This document shows positions 1-48,561 of a stretch of 48,561 nucleotides of DNA, piece after piece; position 1 is the first letter of the stretch; the number at the start of each line of letters is the position of its first letter. Position numbers and translations under genes: made by a program. Source of the DNA: Oscillospiraceae bacterium (GTDB taxonomy: Bacteria > Bacillota > Clostridia > Oscillospirales > Ruminococcaceae). The stretch covers positions 1 to 48,561 of the forward strand of contig JAFUAD010000058.1 in NCBI GenBank assembly GCA_017460835.1. The letters are read 5' to 3'. The notes under the pieces are model-generated. The model worked only from the letters and a program-made list of their open reading frames with translations, searched no databases and was not told where the DNA came from.

Positions 1-138
1 TCTTATCAGACCGTAGTAAGCTGCGATGTTCACCACAAGCTCCAGTTTATCGCCCTTGAAAACCTCAAACAGCTCATTCAGCTCATCAGCATTATAGAAA
101 GTAGCTTCATGCCTTTCAGCTCTCGGTACCTTGTTCAT
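1..138 (-). pseudogene. tyrosine integrase fragment (partial at window edge)
   Basis: Read on the minus strand from an ATG at 136-138, this encodes a stretch resembling the start of the catalytic domain of phage/ICE tyrosine recombinases, with a YNADELNELF segment and then AAYYGL, which normally precedes the first catalytic arginine. The frame has a TGA two codons upstream, so the usual N-terminal arm-binding and core-binding domains are absent. The protein is therefore a fragment, or was rebuilt by recombination. The rest of the catalytic domain would lie left of the window. A weak ribosome site (GGACGG) precedes the ATG, so a short protein could still be made. It is 43 bp downstream of the DUF6985-like gene in the same direction. 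Family assignment is by recognition of the motif only. Confidence 0.55.
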
Positions 139-181
139 GTTTCACCGTCCTTTTTTTGAAAGTGATCTTATTTACCTGTTA

Positions 182-655
182 TCATTTAGTTTCTATATAA
201 TATTCTTCTGAATCTGTAAATTCGTAGTCGGGTTCAGTTTCGACCACAAATTTGAAACGGTTATGTCCCATTTCATAGTTAGTGTCAACTATTGCCAAGC
301 CGCAATTACCGTCGCAGGTCACTATTATCGAACTAACTCTGAATCGTGATGTAAGGTCAAAATCATACGGAAGCTTAAATTCTCTGAAGATCACTTTTCT
401 GACAGCATCTTCGATCTCTATTCGATTCCTAAGATAATTCTGATAGACCTTTTCCTGATGCTCTCCAATGGTCTTTTCGTCTTCATCAGCATATACATAC
501 AGACCAATGGTCTTTTCTTCGCCAAACAGTGAGCTTACCGAATCTCCCTCCCACGCACAGTCAATGTATTCAAGCTCTCCGAAAACTGCATTGTTTATTA
601 TATCGTTTTCGATTGGTTTGTTTTTTTCCTTGTTACACTTCACTTTAGGACACAT
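182..655 (-). CDS. DUF6985-like hypothetical protein
   Basis: Encodes a small acidic soluble protein of about 157 residues with no signal peptide or membrane segment. The central part (FGELEYIDCAWEG, then LYVYADEDE and a Q-x-x-Y-x-N-Y helix) resembles the DUF6985/DUF2004 group, small proteins common in Firmicutes accessory DNA whose function is not established; some are suspected immunity proteins. The frame opens further upstream at a TTG (691), but no ribosome site precedes it. The ATG at 655 is used here with only a weak AAGG upstream, so the start is uncertain. The N-terminal 25 residues are Lys/Asn-rich and look foreign to the family. The gene lies alone on the minus strand, followed by an integrase fragment, in AT-rich acquired DNA. 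Confidence 0.55.
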   Translation of the reverse strand: MCPKVKCNKEKNKPIENDIINNAVFGELEYIDCAWEGDSVSSLFGEEKTIGLYVYADEDEKTIGEHQEKVYQNYLRNRIEIEDAVRKVIFREFKLPYDFDLTSRFRVSSIIVTCDGNCGLAIVDTNYEMGHNRFKFVVETEPDYEFTDSEEYYIETK

Positions 656-700
656 ATCCAGAGCGAACCTTATATCGGCAAATATAGGCAATAATTATAA

Positions 701-734
701 GAGCTTGATTTCGATGTAGAATCAGGCTCTTTTT
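701..734 (+). terminator. stem-loop with T-tract
   Basis: A 10-bp stem (GAGCTTGATT with AATCAGGCTC, one G-U pair) and 9-nt loop are followed by TTTTT. Read on the plus strand it is a good intrinsic terminator, but no plus-strand gene lies upstream in the window, so it may be left over from a lost gene. On the minus strand it is followed by TTATAATTATT and could partly insulate the 182-655 gene. Confidence 0.45.
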
Positions 735-744
735 GTTTAGGAGA

Positions 745-774
745 TTGACATTATATGGTGAACTACGGTATAAT
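745..774 (+). promoter_or_regulatory. sigma-A type promoter of the 891-5825 operon
   Basis: TTGACA at 745-750, an 18-bp spacer and TATAAT at 769-774. The predicted transcript has a leader of about 110 nt before the Nudix gene at 891. Further TATAAT-like sequences occur in this AT-rich leader, so the exact start site is uncertain. Confidence 0.6.
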
Positions 775-890
775 AATAGGTAGCAGACCAATAAAAGTGA
801 TAAAATTCCTATGCGATTAAGGTATAATTAAGGTTTGTATGTTAGAGTATAATAGGTAAAGTGTAGCAGAATGACGTTTTGGAGGTCATT

Positions 891-1421
891 ATGGAGCGAT
901 TACTGCTGTTAGATGCGAAGGACTACGATGATGATATGGACGTTTGGGCAAGAATTGCTGTACGGGGTATCGTTTTTATCGGGGACAAGCTATTGCTGCT
1001 TGATGATAATAAAGGCGAGATCAGTCTCCCCGGCGGAGGTCAGGACGAGGGTGAATCCGATGCAGATACCCTTATCCGTGAGATCAGGGAGGAAACAGGT
1101 TACTCTATTATTCCCGATACCATTCGTCCGTTTGGGTACATTGAGGAAATACGCAGAGATTTCAAGAGTTACCATGAAAGCAGGATATTCCACCAGATCA
1201 GCAGGTTGTATTTTTGCGAAGTGTCCGACAAGCGCGGAGAAACACAGCTCAGCGAACAGGAAAAGCGTTATGGTATGCGTACTGCACTGTACACCCTTGA
1301 TGAAGCGATAGCCAAGAATCGGGCGATGCTTGACAATGTAGGCGAGCTTGCGTGGAATCAGAGGGAATACAGGACACTGCTGCTGATAAAAGAGCATATT
1401 GAGAATGGCGGTGTGTCATGA
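891..1421 (+). CDS. Nudix hydrolase
   Basis: A 176-residue Nudix-fold hydrolase expected to cleave a nucleoside diphosphate linked to another moiety; the substrate cannot be read from sequence. The Nudix box is complete: GGGQDEGESDADTLIREIR followed by EETGY, matching G-x5-E-x7-R-E-U-x-E-E-x-G-U, about residues 47-70. The start is the ATG at 891, 5 bp after a strong GGAGG (881-885), in preference to an upstream TTG that overlaps that site. The stop overlaps the next start (ATGA), so translation is probably coupled to the membrane protein that follows. It is the first gene of a six-gene operon that also contains a second Nudix enzyme, a HIT protein and a nucleotidyltransferase, suggesting nucleotide-centred chemistry. 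Confidence 0.85.
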   Translation: MERLLLLDAKDYDDDMDVWARIAVRGIVFIGDKLLLLDDNKGEISLPGGGQDEGESDADTLIREIREETGYSIIPDTIRPFGYIEEIRRDFKSYHESRIFHQISRLYFCEVSDKRGETQLSEQEKRYGMRTALYTLDEAIAKNRAMLDNVGELAWNQREYRTLLLIKEHIENGGVS

Positions 1422-2107
1422 AATTAGTATTAAGCCTTATCCTATCTTTTGTTTTCCTGCTGTGGTTTGTCGTCTCTGTTGTTGGTATGGTCTATGTGTC
1501 ACGTTCGGCAGAGCTTAGCTGGCTTGTCCCCGTAATAGTCGGACAGATCTTTCTTGTGATCGGCACAGCAGGTCTTATCGCAATGCTGCGAGCTAAGAAA
1601 AAGGGCTTGTGGATCGATATTGTGGCTATGCTCGTGGGAGCAATTATAGTGGTTCTTCCGCTGATATATCACTTCGGCAGTGAACAGACAAAGACAGCGA
1701 TCACAGCGCATATCCCCACACTTGCAGGAGCCGGACTCCTGATAGCAGGGCTGTGCGGTACGCTTGCAGCATATATCGGACAAAAACGAGCTGCCGAAAA
1801 GTACAGTACACCTGTCGAGGGCATCTGCATCGAGCGCAAAACTCGCTTAGGCTCCGGCGGGGCTGTACTGCATTGCCCTGTGTATGAGATCACGCTGAAC
1901 GGTGAAACGCTCCGAATGGAAAAAGAGGTCTATTCCAATGTGGGTGTACCTCAGATCGGTGAAAGCAGAACGCTTTATATCGACGAAAATGACCTTGGAA
2001 GCTACATCGAGCCGATCGCCGATAAGAGTGCAAGAATGATCGGATATTTTATTTCAATACCGTTGATGATAGCAGGAATTATTACATTGGTGCTGTCAAT
2101 GCTATGA
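1418..2107 (+). CDS. DUF3592-like membrane protein
   Basis: A 229-residue integral membrane protein. Hydrophobic segments lie near residues 4-26, 33-56, 66-86, 97-120 and 207-228. Between the last two is a soluble beta-rich part (about 125-200) with VEGICIERKTR, CPVYEITLNGE and GESRTLYIDEND, the layout of DUF3592 proteins. These have a small domain between membrane helices and no established role. It overlaps the upstream Nudix gene by 4 bp and is followed 33 bp later by the serine hydrolase fusion, which has its own GGAGAG site. Membrane location and family are reasonably supported; function is unknown. Confidence 0.7.
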   Translation: MKLVLSLILSFVFLLWFVVSVVGMVYVSRSAELSWLVPVIVGQIFLVIGTAGLIAMLRAKKKGLWIDIVAMLVGAIIVVLPLIYHFGSEQTKTAITAHIPTLAGAGLLIAGLCGTLAAYIGQKRAAEKYSTPVEGICIERKTRLGSGGAVLHCPVYEITLNGETLRMEKEVYSNVGVPQIGESRTLYIDENDLGSYIEPIADKSARMIGYFISIPLMIAGIITLVLSML

Positions 2108-2140
2108 TTTTCAAGATAATTGAGATAGGAGAGATTTCTA

Positions 2141-4252
2141 ATGAATAAAGGTACTGTGTTAAACGAGCTTGTAAAGCTAAACAGCGGTGTGTCGGATATT
2201 GCATATGCAAGCGAACACATCTGGCACAGCGTGAAAGCAGAATATGCAGAGCTGATCGGGAAGCTCACGGATTTTGTAAAGACTGAGAATATCAGGGGAA
2301 CTGTCCTTATCGCAACGGACAGCGATATTATCTGGGCTTCGGGTTCGAGGTCAAAGGACATTGACGGCGAGATTGTTTCTCCGCTGACTACATATGAGAT
2401 CGGCTCGGTCACTAAATCCTTCACGGCAACACTCATCATGAAGCTTGACGAGGAAGGCAAGCTGAGTATATGGGATAACGTGACGAAATATTTCCCGAAA
2501 TACGAAAAGGCAGGCGATATGCGTATCTTCAATCTCCTGCACATGAGTTCGGGTATTGCGAACTTTAGCAACGATCCTGATAATAAATTCTTTGGTAAAA
2601 ATGAGGATATAAGAAAATCGTTCTGGAACGGAACAATGCCCGAAGATGATTTCTTGGAATACCTCTACAAGTGCGACCTGAACTTTGTCCCCGGCACGAA
2701 TTTTGAATACAGCAACACCAATTACAGAGTGCTGGCAATGATACTCGAAATGGTTACGGACAGAACCTACAAGGAATTGATGTATGATACGTTTTTCACA
2801 CCACTTGGTATGGCGGCTACCTCGGCAGGCACATTGGGCGATGTGACGAGCGTTCCCGAAACTGGAATTTATATTCCGGAGGTCTTTACCACCAAGGGCT
2901 GCGGAGATATTCACTCAAATGTGCTTGACCTGCTGAGATTTGACAGGGCATTTTTTGCAGGGCAGATCGTAGGCGAAAAGTCGCTGGATACGATGTTCCA
3001 GTTTTATCCCTACGGCTGCGGCTGGCGTGGCTGGAAGCGGTATCCGGGCGGTGACTATGATCTGATCTGTCACGGCGGCTCGACTATATCCTATCGCTGT
3101 CAGAATTTTGTTTTCTGCAAGCCGGAACAACCACGGTACTATCTGATATTTATGAGTCCGTGCCAAAATGATGAGATTGATGAGGTTTTTGAAAAGCTCC
3201 TTGATGTGACAGAGCCGTATATCCGCTGCCCGATCATCGAATCGGAGGAGCAGAAAAAATACGCATTTCGCTTCAATGACGAGAACAAGAACAGGACAAT
3301 GGATTCTCTGCGGAAATACCCCGGTGAAAACGCCTATGAGATCACCTATTACGGCGATTATGCCCTCGATGAACTCCTGAAATGCGGCGCTGTCGATGAA
3401 TGGGCAATGCTGGAGTTCCAGACCGAGCATCTGTATGAGGGTGTCCGCAACGACTTTTTCTATCAGTACCGCCACAACTGTTCGGGCTTTACGGCTCGAA
3501 ATGCCGTGGGTGACTTCTTGCTGTGCCATAACCTTGACAATCCCCAAAAATTGCCCGGTGTCACGCTTGCGGAAAATGCCGTCACGGGTAAAACGATCGG
3601 GCTTTCAAATCTGCTTTACTACTACCGCTTTGATACGGAGTGGGAGAAGTTCGATGATTTGTCTGTGGATAAGCCTATCAACCGTGCAAGGGTGCTGGGT
3701 GCGCCCTATGAAATGCAGGACGGTATGAATGCTCACGGTCTGGCACTTGTGACTTTCACGGCAAGCGGTACTGAGATAGAAACGGACGGTAAGAAAATAC
3801 CGCTTTGCTATTATTCGCTGAACCGTGCTATCATCGACAGGTGCAAAACGGTGAAGGAGGCGCTGGAATTTCTGGAGCATTACTCTATGTCCCCTGCGGA
3901 CAATATCTCCCATTTTCAGATAGCCGATGCAAGCGGTGACAGTGCAATTATAGAGTATGTGGGCGGTGAAATGAAGATACTCCGCAGCGACAAGCCCTAT
4001 CAGGTCTGCTCGAATTTCCTCATTTACGGCAACCCCGAAATGGAGGGCTTCGGCAAGGACAGGTATCTCGCATATCAGGAGTATCTTGAAGCACATGAGG
4101 GCATAGTCGATGAGGACACGGCGTTCAGGCTTCTCCACGAGAACCATATCCCCGGCGATGAGAATTACTCCGTGGTGTTCAATCTCACAAAACGGACGGC
4201 GGCGGTGGAGTTTTCGCCCGAATTTGCGGTGCGGCATAGGTATCAATTGTGA
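2141..4252 (+). CDS. serine beta-lactamase-like / Ntn amidase fusion protein
   Basis: A 703-residue cytoplasmic-looking protein (no signal peptide) joining two amide-hydrolase folds. Residues about 45-360 match the class C beta-lactamase/PBP-like family: nucleophile motif S89-V-T-K92, second motif Y190-S-N192 and a KTG-equivalent H311-G-G. Residues about 395-703 match the cysteine Ntn hydrolases of the choloylglycine hydrolase / acyl-6-APA acyltransferase group: candidate nucleophile C447 in HNCSGF, R453, the HNLDN motif (463-467) and DGMNAHGL (527-534). Ntn enzymes normally free the Cys by cleavage, which would split this polypeptide after N446. Substrates are unknown; peptide, D-amino-acid or beta-lactam amides are plausible. 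It lies mid-operon between a membrane protein and a Nudix enzyme. Confidence 0.8.
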   Translation: MNKGTVLNELVKLNSGVSDIAYASEHIWHSVKAEYAELIGKLTDFVKTENIRGTVLIATDSDIIWASGSRSKDIDGEIVSPLTTYEIGSVTKSFTATLIMKLDEEGKLSIWDNVTKYFPKYEKAGDMRIFNLLHMSSGIANFSNDPDNKFFGKNEDIRKSFWNGTMPEDDFLEYLYKCDLNFVPGTNFEYSNTNYRVLAMILEMVTDRTYKELMYDTFFTPLGMAATSAGTLGDVTSVPETGIYIPEVFTTKGCGDIHSNVLDLLRFDRAFFAGQIVGEKSLDTMFQFYPYGCGWRGWKRYPGGDYDLICHGGSTISYRCQNFVFCKPEQPRYYLIFMSPCQNDEIDEVFEKLLDVTEPYIRCPIIESEEQKKYAFRFNDENKNRTMDSLRKYPGENAYEITYYGDYALDELLKCGAVDEWAMLEFQTEHLYEGVRNDFFYQYRHNCSGFTARNAVGDFLLCHNLDNPQKLPGVTLAENAVTGKTIGLSNLLYYYRFDTEWEKFDDLSVDKPINRARVLGAPYEMQDGMNAHGLALVTFTASGTEIETDGKKIPLCYYSLNRAIIDRCKTVKEALEFLEHYSMSPADNISHFQIADASGDSAIIEYVGGEMKILRSDKPYQVCSNFLIYGNPEMEGFGKDRYLAYQEYLEAHEGIVDEDTAFRLLHENHIPGDENYSVVFNLTKRTAAVEFSPEFAVRHRYQL

Positions 4253-4261
4253 GGTGACAAA

Positions 4262-4675
4262 ATGACAGCAAAGATCATCGTGAAATGTATCATTTACAAC
4301 AGGGTGCTGAACAGATTTCTGTTAGTCCGGAGGTGCGAAAATGACCACACGGGTGCGAACACATGGGAGAATGCAGGCGGGAACATCGAAGACGGCGAAA
4401 CGCCCGAAGCAGCGGTATCCAGAGAGGTCAAAGAGGAAACAGGCATCACGGATATTGAGATAAAGAAAATCGCTTATGTAAGTATTCTGAAGGGTGAACT
4501 GCCAGACCTCTTGATCGTTTATCTGTGCGAAACTGCGACCGAGAATGTCACGGTCAGCTTTGAACATCAGGCGTACATCTGGGCAGATGAGGAGAGGTGT
4601 AGGGAGCTTCTGCCGAAAGCAATCATCAGTGATTTTGAAAAGAATCGTGTGTTTGATATTTTGCGAGAGCCATGA
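4262..4675 (+). CDS. Nudix hydrolase (second)
   Basis: A 137-residue single-domain Nudix protein. The Nudix box lies at about residues 39-61: GGNIEDGETPEAAVSREVK followed by EETGI, complete for the metal-binding glutamates. The C-terminal half (VYLCETATENVTVSFEHQAYIW) follows the usual MutT-like beta-strand order. It starts 9 bp after the fusion protein's stop, with GAGGTG as ribosome site, so it is co-transcribed. It is not a close copy of the Nudix protein at 891; the two share only the motif. Substrate not predictable. Confidence 0.85.
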   Translation: MTAKIIVKCIIYNRVLNRFLLVRRCENDHTGANTWENAGGNIEDGETPEAAVSREVKEETGITDIEIKKIAYVSILKGELPDLLIVYLCETATENVTVSFEHQAYIWADEERCRELLPKAIISDFEKNRVFDILREP

Positions 4676-4698
4676 GAGAATAGGAAGGAGGTCATAAA

Positions 4699-5163
4699 AT
4701 GTGCCTGATATGCGACAGGATAAGAATGATAAAGAACGGGACAAACCCCTATTTCGTCAAGGAGCTTGAAACAGGGTATGTGGTGATTGGTGATAATCAG
4801 CATTTTCACGGATACACGCTGTTCCTTTACAAGCACCACGGAGATAAGACCGAGCTATTTCACCTTGACCCTACGGAACGGGCGAAATTCCTTGAAGAAA
4901 TGACGATAGTTGCCAAAGCTGTGTCTAAGGCATTTTGTGCAGAGAAGATAAACTACGAGCTTCTCGGTATGGGTGATGCACACCTGCATTGGCATCTATT
5001 CCCGAGGGTAAGCGGTGATATTGAAAATTACGGTAATAACGGCAGAGGTCCCGTCTGGTGGTATCCTATGGAGAAGATGTATTCCGATGACAACAGACCA
5101 AGCGAGGGGCAGCTTGCGGATATGAAAAGCAGGCTGCTTGAGGAATTGGAGAAACTGATATGA
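4699..5163 (+). CDS. HIT family hydrolase
   Basis: A 154-residue histidine-triad protein, expected to hydrolyse or transfer nucleoside monophosphates from adenylated or similar substrates. The signature HLHWHLFPR is at about residues 94-102 (H-x-H-x-H), preceded by the conserved NYELLGMGDA strand. The N-terminus carries C2, C5 and an ICDR motif as in many HIT proteins. A strong AGGAGG precedes the ATG. The stop overlaps the next gene's start (ATGA at 5160-5163). With two Nudix enzymes and a nucleotidyltransferase it forms a cluster of nucleotide-processing proteins. Confidence 0.88.
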   Translation: MCLICDRIRMIKNGTNPYFVKELETGYVVIGDNQHFHGYTLFLYKHHGDKTELFHLDPTERAKFLEEMTIVAKAVSKAFCAEKINYELLGMGDAHLHWHLFPRVSGDIENYGNNGRGPVWWYPMEKMYSDDNRPSEGQLADMKSRLLEELEKLI

Positions 5164-5825
5164 AAAGACATCTGAGAATACTGGAGCAGGAAGCGGATAA
5201 GCTGAGTCAGGACAGCACTGTAAATGCTGTTTTGCTTATCGGCTCGGTCGCATACGGCAAGGCTACTGCGCATTCCGATCTGGATATGATTATCCTTTGT
5301 GAACGTGATTGCTTTGAAAGTGAATATATCGACGGTATCTTGGTGGAGAAGCATTTTCACAAGTTTGAAACGCTTAAAAATGCTCTTGACAAAAACGCTG
5401 CCGAAGTGTATAAATATCTTTACTCTAAAATCATCATTGATAATACCGGAGAACTGAACACTTTGTTCTCAAAAGCAACGCATATATACAGCACCTATTC
5501 TACTCCTGAGAAGGAATTTGACAGCATACGCTATTGGCTGTCAGCTACAAAAATCAAGTTGCTCTCAGCGTTCGATAATAAAGATGAAAAAAGACTTTCC
5601 TATTTGCTTTCAACGAACACTTGGAAAGTCTTAGAAGGCATCTGGGCGAAAAACAATAAACCTGTGCCGCCTTCAAGTCTTGCGTATTCAAAGCATGATG
5701 AGCTAACAAATGTGCCGTGGGAATATTGGTTTGATGATCTTTTGATGGGAAAAATCAGTTCCCGTGTGAATGCGATGTTGAAGCTAATTGATTGGATATG
5801 CGAAAGCTCAGAGAACTCTCTCTGA
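5160..5825 (+). CDS. nucleotidyltransferase domain protein
   Basis: A 221-residue protein with a polymerase-beta-type nucleotidyltransferase motif near the N-terminus: GSVAYGKATAHSDLDMII (residues about 29-46), i.e. G-S-x10-D-x-D, the two aspartates binding the catalytic metals. The remainder is helical and resembles the C-terminal part of aminoglycoside- or protein-modifying nucleotidyltransferases, although it is not recognisable as a known resistance enzyme. It overlaps the HIT gene by 4 bp and ends the operon; a terminator begins inside its last codons. Candidate roles are small-molecule adenylylation or MNT-like protein AMPylation; neither can be chosen from sequence. Confidence 0.8.
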   Translation: MKRHLRILEQEADKLSQDSTVNAVLLIGSVAYGKATAHSDLDMIILCERDCFESEYIDGILVEKHFHKFETLKNALDKNAAEVYKYLYSKIIIDNTGELNTLFSKATHIYSTYSTPEKEFDSIRYWLSATKIKLLSAFDNKDEKRLSYLLSTNTWKVLEGIWAKNNKPVPPSSLAYSKHDELTNVPWEYWFDDLLMGKISSRVNAMLKLIDWICESSENSL

Positions 5826-5833
5826 GCCTTTTT
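5806..5833 (+). terminator. intrinsic terminator ending the 891-5825 operon
   Basis: A perfect 9-bp stem, GCTCAGAGA (5806-5814) with TCTCTGAGC (5819-5827), a 4-nt loop, then CTTTTTC. The stem overlaps the stop codon of the nucleotidyltransferase gene. Confidence 0.8.
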
Positions 5834-5849
5834 CTTATTCAGCGGATAA

Positions 5850-6347
5850 GTTATCCCTAAGGAAAAGGATAATCTTGGAAAGAACTCCTCAAAAATATTT
5901 ACATTAACGAATATTTATAAAGCGAACAAGAATATCTTGCATGGAAGCATACAAGATGGTGACAAGCAATTCTTAGTGGATTTTTGGACGAATGTAGTCA
6001 ATAATATAATAGAGTGGCAGGAATTACTTGATAAGGAACTATCGAAAGCTGACTTGAAAAGAAGTTATATCCTCTGCTTAAATATAACACTACTTGCATT
6101 AGGACGAATTGGCAACTATTACTATTTGCATCGAGAAATTGATATGTCCTCACAATTGACAGCATTAAGAAAGATTGACTGGTCAAGAGACAACCGATTA
6201 GATTGGAATGGACGAGCGGTTCGGGATAATGGTAAAGTTAATACGGGCGAAAAGGCGGTTATACTAATTGCGAATAGAATTAAAGAATTGATGGGTATAC
6301 CATTGACTGATGCCGAGATAAAGAGTGAAAAATCCCTAAAAAAATAG
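5850..6347 (+). pseudogene. dndB: dndB C-terminal fragment (DNA phosphorothioation regulator)
   Basis: The frame is open from 5850, after a TAA at 5847-5849, to 6347 and encodes about 165 residues resembling the C-terminal third of DndB/DGQHR proteins: an SSKIFTLTNIYKANK segment, FWTNVVNNIIEWQ, LGRIGNYYY, IDWSRDN, WNGRAV and a final NRIKELMG-x-PLT. Because SSKIFTLT lies upstream of any start codon, the gene has lost its N-terminal two thirds, including the DGQHR motif, rather than starting at 5937. In intact systems DndB binds the dnd promoter and represses the phosphorothioation genes. The breakpoint lies close behind the operon terminator at 5833. Family assignment is by motif recognition; the truncation is directly visible. 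Confidence 0.6.
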
Positions 6348-6383
6348 AGTATACATTTGCGTTATTGAGAGCAGGAGGGTGTT

Positions 6384-6662
6384 ATGCGTGCAATAAAAAT
6401 CATGATGAAAGCAGAAACTCCGAACTCCAATAGTCCCAAAGATATAGTAAGTCTCTATATCGAGAATGACTTAGGACGTATAGAGGAATACAAAACTGAA
6501 AAGCTGTATGATCTGTTAATGGAAGATTCGCATAAGCGAATATTTGTAAACAACAGTATGTCGTATCTTATTCCAGTTTGTTCGATGAATGGACAAAAAT
6601 ATGTAAGATCGCTACCAAATAATAATACAATCGACGAGATAATGAAGTTACCTCGTTGTTAA
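6384..6662 (+). CDS. DUF3892-like small protein
   Basis: A 92-residue protein with a good ribosome site (GGAGGG) before ATG 6384. Its C-terminal part, SMNGQKYVRSLPNNNTIDEI followed by MKLP, resembles the end of DUF3892 proteins (NG-x-x-Y-x-R-S-x-P), a small family of unknown function seen in mobile and defence DNA. It appears intact and sits between the dndB remnant and the start of dndC, so it was probably part of the original dnd operon. No catalytic residues are evident. Confidence 0.5.
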   Translation: MRAIKIMMKAETPNSNSPKDIVSLYIENDLGRIEEYKTEKLYDLLMEDSHKRIFVNNSMSYLIPVCSMNGQKYVRSLPNNNTIDEIMKLPRC

Positions 6663-6679
6663 TATAGGAGCATATCAAT

Positions 6680-6889
6680 ATGGGCGAAACAACAATCACA
6701 AAAGAATTAGTAGCCAAAATGCAAAAGACAGTTCAAAATCTCTATCTTGCGGATGAAATTCCGTGGGTAATCGGCTATTCTGGCGGTAAAGATAGCACTG
6801 CCGCATTGCAATTAGTTTGGCTTTCAATAAAGGATCCTCAACGGCAAGGCGATGAACTACGGGCGAAAGAGAGATATTCTGCTCCATAG
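6680..6889 (+). pseudogene. dndC: dndC N-terminal fragment
   Basis: Starts naturally at ATG 6680 behind TAGGAG. The first ~52 residues match DndC, the PAPS-reductase-like ATP pyrophosphatase of DNA phosphorothioation: Q-x-x-x-x-LYLADEIPWVIGYS, then the PP-loop SGGKDST, then ALQLVW. After about position 6835 the similarity stops abruptly and the frame runs into the inverted toprim-type gene, giving an unrelated tail ending at 6889. More than 80% of DndC, including its Fe-S and catalytic parts, is missing. The gene order dndB, small ORF, dndC fits a dnd operon. With dndB also truncated, the system cannot modify DNA. Confidence 0.65.
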
Positions 6890-7860
6890 ACAGACCGAGG
6901 TCAGCCATTTTACGAAGCATATTTGTTTCACGGACAGCGTTCTCCAAAGCTCTGTGAAATGCAGGAGCATTTTCCTTATCCACCGCAAATGCGACCTTGC
7001 CGTCACGGACAACAGCATGATAGCTCACACTTGTTTCAAGGAAAGGCTTGACTCCCTTGAACTGCTCAGGTGTGAGCTTGCTCATATAATAATGAGTATC
7101 ACGGTTTGCACGATAATCACGGTTGCCGACTTCCTGCGCCTTATCGGGACTTGCGAACTGCTTACGCATATTTACGACTTCGTCCCTGATGTTGCGGACA
7201 GCAAAGAGGTCAGCGTGAGAAACCGTCAGCGTACCTTTGCCGGACGGATAGACTCTGCCCGAAAACTGCATACCACGGGCTTTCATGATCTCAGCCATTT
7301 TGAGAACAAGGTCACGGTCAGCGGAGAGATACTCCTTCTGTGGGATATAACGATACTCCGCACTACCGAAGATGTTTTTTTCGGGCGGAGAGTATGGTCT
7401 GTTTGATTTGGTGGGTACAAGATCGGGAGTGCCTGCGATACGCTTGAACCACTCCACATCTTTGTCATTGATCGCCATAATGACGGAATTATCACGGGCA
7501 TAGGCATAGTAGTTAATGCCCGATCTGTCAAGCTGTTCCTGAAATCTTGCAAAATCAGCAGCCTGGATCGTCACAAGGCTCTTATCTCTGTTATCTGTTG
7601 CCTTGTGCCACATTTCATTGCCGTATCTTTGCATATCTGTCTGCTGAACCTCCTTTTTCTCAGTCTCATGTTCTACTGCTTTTGGGATACCACGAAGCAT
7701 ATCATTCCAGTCTTTGTAAATATCAGGAGTGATAACACGCTTCATGTCGGGATACTGCTCCTGCAAACGCTGGGCAAACTCATTGCCTGCGGTATCATTA
7801 TCGGAGCATAAAAATACATGGTCGGGCGAAATGTTATTACGGAGCATTGTATAGCGAAAA
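6840..7860 (-). pseudogene. toprim/DUF3991-type mobile-element protein, broken at both ends
   Basis: The minus-strand frame from about 7860 encodes the tail of a toprim domain (VFLCSDNDTAG, metal-binding D-x-D; then KDWNDMLRG) followed by regions typical of large polyvalent proteins on Firmicutes conjugative elements: INYYAYARD, DVEWFKRIAG, YRYIPQKEY, GKVAFAVDKENA. The toprim N-terminal glutamate motif is missing because the frame begins at a junction near 7860; the first ATG is 7847. The C-terminal end stops making sense after LSPVVHRLAV, where the sequence enters dndC in antisense near 6840. The formal ORF continues to 6696. It is thus a fragment flanked by two recombination joints. Its role in the parent element is probably DNA processing or replication. 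Confidence 0.6.
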
Positions 7861-7861
7861 G

Positions 7862-8040
7862 TTCAATGGGAGCGCTGAAAAATATTTTCAAGTTTGCTTC
7901 ATGGGAGCAGAACCGGAGCCGGGCACTGCCCGGTTATAGCATATTATGGCGGAAAACGCAATGGGAGCGGGTGAAAAAAGTTTAACGGGGAATTGCCGGG
8001 GAGTAAAACCGGAGGCCGGCACTGCCCGGTTTTGTGCATT
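7862..8040 (-). repeat. array of promoter-bearing intergenic repeats
   Basis: This 290-bp gene-free stretch (7861-8150) carries, on the minus strand, about one and a half copies of the repeat unit found before glnN (37160-37490). Shared parts are GGGCAGTGCCGGCCTCCG, AACTTTTTTCACCCGCTCCC, then CCATTGCGTTTTCCGCC and ATAATATGCTATAA. The full promoter copy (TTGCGT 7956-7961, 17 bp, TATAAC 7933-7938) points left. The next copy reaches CCCATTGAA at 7862-7870 and is then cut off by the start of the toprim fragment, marking the junction between core and acquired DNA. Confidence 0.7.
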
Positions 8041-8105
8041 CCTACAAAATTGCCGGAAAATGCATCCGAATCAGGGATTTCAGTGTTACAATAATGAGAA
8101 CAGCA

Positions 8106-8138
8106 AACAAAAGACCGGCCGATGCAGCCCGGCCGGTC
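8106..8138 (-). terminator. terminator of the AraC-type regulator
   Basis: GACCGGCC (8113-8120) pairs with GGCCGGTC (8131-8138). Read on the minus strand the hairpin is followed by TTTTG and sits just past the stop of the 8151-10346 gene. Confidence 0.7.
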
Positions 8139-8150
8139 ATGCGTATATGC

Positions 8151-10346
8151 TCAGTTGATCTTCCTGCGGTACTGTCCGGGCGTGACGCCGGTCACCTTCT
8201 GGAACTGGCGCAGGAAATAGTTGTAATCCTCATAGCCGGACTGCTCGGCGACGCTCGCAATGCTCAGAACCGTGTCCGTCAGCAGATGCGAGGCATAGCA
8301 GATCCGCGCATTGATCGCGTCCTGATGGAAGCTGATGCCGAAGCAGCTCTTGTAAATCTGCCGGAAATATCCCGCACTGAACGCATACTTCCGGCACGCA
8401 TCCTCCATCGAGAGGTCGATATTCCGGTAAAGCTGATTGCGGACGGCAAAGAGCGCCGCTGCATGAGGATGCTGCTTCTGCTGAAGCAGATGCTCTGTCT
8501 GTGCCTTCAGCAGGCTGCGCAGGCTTGCGATGCATTCCGATGCCGATGTGCCGCTGAGCGGCGCCGTCGCGCAGAGCATGGTCTCCATGCCGGTCGAGGC
8601 GGTCAGGTCGGTCATCGAGAGAATGCTCGCGATGAGCTTCTGCCGGAACAGCACGCAGCTGCTTTCATTCCGGCAGGGGATATCCGCGATGACAAAGGTG
8701 TGCGAATCCAGCCGCGCGGCAATGCTGCTTTTTCCGGTTCCGTCGCGCAGAATCTCCGCGATCTTCAGCGCACGCTCGGTCTGCTTGACCTGAGTTTCCG
8801 GGCTGACATCGTCCTGAAGGACATCGAGCCTGAGAATCATGCCGTACAGCGTGTGATCCGCTGAGGCGAGCCGCGCCCGCAGTGCGGACTCAAAGCCGCG
8901 CTGATTATACAGCCCCGTCAGGGAATCGTGCCGGTCGGAGAGGCTCTGGCATTGCAGCAGATAGCGGATATCATTCTTCATGCAGAGGAATTCCAGACCG
9001 TTTGAAATGGACTTCATCCAGTTGCGGAAGATATCGTCATAGGTATCCGGGCCGTGATATTCCAGCACATAAAAGCCGAAGAAATGCCGCTGGAAGAAGA
9101 TCGGCAGATAGTAATGCACGGCGGTTTCCGGTGCATTGACATAGAGCGCATGGAAATCCGAGCGGCGGCAGGTGATGACCGGGTTCTGCATGTTCCACGG
9201 CATGACGCTGCGGCAGCTCAGGATATCGTTGGGCTTTTCGGCGCCGGTATCGTACCAGTTCCCGCAGAGGCACAGGTACATATTCTGCACCCAGCGGACG
9301 AGGAACTGATGCTCGCCGAGGATCCGGACAAAATCATCGAGTGTGCTGCACAGCGTAAGCTGCTGATCGACCGTGCTCAGAACATTCCATTTGTCATACT
9401 GCTGCTTGACGCGGAGCAGCTCCAGCTCGGCGCGGAGCTGTGTGGGGTCTGTTTTGCAGGAGCACGATGTCCCGGAGATCCAGATGCCCTCCGGCGGCTC
9501 AAAGGGCGCCGGTTCCTCTCCCTTCGCGAGGGAATGGATAATGTCAACCGCACTTCTGCCGAGCGCGATCCGTCCGCGCTGATAGGTTGCAAGCATCGGG
9601 GAATGATAAATCCGCTCGTAGATATATTCATATCCCACGACCAGAACATCCTCCGGCACCTGGATATTATGTACCATCAGCCTGTCGAGCAGGCCGAATG
9701 CCATGTGATCGCTGGCACAGAGCACCGCCTCCGGCAGCGGGAATTCGCCAGAGGCATACTGATCTGCGAGCTTTTCGCCGGAGGAGACCCAGAAGTCCCC
9801 GTAATGCACCCTTGCCGGGTCAAAGCGGATGCCGTGGCGCTCGAGCGCACTGCGATAGCCCGCAACACGCTGCTCCGCGGCAGGATTCCCCTCGAATCCG
9901 GTCAGAATGTCGATCTTGGTCACATGATGCACCGAGAGCAGATGCTCTGCGATCGCCTCGGTATCGCGCAGGTCGTCCGAATTGATAAACCGGACATTCG
10001 GGAAATCCAGCGCCTCGATATAAACGCCGATCGCGACGACCGGGATATCCTGCCGCTTTTCGAGCATGCCGCGCAGAATTTCGCGCAGCGTCTCATTGAC
10101 AAAGGATTCCTCGATCAGGATCAGCCCGCAGAGCTGCGGCGAAAACATCAGCTCATAGACCTTGTTTTCGAGCGCCAGATCGTTGTTGAATTCATACGGA
10201 TTGTAGAGATTGGAAAAAACGACGATCTTTCTGCCGATTTCCTGGGCTTTCTGTATAATGCCCTTCATGATCTGCCGCTGTTCGATGCTGTTGACCTCGG
10301 CGGCAATGACACCGATGATATCGGCCTCGGTTTCCGGTGCAGCCAC
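8151..10346 (-). CDS. AraC-family regulator with LacI-type sensor and GGDEF-like module
   Basis: A cytoplasmic transcription regulator of about 731 residues in three parts. The N-terminal ~280 residues resemble a periplasmic-binding-protein/LacI sensor fold (IIGVIAAEV, then VVFSNLYNP, LCASDHMAFGLLDRL and VPEDVLVVGYEY). The middle carries a degenerate GGDEF-like segment (DSLTGLYNQRGFESAL) without the GGDEF active-site motif. The last ~95 residues are an AraC HTH pair (YFRQIYKSCFGISF; SGYEDYNYFLRQF). A perfect promoter at 10386-10414 puts the transcript start near 10379, so the start is either ATG 10352 or GTG 10346. GTG lies 7 nt after GGGGGG, whereas ATG is only 1 nt away, so GTG is preferred. 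It probably senses a sugar-like ligand; its targets are not identifiable. Confidence 0.8.
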   Translation of the reverse strand: MAAPETEADIIGVIAAEVNSIEQRQIMKGIIQKAQEIGRKIVVFSNLYNPYEFNNDLALENKVYELMFSPQLCGLILIEESFVNETLREILRGMLEKRQDIPVVAIGVYIEALDFPNVRFINSDDLRDTEAIAEHLLSVHHVTKIDILTGFEGNPAAEQRVAGYRSALERHGIRFDPARVHYGDFWVSSGEKLADQYASGEFPLPEAVLCASDHMAFGLLDRLMVHNIQVPEDVLVVGYEYIYERIYHSPMLATYQRGRIALGRSAVDIIHSLAKGEEPAPFEPPEGIWISGTSCSCKTDPTQLRAELELLRVKQQYDKWNVLSTVDQQLTLCSTLDDFVRILGEHQFLVRWVQNMYLCLCGNWYDTGAEKPNDILSCRSVMPWNMQNPVITCRRSDFHALYVNAPETAVHYYLPIFFQRHFFGFYVLEYHGPDTYDDIFRNWMKSISNGLEFLCMKNDIRYLLQCQSLSDRHDSLTGLYNQRGFESALRARLASADHTLYGMILRLDVLQDDVSPETQVKQTERALKIAEILRDGTGKSSIAARLDSHTFVIADIPCRNESSCVLFRQKLIASILSMTDLTASTGMETMLCATAPLSGTSASECIASLRSLLKAQTEHLLQQKQHPHAAALFAVRNQLYRNIDLSMEDACRKYAFSAGYFRQIYKSCFGISFHQDAINARICYASHLLTDTVLSIASVAEQSGYEDYNYFLRQFQKVTGVTPGQYRRKIN

Positions 10347-10385
10347 GAGCATTCCCCCCTTTTCGCGCGTGGTGTTCCTGAACTT

Positions 10386-10414
10386 ATTATAATATGAAAT
10401 ATTCAGATTGTCAA
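10386..10414 (-). promoter_or_regulatory. sigma-A promoter of the AraC-type regulator
   Basis: On the minus strand TTGACA (10409-10414), a 17-bp spacer and TATAAT (10386-10391), both consensus hexamers. It gives a leader of about 30 nt and rules out the longer upstream reading of the regulator ORF. Confidence 0.85.
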
Positions 10415-10514
10415 GTGAATCTGCAAATTTTGAAGAACATTGCGCATAATCTGAGCGCAAACAGTCAGAACCGGCCATGAAATCGAAGCCGGAAAAAATT
10501 TTTTTCAAAAAACG

Positions 10515-10546
10515 TGTAACCTTTTCCGAAAAAAGTTGTTCTTATA
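10515..10546 (+). promoter_or_regulatory. candidate ECF-type promoter
   Basis: TGTAACC at 10515-10521 followed about 16 bp later by GTTCTTAT. No sigma-A boxes are present upstream of the sigma factor gene, and the AAC-containing -35 element resembles those of ECF sigma factors. Autoregulation by the sigma factor at 10570 is therefore plausible but unproven. Confidence 0.35.
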
Positions 10547-10569
10547 TATGAAGGCAAACACGAAAGGCG

Positions 10570-11136
10570 GTGATTGCCATAGACGACAAAAGAATTCTTT
10601 TGATGCTGCAAAGCCGGGATGAGCAGGGGCTCAGGGAAATTAAAACAAAATACGGCGATCTCTGCCTGTACGTTGCCCGAAATATCTTGGGGGACGAAGC
10701 AGATGCGGAGGAATGCCTGAACGACGCGCTGCTGAATCTCTGGAATGCGATTCCGCCGGCGCAGCCGAGCAATCTTCGCGCCTATGTGATGAAGCTGACG
10801 CGAAACATTGCCCTGAACCGCAGAAAAACTGCAAAAGCCGCTCGGAGAAGCGGCGGCCAGTTCTCGCAGACGCTGGACGAGCTCGCGGAGCTCTTTCCCG
10901 CAGAGAACGACACGGCGGCGGAGCTGGAGCAGCGCGAGCTGCTTGCGGCGGTGACGGCATTCCTCTCGAAGCTGCCGGCAAAGCAGCGTGATTTGTTCGT
11001 CAGGCGATACTGGGGCGCGGTCTCAACCGCAGACCTCGCAAACGATTTTCACATGTCAGAGGGCAATGTGAAGGTAACCCTCTCCCGCATCCGGCAGCGC
11101 TTGCGGGAGCAACTGGAAAAGGAGGGGCTGCTATGA
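10570..11136 (+). CDS. ECF-type RNA polymerase sigma factor
   Basis: A 188-residue sigma-70 family protein containing only regions 2 and 4. Region 2 covers about residues 20-60 (YGDLCLYVARNILGDEADAE, then ECLNDALLNLWNAIPP); region 4 covers about 130-183 (LPAKQRDLFVRRYWG, then an HTH with LANDFHMSEGNVKVTLSRIR). It starts at GTG 10570, very close to AAAGGCGG; the exact start is uncertain by a few codons. The next gene begins at its stop codon (CTATGA) with its own GGAGGGGC, so the two are translationally coupled. That gene has the topology of an anti-sigma factor. The pair probably forms a membrane signalling module. Confidence 0.85.
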   Translation: MIAIDDKRILLMLQSRDEQGLREIKTKYGDLCLYVARNILGDEADAEECLNDALLNLWNAIPPAQPSNLRAYVMKLTRNIALNRRKTAKAARRSGGQFSQTLDELAELFPAENDTAAELEQRELLAAVTAFLSKLPAKQRDLFVRRYWGAVSTADLANDFHMSEGNVKVTLSRIRQRLREQLEKEGLL

Positions 11137-12590
11137 ATGCTGAGAGATTTTCCGGGCTTCTGAATGAGCTGCCGGATGAGATGATCGAAGCGGCAATGAA
11201 GAAAAAGCGGCGGCTGCATATCTCGCACAGCCTGGTGCGTATGACCGCAGCGGCGGCATGTCTGACGGCGGCAGTCGGCGGTGTATGGATCCTGATGAGA
11301 GGGCAGAAGCAGGATCCGCTCCTGACAGAGCAGTCCCGCGGGGCTGAGATCACAGAGGTGACGGGAAGCGGCATGCAGACGACCTTTGACGTTTTGCAGA
11401 CGGAAACGACTGTCACCTCTGCGACCGGCACGACCGGCTCTACCGGCTCGACCGGCACGGGCGTCACCGGAACACAGCCCGCCGGCACGGCCGCCCCTGC
11501 AAATACGCAGACCGCACCGGCCGATATTCCGGTATCGCGCGGCACGCAGCCGAATCCGGCACCCGGAACCGCTGCGCCGGCCGCGGCACAGACCACGGCG
11601 CCGCCCGCTGAAACAACCGCGGCCGCTTCCTCAGCACCGGCCGAAACAACCGAGCCTTCTGTATATCGGGAGGCGATCGGAAATTATACGATTCCGAAGC
11701 CGCTTGCGGATGTCATTGCAGCTGAAATCGGAACAGATGAGTTTTACTATTATCTGGAGGGCGGTGTACCCGTCAGCTACTTGGACAAATGGGATGAGGC
11801 AGAAATTTCGATTTTTACAAAGGATCGTTCCTACTTTGTATCCTGTAGTGTAACCGCTACTGATTATCTGACGCTGATGATGCCCGATGTTCCCGACAGC
11901 GCCATTAGCGTAGTTTCGCCGGCAGATTTTTCAGGCAAATATGAGGGAGAAGTATTATTTATGGACTTGGGGGCTGATCCTATAGATCATAAATATATGT
12001 ATGGATTCGTTCCCAATTACATGGGGCGCGAAGAAGGCTCTGCAGAGGAAATCGCAGCAATGCGGGCAAAAAAAGCACGCTGGGCTTGGGATTTGTTGTG
12101 TGCAATCAAGGATATTCCGGATACCAGAATCGAAATGAGAGCCTTTCATACAGAGGAGGGCATGTTCAGTCTGCCCTATGTTCCGGAGGAATTTGAGCCG
12201 GTGTATGTCGTCAGAGATATGGACGCACAGACGATCAGCTCTGTCACTTATACCGACGGAGAGGTCACACAGGAGCTCAGCGCTGAGCAGATCGAAGAAA
12301 TGGTCAATTGGTGGAATCAGCTTGGCGACTTTACTACTTCCTCAGGCAAGGTGGATATTTCTTCACACAAGGCGGATAACCGGTATCTGACAATCTTCTT
12401 CAATGAGCCGTTTGCGTTCTATAGAAATACGCGGGATATGAGATTCGGTACTTCATTAAATGGCATCATCAAAATGATTATTGCAGAACGTGAAGACGGA
12501 ACCCGTATCATTCGTTATAATAAGGAGCAGTGGCCGGAACGCTCATCTTTTGTGGTCGAAGAAGGACTCGACGAGATCTATCACCCCTGA
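11133..12590 (+). CDS. membrane protein, probable anti-sigma factor
   Basis: A 485-residue single-pass membrane protein. A short cytoplasmic part (residues 1-32, ending in KKKRR) precedes a hydrophobic segment at about 36-55 (VRMTAAAACLTAAVGGVWIL). Then come a long extracellular Thr/Ala/Pro-rich linker (about 60-180) with TG[ST]TG repeats, and a folded domain with no recognised family (about 185-485). The overlap with the ECF sigma gene and this topology are what suggest an anti-sigma role; the cytoplasmic part has no clear zinc-binding anti-sigma motif. The outer domain would be the sensor. A terminator follows immediately. Confidence 0.7.
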   Translation: MNAERFSGLLNELPDEMIEAAMKKKRRLHISHSLVRMTAAAACLTAAVGGVWILMRGQKQDPLLTEQSRGAEITEVTGSGMQTTFDVLQTETTVTSATGTTGSTGSTGTGVTGTQPAGTAAPANTQTAPADIPVSRGTQPNPAPGTAAPAAAQTTAPPAETTAAASSAPAETTEPSVYREAIGNYTIPKPLADVIAAEIGTDEFYYYLEGGVPVSYLDKWDEAEISIFTKDRSYFVSCSVTATDYLTLMMPDVPDSAISVVSPADFSGKYEGEVLFMDLGADPIDHKYMYGFVPNYMGREEGSAEEIAAMRAKKARWAWDLLCAIKDIPDTRIEMRAFHTEEGMFSLPYVPEEFEPVYVVRDMDAQTISSVTYTDGEVTQELSAEQIEEMVNWWNQLGDFTTSSGKVDISSHKADNRYLTIFFNEPFAFYRNTRDMRFGTSLNGIIKMIIAEREDGTRIIRYNKEQWPERSSFVVEEGLDEIYHP

Positions 12591-12598
12591 CTGACCCG

Positions 12599-12634
12599 AA
12601 AACCGCGCTGTAAAAAAGCAGCGCGGTTTTTTTG
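12599..12634 (+). terminator. intrinsic terminator of the sigma/anti-sigma operon
   Basis: An 11-bp stem AAACCGCGCTG (12600-12610) with CAGCGCGGTTT (12619-12629), an 8-nt A-rich loop and a run of seven or more Ts. Confidence 0.9.
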
Positions 12635-12645
12635 TGCTCCGCCCA

Positions 12646-12674
12646 TTGAAATTTTCCGCAGCTTGTGGTATAAT
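12646..12674 (+). promoter_or_regulatory. promoter of the zinc-ribbon membrane protein gene (promoter-repeat family)
   Basis: TTGAAA (12646-12651), 17 bp, TATAAT (12669-12674). It is embedded in CCCATTGAAATTTTCC, matching the extended motif repeated at 30625, 34470, 37191, 37334 and 37429. Confidence 0.8.
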
Positions 12675-12737
12675 AGCTATATCACAGCCGCATGATTTTT
12701 TGAGACCGTGTTTCTTTCAGGATAAAGGAGGTTTGCT

Positions 12738-13610
12738 ATGCTTCAGGCAGCGATGTGTCCGAACTGCGGGGCACAGTTAAAGGTGGATGCTTCCCACAAG
12801 GAGGCATGGTGCCATGCCTGCGATTCCACAATCCTTGTGACGGATGCAATCACGAACTACAATACCATCTATCATGTGCAGGCGGAAAATGTGTACGGCG
12901 CAAAGGCCTCGATGAAGGAATTGCTGCAAAAGGAAAAGGTCTTTTTGCAGATCAATGACTTCGCAAAGCTGCGCAACCTCTATAATGAAATGGTTGAGAG
13001 CTATCCGCAGCGCCACGAGGGCTGGTGGGGGCTCATCTATTGTGAGACATCCGGTTTCCGGATTCAGCAGTCGCTTGAGAATCTGGAAAAATGGTTCGGT
13101 TTGGTGAAACAGTTTGCACCGCAGAATGTGTACGGCGTGCTCGAAAAGCAGTTCTGTGCATATGAGGCGGGTGTTCTGGAGGAGCAGATCAGAACGCTGG
13201 ATAACAGTCTGCAATATGCGAAAAGCAGTCTTGAGCGCGATCGCTCGTATTATGAAAACAATCGCAGAAAGGTGCTCCGGCAGTCGCGCAGGAGGGACAA
13301 GCGCCGTCTCTTCGCAAAACTGTTCTGGCTCATTGTGGGCTTGATCTCGCTCCTTGTGACAATCATGCTGTTTGCCAACAGCATGATTCTGGTCGGCATC
13401 GGCGGCGTGATTATTACATGGATCATATTCCTTTACGGAGTATTCACGAACGAAAACAGAATCGGTACTCTGCTGCGCTCGATTCGTGACAGCAATGAAC
13501 AGCTTTCCCTGCCGTTTGACAGCAGGAAGTACGATCAGGAAATCCGCGGTCTGGAAAGAGAAATCTCAGTGAAACAGCAGAAGCTCAGGCAAGTGAGAGC
13601 CTTGTGCTGA
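12738..13610 (+). CDS. zinc-ribbon membrane protein
   Basis: A 290-residue protein with an N-terminal zinc ribbon (C7-x2-C10 ... C25-x2-C28, in MCPNCGAQL and WCHACDS). A helical, TPR-like middle follows (about 50-150, with YPQRHEGWWGLIYCE), then a coiled-coil-prone basic stretch (about 155-195). Two adjacent membrane segments lie at about 199-217 and 220-240, and a final coiled coil covers 250-290 (about 30 residues rich in Glu, Lys and Gln). It has its own promoter and a strong GGAGG site, and guaA follows 18 bp downstream, so they may be co-transcribed. Similar zinc-ribbon proteins are frequent in Ruminococcus. Function unknown. Confidence 0.7.
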   Translation: MLQAAMCPNCGAQLKVDASHKEAWCHACDSTILVTDAITNYNTIYHVQAENVYGAKASMKELLQKEKVFLQINDFAKLRNLYNEMVESYPQRHEGWWGLIYCETSGFRIQQSLENLEKWFGLVKQFAPQNVYGVLEKQFCAYEAGVLEEQIRTLDNSLQYAKSSLERDRSYYENNRRKVLRQSRRRDKRRLFAKLFWLIVGLISLLVTIMLFANSMILVGIGGVIITWIIFLYGVFTNENRIGTLLRSIRDSNEQLSLPFDSRKYDQEIRGLEREISVKQQKLRQVRALC

Positions 13611-13628
13611 TCCGGGAAAGGAGAATTT

Positions 13629-15182
13629 ATGGCAAATCAACTGTGTATCGTGCTCGATTTCGGCGGGCAGTATAACCAGCTCATCGCGCGGCGCGTGCGC
13701 GAGTGCGGCGTTTACTGCGAGATCCGGCGCTATGACACCCCGCTCTCCGAGCTCCGGGCGCTGAACCCGACCGGCATCATCTTCACCGGCGGCCCCAACA
13801 GCGTGTATGACCCCGAATCGCCGCATATTGATCCCGCGTATTTCGAGCTCGGCATCCCGACGCTCGGCATCTGCTACGGCTGCCAGCTCATGGCCTATAC
13901 ACTGGGCGGCACGGTCGAAAGCTGCGAGAAATCCGAATACGGCAAAATTGAGATCACACACGGCGAAAAGAGCCTGCTCTTTGCCGGTGTCCCGGAGCGC
14001 AGCACCGTCTGGATGAGCCATACGGACTATGTCAGCCGCCTGCCGGAGGGCTTCCGCACAACTGCGTTTTCCGCCGACTGCCCCTGTGCAGCGTTTGAGG
14101 ACCCGGCACGGAAGCTCTATGCCGTGCAGTTCCATCCGGAGGTCACGCACAGCGTCTTCGGCAAGGAGATTCTGCACCATTTTCTCTATGTCGTATGCGG
14201 CTTTACCGGCGACTGGGTGATGCAGGATTTTATCGAGCAAACCGTATCGAAGCTGCGTCAGCAGATCGGCGACAAAAAGGTCATCCTCGGCCTCTCCGGC
14301 GGCGTGGACTCCTCCGTCGCCGCGGCACTGCTCAGCAAGGCGGTCGGAAAGCAGCTCACCTGCGTGTTTGTCGATCAGGGATTGATGCGCAAGGATGAGG
14401 GCGATTTCGTCGAGGAGACGTTTACCCGGCTGTTCGATATGAATTTTGTCCGCGTCAATGCACAGGCGCACTTCCTCGAAAAGCTCCGCGGCGTTACCGA
14501 CCCGGAGCAGAAGCGGAAGATCATCGGCACGGAATTCTATAATGTGTTCTGGGACAAGGTTCGCGAGACCGGCACCGACGGCTTTTTCGCGCAGGGCACG
14601 ATCTATCCGGACCGCATCGAGAGCGGCAAGGGCGATGAGGCAGGACACGGCAGCACCGCTGTCATCAAGACGCATCACAATATGGTGAAGATGCCCGATG
14701 ATATCGCCTTTGCTGGCACGATTGAGCCGCTCGCCGAGCTCTTTAAGGACGAGGTGCGGCGCGTCGGCGAGAAGCTCGGCATCCCGCGTGAGCTGGTCTG
14801 GCGTCAGCCCTTCCCGGGGCCGGGGCTCGGTATCCGGATCATCGGGGAGATTACCGAGGAGAAGGTGCGCATTTTGCAGGAGGCAGACGCCGTGTTCCGC
14901 GATGAAATCGAAAAGAGCGGCATTGCCGGCGAGCTGAGCCAGTATTTCGCCGTTCTGCCCGATGTGCATTCGGTCGGTGTCATGGGCGACCACAGAACCT
15001 ATGACCACCTGATCGCGATTCGCGCAGTCACGACCGACGATTTCATGACCGCCGACTGGGCGCGGATTCCCTATGACGTCCTCGCCCGCATCTCCAACCG
15101 CCTGTGCAATGAGGTCGCACATGTGAACCGCGTCGTGTTTGATATCACCTCCAAGCCCCCGGGGACGGTGGAGTGGGAATAA
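13629..15182 (+). CDS. guaA: GMP synthase (glutamine-hydrolysing)
   Basis: Converts XMP to GMP using glutamine and ATP, the last step of guanine nucleotide synthesis, in the cytoplasm. The 517-residue length is normal. The N-terminal class I amidotransferase domain has FTGGPNSVY, the nucleophile C82 in GICYGCQ and the His-Glu pair in VQFHPEVTH. The ATP pyrophosphatase domain has the PP-loop LGLSGGVDSSV. The C-terminal dimerisation domain ends with the near-invariant KPPGTVEWE. Its last codons (GAG TGG GAA TAA) form the attachment site for the islands that follow, and insertion has left the coding sequence intact. Ribosome site AAAGGAG. Confidence 0.97.
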   Translation: MANQLCIVLDFGGQYNQLIARRVRECGVYCEIRRYDTPLSELRALNPTGIIFTGGPNSVYDPESPHIDPAYFELGIPTLGICYGCQLMAYTLGGTVESCEKSEYGKIEITHGEKSLLFAGVPERSTVWMSHTDYVSRLPEGFRTTAFSADCPCAAFEDPARKLYAVQFHPEVTHSVFGKEILHHFLYVVCGFTGDWVMQDFIEQTVSKLRQQIGDKKVILGLSGGVDSSVAAALLSKAVGKQLTCVFVDQGLMRKDEGDFVEETFTRLFDMNFVRVNAQAHFLEKLRGVTDPEQKRKIIGTEFYNVFWDKVRETGTDGFFAQGTIYPDRIESGKGDEAGHGSTAVIKTHHNMVKMPDDIAFAGTIEPLAELFKDEVRRVGEKLGIPRELVWRQPFPGPGLGIRIIGEITEEKVRILQEADAVFRDEIEKSGIAGELSQYFAVLPDVHSVGVMGDHRTYDHLIAIRAVTTDDFMTADWARIPYDVLARISNRLCNEVAHVNRVVFDITSKPPGTVEWE

Positions 15183-15214
15183 TAAACAAGGCCTCGGAAA
15201 CAGCGTAAATACGC
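15170..15214 (+). repeat. left attachment site attL at the 3' end of guaA
   Basis: The core GGAGTGGGAATAAT (15170-15183) spans the guaA stop codon and recurs as GGAGTGGGAGTGAT (20186-20199) and GGAGTGGGAGTAAT (22043-22056). Exactly 28 bp from the GGGA of each copy starts a small palindrome, here GCGTAAATACGC at 15203-15214. The palindrome also sits inside a longer stem (15190-15227) that may double as the guaA terminator, although no T-tract follows. The 3' end of guaA is a known integration site for genomic islands. Confidence 0.75.
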
Positions 15215-15240
15215 CGTTTCCGAAGCCTTAAAATCTCAGT

Positions 15241-15257
15241 GATAACAATTTGATAAC
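15241..15257 (+). repeat. arm-type repeat, left end of island 1
   Basis: GATAAC-N5-GATAAC, two direct copies 11 bp apart (one helical turn), 66 bp from the att core. The same arrangement is at 20068-20084 near the right end of island 1, and a variant GGCAAC-N5-GGCAAC is at 20258-20274, 67 bp from the second core. Likely integrase arm-binding sites, by analogy with lambda-type systems. Confidence 0.5.
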
Positions 15258-15294
15258 AGGGAGCTAAGCGGAATTATTCTGCGTATCAAGTGGC

Positions 15295-15786
15295 TTATAA
15301 GTTACGCCATTCTTTCGCAGGTTCATGCTTTCCGCAGTCATCGGTCGTTTTCGGCCAGTTAAGCTTCCATTCTGTATATTCGGCCTTGCTGATCTTACCA
15401 TCAGCAAGGTCTTTTTTTCGTCTCTGCCACTCAGAAAGGAGGTCGGTCATCAGGATAGAGCCGAAAACAATGCCCTTGCGGTTATTGCCGTCCTCGTCCT
15501 CGCAGTCCTCAATGCTGATCGGGTAATGCTCGTCAAGCTCAAAGAGCATCATCATAACGCCCTCAGCTCCGAGTATCTCATCATCTGCAAGAAAACGAGA
15601 ATTCACGCCCAGCGCCTCGGCAAGCTGTTCGACAAGTGCCTGCTTGGGTGTGCGTGTGCCTGATTCATACTGTGCGATACGAACATCGGCGGACTTCTCG
15701 TCGAAGCCGACAGCCATACCGAGCTGTTTCTGCGTCATTCCACGAAAATCACGAATGCGGTGTATTTTATCTCCTATAATGCTCAT
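15295..15786 (-). CDS. XRE-family repressor
   Basis: A 163-residue regulator with an N-terminal HTH_3 domain (about residues 5-62: KIHRIRDFRGMTQKQLGMAV, then RIAQYESGTRTPKQALVEQL). The C-terminal part is acidic to basic with no recognised enzyme motif; it lacks an obvious LexA-type protease or an ImmA partner. It starts at ATG 15786 behind AAGGAG. Its promoter (15827-15855) diverges from that of the excisionase/integrase operon, and TTTGTTTAG sites lie in the spacers of both promoters. It is therefore probably the island's master repressor, equivalent to cI- or ImmR-type regulators. Matching palindromes beside the right attachment sites suggest it also binds there. Confidence 0.85.
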   Translation of the reverse strand: MSIIGDKIHRIRDFRGMTQKQLGMAVGFDEKSADVRIAQYESGTRTPKQALVEQLAEALGVNSRFLADDEILGAEGVMMMLFELDEHYPISIEDCEDEDGNNRKGIVFGSILMTDLLSEWQRRKKDLADGKISKAEYTEWKLNWPKTTDDCGKHEPAKEWRNL

Positions 15787-15826
15787 GGTGGTTCACTCCT
15801 TATAATATGGTTCTGTTGGTAAAATC

Positions 15827-15855
15827 ATTATAACATATTTGTTTAGGATAGTCAA
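15827..15855 (-). promoter_or_regulatory. repressor promoter with operator in the spacer
   Basis: Minus strand: TTGACT (15850-15855), 17-bp spacer, TATAAT (15827-15832). The spacer contains CTAAACAAAT, the complement of the TTTGTTTAG half-site at 15838-15846, so the repressor could control its own gene. Confidence 0.8.
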
Positions 15856-15861
15856 GGGATA

Positions 15862-15949
15862 CTAAACAAAAAAATTTAGAGAAATTTTCAAAAAGGGGTT
15901 GACAAAAGCAAATTTGTTTAGTATAATAGAATTAAGCAAAAATGTTTAG
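15862..15949 (+). promoter_or_regulatory. island operon promoter and repressor operators
   Basis: TTGACA (15899-15904), a 17-bp spacer and TATAAT (15922-15927), both consensus. Half-sites related to TTTGTTTAG lie at 15862-15870 (inverted, CTAAACAAA), 15909-15921 (CAAATTTGTTTAG, inside the spacer) and 15937-15949 (AAAATGTTTAG, one mismatch). Binding of the XRE protein to the central site would block RNA polymerase directly. Confidence 0.75.
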
Positions 15950-15992
15950 AAAGAGATTTTGCTAATACAGAACACAGAAAGGATTGACGTAC

Positions 15993-16196
15993 ATGTCAGA
16001 AAAGTTTATCCGTGCAGAGGAAGTCGCTGAGGTCATGGAGATCTCCGTTCCGTATGCGTACAAGATCATTCGCAAGCTCAATCAGGAGCTTTCCGACAAG
16101 GGCTACATCACCGTGACGGGCAGGGTGAACCGTGAGTACTTCAATGAGAGGGTGTACACGGTGAAAGCACCTGAAAAGAAAGAGGGTGAGGACTGA
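15993..16196 (+). CDS. excisionase-like HTH protein
   Basis: A 67-residue basic/acidic protein with a winged-helix/HTH of the excisionase kind at about residues 5-35 (FIRAEEVAEVMEISVPYAYK, then IIRKLN). It starts at ATG 15993, with AAAGGA 9 nt upstream, in preference to the upstream TTG. Its stop overlaps the integrase start (TGATG), the usual xis-int arrangement. It is likely to bend DNA at the attachment sites and direct excision, or to act as a transcription activator. It is the first gene behind the repressed promoter. Confidence 0.65.
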   Translation: MSEKFIRAEEVAEVMEISVPYAYKIIRKLNQELSDKGYITVTGRVNREYFNERVYTVKAPEKKEGED

Positions 16197-16750
16197 TGCC
16201 CGTTTACAAGGACAAAAACGGCACATGGTACGCAATGGTGCGTTTCGATGATTGGCAGGGGCAGCGCAAGCAGAAGTGCAAGCGTGGTTTTCAGACCAAG
16301 CGTGAAGCACAGGACTGGGAGCGCAGATTTATGCTCCAGACGAACAGCGACCTCGATATGCTGTTCAAGGATTTCTACAACCTGTATGAGCAGGACATGA
16401 AAGCCCGTTTGAAGCAGAACACATGGGAGCATAAGGCTTACATCATCAAGTCGAAGATACTGCCCTATTTCGGAGAAAAGCCGATGAAGGACATTCAGGC
16501 AAGGGACGTGCTGGCGTGGCAGAACGAGCTGCTGCGTCACCGTGACAAAAACGGCAAGCCCTATTCGGAGACTTACTTGAAGAACCTGCACAATCAGCTC
16601 TCCTGTATCTTCAATCACGCTGTCCGCTACTATGACCTTGGTGTAAACCCTGCCGCCAAAGCAGGGAGCATCGGTGTGAAGAATGCCAAGGAGATGAACT
16701 TCTGGACAAAGGACGAGTACGCTCGCATACTAATTCGCAGAAAGAAGTGA
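16196..16750 (+). pseudogene. int: tyrosine integrase, truncated before the catalytic domain
   Basis: The 184 residues comprise the N-terminal arm-binding domain (about 1-50: VYKDKNGTWYAMVRFDDWQG) and the SAM-like core-binding domain (about 55-165: MLFKDFYNLYEQDMKARL; PYSETYLKNLHNQLSCIFNHA), ending at FWTKDEYARIL. In intact relatives FWT-x-x-EY opens the catalytic domain with its R-H-R-Y residues. Here the frame ends nine residues later and a DUF262 gene begins 5 bp on. The catalytic half is lost, so the island cannot move without a recombinase acting in trans. It overlaps the excisionase-like gene by 1 bp. The truncated protein might still bind arm sites. Confidence 0.85.
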
Positions 16751-16754
16751 TATT

Positions 16755-17504
16755 ATGAAAATCGAACTGAGAGAGATTACCGTCCGTGACGTTGCAGAGG
16801 GCTATCAGGATAGTGCGGAAAAGGGCGTGACTGGATACGGTGGTAAGCTGAATATCCGTCCTGCCTTTCAGCGTGAGTTTGTGTATGGACAAAAGGAGCG
16901 TGATGCCGTTCTTGATACCGTCATGAAAGGCTTTCCGCTGAATGTCATGTACTGGTGTGCAACCGATGACGGCACATTTGAGCTTCTGGACGGGCAGCAG
17001 CGCACGATCAGCCTGTGTCAGTATGTGAGTGGAGATTTCTCCATCGGCAATCGCTATTTTCATAGTTTGACTGCAACGGAGCAGAAGCAGATTCTCGACT
17101 ACAAGCTCATGATCTATATCTGCACGGGCAATGACAAAGAAAAGCTCGACTGGTTCAGAACAATTAATATCGCTGGTGTACAGCTCTCTGATCAGGAACT
17201 TCGGAATGCAGTATACTCCGGCTCATGGGTGTCGGATGCAAAGAGGTATTTCAGCAAGAATGGCTGTGCTGCTGTCAAGATCGGAGATAAGCTCTTGTCG
17301 GGTAAGATGATTCGGCAGGAATACCTTGAAACAGCTATTGAGTGGATCGCACTGCCGGAGGGTAAATCAGTCGATCTCTATATGTCCGAGCATCAGCACG
17401 ACAGTACCGCTGCTCCGCTGTGGATGTATTTCCAGAGCGTCATTAACTGGGTGAATACCATTTTCCCGAAATGGCGTAAAGAGATGAAGGGACTGGGTTG
17501 GTGA
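16755..17504 (+). CDS. DUF262 domain protein (N-terminal part of a DUF262-HNH gene split by a stop)
   Basis: A 249-residue DUF262 (GmrS/ParB-like) domain with the diagnostic LLDGQQRTISLCQYV (about residues 77-91) and the preceding RPAFQREFVYG. DUF262 proteins are nucleotide-dependent restriction or anti-phage factors (GmrSD, BrxU-like) and usually carry an HNH nuclease domain C-terminally. Here the frame stops at TGA 17502-17504, just after KGLGW. The very next in-frame codons (RLYHEHKSD, then DPAALETRIAALM) continue the expected linker into the HNH domain at 17550-17849. One in-frame stop has therefore split a gene of about 364 codons. The gene is directly behind the truncated integrase and is probably island cargo. 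Confidence 0.8.
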   Translation: MKIELREITVRDVAEGYQDSAEKGVTGYGGKLNIRPAFQREFVYGQKERDAVLDTVMKGFPLNVMYWCATDDGTFELLDGQQRTISLCQYVSGDFSIGNRYFHSLTATEQKQILDYKLMIYICTGNDKEKLDWFRTINIAGVQLSDQELRNAVYSGSWVSDAKRYFSKNGCAAVKIGDKLLSGKMIRQEYLETAIEWIALPEGKSVDLYMSEHQHDSTAAPLWMYFQSVINWVNTIFPKWRKEMKGLGW

Positions 17505-17849
17505 AGGCTCTATCATGAGCATAAGAGCGATGCACTTGATCCTGCGGCATTGGAAACAAGAATCGCCGCTCTTATGGCAGACCGAGAAGTCACCAAGAAA
17601 AGCGGTGTATATGAGTATCTGCTGACAGGAAAGGAGAAATTCCTGAGCTTGCGTCAGTTTGATGATGAGGACACTCGTACTGCCTACGAACAGCAGCAGG
17701 GTATCTGCCCGATCTGCGGTCAGCATTTTGATTTTGAGAAGATGCACGCCGACCATATCACGCCTTGGCACGCTGGCGGTAAGACCGTTCCGGAGAATTT
17801 GCAGATGCTGTGCAGGGATTGTAATTTGAAGAAATCTGGGCAGGAATAA
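17505..17849 (+). pseudogene. HNH nuclease part of the split DUF262-HNH gene
   Basis: In the same frame as 16755-17504, separated only by the TGA. The first ATG-like start in it, a TTG at 17550, has no convincing ribosome site, supporting a single ancestral gene. It contains EKFLSLRQFDDEDTRTAYEQ, then CPICGQHF (zinc knuckle), HADHITPWHAGG (the H-H of HNH) and NLQMLCRDCN (second zinc knuckle and final Asn), i.e. a complete HNH active site. Without readthrough or internal initiation this nuclease would not be attached to its DUF262 regulator. A sequencing error at one base would give the same picture. Confidence 0.75.
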
Positions 17850-17871
17850 TAGAATATATAGTCAAATTCCC

Positions 17872-17900
17872 TTGAAATAATACGGGTATTGTGGTATAAT
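17872..17900 (+). promoter_or_regulatory. promoter of the two-gene AAA+ cassette
   Basis: TTGAAA (17872-17877), 17 bp, TATAAT (17895-17900). The predicted leader of about 55 nt runs to ATG 17961. It makes the cassette independent of the repressed integrase operon. Confidence 0.75.
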
Positions 17901-17960
17901 GTAAATATACTTGATAACTGTGCTGTTTCAGGGGATTTTTGTTTAATGGAGGGCTCACAT

Positions 17961-18788
17961 ATGAAAAATATGTTTAATATCTACTACATTAACTATGAAA
18001 AGGCAACTGAGATTTCTATGCTAATAGATAATAAAGTGCTTGAATCTATAACCAGAACCAAAGGAAGAGAAACTTCCGCTGAGGGAGAGGGAGATGTTTC
18101 CACCGATCCGTTAGCCAATATTCCTTTGATTGGAAAGCACGTTCCTTCTTTTTCTTTCGATGGGACTTTATCACATAGTAGGTCAAAGCAAGTTGAAGAT
18201 ACTATAAAGGTTGTAAGTACCAAATCAACTATGCTTCGTCCCTTATTTGAAAGAGCAACAGAGGTAAAAAAGCTATCTGATAGCAAAGTGGGAAATCTTA
18301 TAAAAATCAAAGGCGTTAATCTTTCAGTAGTTAATCTTTCTGATGTGCTTGCCATAAAAACACTTCTGAACGGCTTGATTAAACAGATTCCAGTTAACGA
18401 CGACAATCTTGATTTGACTTCTATCTTCCCTGTGTTATTTAAGGACTCTACATACTTAATTGAAGGCGAATTTAAACAGAAAGGTATTAAAGAAAAATTT
18501 ATTATAAAAATTCCGATGAATTCTGAAGCAGAATTGGAAAGCAACTATAGCGTATCAGATCTTGAAATAGGTGATGTTACGGTAATTGGAATTTATCGTG
18601 GAAAATTTGATAAAAAACTAATTTTAAAAAAATCCAATGTAATGATGGCTTTGAATAATACTACACCAATTGAAAGCAATGATGACGGTTCGGATATTGA
18701 AGATGGTAGCTCCGAACAGCCATCCGATGATTCTGGAAAAGTTCATTATATTGATGTAATATCAATTATTCAGGAACTGAATCTATAA
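17961..18788 (+). CDS. DUF6414-like protein of a two-gene AAA+ cassette
   Basis: A 275-residue soluble protein starting at ATG 17961, 7 nt after GGAGGG, in preference to the upstream TTG. The N-terminal YYINYEKATEISMLIDNKVL segment and the overall layout recall DUF6414 proteins, but the match is by impression only. The middle is Ser/Gly-rich (about 45-75), the C-terminal part is beta-rich (about 170-240), followed by an acidic Ser/Asp tail. No catalytic motif is visible. It lies 15 bp upstream of an AAA+ ATPase gene and shares its AT-rich composition, so the two probably act together. Their place in a guaA island next to a DUF262-HNH gene suggests a defence role (inference). Confidence 0.6.
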   Translation: MKNMFNIYYINYEKATEISMLIDNKVLESITRTKGRETSAEGEGDVSTDPLANIPLIGKHVPSFSFDGTLSHSRSKQVEDTIKVVSTKSTMLRPLFERATEVKKLSDSKVGNLIKIKGVNLSVVNLSDVLAIKTLLNGLIKQIPVNDDNLDLTSIFPVLFKDSTYLIEGEFKQKGIKEKFIIKIPMNSEAELESNYSVSDLEIGDVTVIGIYRGKFDKKLILKKSNVMMALNNTTPIESNDDGSDIEDGSSEQPSDDSGKVHYIDVISIIQELNL

Positions 18789-18803
18789 TAAAGGAATTTG
18801 ATT

Positions 18804-19976
18804 ATGGACAAAAAGATTATCTATGAATATGATAGAAGAAATCGTGAGTTATTTACTCAACAAATCGAAGATAATTCAGGTTGTATTGTAAATTGGGCGT
18901 TTTTTTCTAAAAATGACAGTAAGTTTCAGTTTCCACAAGACACTAAGTCACTTTATATAGACATTTCATCACTGTTTCATAGTGAAGATCGGGCGGATAT
19001 GATTATTCCATTGCTTGAAACACTTTTTAACGCAACTTCTGATGGCGCAGAGATACACTATATAGTTGAGAGCCTGTACGCAAAAACACTTTCAGATTAC
19101 CTGTATTATAGAGTAGAAGGAATACAATCACTTGAAGAAAAAATAGGGATAGAATTGGATGAGATCAACAATATTGTAGATATTGATAACGATAAGTTTA
19201 ATACTATAATGTCACATTTCTCAGATCAACTATTTGGCAACCAAATCTTTAAGGATAGATTTAAAGAAGAACTAATAAAATACCGTTTTTTTAATCGAAT
19301 CGGATGTCAGCCTATTTTTTCCGTCTTAATATGTGGAGCATCTGGAATAGGCAAAACTGAGGTAGCAAGGATCTTGCATAGAGAATTAAGTCCGAACGAA
19401 CCTGTTATAAAAATCAATTTTGGAAATTATAGTACGCAAGATGCATTAAATAGCTTGATAGGCAGTCCTCGCGGCTATATTGGTAGTAGTAAAGGTGAGT
19501 TGACGGACAAATTACAACACAGCAAAAGTAAAGTTATATTGATTGATGAATTTGAAAAAGCAGGAAAACCTGTATATAACTTTTTTCTTCAGATGTTGGA
19601 AGATGGAAAGTTTACAGATTCATTAGGTAGAGAATATGATTTGAACAAGTATATTATTGTTTTCACTTCAAATATGTCGAAAGAAAACGTCGGTCAGTAC
19701 ATTCCCCCAGAATTACGATCAAGATTTAGCTGCAAGTTTTCTTTTGGGCTTCTATCTAAAGCTGAAAAAGAAGCATATATAGAGTACAAGCTCAAACAAT
19801 ATTCAGAACAAATCATGAAATCTTACAAGAATATATGCGAAAGTGATTTGGAAAATGTAGTTTCTATTGATGTATCGAAATATCAAAATATTCGAGATAT
19901 AAACAATGAGATTATGAGACAACTCGCTCAATCCCTATATGATAAAATAGTTGATAATAATGGTGAAAGCTCTTGA
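18804..19976 (+). CDS. Clp-type AAA+ ATPase
   Basis: A 390-residue protein starting at ATG 18804 (AAGGA 8 nt upstream). Residues 1-165 are a novel helical region. Residues about 170-390 form one AAA+ domain of the ClpB-D2/ClpX kind: Walker A GASGIGKT (178-185), a pore-loop-like GYIG (224-227), Walker B VILIDEF (244-250), sensor 1 TSN (288-290) and an arginine-finger candidate R307 in PPELRSRF. The small lid domain appears short. There is no Clp N-domain, second ATPase module or peptidase-docking loop, so it is not a housekeeping Clp protein. It probably remodels or disassembles a complex together with its upstream partner. Codon and base use are markedly more AT-rich than in the flanking core genes. 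Confidence 0.8.
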   Translation: MDKKIIYEYDRRNRELFTQQIEDNSGCIVNWAFFSKNDSKFQFPQDTKSLYIDISSLFHSEDRADMIIPLLETLFNATSDGAEIHYIVESLYAKTLSDYLYYRVEGIQSLEEKIGIELDEINNIVDIDNDKFNTIMSHFSDQLFGNQIFKDRFKEELIKYRFFNRIGCQPIFSVLICGASGIGKTEVARILHRELSPNEPVIKINFGNYSTQDALNSLIGSPRGYIGSSKGELTDKLQHSKSKVILIDEFEKAGKPVYNFFLQMLEDGKFTDSLGREYDLNKYIIVFTSNMSKENVGQYIPPELRSRFSCKFSFGLLSKAEKEAYIEYKLKQYSEQIMKSYKNICESDLENVVSIDVSKYQNIRDINNEIMRQLAQSLYDKIVDNNGESS

Positions 19977-20001
19977 CAACCGCCCCAATCTGCGCTATAA
20001 T
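19973..20001 (+). promoter_or_regulatory. orphan promoter at the right end of island 1
   Basis: TTGACA (19973-19978), 17 bp, TATAAT (19996-20001), overlapping the end of the ATPase gene. A ribosome-site-like AAGGAG follows at 20009-20014, but no start codon or plausible ORF follows it. Transcription would run through the right attachment site. Confidence 0.65.
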
Positions 20002-20103
20002 ACCAAATAAGGAGCAAACCACCAGGCACACATTGTCTCCACAAGTCGCACGATTCGTTATCAAGGCGATAACAAATTGATAACGGGAGATCGGCGGTCG
20101 AGT

Positions 20104-20199
20104 ATTGTACAGAGCAGAATGTATAACTGAGATACCACAACGTAAATCGCCCAAACAAATTTGTTTAGTATTGGGTGAAATCTGGGGAGTGGGAGTGAT
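20104..20199 (+). repeat. right end of island 1 (attR) with operator palindrome
   Basis: A 96-bp sequence ending in the att core GGAGTGGGAGTGAT. It aligns without gaps to 21961-22056, with 77 of 96 positions identical by hand count. It contains AAACAAATTTGTTT (20153-20166), a full palindrome of the half-site found in the repressor's operators. The intervening 19977-20103 holds the orphan promoter and the GATAAC arm repeats at 20068-20084; no gene is seen. Confidence 0.75.
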
Positions 20200-20218
20200 G
20201 TACGAATCGAAAATAATC

Positions 20219-20274
20219 GCATAAATACGCTGTTTTAGCTGCTGTCATGATAACAGTGGCAACGATTTGGCAAC
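20219..20274 (+). repeat. left-end signature of island 2
   Basis: The palindrome GCATAAATACGC (20219-20230) starts exactly 28 bp after the GGGA of the core, as at guaA. GGCAAC-N5-GGCAAC (20258-20274), an 11-bp-period repeat, lies 67 bp after it. Both match the organisation of the island 1 left end. Confidence 0.6.
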
Positions 20275-20458
20275 AATTCTCGATATTTGCTATAGGTGTA
20301 GTTATTTTCTGTTGAAAAATAGAAAATATGTGAAATAATCATTATATTAAGCTCAGCGAAAGCGGAGGTTTATTCTACAATCATTTCTTTCGGGAGCGTG
20401 TTTTGATGACAATTAGTTATAAAAGCTACGGAAAGTTCTTAGGAACGGGGGTGATAAC

Positions 20459-21895
20459 ATGAAAAAGCATATCAGTATTGTTTTGGCAGGATCGCTGCTT
20501 TTGTGCGGATGCAGCTCCAGTGTCGTGTCTGACAAGGACAAGGCTTCAGGCACAAAAAATGCATCGGAGGAAAGCATCGTTTTTCAGGACGCGGAGTCCT
20601 TTGAAGCTTCGCTCAGCGGATGCAGCTCCAGTGATGTGTCTGACCAAGACAAGGCTTTAGGCACAAAAAATGCATCGGAGGAAAGCATCGTTTTTCAGGA
20701 CGCGGAGTCCTTTGAAGCTGCGCTCAACCGCGGAGAGGAGCTTGTCGGGGCGACAGTTACATTTGTTGTGAACGAGGTTCACCCCGATTCCTACTACGGC
20801 TACGATCTCTGGGCAGGAGAGCATCTGAACTTCATATTCAGCGAGGATCAGAATGTTCAAACAGGCGACAGCGTAACGGTAGAGGTGATAACAGTCAATA
20901 ACTCAGCAACCGGCTCCTGGATCATCAATGACCCGAACAACGAGGAACACAGCGTTGCAAATGTGGATTTCACCAAAAGCGTGACCTTGGACTGTATCAC
21001 ATTTATGGTAGATAAGGATTCGGCAGAAAAGTCTGTAGTAAACGGTACCATGTACACGAATGGTTCGTTTGCGGTCATCGTCACTAAGCCCGATAATTCT
21101 TTTGATCTCACCGATGATAGTTATGACCGGCTCGAGCTTGACGGCGTGTCTGCTGTACACTATGGCTATGAAGCCGATGGCAGCTTTATCGATTATCTGT
21201 TTGTTGAAGTTTCGGGGACTATGTATTCCTTTGCCTGCGTCAGCGCTGGATTGGCAGAAACGAACAAAGAAATGTTTGACAAGTTTGTTAGGACGATCAG
21301 TATCGACAGCGCAGCTGCGGTTCCTGGAAGATCATTTGAAAAGTTCACCCTGAGTGGCACAGGAAGCAAAGTCATCAGTGATATTACACTGCCGCCTGTA
21401 ATATGCATTGTCCACGCGGAGCACAGCGGAAGAAGCAATTTTATTGTTCATTATTATAGTGAGTCGGGCGACAGATCCTCGCTAGCCAATGAGATCGGAG
21501 CGGTAAACAGCTATCAGGTTTTCGATGCGCAAAAGAATAAAAGTGCTGACGGAGGTATGCTCGAGGTCAAGGCGGACGGAAGATGGAGCCTGACCTTCAT
21601 TCCGCTGTCGGAATATGTCAGCGGCGATGAAAAGACCTCGTTTTCTGGTTGCGGAAATTCCGTTATCGGCTGCTTCACAGCAACCGGGCTGACAGTATGC
21701 AAGGGCACACACAGCGGCAGTAGCAATTTCATTGTCAGGATATATGAGTATTCCGAAACCGGCGATAGGCTTACATCAGCCTTCAATGAGATAGGGTACT
21801 ACAACGGCGAAACCGTCCTACGCACTGAAGCAGGAAAGAAGTATTTCTTTAACGTATCAGCTGACGGAAGCTGGACGTTGGATATAGGGAGCTGA
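20459..21895 (+). CDS. secreted lipoprotein with internal duplications (cargo of island 2)
   Basis: A 478-residue lipoprotein: signal peptide 1-17 with lipobox L-C-G-C18. Directly after it, 37 residues beginning GCSSS-x-VSD are repeated almost exactly (DNA period 111 bp, 20505-20615 and 20616-20726), so the second copy repeats the CSSS of the mature N-terminus. The middle (about 160-285) has no recognised family. The C-terminal 190 residues contain two copies of a beta-rich domain marked by HSG-x-SNFIV, then YSE-[ST]-GDR, an NEIG and a DG-[RS]-W-[ST]-L strand. A GGGGGTGATAAC site precedes the ATG. It is the only gene of island 2. Outer-surface binding is likely; the ligand is unknown. Confidence 0.75.
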   Translation: MKKHISIVLAGSLLLCGCSSSVVSDKDKASGTKNASEESIVFQDAESFEASLSGCSSSDVSDQDKALGTKNASEESIVFQDAESFEAALNRGEELVGATVTFVVNEVHPDSYYGYDLWAGEHLNFIFSEDQNVQTGDSVTVEVITVNNSATGSWIINDPNNEEHSVANVDFTKSVTLDCITFMVDKDSAEKSVVNGTMYTNGSFAVIVTKPDNSFDLTDDSYDRLELDGVSAVHYGYEADGSFIDYLFVEVSGTMYSFACVSAGLAETNKEMFDKFVRTISIDSAAAVPGRSFEKFTLSGTGSKVISDITLPPVICIVHAEHSGRSNFIVHYYSESGDRSSLANEIGAVNSYQVFDAQKNKSADGGMLEVKADGRWSLTFIPLSEYVSGDEKTSFSGCGNSVIGCFTATGLTVCKGTHSGSSNFIVRIYEYSETGDRLTSAFNEIGYYNGETVLRTEAGKKYFFNVSADGSWTLDIGS

Positions 21896-21960
21896 TAAGC
21901 AGCTTTGCCCTCCCTCTCCTTTTTTCTAATAACACCAATAACATAGCATCAGCGGGCATT

Positions 21961-22056
21961 ATTATACAGAGCAAAATGGATAACTGAGATACCACAGCTC
22001 AAATCTACTAAACAAACTTGTTTAATGAAGGGCGCAATTTGAGGAGTGGGAGTAAT
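21961..22056 (+). repeat. right end of island 2 (second attR) with operator palindrome
   Basis: A 96-bp counterpart of 20104-20199, ending in GGAGTGGGAGTAAT (22043-22056) and containing TAAACAAACTTGTTTA (22009-22024). It is again followed at 28 bp by a palindrome, TCGTATTTACGA (22076-22087), and at 67 bp by GGCAAC (22115-22120). This indicates that a third island once continued to the right. Confidence 0.75.
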
Positions 22057-22353
22057 CTGCTCAACTAGAAATATCTCGTATTTACGAAAATTTCAGATTG
22101 AGCAAATGCCAAATGGCAACAGATCAAAATTGTTCATGGAACAATCAAGAGCGAACTGGTTTGCTGAAACCGGTTCGCTCTTTTTGTTTATTCTACTTTG
22201 AAGTATTGGGGGAAGTCTGCCATTGAGTAATAGTATGTTTCATGATCGCTGTCCAGAACGAAAAAGCCCTTGGCGGCTATGATTGCTCGTTCGGCGACAT
22301 GGCAAACGAACTGCGCCGGAAGATTTTGAAGTACGGTCGCCCGATCAAAAACA

Positions 22354-22557
22354 GTGATGATGACGAAGGCGGAGCTGTTCGGCGCGGCGATTGCGGAGTA
22401 CAACGCGAAACAGAAGCAGCCGTGCCGCCGCATCACCGACTACTACGAGCACATCGCATCGGGTAAACGCGAGGAGCCGTTCTATGAGATCATCGTTCAG
22501 CTCGGTGACAGCAAGGACACACCCTGCGGAAGTCATCGGGCAGACATCGCGCAGTAG
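22354..22557 (+). pseudogene. mobilisation/recombination (Pre/Mob-like) protein remnant
   Basis: About 67 residues resembling the N-terminal part of plasmid recombination/mobilisation proteins or related element proteins: ELFGAAIAEYNAKQ, RRITDYYEHI, REEPFYEIIVQLGD, then DTPCGS. The frame meets TAG at 22555-22557; the codons just beyond (ILCEEW) may still be related, after which similarity is lost. No start region or downstream histidine motif is present, so this is a decayed fragment. It lies behind the third att copy and may be what remains of a third island. Neighbouring ORFs on both strands (22188-22466) cannot be assigned. Confidence 0.4.
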
Positions 22558-22657
22558 ATTCTCTGCGAAGAATGGGTTATTGCATGTATATGGAAAACAA
22601 AGGATGAAGCCGTATGCTTAATTTTTTATGCAGATTTCCAAATTTAGGAGAAACATC

Positions 22658-22686
22658 TTGACAATCGGCTCTTTGAAAAGTAGAAT
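22658..22686 (+). promoter_or_regulatory. promoter of the zinc-uptake operon
   Basis: TTGACA (22658-22663), 17 bp, TAGAAT (22681-22686), ending about 50 bp before the first gene. The palindromic operator 22704-22718 lies just downstream of the predicted start site. Confidence 0.65.
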
Positions 22687-22703
22687 AATATTGAATATGA
22701 AAA

Positions 22704-22718
22704 TGATACGCAGTATCA
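22704..22718 (+). promoter_or_regulatory. Fur/Zur-like operator
   Basis: TGATAC-GCA-GTATCA, a perfect 6-3-6 inverted repeat set in AAAATGATACGC...GTATCAATTT, immediately downstream of the promoter. The position, and the zinc-transport genes behind it, suggest binding of a Zur-type repressor; the regulator is not in the window. Confidence 0.6.
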
Positions 22719-22739
22719 ATTTGAGAGGAGGGCTTCGGC

Positions 22740-23036
22740 GTGAAAAAGCACAGCGGACTGTTTGCAGTCCTGATGACGATTCTGCTCTGCATTTCCATGC
22801 TCGGCTCTGTTCTCATCATTGCGGAACATACACACCATGACTGCACCGGCGAAGGCTGTGCGGTCTGCATGGTGCTGGAGCAGTGCGATGAACGTGTGCG
22901 TACACTCGGAACAGCTGTTTCCGTGTTCCTCATGCTGCTTTGTGTCATGTTCACGGCGGTATCGCTGCCTGATTCTGCGGTTCACACTATCAGCAGTCAT
23001 ACCCCGATTACATTGAAGGTCAAGCTTCTGAATTAA
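22740..23036 (+). CDS. small His/Cys-rich membrane protein of the zinc operon
   Basis: A 98-residue protein starting at GTG 22740, 7 nt after AGGAGGG. There are two membrane segments (about 8-27 and 56-77). Between them is a short extracytoplasmic loop with HTHHDC-x4-C-x2-C, an evident metal-binding motif. It is the first gene of the zinc-uptake operon, followed by znuA, znuC and znuB. Similar small proteins accompany zinc ABC transporters in Clostridia; they may hand metal to the binding protein or sense it. The direct role is not established. Confidence 0.7.
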   Translation: MKKHSGLFAVLMTILLCISMLGSVLIIAEHTHHDCTGEGCAVCMVLEQCDERVRTLGTAVSVFLMLLCVMFTAVSLPDSAVHTISSHTPITLKVKLLN

Positions 23037-23152
23037 ATATTGGATGCAAAAATGAGGGAATTGCTCTGCCTGTTTACGGGTGAAGTATACCCTTTTTCTT
23101 GTGCATCGGGCGCCGGATAAACGGCAGCCCTGCGCTTTGTGCGCCAATATTT
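23035..23152 (+). promoter_or_regulatory. structured spacer / possible attenuator before znuA
   Basis: The outer arms AAATATTGG (23035-23043) and CCAATATTT (23144-23152) enclose a second pairing, CTGCC-TGTTTA (23066-23076) with TAAACGGCAG (23118-23127), and a small hairpin GGGT...ACCC (23078-23092) followed by TTTTT. GATGCA (23043-23048) can alternatively pair with TGCATC (23102-23107), crossing the inner stem. It could tune znuA expression; no known riboswitch class was recognised. Confidence 0.4.
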
Positions 23153-23170
23153 GATTCGGAGGCTATTTTT

Positions 23171-24184
23171 ATGTTCAAAAAAACAATCGCATTTACAGCC
23201 GCAGCAGCAATTCTGCTCGGCTTGAACGCCTGCGGCTCGCAGCAGGACACCGCAGAAAGCAGTACGGCAGAATCCAAAACCGATACCGTCACAGGCGAAC
23301 AGCTCAGCATCGTCTGCACGATCTTTCCGGAGTATGACTGGGTGAAGCAGCTCCTCGGAGATCATGCATCCCACGCGGAGATTACCTATCTGCTGGATTC
23401 CGGCGTCGATCTGCACAGCTATCAGCCGACCGCAATGGACATGGCGAAGATTGCAGAATGTGACCTCTTTGTGTATGTCGGCGGCGAATCGGACGAGTGG
23501 GTCGAAGACGCGCTGGCTGAAGCGGTCAATCCGGATATGCAGGTCATCAACCTCATAGAAGTCATGGGCGATGCTGCGAAGGAGGAAGAGGTCAAAGAGG
23601 GCATGGAAGCAGATGAGGAGGAAGATTCCGCAGAAGAGGAAGAAACGGAATTCGATGAGCATGTCTGGCTCTCGCTGAAGAACGCAAAGACGCTTTGTAC
23701 GGAGATCGCAGACAGACTGAGCATTCTGGACAGTGCAAACAAGGACGATTACAAGACAAATCTCGACGCATACACCGCACAGCTTGACAAGCTCGACAGT
23801 GACTTTCAGACGCTGGTTGACAGCGCATCGCAGAAAACGCTGGTGTTCGGTGACCGGTTCCCGTTCCGCTATTTTGTCGATGATTACGGTCTGGATTACT
23901 TTGCTGCATTCGTCGGCTGCTCTGCGGAAACCGAAGCGAGCTTTGAAACCATCGTTTTCCTTGCAGAAAAAATGGATGAACTCGGCTGCGGCACGATCTT
24001 CACGATTGAAAACTCCGATCATAAGATCGCGCAGACGATCATTGACAATACAAAAGCGAAAAATCAGAACATAGCAGAGTTGAATTCGCTGCAATCTGTT
24101 ACGAAGAAGCAGGTCAGCAGCGGTGTGACATATCTTTCTCTGATGCAGGATAACCTTGCTGTGCTGAAATCAGCGCTGCAATGA
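23171..24184 (+). CDS. znuA: zinc ABC transporter substrate-binding lipoprotein
   Basis: A 337-residue cluster A-I metal-binding lipoprotein that captures Zn2+ (possibly Mn2+) outside the membrane for the ZnuBC transporter. The signal peptide has lipobox LNAC21. Metal ligands seen are H82 in VDLHSYQPT and the His of FDEHVWLS. The usual third histidine position reads GDRFPFRYF, with Arg instead of His, so another residue may replace it. The charged loop that is His-rich in many ZnuA proteins is here almost purely acidic (about 137-163, EEVKEGMEADEEEDSAEEEE). Start ATG 23171, with GGAGG 9 nt upstream. The stop overlaps an ATG in front of znuC. Confidence 0.88.
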   Translation: MFKKTIAFTAAAAILLGLNACGSQQDTAESSTAESKTDTVTGEQLSIVCTIFPEYDWVKQLLGDHASHAEITYLLDSGVDLHSYQPTAMDMAKIAECDLFVYVGGESDEWVEDALAEAVNPDMQVINLIEVMGDAAKEEEVKEGMEADEEEDSAEEEETEFDEHVWLSLKNAKTLCTEIADRLSILDSANKDDYKTNLDAYTAQLDKLDSDFQTLVDSASQKTLVFGDRFPFRYFVDDYGLDYFAAFVGCSAETEASFETIVFLAEKMDELGCGTIFTIENSDHKIAQTIIDNTKAKNQNIAELNSLQSVTKKQVSSGVTYLSLMQDNLAVLKSALQ

Positions 24185-24201
24185 ACGGGAGGTCAGAACA
24201 G

Positions 24202-24912
24202 ATGAACAGCGCAGAGATCGTCTGTGAAAGGGTTTCGCTCGGCTATGAAACAGGTACGGTCGCGGAGGGGCTGGATTTCACAGTTCACCGCGGCGATTAC
24301 CTCTGCATTCTCGGTGAAAACGGTTCCGGCAAAAGCACACTTGTCAAGGCACTGCTTGGGCTGCATCCGGCGAAAGGCGGCAGCATCACGCGGTATGCGA
24401 CCGGCATCGGCTATCTGCCGCAGCAGACGGTCGTGCAGAAGGACTTTCCGGCATCGGTGCGCGAGATCGTCCGTTCCGGCTGTCTCGGGAAATGCGGATT
24501 CCGTCCGTTTTATACGAAAGCAGAGCGTGACCGTGCAGAGCAGAATATGGAGCGGCTCGGCATCATAGGGCTTGCGCGGCGCTGCTATCGGGAGCTTTCC
24601 GGCGGACAGCAGCAGCGTGTTCTGCTGGCGCGGGCACTCTGTGCAGCGGATTCGATGCTGCTGCTCGATGAACCGGTCACGGGGCTTGACCCAAAAGCGC
24701 AGATCGACCTCTATGAACTCATTGCAAAGCTGAACCGCGACGGTGTCACGATCATCATGGTCTCGCACGATGTTCACGCGGCGGTGCGGTATGCATCCCA
24801 TATTCTGCATATCGGCGGACAGACACAGCGTTTTTTCGGAACGGCTGCGGAATACCGTGAGAGCGAAACCGGCAGAGCATTTTTAGCGGCAGGAGGTGCG
24901 GAACATGAATGA
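24202..24912 (+). CDS. znuC: zinc ABC transporter ATP-binding protein
   Basis: A 236-residue ABC ATPase that powers zinc import with ZnuB. Walker A GENGSGKST, signature LSGGQQQR, Walker B MLLLDEP followed by VTGLD, and the H-loop VSHDVH are all intact. The start chosen is ATG 24202, 8 nt after GGGAGGT; an in-frame ATG at 24181 overlapping the znuA stop has no ribosome site. The 3' end overlaps the permease start by 8 bp. The gene order A-C-B fits AztABC/ZnuABC-type operons. Confidence 0.92.
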   Translation: MNSAEIVCERVSLGYETGTVAEGLDFTVHRGDYLCILGENGSGKSTLVKALLGLHPAKGGSITRYATGIGYLPQQTVVQKDFPASVREIVRSGCLGKCGFRPFYTKAERDRAEQNMERLGIIGLARRCYRELSGGQQQRVLLARALCAADSMLLLDEPVTGLDPKAQIDLYELIAKLNRDGVTIIMVSHDVHAAVRYASHILHIGGQTQRFFGTAAEYRESETGRAFLAAGGAEHE

Positions 24913-25759
24913 ACTGCGAACACTGGTTGATTATTTTGTCAAATATCCGTTTGTGCGGTATGCGTTTGCGGTCGGTCTGCTGATTGCGCTCTGCTCCTCG
25001 CTGCTCGGTGTAACACTCGTGCTGAAACGCTTTTCATTTATTGGTGACGGTCTTTCCCATGTCGCATTCGGCGCAATGGCCGTCGCAGCAATCACCGGTC
25101 TGACGAATAAAATGGTCATCATTCTGCCGGTCACGCTGTTCTCCGCGATTCTGCTGCTGCGAACCGGACAGAATACGAAAATCAAAGGAGATGCTGCGAT
25201 TGCGATGATCTCTGTCGGCGCACTTGCGGTCGGCTATATGCTGATGAACCTGTTTCCCTCCTCAGCAAATGTCTCCGGCGATGTATGCAGTACACTGTTT
25301 GGTTCGACATCCATTCTCACGCTGAAAAAATCGGATGTCACACTCTGCGTTGTTATGGCGGTCATTGTGATTGCGGTGTTCCTGCTGTTTTACAACAAGA
25401 TTTTCGCCGTGACCTTTGACGAGAGCTTCTGCAAGGCGTCCGGCGTCAACGCAAATGTGTACAATCTTATCATTGCAATGATTACGGCGACAATCATTGT
25501 GCTGGCGATGAATCTGGTCGGTTCACTGCTGATTTCCGCGCTCATCATTTTTCCGGCGCTGTCGGCGATGCGCGTATTCAGGAGCTTCCGCGGCGTCATT
25601 CTCTGCTCTGCGGTAATCTCAGTGCTTTGTGCAACCGTCGGGATTATGCTGTCGATTTTGTTCTCCACGCCGGTCGGCTCGACCATTGTCACGGCGAATA
25701 TTGCAGTATTTCTGGTTTTCTGCGGCATCTCTGCTGTTATGGGTAAGGTGCGCAGATGA
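24905..25759 (+). CDS. znuB: zinc ABC transporter permease
   Basis: A 284-residue ABC-3 family membrane protein with about eight hydrophobic segments, beginning with FAVGLLIALCSSLLGVTLVL and including the family's GDGLSHVAFG cytoplasmic motif and SLLISALIIFPALSAM. It starts at ATG 24905 with AGGAGG 8 nt upstream, overlapping the end of znuC (translational coupling). It forms the membrane channel for zinc delivered by ZnuA. Confidence 0.93.
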   Translation: MNELRTLVDYFVKYPFVRYAFAVGLLIALCSSLLGVTLVLKRFSFIGDGLSHVAFGAMAVAAITGLTNKMVIILPVTLFSAILLLRTGQNTKIKGDAAIAMISVGALAVGYMLMNLFPSSANVSGDVCSTLFGSTSILTLKKSDVTLCVVMAVIVIAVFLLFYNKIFAVTFDESFCKASGVNANVYNLIIAMITATIIVLAMNLVGSLLISALIIFPALSAMRVFRSFRGVILCSAVISVLCATVGIMLSILFSTPVGSTIVTANIAVFLVFCGISAVMGKVRR

Positions 25760-25850
25760 AGCGTCAATTTTGCAGCAGCAGTCACCGCGATGATGCTGCT
25801 GCCTGAGTCAGACGGAACGAATCCAAGAATCAAAACGGAGGAATGAATCT

Positions 25851-26357
25851 ATGAAGCGAATTATATGTCTGCTGTGCTGCGGACTGCTGCTGACCGGCTG
25901 CGGCAATCCCAATACACAGAAGATTGATGAACTGATTTCTGCGCAGGAGCAGTCATCGGTTTCTTCCCCGGAAGTGCCGAAGCTGACGGCCGCTGTTCCG
26001 GATGCTGCAAGCGGCGAATATGACGTTGACCTGACAACACTCGAAAGCAATATGGTCTATGCACAGGTTTATGACATGGTGTTCGGCGAAACTGACTATA
26101 ACGGCAAGCTCGTGCGGGCAAAGGGGCAGTTCTCATATTATCAGGATCCTGCAACGAAACAGGATTACTTTGCCGTGCTGATCTCCGATGCAACCGCCTG
26201 CTGTGCGCAAGGTATTGAGTTTGTGCTGGCAGGAGAACATACTTATCCGGATGACTATCCGGAAATCGGAGATGAGATCATCATTCACGGTACTTTCAAC
26301 ACCTATGAGGATGAAACAGGCGCTTATGTGCAGCTCAAGGATGCGGTGATGGAATAA
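25851..26357 (+). CDS. lipoprotein of the zinc operon
   Basis: A 168-residue lipoprotein with signal peptide and lipobox LTGC17. After a Ser/Pro-rich linker (about 20-60) a single small domain resembles the OB-like C-terminal domain of YcgQ-type (TIGR03943) proteins: GKLVRAKGQFSYYQD, then DATACCAQGIEFVLAG, then GDEIIIHGTF. The CC pair (about residues 112-113) might bind metal. YcgQ-like proteins occur near zinc-related genes in Firmicutes, matching its position 91 bp after znuB behind a GGAGG site. A direct function is not established. Confidence 0.65.
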   Translation: MKRIICLLCCGLLLTGCGNPNTQKIDELISAQEQSSVSSPEVPKLTAAVPDAASGEYDVDLTTLESNMVYAQVYDMVFGETDYNGKLVRAKGQFSYYQDPATKQDYFAVLISDATACCAQGIEFVLAGEHTYPDDYPEIGDEIIIHGTFNTYEDETGAYVQLKDAVME

Positions 26358-26503
26358 GCCGCTTTTTCTGCGTGACTTCACGCACTTTCCGCAAAATTCA
26401 ATATCTGATTGTGCCGGGATGCGGCAACTTTTTTGGCAGCAGCAACCCAGATACTCCAAATTATCTGCAAATATATACCTATTCGAGTTGTGAATTATTC
26501 AGC

Positions 26504-26527
26504 GATGCAATCTATATAGATTGTATC
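26504..26527. repeat. 24-bp palindrome in the gene-free stretch 26358-26750
   Basis: A near-perfect inverted repeat centred on TATATA, with arms GATGCAATCTA and TAGATTGTATC (one G/T mismatch). The rest of this 390-bp gap contains the terminator at 26584-26619 and the hairpin at 26673-26702, and nothing else recognised. It could be an operator or a stem-loop. Confidence 0.5.
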
Positions 26528-26583
26528 ATAAATCTTGAAGCGAGTGGGAATCCCCCCCTCATAAAAAGCACAAAAATAAAACC

Positions 26584-26619
26584 AGCCCTGCTGACATCAA
26601 CTGTCAGCAAGGCTTTTTT
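26584..26619 (+). terminator. terminator downstream of the zinc operon
   Basis: AGCC-x-TGCTGACA (26584-26596) pairs with TGTCAGCA-AGGCT (26602-26614), followed by TTTTTT. The minus-strand side also carries a T-rich run, so it may work in both directions. Confidence 0.8.
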
Positions 26620-26672
26620 GTTTCTGCATCCCTCCCCGTGAATTCCCTGAATTCTCTGCCCGGACACAGCAG

Positions 26673-26702
26673 CGGCCCTCATCGAAGGGGAGATGAGGGC
26701 CG
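26673..26702 (-). terminator. hairpin behind the PL11 lyase gene
   Basis: CGGCCCTCATC (26673-26683) and GATGAGGGCCG (26692-26702) form a perfect 11-bp stem downstream of the lyase gene. There is no T-tract, so it may stabilise the mRNA rather than terminate it. Confidence 0.5.
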
Positions 26703-26750
26703 GTTACTATGATCTGAGAGGTTTGTATTTCCCCGCGTCCGGGGGAGCGC

Positions 26751-29246
26751 TTATGCGAGCAGCAGGCGCTTGAGCAGCGTCAGGTCGTCTGCGGTGATTT
26801 TGCCGTCCTGATTCAGGTCGGCGGCCGCGCCCTGCTCCGGTGTCAGTGTTCCGACGGTCAGCAGATAATCCCGCATCATCACGAGATCCGTCTGATTGCG
26901 GGCGCCGTCCCGGTTGATGTCGCCGATCACGGGGGACTCTGCTTTCTGCGCAGTTGCCGCAACGGTGTAATTCACGCAGGAGGTCTGCGCCAGCGCGCCG
27001 AGCGTAACAATCTCGCCGGCGGAATAATTCTTCCGGTATAGCTGATAGGTCACGACCGGGTCGCCGTCATCGGTCAGAGTATCGGCGGTCTTGTCCCAGC
27101 CTCCGAGCCATGCCGGAACATCGGTCACGCGGGTGTCCAGTGCGACAAATGCGGTGATATCTGCGCCCGCCGTGAAGGATGCCTCCTCGCCGTTGTACTT
27201 CTTGGAATCACAGGCGGTCTGGATCCACTCTGCACCCTCCAGCACTGCCGGCACCGAGGTGAACCGGAATGTCCGGTCGCCGAACACCTCGCTGCCCTGC
27301 TGCTTGGGCTCGGTCACGATTGACCAGCTTGCAGCATTCGCGGTGTCGCCGACATTCAGCTTCGTGATGTACTTTCCGTTCACGGGCTCGGCCGGCTGTG
27401 CGGTCGATTTGCCGTTTACGATGACATTCGGGCGCTCGGGCAGCGGCGCATCCGAGCCAAGATAATAGCTCACATGCGGCGGCTGATTGTATGCGGACTG
27501 CTGGCAGCAGTTCTGCGCGCGGTACTGCATATCGTGCATCAGCGTCGTCAGGCGAACCTTTGTCTCAGCCGCCGTACACCAGATGCGGATTTTCTGATTG
27601 TCGTCCGTGCGCATGATGAGCTCCTCGCGCCAGTCGCCGAACAGGTCTGCGGTCATGCACGGAACGGATTTTGTGCTGTTGTTTGAGGCACAGCCGGTTG
27701 CCGTAAAGATGCGGTCGATCTTATCGGCGGCTGTCATTTTTGAGATATTGGTGCCGTCGAGAATTTCACGCTCAAGGTCGCCGTCCCAGTAGATGAAGAA
27801 GTTTTGCGCCGGACGGGTTCCGCCGATCTTTTTGCCGCTTTTGTCGTAGACATTGCCGTCGGCGGCGCCCCAGAACTCCGCGCCCTTGTTGCCGCTCCAG
27901 ATGTTGTCTGCGGCACATCTTCCGGTGTCCTTTGTGTTGTTGATATGGAAGATGACCTCGCCGGTTTTCGCGTCGATGCAGGATTCGCCCCACGGATTGT
28001 CCTCGTGGCATTCCCAGAGCTCAAGACCCGGACGGTCGGGGATCAGGTCGCCAAGGTGCATCGCATCGCCGTGAAGCTGACCGGTTGTCCAGAGCAGCTT
28101 GCCGTTGTCGTCGATCGCGGATGCGCCCATGAAGATTTCCTGCTTGCCGTCGTTGTCGGAGTCGGCGGCCATGAGATTGTGGTTGCCGCAGCCCCAGCCG
28201 GGGGTTTTCTTGTCAAAGCCGGTATCATAGACCCAGCGCTTGACGAGCTTGCCGCCGCGGACATCGACCGCAGAAACCGTCAGCCTTGTGTAGTAGCCTC
28301 TGCCGTATATCGCGGAGGGATGCACACCGTCGAGATAGGCGATGCCGCTGTTGAAGCGGTCAACGCGGTTGCCGTAATCATCGCCCCATGTCGCTTTTGT
28401 AACCTTGCCGCGCGGAACGGGGAAGTCGATGGTATCGAGCGCCGCACCGGTCAGGCCGTCAAAGAGCGTCAGGTATTCCGGCCCGTCGAGAATTCTGCCT
28501 GCGCCGTTGACATAGTTCTTGCTGCCGTCGCCGATGACCTTGCCCTTGCCGTCCTTCGTGCCGTCGGCGGTCTTGGTGATGAGCTCCGCCTTGCCGTCGC
28601 AGTCAAAATCCGCAACGCACATCTGCGTGTAATGCTGACCCGCGCGGATATTGACGCCCATGTCAATGCGCCAGAGCTGCTTGCCGGTCAGCGTGTAGCA
28701 GTCGATGTAGACATTGTCGGTCTTGCCGTCCTGCGAATTGTCCTTTGCATTGGCGGGATCCCATTTGAGGAAGATCTCATACTGCCCGTCGCCGTCCGCA
28801 TCGCCGACGCAGCAGTCATTCGGCGAATACTGCGAGCCGGGGCTTTTGAGCGCAATGTCAAAGTAATTGGTGCCGGAGGTGAACCGGCATTCCTCGGAGC
28901 TTACAACGGTTCCGTTCGCGACTGTGTCAACGCGGTATCTGGAATTTGCATTGCCGCCGTTGTCCTGATAGGAGGTCGCGTTTCCGGATTTGCTCGTGTA
29001 AATGAGCGTGCCGTCGCGGTAGAGCCGGAACTCTGCGTCGTCCGCATCGTCGGCGTTCCAGCGCCAGCTCACGAACATGCCGTTTCCGGATTTCACCGCA
29101 TAGATGCCGCGGTCAAGGTATTCCATGATCGCGGTACCGTTTCCGCCGACCCCGTATGCAGCATGAACTGCCGGAACGGCGGTGTTTTGCGCGGCAGCGA
29201 TCAGAACCGCTGAGCCTGCCGCCGCAAGCCTGAACCTTTTTTTCAT
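26751..29246 (-). CDS. secreted rhamnogalacturonan lyase (PL11) with dockerin
   Basis: An 831-residue exported enzyme of polysaccharide lyase family 11, cleaving the rhamnogalacturonan I backbone of pectin by beta-elimination. It starts at ATG 29246 (GGGGG 8 nt upstream) with signal peptide MKKRFRLAAAGSAVLIAAA; the frame's earlier ATG lacks both. The beta-propeller carries repeated Ca-binding motifs (DADGDGQYE, DFDCDGKAE, DSDNDGKQE). Around residues 690-770 is a small beta domain. The last 55 residues are a type I dockerin with two EF-hand-like repeats (GDINRDGARNQTDL and ADLNQDGKITADDL), so the enzyme is expected to dock onto a cellulosome scaffoldin. An AraC regulator is divergently encoded. 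Confidence 0.92.
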   Translation of the reverse strand: MKKRFRLAAAGSAVLIAAAQNTAVPAVHAAYGVGGNGTAIMEYLDRGIYAVKSGNGMFVSWRWNADDADDAEFRLYRDGTLIYTSKSGNATSYQDNGGNANSRYRVDTVANGTVVSSEECRFTSGTNYFDIALKSPGSQYSPNDCCVGDADGDGQYEIFLKWDPANAKDNSQDGKTDNVYIDCYTLTGKQLWRIDMGVNIRAGQHYTQMCVADFDCDGKAELITKTADGTKDGKGKVIGDGSKNYVNGAGRILDGPEYLTLFDGLTGAALDTIDFPVPRGKVTKATWGDDYGNRVDRFNSGIAYLDGVHPSAIYGRGYYTRLTVSAVDVRGGKLVKRWVYDTGFDKKTPGWGCGNHNLMAADSDNDGKQEIFMGASAIDDNGKLLWTTGQLHGDAMHLGDLIPDRPGLELWECHEDNPWGESCIDAKTGEVIFHINNTKDTGRCAADNIWSGNKGAEFWGAADGNVYDKSGKKIGGTRPAQNFFIYWDGDLEREILDGTNISKMTAADKIDRIFTATGCASNNSTKSVPCMTADLFGDWREELIMRTDDNQKIRIWCTAAETKVRLTTLMHDMQYRAQNCCQQSAYNQPPHVSYYLGSDAPLPERPNVIVNGKSTAQPAEPVNGKYITKLNVGDTANAASWSIVTEPKQQGSEVFGDRTFRFTSVPAVLEGAEWIQTACDSKKYNGEEASFTAGADITAFVALDTRVTDVPAWLGGWDKTADTLTDDGDPVVTYQLYRKNYSAGEIVTLGALAQTSCVNYTVAATAQKAESPVIGDINRDGARNQTDLVMMRDYLLTVGTLTPEQGAAADLNQDGKITADDLTLLKRLLLA

Positions 29247-29358
29247 GATGATTTCCCCCATTTTCTTTTCGTCGGCACCCGGTACCCTGCGCCGGAGTGT
29301 CCGTTCCTGAAGCGGATGTATACTGATAGTATATTCCCGGATTTGCTTCATTGTCTGT

Positions 29359-29364
29359 ATTATA
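29359..29364 (-). promoter_or_regulatory. extended -10 promoter of the PL11 gene
   Basis: TG-C-TATAAT on the minus strand, about 115 bp before the start codon. The -35 region is poor, consistent with an activator-dependent promoter; the divergent AraC protein is a candidate activator. Confidence 0.45.
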
Positions 29365-29407
29365 GCAGATTCCGAAAAAAAAGAAAATGACGGATTTCAT
29401 CATTCTG

Positions 29408-29436
29408 TTGACATATTCTTGCAGAAACTGTATAAT
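29408..29436 (+). promoter_or_regulatory. promoter of the AraC regulator
   Basis: TTGACA (29408-29413), 17 bp, TATAAT (29431-29436), both consensus, with the ribosome site GGAGGG following before ATG 29474. Confidence 0.8.
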
Positions 29437-29473
29437 AGAAATGGGATTCTGACATCTGAAGGAGGGGAGCAGG

Positions 29474-30256
29474 ATGGATCTGTATCAGGTCGGCTGGCAC
29501 TGGAAGCATCCGGCTGATTTCTGCATCAAACGGCCAAACGGGCTGCACGGGATGCAGCTCATCGTCATCAACACAAAGGCGCAGGTCAGCGTCAGCGGAA
29601 CGGAATTTGCCGTGCAGCCGAATACCGCATTTCTCATCGAAAACTGCGTGCCGCATACGCTGCGGGCGGCGGGAGAGGAATATTCGGACGACTGGATTCG
29701 GTTCACGCCGGAGCAGGAGGACCGTGTCTTTCTGGACGGCCTCTCGCTAGCATGGCATGTGCCGGTCGTGCTGCCGGATGACACCGTCTCGCAGATGATC
29801 GCAATTTGTGACAAAATTGCAAAGTCGGCATCGGCGGAAAAGCAGCAGATTCTGCATCACATGCTGCTCTCGATCCTGCTGTATCTGAACGGGCTGTCGC
29901 AGCCCAGGACCGCCGCGCGCAGAAATTATTATGACCGGAATCTGGAATCGCTCCGGAAACGGATCTACGGCAATCCGGCGGAGGACTGGAGCATCCCGCA
30001 GATTGCGGAGGAGCTCTGCATTTCGGTTTCGCATTTTCAGCGGCTTTATAAGCAGCATTTCGGGATTTCCTGCACGAATGATATTTTCATGAGCCGGATG
30101 GAATATGCGAAGAAGCTGCTGCTGGAAACGGAGCTTTCCGCCGCTGAGATCGCGGAGCAGTGCGGCTTCCGCTCATATGAGCATTTCTCCAAATCCTTTG
30201 CGAAATACGCCTGCATGCCGCCCTCGCGGTTTCGCGCAAAGAACCGGGAGGGCTGA
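29474..30256 (+). CDS. AraC-family transcriptional regulator
   Basis: A 260-residue two-domain regulator. The N-terminal cupin-like sensor covers about residues 1-130 (GMQLIVINTKAQVSV, FLIENCVPHTLR). The C-terminal double HTH covers about 155-255 (IPQIAEELCISVSHFQRLYK; AAEIAEQCGFRSYEHFSKSF). It is transcribed divergently from the dockerin-bearing rhamnogalacturonan lyase with about 230 bp between start codons, so it probably controls that gene in response to a pectin-derived sugar (inference). Strong GGAGGG site. Confidence 0.88.
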   Translation: MDLYQVGWHWKHPADFCIKRPNGLHGMQLIVINTKAQVSVSGTEFAVQPNTAFLIENCVPHTLRAAGEEYSDDWIRFTPEQEDRVFLDGLSLAWHVPVVLPDDTVSQMIAICDKIAKSASAEKQQILHHMLLSILLYLNGLSQPRTAARRNYYDRNLESLRKRIYGNPAEDWSIPQIAEELCISVSHFQRLYKQHFGISCTNDIFMSRMEYAKKLLLETELSAAEIAEQCGFRSYEHFSKSFAKYACMPPSRFRAKNREG

Positions 30257-30360
30257 GGGGAGCCACTGTTTTACCCTCCGTGAGTGTTTTTACCTCTTTT
30301 TTTCTCTGGGAGTGGCTTTTTCGGGGAGCTTTTTGCAGCCATAATCGGAGTTGTCTCTGA

Positions 30361-30476
30361 AGTTTTTGGTCGAGCTTTTTTCAAAAAGCTCGCGGGTCGA
30401 GGGCAGAGCCCTCGTCGCCCGTCGCAACGGGCGAAACTCCCCTAGCGTGTAAAGAGCTCGGCGGGCTTGGGAACCC
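30361..30476. repeat. stem-loop-rich intergenic element
   Basis: The gap 30257-30712 contains no gene. Within it are consecutive hairpins: GAGCTTTTTTCAAAAAGCTC (30373-30392), GAGGGC-x3-GCCCTC and GCCCGT-x4-ACGGGC, running directly into the double-hairpin palindrome at 30477-30522. Composite elements of this kind appear to be repeated in Ruminococcus genomes, but only one copy is in this window. Confidence 0.5.
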
Positions 30477-30522
30477 CATGTTTGCCGAAGGCAAACTGCG
30501 CAGTTTCGCTTTGCGAAACATG
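30477..30522. repeat. double-hairpin palindrome, copy A
   Basis: CATG, hairpin TTTGC...GCAAA, centre CTGCGCAG, hairpin TTTCGC...GCGAAA, CATG (46 bp). Other copies are at 33721-33764 and, inverted, at 37232-37275. Confidence 0.75.
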
Positions 30523-30624
30523 GGCGATAGAGGTCCCCATTCCAAAATAGCATCCGCGCAGCGGATACTTTATTCCTACTATTATAAAATCCCCGATATG
30601 CCATACCTTTTTTCTCATGCCCCA

Positions 30625-30653
30625 TTGAAATTTCTTCCATAGTGTGATATAAT
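30625..30653 (+). promoter_or_regulatory. promoter of the caspase-like protein gene (promoter-repeat family)
   Basis: CCCA-TTGAAA (30625-30630), the 17-bp spacer TTTCTTCCATAGTGTGA, then TATAAT (30648-30653). The spacer matches other family members at many positions. Confidence 0.8.
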
Positions 30654-30712
30654 AAAATCAGCGAACAGTTTTCTGTACTCCGCCAATCCGACAAAAAGGG
30701 AGGAAATCAAAC

Positions 30713-33619
30713 ATGAAGTACTGTCCAAGCTGCGGCACACCGAATCAGGACACCAGCGGATTCTGTGCCAAATGCGGCACAAAGCTGCCGCAGGCTCCGG
30801 TGCAGGCACCGGCTCAGCCGCCGAATGCACAGCAGCCCGGTTACCCGAATGCGCAGCAGCCCGGTTATCCAAATGCACAGCAGCCCGGTTACCCTAATGC
30901 GCAGCAAAACGGCTACCCGAACGCACAGCAGCCCGGTTATCCCAATGCACAGCAGCCCGGCTATCCGAATGCGCAGCAAAACGGCTACCCGAACGCACAG
31001 CAGCCCGGCTATCCCAACGCACAGCAGCCCGGTTATCCGAATGCACAGCAGAACGGCTATCCGAATGCACAGCAGGCCGGATTCCCCGGCGCACAGCCGG
31101 CGGGCAATGCTGCGGCAGAGCCCGCGAAAAAGAAAAAGGAGAAAAAGCCGAAGGATAAGAAGGATAAGAAAAAATCCAAGGCTCCGTGGATCGCGGGAGG
31201 CTGCGTGCTGCTCGCCGCTGCGGGAGCTGTTGCCGGATTTTTCATCTGGAAGGGCAGGCAGAAGGATCAGAAGCTGACGCTGGAGGAATTCAAATTCCGG
31301 CAGTCCGCATTTGAATGCGGTCAGGGCGATGTGTCCACGCTGGTAATGGCCGTTTTTGATCAGAATGCCGATACCTCCGGCCTGAAGGTCACGGCAAAGT
31401 GCCGGGATACCGGCGACGAGATCGTGCTGACCGACGACGGCGAGGGCGCCGACACCGTTGCGGGCGACAATGTCTTTTACGGCATGGTGACGCTCTCCTC
31501 CGATGAGGAGCGCACGCTTGAGTATTCCCTTTCGGTCACCGGCGGAAAGGAATTCAAATCCGAAAGCGCCAGCATCCGCTTCTTTACCATGAGCGCCTAT
31601 GACAACGAGCAGGATGCGATCCGGTCGCTGCGCTATGAGATCGACGCGATCGCCGAAACCTATCTGTATCAGATCGGCAGCCCCTCCGAGGAAAGCGCCG
31701 ATATCTACCTGAAGGGCGCAAAGGAGATCAACAAGCTGCTCGATGAAAAACAGCAGGAAGGCACGATCGTTTCCTATTCCTTTGATGCGCCCTATTATCT
31801 GATTCAGTTCCCGATCAGCTCGTATGCCTACTGCTACGGCGAATTCAGCGACGAGCAGAAGGTCGGCGGCGGAGACGGCACCGCCGGCGGAATTCAGGAG
31901 TACATTCTGGCTGACGCCGATCTTTCCATGATGATGCTGATGCCGTATAATTCACAGCTCAATTCATCGGCATTCCTCGCTGCACTGTCAAAGGTCTCGG
32001 ACTCCGACCTCGGGTATCAGGAGGCTGCGGAGCTCCATGAGGGCGATGTCGATTTTGACCGGATGCGCAATCTGGAAAGCTACCGCGTGATCGCGCTCAA
32101 TACGCACGGCGGATACGACAGCACATTCGGCTCGTTCTTTGCGATCGGCGTGCCGTATAATACGATCCCGGCCGTTGACCGCGCAAACAACAATCTGATC
32201 GAATCGAGCAACGGCAGAGCGCTCGTCACCTCGAATTTCTTTGAGACCTATTATGAGGACGGCTCGCTGAACGACTGCCTGATCTATCTGGGCTGCTGCC
32301 ACGGCGCGGATTCCGACCGCCTTGCAAGGACGCTGATCCGCAAGGGCGCGGATGCCGTTCTGGGCTACAAGAACAGTGTGTATGAGGACTACGACAATTC
32401 GATGGTGCAGGATTTCTTTGCCGATCTGATCGAGAAGGATTCCGGCGCGGACGGCCAGACCCACACAGTCGATACGGCGCTGCGCGCTGCAAAGGACAAG
32501 AACGGTGCGCAGGATCCGACCCAGTCTGAATGGGACGTTTTCTGGAGTAAGGTTCGGGGAAAGGGCGGCCGTGCGGAGCTGACGCTCTTCCAGCGTAACA
32601 GCTCTGACCCCTTCCGCCTGATCAAGGATACCTCCTCCGGCACCGTCGGCGGCAGTGTCCTCACCGCAAGAGACGGCTATACGGCGATTCCCAATGCGCG
32701 TATCACCATCACGGACGAAAACGGAACGCACCGTTCGTTCTTTACGGACCGCGACGGTCAGTATGCGTTCAGCATGCCGGTCGGAACCTATAACATCAAG
32801 GTCTCGGCAGAGGGGTATCTCCCGCTGGAAACGCAGGCGACCGTATATCCGAATTATATGACCTACCTCGAAACCATCCTGATGATCGCGCATGAGGAGA
32901 ATGAGACGACCGGTATTGCAAGCGGCTCGATCACCTCTGCAATGACCGGCTACGGACTGGAGGGCGTCAGACTGACCCTGCGCAGCAACTGGGCGAACGC
33001 CGATCAGGGCGAGATCGCGGCGACGCTGACAACGGACAGCAGCGGCTATTATCAGGTCGAGCTCCCTGTCGGCTATTACACCGTCAATGCGGAGCTGGAC
33101 GGCTATGTCACAATGTCCTTCAACATCGTGGTGCAGTCCGGCACGACCGAGAACCAGAATGCGACCATGAATGTCGAGCTCGACGGCGATCAGTACCGCA
33201 TTGTTCTGACATGGGACGAGAACCCGCGCGATGTTGATATTCACATCCGCGGCCCGCAGTACGGCGGCGGCACCTTCCATGTATACTGGGATCACATGTC
33301 CTATTATGAGGGCGACATCACGGTCTGCAATCTGGATGTAGATGACCGGTACAGCTACGGGCCGGAGACCATCACGCTGGTCACGCGGCAGGAGGATGAA
33401 CCGTATTACTGCTATATTCACCGCTATGACGGCTACGGCACGCTGACCTCCTCCGGAGCGACGGTGCGTGTCTATACCGAAGCGGGACTTGCAGCGACCT
33501 TTACCGTTCCGCCGAACGGCGGCAGCGGCGATTACTGGAATGTCTTTGCGATCAAGAACGGACGCCTTGTCGTCAACAACTCCATTACCGGTACGCCGAA
33601 TACATCCTATGCGGAATGA
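30713..33619 (+). CDS. zinc-ribbon, caspase-like membrane protein
   Basis: A 968-residue single-pass membrane protein. In order: zinc ribbon C4-x2-C7 ... C18-x2-C21; eleven 8-residue repeats PNAQQ[PN]GY (37-124); a Lys-rich stretch (138-157); a membrane helix (about 158-178); a beta-rich domain (about 190-290). Then comes a clan CD (caspase/clostripain-like) fold with a candidate dyad of H465 in NTHGGYD and C528 or C529 in YLGCCHG (about 300-640). Two carboxypeptidase-regulatory-like domains (about 640-830) and a YfaP/DUF2135-like C-terminal domain (LTWDENPRDVDIHIRGP) follow. The zinc ribbon would be cytoplasmic and the protease-like part outside. Substrate and partners are unknown. GGGAGG ribosome site. 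Confidence 0.75.
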   Translation: MKYCPSCGTPNQDTSGFCAKCGTKLPQAPVQAPAQPPNAQQPGYPNAQQPGYPNAQQPGYPNAQQNGYPNAQQPGYPNAQQPGYPNAQQNGYPNAQQPGYPNAQQPGYPNAQQNGYPNAQQAGFPGAQPAGNAAAEPAKKKKEKKPKDKKDKKKSKAPWIAGGCVLLAAAGAVAGFFIWKGRQKDQKLTLEEFKFRQSAFECGQGDVSTLVMAVFDQNADTSGLKVTAKCRDTGDEIVLTDDGEGADTVAGDNVFYGMVTLSSDEERTLEYSLSVTGGKEFKSESASIRFFTMSAYDNEQDAIRSLRYEIDAIAETYLYQIGSPSEESADIYLKGAKEINKLLDEKQQEGTIVSYSFDAPYYLIQFPISSYAYCYGEFSDEQKVGGGDGTAGGIQEYILADADLSMMMLMPYNSQLNSSAFLAALSKVSDSDLGYQEAAELHEGDVDFDRMRNLESYRVIALNTHGGYDSTFGSFFAIGVPYNTIPAVDRANNNLIESSNGRALVTSNFFETYYEDGSLNDCLIYLGCCHGADSDRLARTLIRKGADAVLGYKNSVYEDYDNSMVQDFFADLIEKDSGADGQTHTVDTALRAAKDKNGAQDPTQSEWDVFWSKVRGKGGRAELTLFQRNSSDPFRLIKDTSSGTVGGSVLTARDGYTAIPNARITITDENGTHRSFFTDRDGQYAFSMPVGTYNIKVSAEGYLPLETQATVYPNYMTYLETILMIAHEENETTGIASGSITSAMTGYGLEGVRLTLRSNWANADQGEIAATLTTDSSGYYQVELPVGYYTVNAELDGYVTMSFNIVVQSGTTENQNATMNVELDGDQYRIVLTWDENPRDVDIHIRGPQYGGGTFHVYWDHMSYYEGDITVCNLDVDDRYSYGPETITLVTRQEDEPYYCYIHRYDGYGTLTSSGATVRVYTEAGLAATFTVPPNGGSGDYWNVFAIKNGRLVVNNSITGTPNTSYAE
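30821..31084 (+). repeat. 24-bp tandem coding repeat
   Basis: Eleven in-frame 24-bp units encoding PNAQQPGY or PNAQQNGY. From unit 2 on they form a 72-bp higher-order pattern (PGY, PGY, NGY) three times, followed by a final AGF unit. This suggests recent unequal expansion. Confidence 0.85.
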
Positions 33620-33640
33620 CCGGCAGCAGAGATAAACAGC

Positions 33641-33685
33641 ACAGAAACGGGAGCCTGTATCATAGCAGGCTCCCGTCTGTTTTGT
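33641..33685 (+). terminator. terminator of the caspase-like protein gene
   Basis: CGGGAGCCTG (33648-33657) pairs with CAGGCTCCCG (33666-33675), extended by ACAGA/TCTGT, followed by TTTTG. Confidence 0.85.
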
Positions 33686-33720
33686 AAATAAAATGTCTCC
33701 GCCGGATTCATCGCGAAGCG

Positions 33721-33764
33721 CATGTTTGCAAAGCAAACTGCGCAGTTTTACGAAGTGAAACATG
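33721..33764. repeat. double-hairpin palindrome, copy B
   Basis: CATG, TTTGC...GCAAA, CTGCGCAG, TTT-x-ACGAAGT-x-AAA, CATG (44 bp), in the same orientation as copy A. It lies directly behind the 3' end of the methyltransferase gene. Confidence 0.75.
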
Positions 33765-33774
33765 CGATACCTTA

Positions 33775-34422
33775 TTATTCCGCGGGTTTCCGGATTACGC
33801 AGTGCAGGCGGCAGAATCCGCGCTTTTCAAAGGATTCCATGCGCAGCCCGGCCTTTTTGCAGAGCGACCGGATATCCTCTTTGCCGTAGATCCGCACATC
33901 GCCCTTGCCCGCAAGATGCGCAAGCGGCATCTCGATATGATTGCAGAACCAGCGAACCGCCGCGGAATTCATGGTCATATCGCGCAGAATGAACCTGCCG
34001 TTCGGCCGCAGCACGCGGAACACGCTGTTGAAAAAGCGCTGCGGGTTCGGATAATGATGAAAGCTCTCGCAGCAGATCACAACATCGAAGGATTCCTTTG
34101 CAAAGGGCAGTCTTTCGCAGTCGCCGACGACCAGCTCGACGCCCTCCATGTTCTTTGCCTTCGCGACCTCGATCATTTTCGGTGTGAGGTCGATGCCGGT
34201 GTAATGCTTTTCGGGATATTTTTCGTGCAGCAGCGTGAGCATGGGCGCAGTGCCGCACCCGCAGTCGAGCAGATCGGCAAACGGCTCCTTCTCCAGCTCT
34301 GCCAGCACATCGGGGTAATCCTTCTTGCACATATTGTAGACCCCGGCATGATCGGTTTCATAGACCTCCGCAGCCTTTGTGAACTCCCGGACGGACAGCG
34401 CCTTGTATTCCTTGCTTGTCAT
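33775..34422 (-). CDS. class I SAM-dependent methyltransferase
   Basis: A 215-residue cytoplasmic methyltransferase with the usual motifs: SAM-binding LLDCGCGTAPML (motif I, about 51-62), the acidic end of strand 2 (TGIDLTPKMIEVA), VVGDCERLPF (motif II), FDVVICCESFHHY (motif III/IV) and FRVLRPNGRFIL. The nearest type is UbiE/methyltransf_11; the substrate is not predictable. It starts at ATG 34422 behind AAAGGAG. Its promoter (34470-34498) belongs to the repeated promoter family. Confidence 0.85.
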   Translation of the reverse strand: MTSKEYKALSVREFTKAAEVYETDHAGVYNMCKKDYPDVLAELEKEPFADLLDCGCGTAPMLTLLHEKYPEKHYTGIDLTPKMIEVAKAKNMEGVELVVGDCERLPFAKESFDVVICCESFHHYPNPQRFFNSVFRVLRPNGRFILRDMTMNSAAVRWFCNHIEMPLAHLAGKGDVRIYGKEDIRSLCKKAGLRMESFEKRGFCRLHCVIRKPAE

Positions 34423-34469
34423 AATCAGAACTCCTTTCGTCGGTTAGCATGCGCAAACTTTACGATACC

Positions 34470-34498
34470 ATTATAGCACATCATGCCGGAAAAATCAA
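34470..34498 (-). promoter_or_regulatory. promoter of the methyltransferase gene (promoter-repeat family)
   Basis: Minus strand: TTGATT (34493-34498), the 17-bp spacer TTTCCGGCATGATGTGC, then TATAAT (34470-34475). It matches the family spacer TTTCCTCCATAATATGC at most positions. Confidence 0.75.
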
Positions 34499-34652
34499 TA
34501 GGGACTGGAAAAAACATGGTACAAAAAACTGCGGGGGAGCGGCGCTCCTTCCTGTATCAAAGTGTCCGAACGGAGCGGAAAAATCCCGCTTCCTGTGCTA
34601 TCATAAAGGGAAGGAGCTTATGATCCGGAATTTCATAAAGAAGGTGATCTGT

Positions 34653-34967
34653 ATGAGCCGTTTACCCTGGGGAAAGCTCAGTCTGTTCGCAGGCGGTGTA
34701 CTGTTCGGCACGGCCGGCATTAAGATTCTGAGCAGCAAGGATGCAAAGAAATGCTACACCAATGCGACCGCTGCGGTTCTTCGCGCAAAGGACAGCGTCA
34801 TGGAAACCGTCACGACGGTTCGGGAGAACTGCGACGACATTCTCAGCGACGCAAAGGCGATCAATGCAGAACGCGCTGCTGCCGAGGCTGAGGCCGTGAT
34901 CGCGGACGAAGCAGCGGACATCATAGAGGATGCGGCGGAGGAAACCGCACAGCCGACCGAGGAATAA
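34653..34967 (+). CDS. DUF6110 family protein
   Basis: A 104-residue protein starting at ATG 34653 (AAGGTGAT just upstream); the frame is open further upstream but family members begin here. One N-terminal hydrophobic segment (KLSLFAGGVLFGTAGIKIL) is followed by SSKDAKKCYTNATAAVLRAK and a long acidic, Ala/Glu-rich helix to the C-terminus. DUF6110 proteins are small membrane-anchored proteins regularly encoded beside a P-type metal ATPase, as here (54 bp upstream of one). They may assist or regulate it; the mechanism is unknown. Confidence 0.75.
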   Translation: MSRLPWGKLSLFAGGVLFGTAGIKILSSKDAKKCYTNATAAVLRAKDSVMETVTTVRENCDDILSDAKAINAERAAAEAEAVIADEAADIIEDAAEETAQPTEE

Positions 34968-35021
34968 TCACTGACAGACCGCCGCGGCGGTCTGTTTTGT
35001 TAAGGTGCGAGGGGCGATTCA

Positions 35022-37097
35022 ATGAAATGTAAAATTCTGCATGAATCAAAAGGGCGTATCCGCGTGCATTTCTGTCAGAATCATATGACACTGCGTCAGG
35101 CGGATATTGCGGAGTATGCGCTGTCTGCGGTCAGCGGCATCACAAAGGTTCAGGTGTTTGACCGCACCTGTGATGTGATTCTGTATTACCGCTGCGACCG
35201 GCGGGATGTAATCGCGGCGCTGGCGCATTTTTGCTATAATCAGGAAGCGGAGGCTCTCGTTCCGGCGCAGACCGGTCGGGCGCTGAACCGGGAATATGAG
35301 GAAAAGCTGGAGACAGCGGTCATGCGGCGCGTGCTGCACAAATTTCTGCTGCCGCTGCCGTTTCGCCGCCTGATTTCGGTTCTCAAGGCACTGAAATATC
35401 TCCGCAGAGGGCTGCGGTGCCTGCTGCACGGCAGGCTGGAGGTCGAGGTGCTGGATGCGGTCGCGATCACGGTCTCGACGCTGCGCGGCGATTACAACAC
35501 CGCCGGAAGCGTGATGTTTCTGCTGAAAATCGGCGATATTCTCGACGAATGGACACACAAGAAATCGGTCGATGATCTCGCAAGGACGATGTCGCTCGGC
35601 GTGGAGCAGGTCTGGATGCAGACGGCTGACGGGCAGGAGGTGCTTGCTCCGGTCTCGCAGATCCGGAAGGGCGACTGCGTGATCGTGCGCACGGGCTCGA
35701 TGATTCCGCTGGACGGCAAGGTCGTCTGCGGCGATGCGATGGTCAATCAGGCGTCCATGACCGGCGAATCTGTGCCGGTTCACAAGGCCGAGGACGCGTA
35801 TGTCTATGCCGGAACCGTTGTGGAGGACGGCGAATGTACGGTGCAGGTCGAGAACACCGCGGGCAGCGGGCGCTATGACCGCATTGTCCGAATGATCGAG
35901 GAATCGGAGCAGATGAAGTCCGCTGCGGAGAGCAAGGCGGCACATCTCGCCGATCAGCTTGTACCGTGGTGCCTCGGCGGCACGCTGCTGACCTATCTCC
36001 TGACGCGCAATGCGACAAAAGCGGTGTCGATTCTCATGGTCGATTTTTCCTGCGCACTGAAGCTCGCCATGCCGATCTCGGTGCTCTCGGCAATGCGGCA
36101 GTGCGCCGGGGCGGGGATCACGGTCAAGGGCGGCAGATTTCTCGAAGCGGTCGCCGAGGCGGATACGGTTGTCTTTGACAAGACCGGAACGCTGACGCAT
36201 TCGCAGCCGCGTGTCGCGCAGATCATTCCGTTCGGCGGGCGCGATGAGGCGGAGATGCTGCGGCTTGCGGCATGTCTGGAGGAGCATTATCCGCACTCGA
36301 TCGCCAATGCGGTCGTGGCAGAGGCGGCGCGGCGCGGCCTGCTGCATGAGGAGCGCCACTCGAAGGTGGAATATGTCGTCGCGCACGGAATCTCCAGCAC
36401 GATCGACGGCGAGCGCGTGGTCATCGGCAGCCATCATTTTGTCGTGGAGGACGAAGCGTGCAGAGTGCCGGATGAGCGCGTGTTCCGGCATCTTCCGAAG
36501 GAATATTCGCATTTGTATCTTGCGATCGGCGGAGAGATCGCGGCGGTGATCTGCATTGAGGATCCGCTGCGCGACGAGGCAAAAACCGTGATCGAAAGGC
36601 TGCACAGCCTCGGCATTGCGAATATTGTGATGATGACCGGCGACAACGAGCGAACCGCAAAGTCCGTTGCCGGAAGGGTCGGCGTCGATGCCTATTATTC
36701 GGAGGTTTTGCCGGAGGATAAGGCCGCATTCATCCGCGCAGAGCATGAAGCCGGGCGGCGCGTTGTCATGATCGGCGACGGGGTGAACGATTCTCCTGCA
36801 CTGAGCGAATCCGATGCCGGAATTGCGATCAGCACCGGCGCGGCGATCGCGCGGGAGATCGCGGATATCACGATATCGGCCAATGATCTCTATGCGCTGA
36901 CTGACCTGAAGGAGCTGAGCGATGCGCTGATGCAGCGGATAAACCGGAATTACCGCACGATCATCGGGTTCAATCTGAGCCTGATTCTGCTCGGTGCTGC
37001 GGGGATTCTGCCGCCGGCGGCGTCGGCGCTGCTGCATAATGCCTCCACGCTCGCGATCGGGCTGAAAAGCATGACGGATTTGCCGCAAAAGCAGTAA
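35022..37097 (+). CDS. P1B-type (heavy-metal) P-type ATPase
   Basis: A 691-residue ATPase that moves a transition metal ion across the membrane. The N-terminal ~75 residues resemble an HMA_2-like domain without the Cys-x-x-Cys motif. The actuator loop has TGES (247-250), the phosphorylation site is D386-KTGT, and the hinge is MIGDGVNDSPALSESD. The membrane metal-site motif reads SCALKLAMP (343-351) instead of the CPC of Cu/Zn pumps, so the substrate is uncertain; SCA/SPC-like variants occur in CtpC-type manganese pumps. Polar segments near residues 100-145 make the first helices hard to place. It forms a unit with the DUF6110 gene and has its own terminator. Confidence 0.85.
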   Translation: MKCKILHESKGRIRVHFCQNHMTLRQADIAEYALSAVSGITKVQVFDRTCDVILYYRCDRRDVIAALAHFCYNQEAEALVPAQTGRALNREYEEKLETAVMRRVLHKFLLPLPFRRLISVLKALKYLRRGLRCLLHGRLEVEVLDAVAITVSTLRGDYNTAGSVMFLLKIGDILDEWTHKKSVDDLARTMSLGVEQVWMQTADGQEVLAPVSQIRKGDCVIVRTGSMIPLDGKVVCGDAMVNQASMTGESVPVHKAEDAYVYAGTVVEDGECTVQVENTAGSGRYDRIVRMIEESEQMKSAAESKAAHLADQLVPWCLGGTLLTYLLTRNATKAVSILMVDFSCALKLAMPISVLSAMRQCAGAGITVKGGRFLEAVAEADTVVFDKTGTLTHSQPRVAQIIPFGGRDEAEMLRLAACLEEHYPHSIANAVVAEAARRGLLHEERHSKVEYVVAHGISSTIDGERVVIGSHHFVVEDEACRVPDERVFRHLPKEYSHLYLAIGGEIAAVICIEDPLRDEAKTVIERLHSLGIANIVMMTGDNERTAKSVAGRVGVDAYYSEVLPEDKAAFIRAEHEAGRRVVMIGDGVNDSPALSESDAGIAISTGAAIAREIADITISANDLYALTDLKELSDALMQRINRNYRTIIGFNLSLILLGAAGILPPAASALLHNASTLAIGLKSMTDLPQKQ

Positions 37098-37106
37098 AAC
37101 CCTAAG

Positions 37107-37142
37107 CGGATGATGTGCATAATCGTGCATCATCCGTTTTGC
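37107..37142 (+). terminator. terminator of the P-type ATPase gene
   Basis: CGGATGATG (37107-37115) with CATCATCCG (37128-37136), followed by TTTTGC. Confidence 0.85.
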
Positions 37143-37159
37143 TTTCCTGTTTTTTTCAT

Positions 37160-37457
37160 GTTTCCCATCAAACTTTTTCACCCGCTCCCATTGAAATTTC
37201 CTCCATAATATGCTATAAGCCGGCAGTGCCGCACGTTTCGCGCTGCGAAACTGCGCAGTTTGCAAAACAAACATGCGGCCTCCGTTTTAATTCTCCGGCA
37301 GTCTTTCTGTGTGGATTTTTCTTCTCACAACCATTGAAATTTCCTCTATAATATGCTATAAGCCGGCAGTGCCGGCCTCCGTTCCTGCTCCCCGGCAGTT
37401 TCCCATCAAACTTTTTCACCCGCTCCCATTGCGTTTTCCGCCATAATATGCTATAAT
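37160..37457 (+). repeat. tandem promoter-repeat array upstream of glnN
   Basis: Three successive units of CATCAAACTTTTTCACCCGC / CCATTGAAATTTCCTCC / ATAATATGCTATAAG / CCGGCAGTGCCGGCC fill most of the 412-bp gap 37098-37509. Each has a sigma-A promoter: TTGAAA 37191 with TATAAG 37214; TTGAAA 37334 with TATAAG 37357; TTGCGT 37429 with TATAAT 37452; all with 17-bp spacers and directed at glnN. The second unit lacks the CATCAAAC part. The first contains the palindrome copy C. Confidence 0.8.
37232..37275. repeat. double-hairpin palindrome, copy C (inverted), inserted in a promoter repeat
   Basis: CACG, TTTCGC...GCGAAA, CTGCGCAG, TTTGC...CAAA, CATG (44 bp). It interrupts CCGGCAGTGCC|GGCCTCCG, which is uninterrupted at 37364-37381 and, inverted, near 8010-8030, showing filled and empty sites. 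Confidence 0.8.
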
Positions 37458-37509
37458 ATAAGCTGTAAGGAAATGCACTGCCGGATTTCGGCGGTGACAG
37501 AAAGGAGGC

Positions 37510-39657
37510 GTGCTTCCCGGAAAGAAGGGAAAGCACGGGATCAATATGCACGAAATCGGAGCAATGGTTTCGCCGGATACCTATTTCGGCTGCAATGTGT
37601 TCAATGAAAGCGTGATGCGGAGCTGCCTGCCCAAGAAGGTCTACGAGGCGGTCATGTGTACCAAGAAGATGGGGACGCCCCTGCCGCGCGATGCCGCAGA
37701 TGTTGTCGCGGCGGCGATGAAGGACTGGGCGGTCTCGAAGGGCTGCACGCACTATACTCACTGGTTCCAGCCGATGACCGGCGTCACGGCGGAGAAGCAC
37801 GACGCCTTCCTGACCCCTGCGGGCAGCGGCGTCATCCTCGATTTTTCCGGCAAGGAGCTCATCAAGGGCGAGCCGGATGCATCCTCATTCCCCTCCGGCG
37901 GGCTCCGCGCAACCTTCGAGGCACGCGGCTATACCGCATGGGACCCGACCTCGGATGCGTTCATCAAGGACCGCACCCTTTGCATCCCGACCGGCTTTGT
38001 CTCCTATAACGGCGAGGTGCTCGACAAGAAAACGCCGCTGCTGCGCTCGATGGAGGCTGTCAGCCGCGCCTGCGTCCGGATGCTGCGGCTGTTCGGCAAT
38101 GACACCGTGCAGCGCGTCATGACCGCGGTCGGGCCGGAGCAGGAGTATTTCCTCATCGACAAGGAAAGCTACGATGCAAGAGAGGATCTGATCCTCACCG
38201 GCAGAACCCTGTTCGGCGGAATGCCGCCGAAGGGCGAGGAAATGGACGACCACTACTTCGGCAACCTGACACAGCGGGTTTCCGATTTCATGCGGGAGCT
38301 CGATGCGGAGCTCTGGAAGCTCGGCATCTATGCCAAAACCGAGCACAATGAGGTCGCGCCGGCTCAGCATGAGCTTGCGCCGGTCTATACGACCTCCAAC
38401 ATCGCGGCGGATCACAACCAGCTCACAATGGAGCTCATGAAGAAAACCGCGCTGAAGCACGGTCTGGTCTGCCTGCTGCACGAAAAGCCCTTTGCGGGCA
38501 TCAGCGGCTCGGGCAAGCACAACAACTGGTCTGTTGCAACGGACGACGGGCAGAATCTGCTCGATCCGGGCGACACGCCGCAGGATAACATGATCTTCCT
38601 GCTGACGCTCTGCGCGATTCTCAAGGGCGTGAAGGAGTATGCGCCGCTGCTGCGCCTTTCCTCCGCATCGGCGGGCAATGACTGCCGGCTCGGCGGAAAC
38701 GAGGCGCCCCCGACCGTGATCTCGGTCTTCATCGGCGACGATTTGCAGCAGGTGCTCGATGCGATCGAGCAGGGCAAGCCGCTCGGCGGAACCGGCAAGG
38801 AGCGCTTCAATCTCGGCGTCGATGCCATGCCGCAGTTCCGAAAGGACTCCACCGACCGCAACCGCACCTCGCCGATGGCATTCACCGGAAACAAGTTTGA
38901 GTTCCGGATGCTTGGCTCTGCGGATTCGATTTCCTGCTTCAATTTCGTGATGAACACGATCTTTGCCTCGGAGATCACCGGATTCTGCGACGAGCTCGAA
39001 AAGGCAGAGAGCTTCACCGATGCGCTGCACGACCTGCTCGTGCGGACCATCCGCGAAAACAAGGACATCATCTTCAACGGCAACGGCTACGGCGATGCGT
39101 GGTTTGACGAGTGCAAGCGCAGGGGACTGCCGAATTACCCCTCGACGGTCGAATCGCTGATGCAGTATGACCGCGATGAGTTCGTGAAAATCTTTGAGCA
39201 GCAGAATGTCCTCTCCCGCGCGGAGATCATCTCCCGCAAGGAGATTCTGCTCGATAATTACAGCAAAACCGTCGCAATCGAGGCGCGGACGATGCTGGAT
39301 ATGGCGCGGAAGAAGATTCTGCCGGTCTGCATTTCGTACACAAAGCAGCTCTGCGAGGCGATCGACGTCAAGAGCCGCATGTCCCCGATGCTGAACATCA
39401 GCGCGGCGGTCGAGGATGCCCTCGCGGCGGAGATCAGCGACCTGACCGCGGGACTGTATGACGCGATCGAGGATCTGCGCGAGTGCCTCGGCAAGGCCTC
39501 GCTGATTCAGCCGATTGACGAGCGCGCCGTTGCATACCGCAGGACGGTGATTCCGGCAATGGAGCGCCTGCGCACGACCGCGGATGCACTGGAGGTGCTG
39601 ATTCCGCAGGATCAGTGGCCGTTCCCGGCATATTCGGAAATACTGTATAATATCTGA
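37510..39657 (+). CDS. glnN: glutamine synthetase type III
   Basis: A large glutamine synthetase of about 703-715 residues, typical of GSIII in Bacteroidetes and Ruminococcus; it makes glutamine from glutamate, ammonium and ATP. Recognisable parts are THWFQPMTG, FPSGGLRATFEARGY, AVGPEQEYFLID (metal ligands), AKTEHNEVAPAQHELAPV, ISGSGKHNNWS (ATP/metal site) and GGNEAPPTVISVFIGD. The start is uncertain: GTG 37510 is only 1 nt after GGAGG, while ATG 37546 has just a weak site, and both keep all domains. Transcription comes from up to three tandem repeat promoters. The mutY gene overlaps its stop codon, so the two may be coupled. Confidence 0.93.
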   Translation: MLPGKKGKHGINMHEIGAMVSPDTYFGCNVFNESVMRSCLPKKVYEAVMCTKKMGTPLPRDAADVVAAAMKDWAVSKGCTHYTHWFQPMTGVTAEKHDAFLTPAGSGVILDFSGKELIKGEPDASSFPSGGLRATFEARGYTAWDPTSDAFIKDRTLCIPTGFVSYNGEVLDKKTPLLRSMEAVSRACVRMLRLFGNDTVQRVMTAVGPEQEYFLIDKESYDAREDLILTGRTLFGGMPPKGEEMDDHYFGNLTQRVSDFMRELDAELWKLGIYAKTEHNEVAPAQHELAPVYTTSNIAADHNQLTMELMKKTALKHGLVCLLHEKPFAGISGSGKHNNWSVATDDGQNLLDPGDTPQDNMIFLLTLCAILKGVKEYAPLLRLSSASAGNDCRLGGNEAPPTVISVFIGDDLQQVLDAIEQGKPLGGTGKERFNLGVDAMPQFRKDSTDRNRTSPMAFTGNKFEFRMLGSADSISCFNFVMNTIFASEITGFCDELEKAESFTDALHDLLVRTIRENKDIIFNGNGYGDAWFDECKRRGLPNYPSTVESLMQYDRDEFVKIFEQQNVLSRAEIISRKEILLDNYSKTVAIEARTMLDMARKKILPVCISYTKQLCEAIDVKSRMSPMLNISAAVEDALAAEISDLTAGLYDAIEDLRECLGKASLIQPIDERAVAYRRTVIPAMERLRTTADALEVLIPQDQWPFPAYSEILYNI

Positions 39658-40709
39658 TGCAGCCGCAGCAATTAAGCGAAATCATCCCGCTGCTGCTCGC
39701 GTGGTTTCCGGAGCATGCGCGCGATCTGCCGTGGCGGCGCGATCGGGAGCCCTATCATGTCTGGCTCTCGGAGATCATGCTCCAGCAGACCAGAGTCGAG
39801 GCGGTCAAGCCCTATTATCAGCGCTTTCTCGAAAGGCTGCCGGATATCGGCGCGCTTGCGGAATGTGAGCCGGATGTGCTGATGAAGCTCTGGGAGGGGC
39901 TCGGCTATTACAGCCGCGCGCGGAATCTGCAAAGGGCAGCGCAGCGGATCATGAACGAATATCACGGTGAATTCCCGCGCAGCTACGCGGAAATCCGCGC
40001 ACTTCCCGGCATCGGGGATTACACCGCGGGCGCGGTCTCCTCGATCTGCTACGATCTGCCGGAGCCCGCCGTAGACGGCAATGTGCTCCGCGTGATGACG
40101 CGCCTGTTTGCCGATGCGCGCTGCACCGACCTGCCGGCGGTGAAGCGGGATATCCGCGAGACGCTGCGAACCGGATATACCGATTATGCCGGCGGACACT
40201 GCGGGATGCTCACGCAGGCGATCATGGAGCTCGGCGCAACGGTCTGCGTCCCGAACGGCGCACCGCACTGCGGGGATTGTCCGCTGCGGGGCTTCTGCGC
40301 TGCAAATGCGGAGGGCAATGCGCAGGAATATCCGGTTCGGAAAGAGAAAAAAGCGCGCAGACACGAAGATTTAACAGTTTATATTTTACAGTGCGGCGAT
40401 GAGATCGCCGTGCGGAGGCGCCCCGATGACGGACTGCTCGCAGGGCTCTGGGAGCTGCCGCATCTCGACGGCGCGCGCGATGCGCAGGAGGCCGTGCGCG
40501 ATGCCGGACAGTGGCAGGCGGGCGCTGCGGAGCTGCGTTCCGTCCGGAAGCGAAAGCATATTTTCACGCACATCGAATGGCACATGACCTGTGTCCACCT
40601 GACCGTCACGAAAAAACCGGACTGTTTTACATGGGTGACCGCAAGCCGGCTCGCCCGCGATACCGCCCTGCCGACGGCCTTCCGGATCTGTCTTCCGGAG
40701 CCGGAGTGA
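39657..40709 (+). CDS. mutY: A/G-specific adenine glycosylase
   Basis: A 350-residue DNA repair glycosylase removing adenine mispaired with 8-oxoguanine. Present are the catalytic helix with EIMLQQTRVEAV, the helix-hairpin-helix LPGIGDYTAGAV, the catalytic aspartate in AVDGNVLRV, and the [4Fe-4S] cysteines (C-x7-C-x2-C-x5-C, in VCVPNGAPHCGDCPLRGFC). The C-terminal ~115 residues form the Nudix-like 8-oxoG recognition domain (RRRPDDGLLAGLWELP). The ATG overlaps the glnN stop (TGATG). No separate promoter is visible. Confidence 0.95.
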   Translation: MQPQQLSEIIPLLLAWFPEHARDLPWRRDREPYHVWLSEIMLQQTRVEAVKPYYQRFLERLPDIGALAECEPDVLMKLWEGLGYYSRARNLQRAAQRIMNEYHGEFPRSYAEIRALPGIGDYTAGAVSSICYDLPEPAVDGNVLRVMTRLFADARCTDLPAVKRDIRETLRTGYTDYAGGHCGMLTQAIMELGATVCVPNGAPHCGDCPLRGFCAANAEGNAQEYPVRKEKKARRHEDLTVYILQCGDEIAVRRRPDDGLLAGLWELPHLDGARDAQEAVRDAGQWQAGAAELRSVRKRKHIFTHIEWHMTCVHLTVTKKPDCFTWVTASRLARDTALPTAFRICLPEPE

Positions 40710-40744
40710 CGGTGCATATTATCAAAATGAAAGGATGAAACGCC

Positions 40745-41401
40745 ATGACCTACAAAGAGGAATTCATCAAATTTATGACCGAGTGCGGTGTGCTGACCTT
40801 CGGCGAATTTACGCTGAAATCCGGCAGAAAGGCACCGTATTTCATCAATACCGGTAACTATAAGACCGGTAAACAGCTCTGCCGGCTTGGTGAATATTAT
40901 GCAGCGTGCATGCAGGAGCACGGCCTGAAGGCGGATGTGCTCTTCGGCCCTGCGTATAAGGGCATCCCGCTGGCGGCGGCGGCGGCGATCGCGCTCTGGA
41001 AGGAGCACGGCGTCGAGGTCGGCTATGCCTATGACCGCAAGGAGGTCAAGGATCACGGCGAGGGCGGCATGATCGTCGGCTCAAAGCTCGAGGACGGCAC
41101 CAAGGTCGTGCTGATCGAGGACGTCATGACCTCCGGCAAGGCGCTGCGCGAGGTCTATCCGAAGCTGAAATCCGTCGCGGATGTGGACATTGCCGGCATG
41201 ATCATCACGGTTGACCGGCAGGAAAAGGGGCTCCTGAGCGAGCAGTCCGCCGTGCAGGAGGTCAAGGCGGAATTCGGCATTGACGTCTATTCGATCGTGA
41301 CCGTCAACGATATCATTGCGGCGATCGAGAACGGTGTCGTGGATGGCAGGGATTATCTGCCGCAGATGCTCGCATACCGCGAACAGTACGGCGTCCGCTG
41401 A
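40745..41401 (+). CDS. pyrE: orotate phosphoribosyltransferase
   Basis: A 218-residue type I phosphoribosyltransferase converting orotate and PRPP to OMP in pyrimidine synthesis. The PRPP loop is VVLIEDVMTSGKAL, preceded by FGPAYKGIPLAAAAA and AYDRKEVKDHGEGG (flexible catalytic loop with Lys/Asp/His). It lies 35 bp after mutY with a GGATG-type ribosome site and ends at a bidirectional terminator. Other pyr genes are not adjacent. Confidence 0.95.
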   Translation: MTYKEEFIKFMTECGVLTFGEFTLKSGRKAPYFINTGNYKTGKQLCRLGEYYAACMQEHGLKADVLFGPAYKGIPLAAAAAIALWKEHGVEVGYAYDRKEVKDHGEGGMIVGSKLEDGTKVVLIEDVMTSGKALREVYPKLKSVADVDIAGMIITVDRQEKGLLSEQSAVQEVKAEFGIDVYSIVTVNDIIAAIENGVVDGRDYLPQMLAYREQYGVR

Positions 41402-41412
41402 GAAATAAACAG

Positions 41413-41452
41413 AAAAAGGGAAGGAACCCGCTCCGGATTCCTTCCCTTTTTG
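41413..41452. terminator. bidirectional terminator between pyrE and the acyl-CoA synthetase
   Basis: AAAAAGGGAAGGAA (41413-41426) pairs with TTCCTTCCCTTTTT (41438-41451), giving a T-tract on both strands between two convergent genes. Confidence 0.9.
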
Positions 41453-43090
41453 TTATCCCTGATTCTGTTCGGCGACCAGCCTGTCTGCGCCGTATATCCG
41501 GCGGAGCTTCGGCTTTTCGATCTTGCCTGTGGGGTTGCGCGGAACATCCGCGAAAATGAGCTTGCGCGGGCGCTTATAGCGCGGCAGCGCCTCACAAAAC
41601 TTGTTCATCTCCGCCTCAGAGCACTCGCAGCCCTCCTTGATCGAAATGATCGCGGCGGCAATTTCACCGAGCCGCTTGTCCGGCAGGCCGATGACCGCGA
41701 CGTCCTTGACCTTCGGATTCGAGCGGATGAAGTCCTCGATCTGCACCGGATAGAGGTTTTCGCCGCCGGTGATGATGACATCCTTCTTGCGGTCTACGAG
41801 GAATACAAAGCCGTCCTCATCCTCCATCGCCATGTCGCCGGTGCGCAGCCAGCCGTCCTCGGAAAGCACCTGTTTCGTTGCTTCCTCATCGTGATAGTAG
41901 CAGGTCATGACGCCGGGGCCCTTGACGCAAAGCTCGCCGACCTCCCCGCGCGGGACGATCTCGCCGTTCTCGCCGATGATCTTGCTCTCCCAGCCGTAGC
42001 CTGCCTTGCCGATTGCGCCGACCTTGTGGATATTCTCCACGCCGAGGTGCAGCGCGCCCGGCCCGATGGATTCGCTGAGGCCGTAGTTTGTATCATACTG
42101 ATGATTCGGGAAATATTTGCGCCATCTTGCGATCAGGCTCGGCGGAACCGGCTGTGCGCCGATGTGCATGAGCCGCCACTGCGAGAGCTCATAGTCGCTG
42201 AGCGTGACTCTGCCGCTCTCGATCGCATCGAGGATATCCTGTGCCCACGGCACCAGCAGCCAGACGATCGTGCAGCGCTCGGAGGACACCGCCTCCAGAA
42301 TGACGGACGGGGAAACGCCGTTCAGCAGAACCGCCTTTCCGCCGACAAGGAAGCTGCCGAACCAGTGCATCTTCGCGCCGGTGTGATAGAGCGGCGGGAT
42401 GCAGAGGAACACATCGTCCTTTGTCTGCCCGTGGTGCGCCTGCTCGACCTTGCAGGAATGCATCAGGCTCTCGTGATTGTGCAGGATCGCCTTCGGGAAA
42501 CCGGTTGTGCCGGAGGAGAAATAAATCGCGGCATCGTCCTGATCGGTCAGCAGAATCGAGGGCGAATTGCTCGGGCAGTTTGCCGTCAGATTGTCATAGC
42601 TCTCTGCAAAGCCGGGGCAGCCCTGCCCGACATAGAGCAGCATGCGGTCGTTGCCGATCGTATCGACCAGCTCCTCGACTCTGCCGATGAACTCGGGGCC
42701 GAAGACCAGCACGGAAACATCCGCGAGCCCGACGCAGTATTCGATCTCGTCCGCGGCATAGCGGAAATTCAGCGGAACCGCCAGTGCGCCGACCTTGAGA
42801 ATGCCGAAATAGATCGGGAGCCACTCGATGCAGTTCATCAGCAGAATGCCGACCTTGTCGCCCTTCTTGACGCCGCGGGAGATCAGGAAATGCGCAAAGC
42901 GGTTTGCCTTTTCGTTAAAGACCTTCCATGTGATCTCTCTGCGGTAGTAATTGGGTCTGCGCGGCTCGATCAGCTCGTATTCCTTCCATGTGACGCGCCG
43001 GGGCTCGATGATCGCAGGATTCAGCTCGACCAGCGCGGTATCGTTGCCGTAGAGCGCGGCATTGCGCTCGAGAATTTCGATAATCGGCAT
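41453..43090 (-). CDS. acyl-CoA synthetase (AMP-binding enzyme)
   Basis: A 545-residue ANL-superfamily ligase that adenylates a carboxylic acid and transfers it to CoA. Motifs: IYFSSGTTGFPKA (A3, P-loop), YDTNYGLSESIG (A5), GWLRTGDMAMEDEDG (A7), DRKKDVIITGGENLYP (A8) and the catalytic lysine region NPTGKIEKPKL (A10). The sequence resembles medium/long-chain fatty-acid-CoA ligases, but the acyl substrate cannot be read. An insertion (residues about 33-50) repeats the RRVTWKEYE / RREITWKVFN pattern near the N-terminus. Start ATG 43090 with AAGGAAG about 10 nt upstream. Its promoter is at 43175-43203. Confidence 0.9.
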   Translation of the reverse strand: MPIIEILERNAALYGNDTALVELNPAIIEPRRVTWKEYELIEPRRPNYYRREITWKVFNEKANRFAHFLISRGVKKGDKVGILLMNCIEWLPIYFGILKVGALAVPLNFRYAADEIEYCVGLADVSVLVFGPEFIGRVEELVDTIGNDRMLLYVGQGCPGFAESYDNLTANCPSNSPSILLTDQDDAAIYFSSGTTGFPKAILHNHESLMHSCKVEQAHHGQTKDDVFLCIPPLYHTGAKMHWFGSFLVGGKAVLLNGVSPSVILEAVSSERCTIVWLLVPWAQDILDAIESGRVTLSDYELSQWRLMHIGAQPVPPSLIARWRKYFPNHQYDTNYGLSESIGPGALHLGVENIHKVGAIGKAGYGWESKIIGENGEIVPRGEVGELCVKGPGVMTCYYHDEEATKQVLSEDGWLRTGDMAMEDEDGFVFLVDRKKDVIITGGENLYPVQIEDFIRSNPKVKDVAVIGLPDKRLGEIAAAIISIKEGCECSEAEMNKFCEALPRYKRPRKLIFADVPRNPTGKIEKPKLRRIYGADRLVAEQNQG

Positions 43091-43174
43091 GATTTCGTAC
43101 TTCCTTTCGATGTAAAATATGACTGCGGCTGCGCATTTTGCGGCAGGGCAGTACGGTACCTGTCAACAATTCAT

Positions 43175-43203
43175 ATTTTAGCACAAAAAAGCGCTAAAGT
43201 CAA
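43175..43203 (-). promoter_or_regulatory. promoter of the acyl-CoA synthetase gene
   Basis: Minus strand TTGACT (43198-43203), 17 bp, TAAAAT (43175-43180). A second TTGACA-like hexamer lies downstream at about 43161-43166. Confidence 0.65.
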
Positions 43204-43288
43204 GACCTTTGCGGATTTTCCGCTGCTTTTTTCATTATTTCGCTGCCCGCCCGGAGCATGGCACAGCCGCAATGCGGAAGATGCCCGT

Positions 43289-43483
43289 TTATGAGACTGT
43301 TTCCTGAAGCGGCGTGCGGTCAGAGGGGGCATAGGCGGTCAGCTTTTTGCCGAGCTGACTTTGGATGCTGTCGGGGATATTTTCCGGAAGAACACCGTAA
43401 TTCTCCGTATCTGCCGCAATACTTCCTATAACAGGAAAAACATTCACATAAGGCATTTGTCCTTTGTAAGTTCCATATGGATT
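43289..43483 (-). pseudogene. in-frame continuation of the 43484-44359 gene beyond a TGA
   Basis: Directly after the TGA of the upstream frame, the same frame stays open for 64 codons to TAA 43289-43291, with protein-like composition (NPYGTYKGQMPYVNVFPVIG ... LPENIPDSIQSQLGKKLT). There is no credible start for it as a separate gene. It is most simply the original C-terminus cut off by a nonsense change, for example TGG to TGA, or a sequencing error. Confidence 0.6.
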
Positions 43484-44359
43484 TCAGTATAAGAATTCAT
43501 AAATCATATTCGGAGGCCATGAAACTATAACCAATCCCTTTTTATCCGCTGAGAGAAAGCAGTCCTCCAAAACATAAATATCATCGTATGAGCCAACCCA
43601 CTGAACGCTTCCGTCTTCATAGGTAAAGCATTCACGGAATGATTCATCTGATCCGCCGATCTTGACCTCAAGGATCAATTCCTTGACCCCGTCCTGATTG
43701 ATGTCCTCCAGAAAATATTTCTCGATCGTATATCCGGTCGGCGGCGAAACATAGTCCTCATCGCCGTAAAGCCGCTGGTTGTCATTCGTATAATCATAAA
43801 TATATTCGCCGTAGATATCCTCATATGTTTGCAGATTCACCGCGCTGCTTTCTGCGGCAGAAACGACAGATTCCGAAGATTCTGCTGCACTCTGCCGCAC
43901 TGCGCTGCTCGCCTCACGCATCTCATTGTCAGTCTGATGCTTTTTCATAAAAGCCGCAAGAATCAGAAAACAAACCAGCAATACCGCAGCGGAACCGACT
44001 GCCGGCAGCAGGTGCTTGTGATTTGCGGGTGGTTTCTGTTCCTTTTCTATGACGACAGGCTGCGGAGCCTCTCGCCGAACCACGGGCAAAACAGGGGGAG
44101 ATTGCGTGACCTTCGGTATGACCGGAGCTTCTGCGGGCGGCTTCTGCCTGATTGCCGGAGTCTGATATCGAAAGCGGAAAAGCCGGAGCAGCTCTGCCTT
44201 TTCGGAATCGCTCAGTGCATGAAGCGTCTGGATGAAGACCTTTTTCAGCGGTTGCCCCGATGGGACGGTAGGCAGGGTGTTTGCATCCCGGAATGTCCGC
44301 AGTATTTCCGTCTTGTCCGCATCGCTGAGCGGAAAGCAGGTGTGTATTGTGATTTTCAT
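43484..44359 (-). CDS. single-pass membrane protein, probably truncated by an in-frame TGA
   Basis: A 291-residue protein. The cytoplasmic N-terminus has two similar helical segments (LSDADKTEILRTFRDA and LSDSEKAELLRLFRFR), a Pro-rich linker (about 75-110) and a membrane helix at about 118-138. The outside is a Ser/Glu-rich linker and a small domain with one Ca-binding-like loop (LEDINQDGVKELILEV). It ends at TGA 43484-43486 after YEFLY, yet the frame continues sensibly for 64 more codons. Its promoter is at 44424-44452. No family was recognised; the doubled LSD-x-[DE]-K motif suggests an N-terminal repeat used for protein contacts. Confidence 0.65.
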   Translation of the reverse strand: MKITIHTCFPLSDADKTEILRTFRDANTLPTVPSGQPLKKVFIQTLHALSDSEKAELLRLFRFRYQTPAIRQKPPAEAPVIPKVTQSPPVLPVVRREAPQPVVIEKEQKPPANHKHLLPAVGSAAVLLVCFLILAAFMKKHQTDNEMREASSAVRQSAAESSESVVSAAESSAVNLQTYEDIYGEYIYDYTNDNQRLYGDEDYVSPPTGYTIEKYFLEDINQDGVKELILEVKIGGSDESFRECFTYEDGSVQWVGSYDDIYVLEDCFLSADKKGLVIVSWPPNMIYEFLY

Positions 44360-44423
44360 AGTTCAGATCCTTTGAATCGGGCTTCCGTGTTCGCGGCGGA
44401 GTGCATCCGCCCCGCCATATAAT

Positions 44424-44452
44424 AGTATACAGCAAAAGCGCGCGCCTGTCAA
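44424..44452 (-). promoter_or_regulatory. promoter of the 44359 membrane protein gene
   Basis: Minus strand TTGACA (44447-44452), 17 bp, TATACT (44424-44429). It is the last core feature before the conjugative-element DNA. Confidence 0.7.
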
Positions 44453-44471
44453 TACGCCCGGATGACAGGGC

Positions 44472-44573
44472 TTGACAAATCGTGGGGAATGTGATATAGT
44501 ACCACCACTTTATCGCCAATTATCGTTATTTATCGCTAAGTGTTACCAAATTGCCGTAAAATCGGCATTTTTG
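44472..44573 (+). ncRNA. possible short transcript: promoter, three 10-bp repeats, terminator
   Basis: Promoter TTGACA (44472-44477), 17 bp, TATAGT (44495-44500). Downstream are three TATCG repeats at exact 10-bp steps (44511, 44521, 44531) and a terminator, TGCCG/CGGCA + TTTTT (44552-44573). A transcript of about 65 nt with no ORF would result. It lies at the edge of the conjugative element. Confidence 0.35.
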
Positions 44574-44639
44574 AGGGCTGAAACGGAGAAAACGGCGTAA
44601 CTGCGCTGTCTCAGAAAAATCGTCAAAATGATGATTTTT

Positions 44640-44714
44640 GGTAGAAAAATTGGTAGAAATCTACCGCAGACAAGGTTGGTAGAAAGCTGGTAGAAACCCG
44701 AAAAAGACGGTAGA
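44640..44714 (+). repeat. GGTAGAAA iteron-like repeats
   Basis: GGTAGAAA at 44640, 44652, 44678 and 44689, GGTAGA at 44709, and one inverted TCTACC at 44660. Located 190 bp before the HTH and replication-initiator-like genes, they could be initiator binding sites (origin) or recombinase arm sites. The rest of the 540-bp gap 44360-44900 holds the promoter/terminator pair at 44472-44573 and the hairpin at 44748-44794. Confidence 0.55.
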
Positions 44715-44747
44715 TAGCCTGTTGACAAAGAAAACTGAATCATGGAT

Positions 44748-44794
44748 ATAGCGGATGGTGTTTCATACAAGTGAAGCGCTGTCCGCTATTTTTA
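44748..44794 (+). terminator. hairpin with T-tract before the conjugative-element genes
   Basis: ATAGCGGA (44748-44755) pairs with TCCGCTAT (44782-44789), followed by TTTTTA. The long loop (26 nt) makes it a weaker terminator or an attenuator in the leader of the 44901 gene. Confidence 0.5.
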
Positions 44795-44900
44795 TGCCTA
44801 AAATTGAATATTGCACATCGCTTCTCACTGAGCCTGTATGCAAGCAGGACGATGAGGAGCTTTTTTATTTTCAGATGAAATTTGTCAAGGAGGTCTTTCT

Positions 44901-45185
44901 ATGCCAAACCCTACCGAGATCAGTCTGCTCGACTACCATTTTGAAGCCGATGCCTGCAATGAGGTTCTGACCGTTATGCTCAACAAGTCCGACAAGGACT
45001 ACTCCACGGTCGATGAGTTGAGTCGTGTCACAGAGCTTGCACAGTTCAGCTATGAGGTGATCCGTGATGCCGTGAACGAGCTGCACAGGAGAGGTTTCCT
45101 CCTTGAAGTCAAGAAGCCGTATGGATATGTCTATGCGGTCAATAAGCTGCGCATATCCAATATGGAATTTGTGTACGGCGCGTAA
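44901..45185 (+). CDS. small winged-helix DNA-binding protein
   Basis: A 94-residue protein with a winged-helix layout: TVDELSRVTELAQFSYEVIR, DAVNELHRRGFLLEV, then KPYGYVYAV as the wing. A strong AAGGAGG lies before ATG 44901. It lies just downstream of the iteron-like repeats and 15 bp upstream of the initiator-like gene, so a role in controlling replication or transfer genes of the element is plausible. No exact family was recognised. Confidence 0.65.
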   Translation: MPNPTEISLLDYHFEADACNEVLTVMLNKSDKDYSTVDELSRVTELAQFSYEVIRDAVNELHRRGFLLEVKKPYGYVYAVNKLRISNMEFVYGA

Positions 45186-45200
45186 GCAGAGGTGATCGAA

Positions 45201-46598
45201 ATGGACAAAAAAAGAACGAAAAAGACGGTTGCCGATACAGTATGCCGTGTACATAAGTCCGGCGGTTATGCTGTCCTGAGCAACTGCTTTGTGCGGTCAA
45301 CAAGAATCGGCTGTGATGCGATAGGTCTGCTCGGCAGAGTGATGGACTTGCCGCCTACATGGAATTTCACTATTGCTGGGCTTGTGGCTATCTGTGCAGA
45401 CGGCGAAACTGCGGTCAAGTCTCAGCTTGCGGAGCTTGAGGAATGGGGCTATGTCAAAAAGACCTTGCAGCTCCCGAACGAGTCTCCGACTGGCAGGATA
45501 CGCTATGTGTATGACTTCTATGAGTATGCGGAGCGGGACGATTCGATCCCGAAGTATGACCTTGAAATGGAGACATTCACGGCGGATAACGCTACCCTGA
45601 ACCGTGTCAAAAAAGACAGCAACTTCACCATCATCAGCGGAAAGCTCCTGCGAAATAAGGAGATCAGGAACAAACTGCTCGGCTTTATGCTCAAAGTTCT
45701 TTCTCTGCCGAATAGCTGGCGGTTCTCTATGCCGGGGCTGACGGCGATCTGCAAGGAGGGCAGAACAGCGGTTCACAATGCGGTCGGCAAGCTCATTGAT
45801 ATGGGCTACCTTGTCCGCACGAAGCTTCTACCGAATGAAAGCGTGAACAACTGTTTTGAGTATGTGTACAGCTTTTTCGATGTTCCGATCAGCAAGGAAG
45901 AAGCAGACGAGCTTGAAGCAGAGACACGGCGCAAGGCGATCACTGTCCGTGAGGGCGGTCGGGCTAAGAGGTCTGTTTCAGCAACAGGCGAAAAACAGGA
46001 GGTAGAAAACCTGTATCTTGATCCTCTGCCGTCTGAACCTCTGCCTGCTGAAAACCACGGGCAATCTAATACAAAGAACAAATTACAAAAAAAGCAATTA
46101 CTGAGCGATAAATCCTCTATCATTCCTTCTCCAGCGAAACAGCAAGTTTTCAACGATTTGGCTGTTGAAAGTCCTGACAGAAGAATGACAGATAGAGAAA
46201 ATGCAAAGGAGATTGCGCGATATACGGAAATCATCAAGCAGAACATCGGCTATTGGGAGCTTGGGGATTGGCTTTGTGAGGACGGTCGGGACGGCTACAA
46301 GGAGGCTGACAACATTATCGGTTTTATCGTGGACGAGATATGCTCCCCACTGCCCTATACAACGCTCAGAGGACAGGCTTTCCCCAGAAGTGTGATCCAG
46401 TCCAAACTTCTGCAAGCGGATATTTACATGGTCGAGAATGTCCTCCTGAAAATGGCTCAGGTCGATGGTATCAAGGATTTCCGCAAATATTTCATCAGTT
46501 CTCTCTACAATGAGGTTCTGACATATCATTTCAACGAGGGCTGCGAGAGCCGATGGGCTGCCTATGCGGTTGCCCGTGATTTCGGCTATGCGGTCTGA
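45201..46598 (+). CDS. replication-initiator-like protein with DUF6017 C-terminus
   Basis: A 465-residue protein with two successive winged-helix modules: GLLGRVMDLPPTWNFTIAGL...AELEEWGYVKK, and GFMLKVLSLPNSWRFSMPGL...LIDMGYLVRT. A polar linker (about 250-340) and a C-terminal DUF6017-like domain (NIGYWELGDWL ... EICSPLPYTTLRGQAFPRSV ... FRKYFISSLYNEVL) follow. DUF6017 proteins are encoded near the start of Firmicutes conjugative elements and are thought to be replication or partition factors. It starts at ATG 45201 behind GAGGTG. The two winged helices may be an internal duplication. Confidence 0.7.
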   Translation: MDKKRTKKTVADTVCRVHKSGGYAVLSNCFVRSTRIGCDAIGLLGRVMDLPPTWNFTIAGLVAICADGETAVKSQLAELEEWGYVKKTLQLPNESPTGRIRYVYDFYEYAERDDSIPKYDLEMETFTADNATLNRVKKDSNFTIISGKLLRNKEIRNKLLGFMLKVLSLPNSWRFSMPGLTAICKEGRTAVHNAVGKLIDMGYLVRTKLLPNESVNNCFEYVYSFFDVPISKEEADELEAETRRKAITVREGGRAKRSVSATGEKQEVENLYLDPLPSEPLPAENHGQSNTKNKLQKKQLLSDKSSIIPSPAKQQVFNDLAVESPDRRMTDRENAKEIARYTEIIKQNIGYWELGDWLCEDGRDGYKEADNIIGFIVDEICSPLPYTTLRGQAFPRSVIQSKLLQADIYMVENVLLKMAQVDGIKDFRKYFISSLYNEVLTYHFNEGCESRWAAYAVARDFGYAV

Positions 46599-46671
46599 CC
46601 GTGAAAGGGGTGGTGCGTATGATTGCCTAAAAACCGCATGATTTACCAAAAAAGAAAGGAAGGTGAAGATC

Positions 46672-46953
46672 ATGGCTAAGACTATCGTCACTCAGTTCGG
46701 TGAGTTCCTGAATTATGACAACCTCGTCAAGATCGGGATCGTCACGAATTGGGAAGATGCCGAGATCAACGAGGAGGACGGCACGATTTCGCCCGACTAT
46801 GAAATGATCGGCACGGACACCAGCGGAAATCGGATTCCTATGGGTATCTACAAGACACCCGATGAAGCCGAGACAGCACTCAAAGACCTCCATGATTGGC
46901 TTGCTATTGAAGCCTATGCCGTCTATGAGGTCAAGTCTGGCGGTGATGCGTAA
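46672..46953 (+). CDS. hypothetical conjugative-element protein
   Basis: A 93-residue acidic protein starting at ATG 46672 with GGAAGGTGA upstream. It has a central EMIGTDTSGNRIPMGIY segment and a helical DEAETALKDLHDWLAIEAYA end. No family recognised. Its stop overlaps the PcfB start (TAATG), so it is part of the transfer operon. Confidence 0.6.
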   Translation: MAKTIVTQFGEFLNYDNLVKIGIVTNWEDAEINEEDGTISPDYEMIGTDTSGNRIPMGIYKTPDEAETALKDLHDWLAIEAYAVYEVKSGGDA

Positions 46954-47429
46954 TGCCGTCCGACTTTGAAAGCGGCACAAAGAAAACCATTGATATTTCT
47001 ATCAAGGCAGAAAAAATGACCGCTGATGTGCTGAAATCGGCATTGCAGGAGTTTTTGTCGGGCAAGGCTGAGAAAAAGGGACGAATGACCTACAAACAGT
47101 TACAGGCGAAGTCCCCGTCTAAGCTCGACAGCATAGAGGTGTCTGACAAGAATATCGGTGATTTTCTGAAAACCGCAAGGAAGTATGATGTGGATTTTGC
47201 CCTGAAAAGAGATAAAAGCACCACGCCGCCTACCTATCATGTTTTCTTTTCCGCTGCCAAAACAGAGGATTTCAAGAAAGCATTTTCAGAGTACATCGGC
47301 AAGGGACAGGGCAAATCTCAGAAGCGTGGTGAGTTCACCCGTGAGCAGATGCAGCAGCAGGCTCAAAAAATCAGGAGCAAACCTCGCAAACAGAAACAGA
47401 GAGAGAAAACAAGGGAGAACAGACGGTGA
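46953..47429 (+). CDS. PcfB-like (DUF3801) conjugation protein
   Basis: A 158-residue, highly basic protein. The N-terminal part (ISIKAEKMTADVLKSALQEF) and middle (SIEVSDKNIGDFLKTARKYD; FALKRDKSTTPPTYHVFFSA) match PcfB/DUF3801, accessory proteins of the relaxosome-coupling step in Gram-positive conjugation (pCF10 PcfB). The C-terminal 40 residues are Lys/Arg/Gln-rich. It overlaps the preceding gene and lies about 100 bp before the VirD4-like coupling ATPase, the order seen in many Firmicutes ICEs. Confidence 0.8.
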   Translation: MPSDFESGTKKTIDISIKAEKMTADVLKSALQEFLSGKAEKKGRMTYKQLQAKSPSKLDSIEVSDKNIGDFLKTARKYDVDFALKRDKSTTPPTYHVFFSAAKTEDFKKAFSEYIGKGQGKSQKRGEFTREQMQQQAQKIRSKPRKQKQREKTRENRR

Positions 47430-47566
47430 TCTATAACTTTTATCTGTCCGTGCCCATTCCACGGGCAAGGGGCGATGATATTTCTACGGCTTATCTTTAT
47501 GCCGATGCTGACAGAAAGGAAAGGTCTGCGAATTGCAGATCGACACGAGAAAACTCAAAAAGCTGA
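47426..47566 (+). CDS. possible small ORF between pcfB and virD4
   Basis: GTG 47426 overlaps the pcfB stop (GTGA) and opens 46 codons to TGA 47564-47566, overlapping the coupling-protein start. The composition is unremarkable and no family is recognised. Its only support is coupling geometry and the lack of any other gene in the gap. Confidence 0.25.
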   Translation: MIYNFYLSVPIPRARGDDISTAYLYADADRKERSANCRSTRENSKS

Positions 47567-48561
47567 TCATCAAGGCTGTCCCCTATATCGCTTTCTCTTA
47601 TGTGGGCAATCTGATCGGCTTTGCGTACCGTACCGCTGAGGGTGACGGCTTTCAGGAGAAAGTCCTGCCCTTTATGAGCAATCTCGGTGTGGCTTTTGCA
47701 AGAATCTTTCCCAGTTTACACCCGTTTGATCTTCTTTTCGGCTTGGGTTTGGCGGGTGTCATGAGGTTAGTCCTCTATGTCAAGTCGAAAAACCGCAAGA
47801 AGTTCCGTCAAGGTGAGGAGTACGGTTCTGCCGTGTGGGGCGGTGAAAAGGATATTGAGCCGTATATGGACTTATCCTGCCCCGAAAACAATGTCATTCT
47901 CACAAAGACCGAATCTCTTACAATGGGCAAGCCCTCTGCTCCGAAATTCGCCCGTAACAAAAATATTCTTGTGATCGGCGGTTCAGGTTCAGGTAAGACC
48001 AGATTTTTTGTCAAGCCGAACCTGATGCAGAAGCACTCCTCCTATGTTGTGACCGATCCGAAAGGGACGGTATTGGTCGAGTGCGGAAAGATGCTTGAAC
48101 GGGGCCGCCCGAAGCGTGTAAACGGAAAAATCGTGTATCAGAAAACACCTGACGGCAAGTACATCAAGGACGAAAAGGGCAAATACGTTCCTGTCTATGA
48201 ACCGTACAAGATCAAGGTATTCAATACCATTGATTTCGCAAAGTCGATGCACTATAACCCGTTTGCATATATCAGCAAGAAGAACCGTGAGAAGGATATT
48301 CTGAAATTTGTGGAAGTGCTTATCAAAAACACCTCTTCTTCTCAGCAGCCGTCCGGCGATGATTTTTGGGTGAAAGCGGAGAAATTGCTCTATACTGCGT
48401 ATATCGCTCTGATTTTCGCTATGTACCCCGAAGATCAATGGAATTTTGAAACGCTTATCGACATGATAAACAATTCGGAATGCCGTGAGGACGATGAGGA
48501 ATTTAAGAATTGCATTGACCTTGAATTTGAGATCGTGGAGTGCTGGCTGAACGGCACAACA
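47533..48561 (+). CDS. VirD4/TraG-type conjugative coupling ATPase (partial)
   Basis: The frame runs from TTG 47533 (AAGG 8 nt upstream; TGA further upstream and no ATG) to the right edge, 343 residues without a stop. Two N-terminal membrane segments (KAVPYIAFSYVGNLIGFAY; LHPFDLLFGLGLAGVMRLVL) are followed by EEYGSAVWGG, Walker A IGGSGSGKTRFFVKPN and VVTDPKGT, the signature of VirD4/TraG/PcfC type IV coupling proteins. These link the relaxase-DNA complex to the secretion channel. Walker B and the C-terminal half lie outside the window. It indicates that a conjugative element continues to the right. Confidence 0.9.
   Translation, partial: MQIDTRKLKKLIIKAVPYIAFSYVGNLIGFAYRTAEGDGFQEKVLPFMSNLGVAFARIFPSLHPFDLLFGLGLAGVMRLVLYVKSKNRKKFRQGEEYGSAVWGGEKDIEPYMDLSCPENNVILTKTESLTMGKPSAPKFARNKNILVIGGSGSGKTRFFVKPNLMQKHSSYVVTDPKGTVLVECGKMLERGRPKRVNGKIVYQKTPDGKYIKDEKGKYVPVYEPYKIKVFNTIDFAKSMHYNPFAYISKKNREKDILKFVEVLIKNTSSSQQPSGDDFWVKAEKLLYTAYIALIFAMYPEDQWNFETLIDMINNSECREDDEEFKNCIDLEFEIVECWLNGTT

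Follow-up and report, generated by a model that had tools for sequence, protein, structure and literature searches.

Small islands stacked behind guaA in an Oscillospiraceae contig, with a putative repressor operator in a two-sided attachment site

Results

The window, the whole 48,561 nt stretch of contig JAFUAD010000058.1 analysed here (Oscillospiraceae bacterium, GCA_017460835.1), probably records a tandem accretion of small islands behind guaA, in which an HTH_3 regulator (Reg) would bind both its own promoter region and one arm of a two-sided att (Table 1). The island module comprises a Tn916-type tyrosine integrase, an ICEBs1-like excisionase and the divergently transcribed Reg. Across the family the att runs, in positions relative to the core start, from a right Int arm pair (approximately -118) through an operator-like palindrome (usually -26.5), the core and a dyad (+38.5) to a left Int arm pair (approximately +71). 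Full-length homologues of the target gene guaA in same-genus and nearby genomes are 79-89 % identical. No tRNA, tmRNA or Rfam family was found in a scan of the window.

Table 1. Features of the guaA locus and the units behind it
Feature	Position	Strand	Basis
guaA, target gene; last codons and stop form the core	13629..15182	+	ORF
Core copy 1, attL of unit A	15170..15182	+	
Left dyad of A, centre +38.5, tip 15203-15214	15188..15229	.	
Left Int arm pair of A, GATAAC x2, 11-bp period	15241..15257	+	
Reg, HTH_3 regulator	15295..15786	-	PF01381, E 5e-8
Four Reg operator-like sites, reg-xis region (starts 15830, 15863, 15905, 15933)	15830..15948	.	
Xis-like protein	15993..16196	+	NF047858 ICEBs1 excisionase
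int, truncated; arm-binding and SAM-like domains only	16196..16750	+	PF14657, PF14659 above cut-off
Cargo of A: restriction-like gene, GmrSD_N and HNH, split over two ORFs	16755..17849	+	
Cargo of A: DUF6414 protein and Clp-like AAA protein; PADLOC candidate pair PDC-M37A/B	17961..19976	+	
Right Int arm pair of A, GATAAC x2, at -118	20068..20084	+	
Reg operator (predicted), right arm of A, centre -26.5	20152..20167	.	
Core copy 2, right end of A and left end of B	20186..20198	+	
Left dyad of B, centre +38.5	20219..20230	.	
Left arm pair of B, GGCAAC x2	20258..20274	+	
Cargo of B: lipoprotein-like ORF, 478 aa	20459..21895	+	
Right arm repeats of B, degenerate, AATAAC x2, 10-bp period	21928..21943	+	
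Reg operator (predicted), right arm of B, centre -26.5	22009..22024	.	
Core copy 3, right end of B and left end of remnant C	22043..22055	+	
Left dyad of C, centre +38.5, tip 22076-22087	22058..22104	.	
Lone surviving left arm of C, GGCAAC	22115..22120	+	
C, left island end remnant	22114..22270	.	84.9 % identity to L045 over 159 bp

Left ends in the window and in relatives

The initial annotation had described three copies of the guaA end, each followed at constant offsets by a palindrome and by arm repeats, and this regularity was confirmed. The 14-bp core copies (15170-15183, 20186-20199 and 22043-22056) are 100, 86 and 93 % identical to the first, the centre of the 12-bp palindrome lies 38.5 bp from the core start in all three, and the GATAAC/GGCAAC repeats start at +71 (15241, 15252), +72 (20258, 20269) and +72 (22115, single). 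The offsets of 28 and 66-67 bp originally given hold only when counted from about the sixth core base; measured from the first core base, the values become 33 and 71-72. The 12-mer in A and C is the tip of a larger inverted repeat, with 12/14 and 8/14 complementary flanking pairs around the +38.5 centre, and symmetry outside the 12-mer is weak in B (7/14). As a definition of att, the pattern stood as regular but covered the left half only, the right half having been missed. The description as a stack of islands likewise held for repeated insertion, but the third site is an incomplete left-end remnant, and B has mismatched ends and no integrase.

In relatives, a 7/7 exact repeat of 11-bp period was present in 59 of 69 core-int pairs (rows not de-duplicated), compared to 0.5 % of shuffles; 55 of these repeats lay at +68 to +73 and four were farther out. 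Exact arms, as expected of occupied sites, were found at 19/21 guaA-type 3' ends that had a homologue of reg, xis or int no more than 3 kb away, some of them retrieved via their own int, versus 3/16 ends without such a homologue (Fisher p 2e-5). Each of these 16 had at least 1 kb of sequence, five rows with less than 1 kb downstream being excluded, and rows L029 and L088 of this comparison are one place. If palindromes and arms were host sequence downstream of guaA, unoccupied loci should carry them as well; seven empty-looking guaA loci had arms in 0/7 and reached the dyad threshold in 1/7, and that reading was rejected on these grounds. The arm/module tie and the armless empty-looking loci thus support the proposed repeated site-specific insertion at the guaA 3' end. 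Mobility of the family is indicated by 8.0- and 8.9-kb islands sharing 95-99.7 % identity behind guaA-type genes that are just 75-86 % identical. Left and right arm hexamers agreed in 21/21 islands with both called (not de-duplicated).

Mean dyad symmetry was at its maximum at +38.5 in both the 50 discovery and the 21 hold-out left ends, near-identical ends being merged at 85 and 90 %, respectively. At least 7/14 pairs were found near +38.5 in 53/71 left ends, compared to 19 % of shuffles and the one empty-looking locus noted above, and the single best dyad centre fell at 38.5-39.5 in only 20/50 discovery and 12/21 hold-out left ends. The hold-out set comprised 80 of 557 confirmed relatives, of which 45 gave a left end; 18 of these were known before, and 21 were new after merging. 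Hold-out left ends were selected for exact arms and therefore test the dyad, not the arms. Core matches judged not to be left ends were dropped (L045 at 2447, L097 at 2442 and L153 at 1633). As one fixed sequence motif the left dyad was rejected, the best pattern tried occurring in at most 8/71.

The left dyad may quite possibly be a mere transcription terminator, shielding the island from read-through out of guaA and lying outside the recombination complex. Strong hairpins in A and several relatives, a composition of A-tract, C/G stem and T-tract, and terminator-like matches on the guaA strand in 20/71 left ends (13 centred at +36 to +42) versus 4/100 shuffles all point this way, and a terminator close to one end of Tn916 has been tested (PMC11658703, in excerpt). 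Against this, 51/71 left ends lack a terminator-like match on the guaA strand at a threshold of -7 kcal/mol, the reverse strand matches in 29/71, and the dyad centre is fixed although the sequences share a median identity of 35 %.

Right ends and the operator-like palindrome

Right ends carry Int arm repeats near -118 and a 16-bp palindrome (TAAACAAATTTGTTTA) with a usual centre of -26.5. This and the left dyad are each 32.5 bp from the core midpoint, and both peaks recur in hold-out sets (12 hold-out right cores, nine of them new). The motif of the right palindrome recurs in the reg-xis promoter region of the island itself; in the window, three of the four reg-xis sites score above the operator threshold of 12.5 bits, and the third (start 15905) lies between TTGACA and TATAAT. 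When a PWM was built from reg-xis sites only, its best match fell within 1 bp of -26.5 in 19/24 right ends, 17 of which exceed 95 % background, and in 6/9 hold-out right ends, near-identical ends being merged at the same levels as for left ends. Operator density per kb was 2.98 in reg-xis regions, 6.02 in right ends and 0.02 elsewhere, the last corresponding to four matches (not de-duplicated). The hold-out PWM and density tests followed a first comparison of own and other operators, in which 19/29 own matches reached at least 15/18 versus 5.1 % of 900 internal windows (L122, with int at a contig edge, being left out); that test is weak because class 1 shares one operator and other islands often match too. 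Core matches in L099 (two) and L126 (the second) were not accepted as right ends and were dropped, and the one-mismatch cores of L120 and L123 were retained as right ends by eye.

The association is not without exceptions. Two of 27 islands (L149 and L153) lack an operator match in both places and show no operator-like site in other positions; in these two, as in L147, the regulator is missing or distant. L120 matches at the right end and not in reg-xis, whilst L050, L101, L103, L105, L114 and L126 have reg-xis matches and a right site below 12.5 bits. The place of the palindrome is not universal, since it lies at -59.5 in class 2 and at -16.5 in two hold-out right ends. The left dyad is not the same operator, as 3.5 kb of left ends gave no 12.5-bit match.

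Islands with a different regulator helix carry the same other motif in both places, the reg-xis region and the right end; six such islands form class 2. Mean identity of Reg is 0.69 inside class 1 and 0.45 between classes, compared to 0.56 and 0.53 for Xis, which has seven class-specific columns too. Class 2 forms one tight clade (Reg 0.94 identical), which reduces the covariation of operator and Reg to few events. Class-2 sites predicted from the Reg helix of L132 were not found. We infer that the shared and covarying site sequences in att and promoter region are consistent with Reg as the common binder.

Three other roles for the right-arm palindrome were weighed. It is unlikely to be purely architectural, with Reg or another protein bending the right arm for the integration complex and no excision lock. 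IHF bends DNA at the H sites of lambda in this manner, the two dyads lie at equal distances from the core midpoint, and the alternative positions of -16.5 and -59.5 are 10 and 33 bp off, near whole helical turns. However, the right motif is that of the promoter operator, the left dyad has no shared sequence, and an IHF-like role needs no repressor operator. Binding by Xis to att and to the xis promoter, like phage 186 Apl, is more improbable still: excisionases that bind att and a promoter are in print (PMC7498355, PMC11963761, both in excerpt) and conserved A positions at approximately -42, -52, -61 and -70 adjoin the operator, but RDF sites are described as direct repeats in the available text of PMC7498355 whereas this one is a palindrome, the operator classes are separated by Reg identity and not by Xis identity, and the motif is absent before xis in L045/L091 in spite of a 60 % identical Xis. 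A role in regulating a promoter at the island's right end was set aside as very improbable, for although the window operator is followed by TATTGG as in the xis promoter copy, loose promoter-like matches occur in the last 80 bp of just 6/24 right ends, on varying strands.

State of the units

Unit A displays paired ends, predicted operators, intact-looking reg and xis and matching arms, with a truncated int. Its Xis-like protein matches NF047858 at E 4.6e-15 and 55 bits, below the cut-off of 100. Homology of int stops near residue 177, full-length relatives being approximately 365 aa; best solved relatives of the full-length Int profile include the Int proteins 3nkh and 6emy. Both halves of the split restriction-like gene are covered by a single PADLOC model (REase_II PDLC03418). 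Cores 2 and 3 flank unit B, with the patterns of a left and of a right end beside them; the two ends are mismatched. Between these cores there was no int or xis match, and the unit is CIME-like in being att-flanked without an integrase; its 478 aa ORF had no family match in Pfam or NCBIfam. A Pfam scan of the eight window ORFs of A and B revealed no conjugation module and no relaxase; with int truncated as well, the complete integrase plus relaxase of an IME is lacking. That A, or A and B together, still works as a mobile element on its own is scarcely credible, since despite intact-looking reg, xis, operators and cores and matching arms, int is truncated and no second copy of its N-terminus was found in the genome (88 % complete) at E 1e-10.

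Discussion

In lambda attP, the core is flanked by intervening protein sites and then by Int arm sites, with one long and one short arm. The islands share this nested layout; unlike in lambda, no IHF-like site was identified here, and the intervening sites are palindromic, the right one being operator-like. ICEBs1 integrates in a tRNA gene. It resembles the islands in that an HTH repressor controls xis (PMC6957869, in excerpt) and in its related Xis (NF047858, below cut-off), but its int is expressed with immR-immA according to the same text, whereas here int follows xis; the available portion of that paper does not mention an att-borne ImmR site. Phage 186 Apl and ICEMlSym RdfS provide examples of one protein acting on att and on an early or rdf promoter (PMC7498355, PMC11963761, both in excerpt), yet these are excisionases (RDFs) and Apl sites are direct repeats, whilst the candidate here is a repressor and its site a 16-bp palindrome.

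Islands at guaA and tandem accretion are already known. Tn5801 and islands resembling it, inserted at the guaA 3' end, are described as approximately 25-kb tet(M) conjugative-type elements (PMC4844618, in excerpt). They share the guaA end as target, a short direct-repeat core and, by that paper and by domain make-up, a Tn916-type integrase. By description, they differ in that A and B have no recognisable conjugation gene, and int here is adjacent to reg-xis and is read towards the island interior. Streptococcal IMEs of integrase family Tyr_3 also occur at guaA, with tandem accretions listed at rpsI, rpmG and rplL (PMC5357655, in excerpt), and are alike in target, small size and same-site accretion with decayed members; IMEs need a relaxase, however, and the scanned ORFs of A and B included no recognisable one. 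The placing of a repressor operator within att seems to be new, phage 186 Apl being a partial precedent, and the open-licence literature yielded no account of such an att layout or of an operator for a repressor inside it.

Returning to Reg as the binder, its presence would keep xis-int silent and the right arm occupied where Int and Xis must assemble, and its loss would open promoter and att together. More broadly, these sequence comparisons raise the possibility, falling just short of probable, of a widespread Clostridia island family with an immunity switch fused to its recombination site. The operator of an HTH_3 repressor would sit in the attP right arm opposite a second dyad, one protein would silence xis-int and gate synapsis at att, and the repressor of a resident island could also act on att when a related island arrives. 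The same tentative proposal includes a code at residue 28 of the Int arm domain (C-GATAAC, Q-GGCAAC, M-GATACT, L-GATAGC).

If that code is true, arm specificity would be predictable. The association of arm and Int residue suggests a way in which stacked elements could permit or prevent recombination with one another. The four positions (arm -118, operator -26.5, dyad +38.5, arm +71) offer an annotation rule for island ends, scars and mosaics, which still finds them in cases that the 13-bp core by itself leaves ambiguous. Should Reg bind the operator in att, control of excision would be more than transcriptional, loss of Reg would free promoter and att in one step, and immunity could work at the level of integration.

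Stacked units downstream of guaA

The 13-bp core at the 3' end of guaA recurs twice in the window with one or two differences, and the three copies delimit units A, B and C. Downstream of every copy lie a palindrome, its centre at exactly +38.5 (bp from core start), and GATAAC or GGCAAC repeats that begin at +71 or +72. These offsets bear out the constant core-palindrome-repeat spacing proposed in the initial annotation, whilst its absolute figures vary with the base chosen as reference.

Features of the stack behind guaA
Feature	Position	Strand	Description
guaA	13629-15182	+	3' end GGAGTGGGAATAA
Palindrome after core 1	15208.5 (centre)
Unit A	cores 1 to 2		HTH_3 regulator (-), xis-like gene, truncated int, split GmrSD/HNH restriction-like gene, DUF6414 + AAA pair
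GmrSD/HNH restriction-like gene	16755-17849		two ORFs, both covered by one PADLOC model
DUF6414 protein + Clp-like AAA ATPase	17961-19976		candidate defence pair in PADLOC (PDC-M37A/B)
Core 2	20186
Palindrome after core 2	20224.5 (centre)
Unit B	cores 2 to 3		single long lipoprotein-like ORF
Tandem duplication	20505-20726		near-perfect, 111 bp (95 %), within lipoprotein-like gene of B
Core 3	22043
Palindrome after core 3	22081.5 (centre)
Unit C	after core 3		84.9 % identity over 159 bp to left end of island L045 of a relative

Unit A retains matching arms (the arm-binding repeats of the integrase, Int), the regulator Reg, the putative ICEBs1-like excisionase Xis and operators, with int truncated; its restriction-like gene looks broken. 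Unit B carries GGCAAC on the left and a degenerate AATAAC on the right, so its ends derive from different island types, which deletion between stacked elements would explain. The right ends of A and B are homologous: the sequences surrounding cores 2 and 3 share 75 % identity over 127 bp. C is a remnant. Searching the same genome (88 % complete) with the Int N-terminus (E 1e-10) returned a single match, the window int. Given the truncated int, the mixed ends of B, the remnant C and this single match, the stack is probably immobile without a helper.

Association of the att pattern with islands

The guaA and int loci of relatives were fetched for comparison. The exact arm repeat was found at 19/21 guaA-type 3' ends that have a homologue of reg, xis or int no more than 3 kb away (exceptions: the G048 locus and L097) and at 3/16 ends that lack one and for which 1 kb or more of sequence was available (P=2e-5). 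The latter three (L031, L044 and L100) look like left-end scars, as do six ends whose pattern was judged by eye to be degraded (L032, L033, L038, L040, L043 and L049). Arms were absent from seven apparently empty loci (L020, L035, L036, L037, L039, L041 and L042), of which L035 alone reached the dyad threshold; with a second, one-mismatch core 1.3 kb further on, L035 may not be empty. Since arms track the module and are missing from these loci, the earlier proposal that palindromes and arms are island rather than host sequence is supported.

Island and flank identities suggest that the family is mobile. One island of 8,011 bp is 95.3 % identical across two families, where its flanks reach 75.6 %, and 99.3 % identical in two genomes belonging to the same family, where the flanks reach 86.4 %; another, of 8,854 bp, is 99.7 % identical against 75.4 % for its flanks. 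Among named contigs, the nearest relatives of int came from MAGs of Ruminococcus, Oscillospiraceae and Clostridia, several of them sampled from the gut of herbivores, consistent with the related Ruminococcus genomes to which the initial annotation pointed. Integrases also lie behind a shorter paralogue resembling the C-terminal part of guaA (L081, L082, L083, L087, L089 and L094). Two or three occur in series behind guaA-type genes in G156:C15 (L107, L108), G033:C3 (L050, L086) and G392:C11 (L101), exceeding the window stack, and related reversed integrases adjoin the guaA end, directed at guaA, in L152, L155, L159, L160, L048, L093 and L097.

Left and right halves of att

The left-side dyad and arms of the architecture first described were recovered widely; its right half had been missed. 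A perfect 7/7 repeat with an 11-bp period was present in 59 of 69 core-int pairs, 55 of which place it between +68 and +73, against 0.5 % of shuffles; some AT-rich left ends, among them L088, L127 and L148, lacked arms at +70. Fold loop centres in 66 ends (median z -1.6, with z below -2 in one third) and direct symmetry profiles both placed the dyad at +38.5 to +39.5. The symmetry maximum lay at +38.5 for the 50 non-redundant discovery ends (0.467 versus a mean over centres of 0.265) and again for 21 new hold-out ends (0.480 versus 0.248), and the single best centre fell at 38.5-39.5 in 20/50 and 12/21, respectively. Median identity from core to arms was just 0.35, so the dyad is conserved in position and not in sequence. 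It comprises an A-tract, a short C/G stem and a T-tract. The dyad may be part of the att architecture or a transcription terminator. The latter, for which Tn916 offers a precedent (PMC11658703), fits part of the set: terminator-like matches occur on the guaA strand in 20/71 left ends and on the opposite strand in 29/71.

In right ends, an arm pair sits near -118 and a 16-bp palindrome at -26.5. Both arm pairs were called in 21 of 27 two-ended islands, with identical left and right hexamers in all 21. One right repeat is degraded in L083 and L114, no left pair was called in L129, L149 and L153, and L084, probably a mosaic, joins a GATAAC left end to a nearest right core with a GGCAAC repeat. 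A position weight matrix (PWM) trained only on sites from reg-xis regions, which hold the island's own regulator-xis promoter, was then applied to right ends. Its best match lay within 1 bp of -26.5 in 19/24 discovery ends, 17 of them exceeding the 95 % background level (below it, L050 and L153); of the other five, three were class-2 ends at -59.5 and two (L147, L149) lacked a strong match. Hold-out ends gave 6/9 at -26.5, two (L190, L219) with the operator centred at -16.5, about one helical turn nearer the core, and one (L182) without motif or arms. Averaged over right ends, symmetry was highest at -26.5 in the discovery and hold-out sets alike. Halfway between -26.5 and +38.5 lies +6, which is the central base of the 13-bp core. 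A promoter-like match occurred in only 6/24 right ends, and conserved A residues near -42, -52, -61 and -70 could be Xis sites.

Candidate binding proteins of the operator and arms

At a threshold of at least 12.5 bits in the 27 two-ended islands, with near-identical islands not collapsed and a training set including some counted reg-xis regions and no right end, 49 PWM matches fell in reg-xis regions (16.5 kb), 13 in right ends (2.2 kb), none in left ends (3.5 kb) and four elsewhere (253 kb). The six class-2 islands (L089, L104, the second of L107, L115, L116 and L117) instead carry TTARCAN4TGCGAA in two or three copies before int and one at the right end (centre -59.5), with none elsewhere in these loci; five of the six were scanned and lacked a class-1 match. 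Reg sets the two classes apart and Xis barely does so: mean identity within class 1 versus between classes was 0.69 versus 0.45 for Reg N-termini (21 class-specific columns, including residues 32 and 35, taken to sit in the recognition helix) and 0.56 versus 0.53 for Xis (seven columns), although class 2 is a close clade and the operator/Reg covariation therefore reflects few independent events. The distant islands L147, L149 and L153 had no good PWM match, and their regulators were absent or merely distantly similar. L081 and L082 have a reg-xis gap exceeding that of the window by ~400-600 bp, and their immunity region may hold additional coding sequence.

Among 51 non-identical Ints, uncorrected for relatedness, residue 28 showed the strongest association with the arm hexamer, tracking it nearly one-to-one: Q with GGCAAC (20/21 shown), C with GATAAC (10/11 shown), M with GATACT (5/6), L with GATAGC (4/5) and T with GACAAC (2/3). 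Residues 12, 14 and 15 ranked next; the best four columns lie in the arm domain, and five of the best 14 outside it.

Earlier papers already describe guaA as a target with tandem accretion (PMC4844618, PMC5357655, PMC4701971) and dual att/promoter binding by excisionases (PMC7498355, PMC11963761). The open-licence literature searched yielded no case of a tyrosine-integrase att arm with a repressor operator at a set position. From motif distribution and covariation, Reg is quite likely to be the protein that binds the right-end operator, and we give even chances to the further suggestion that it would thereby lock recombination.
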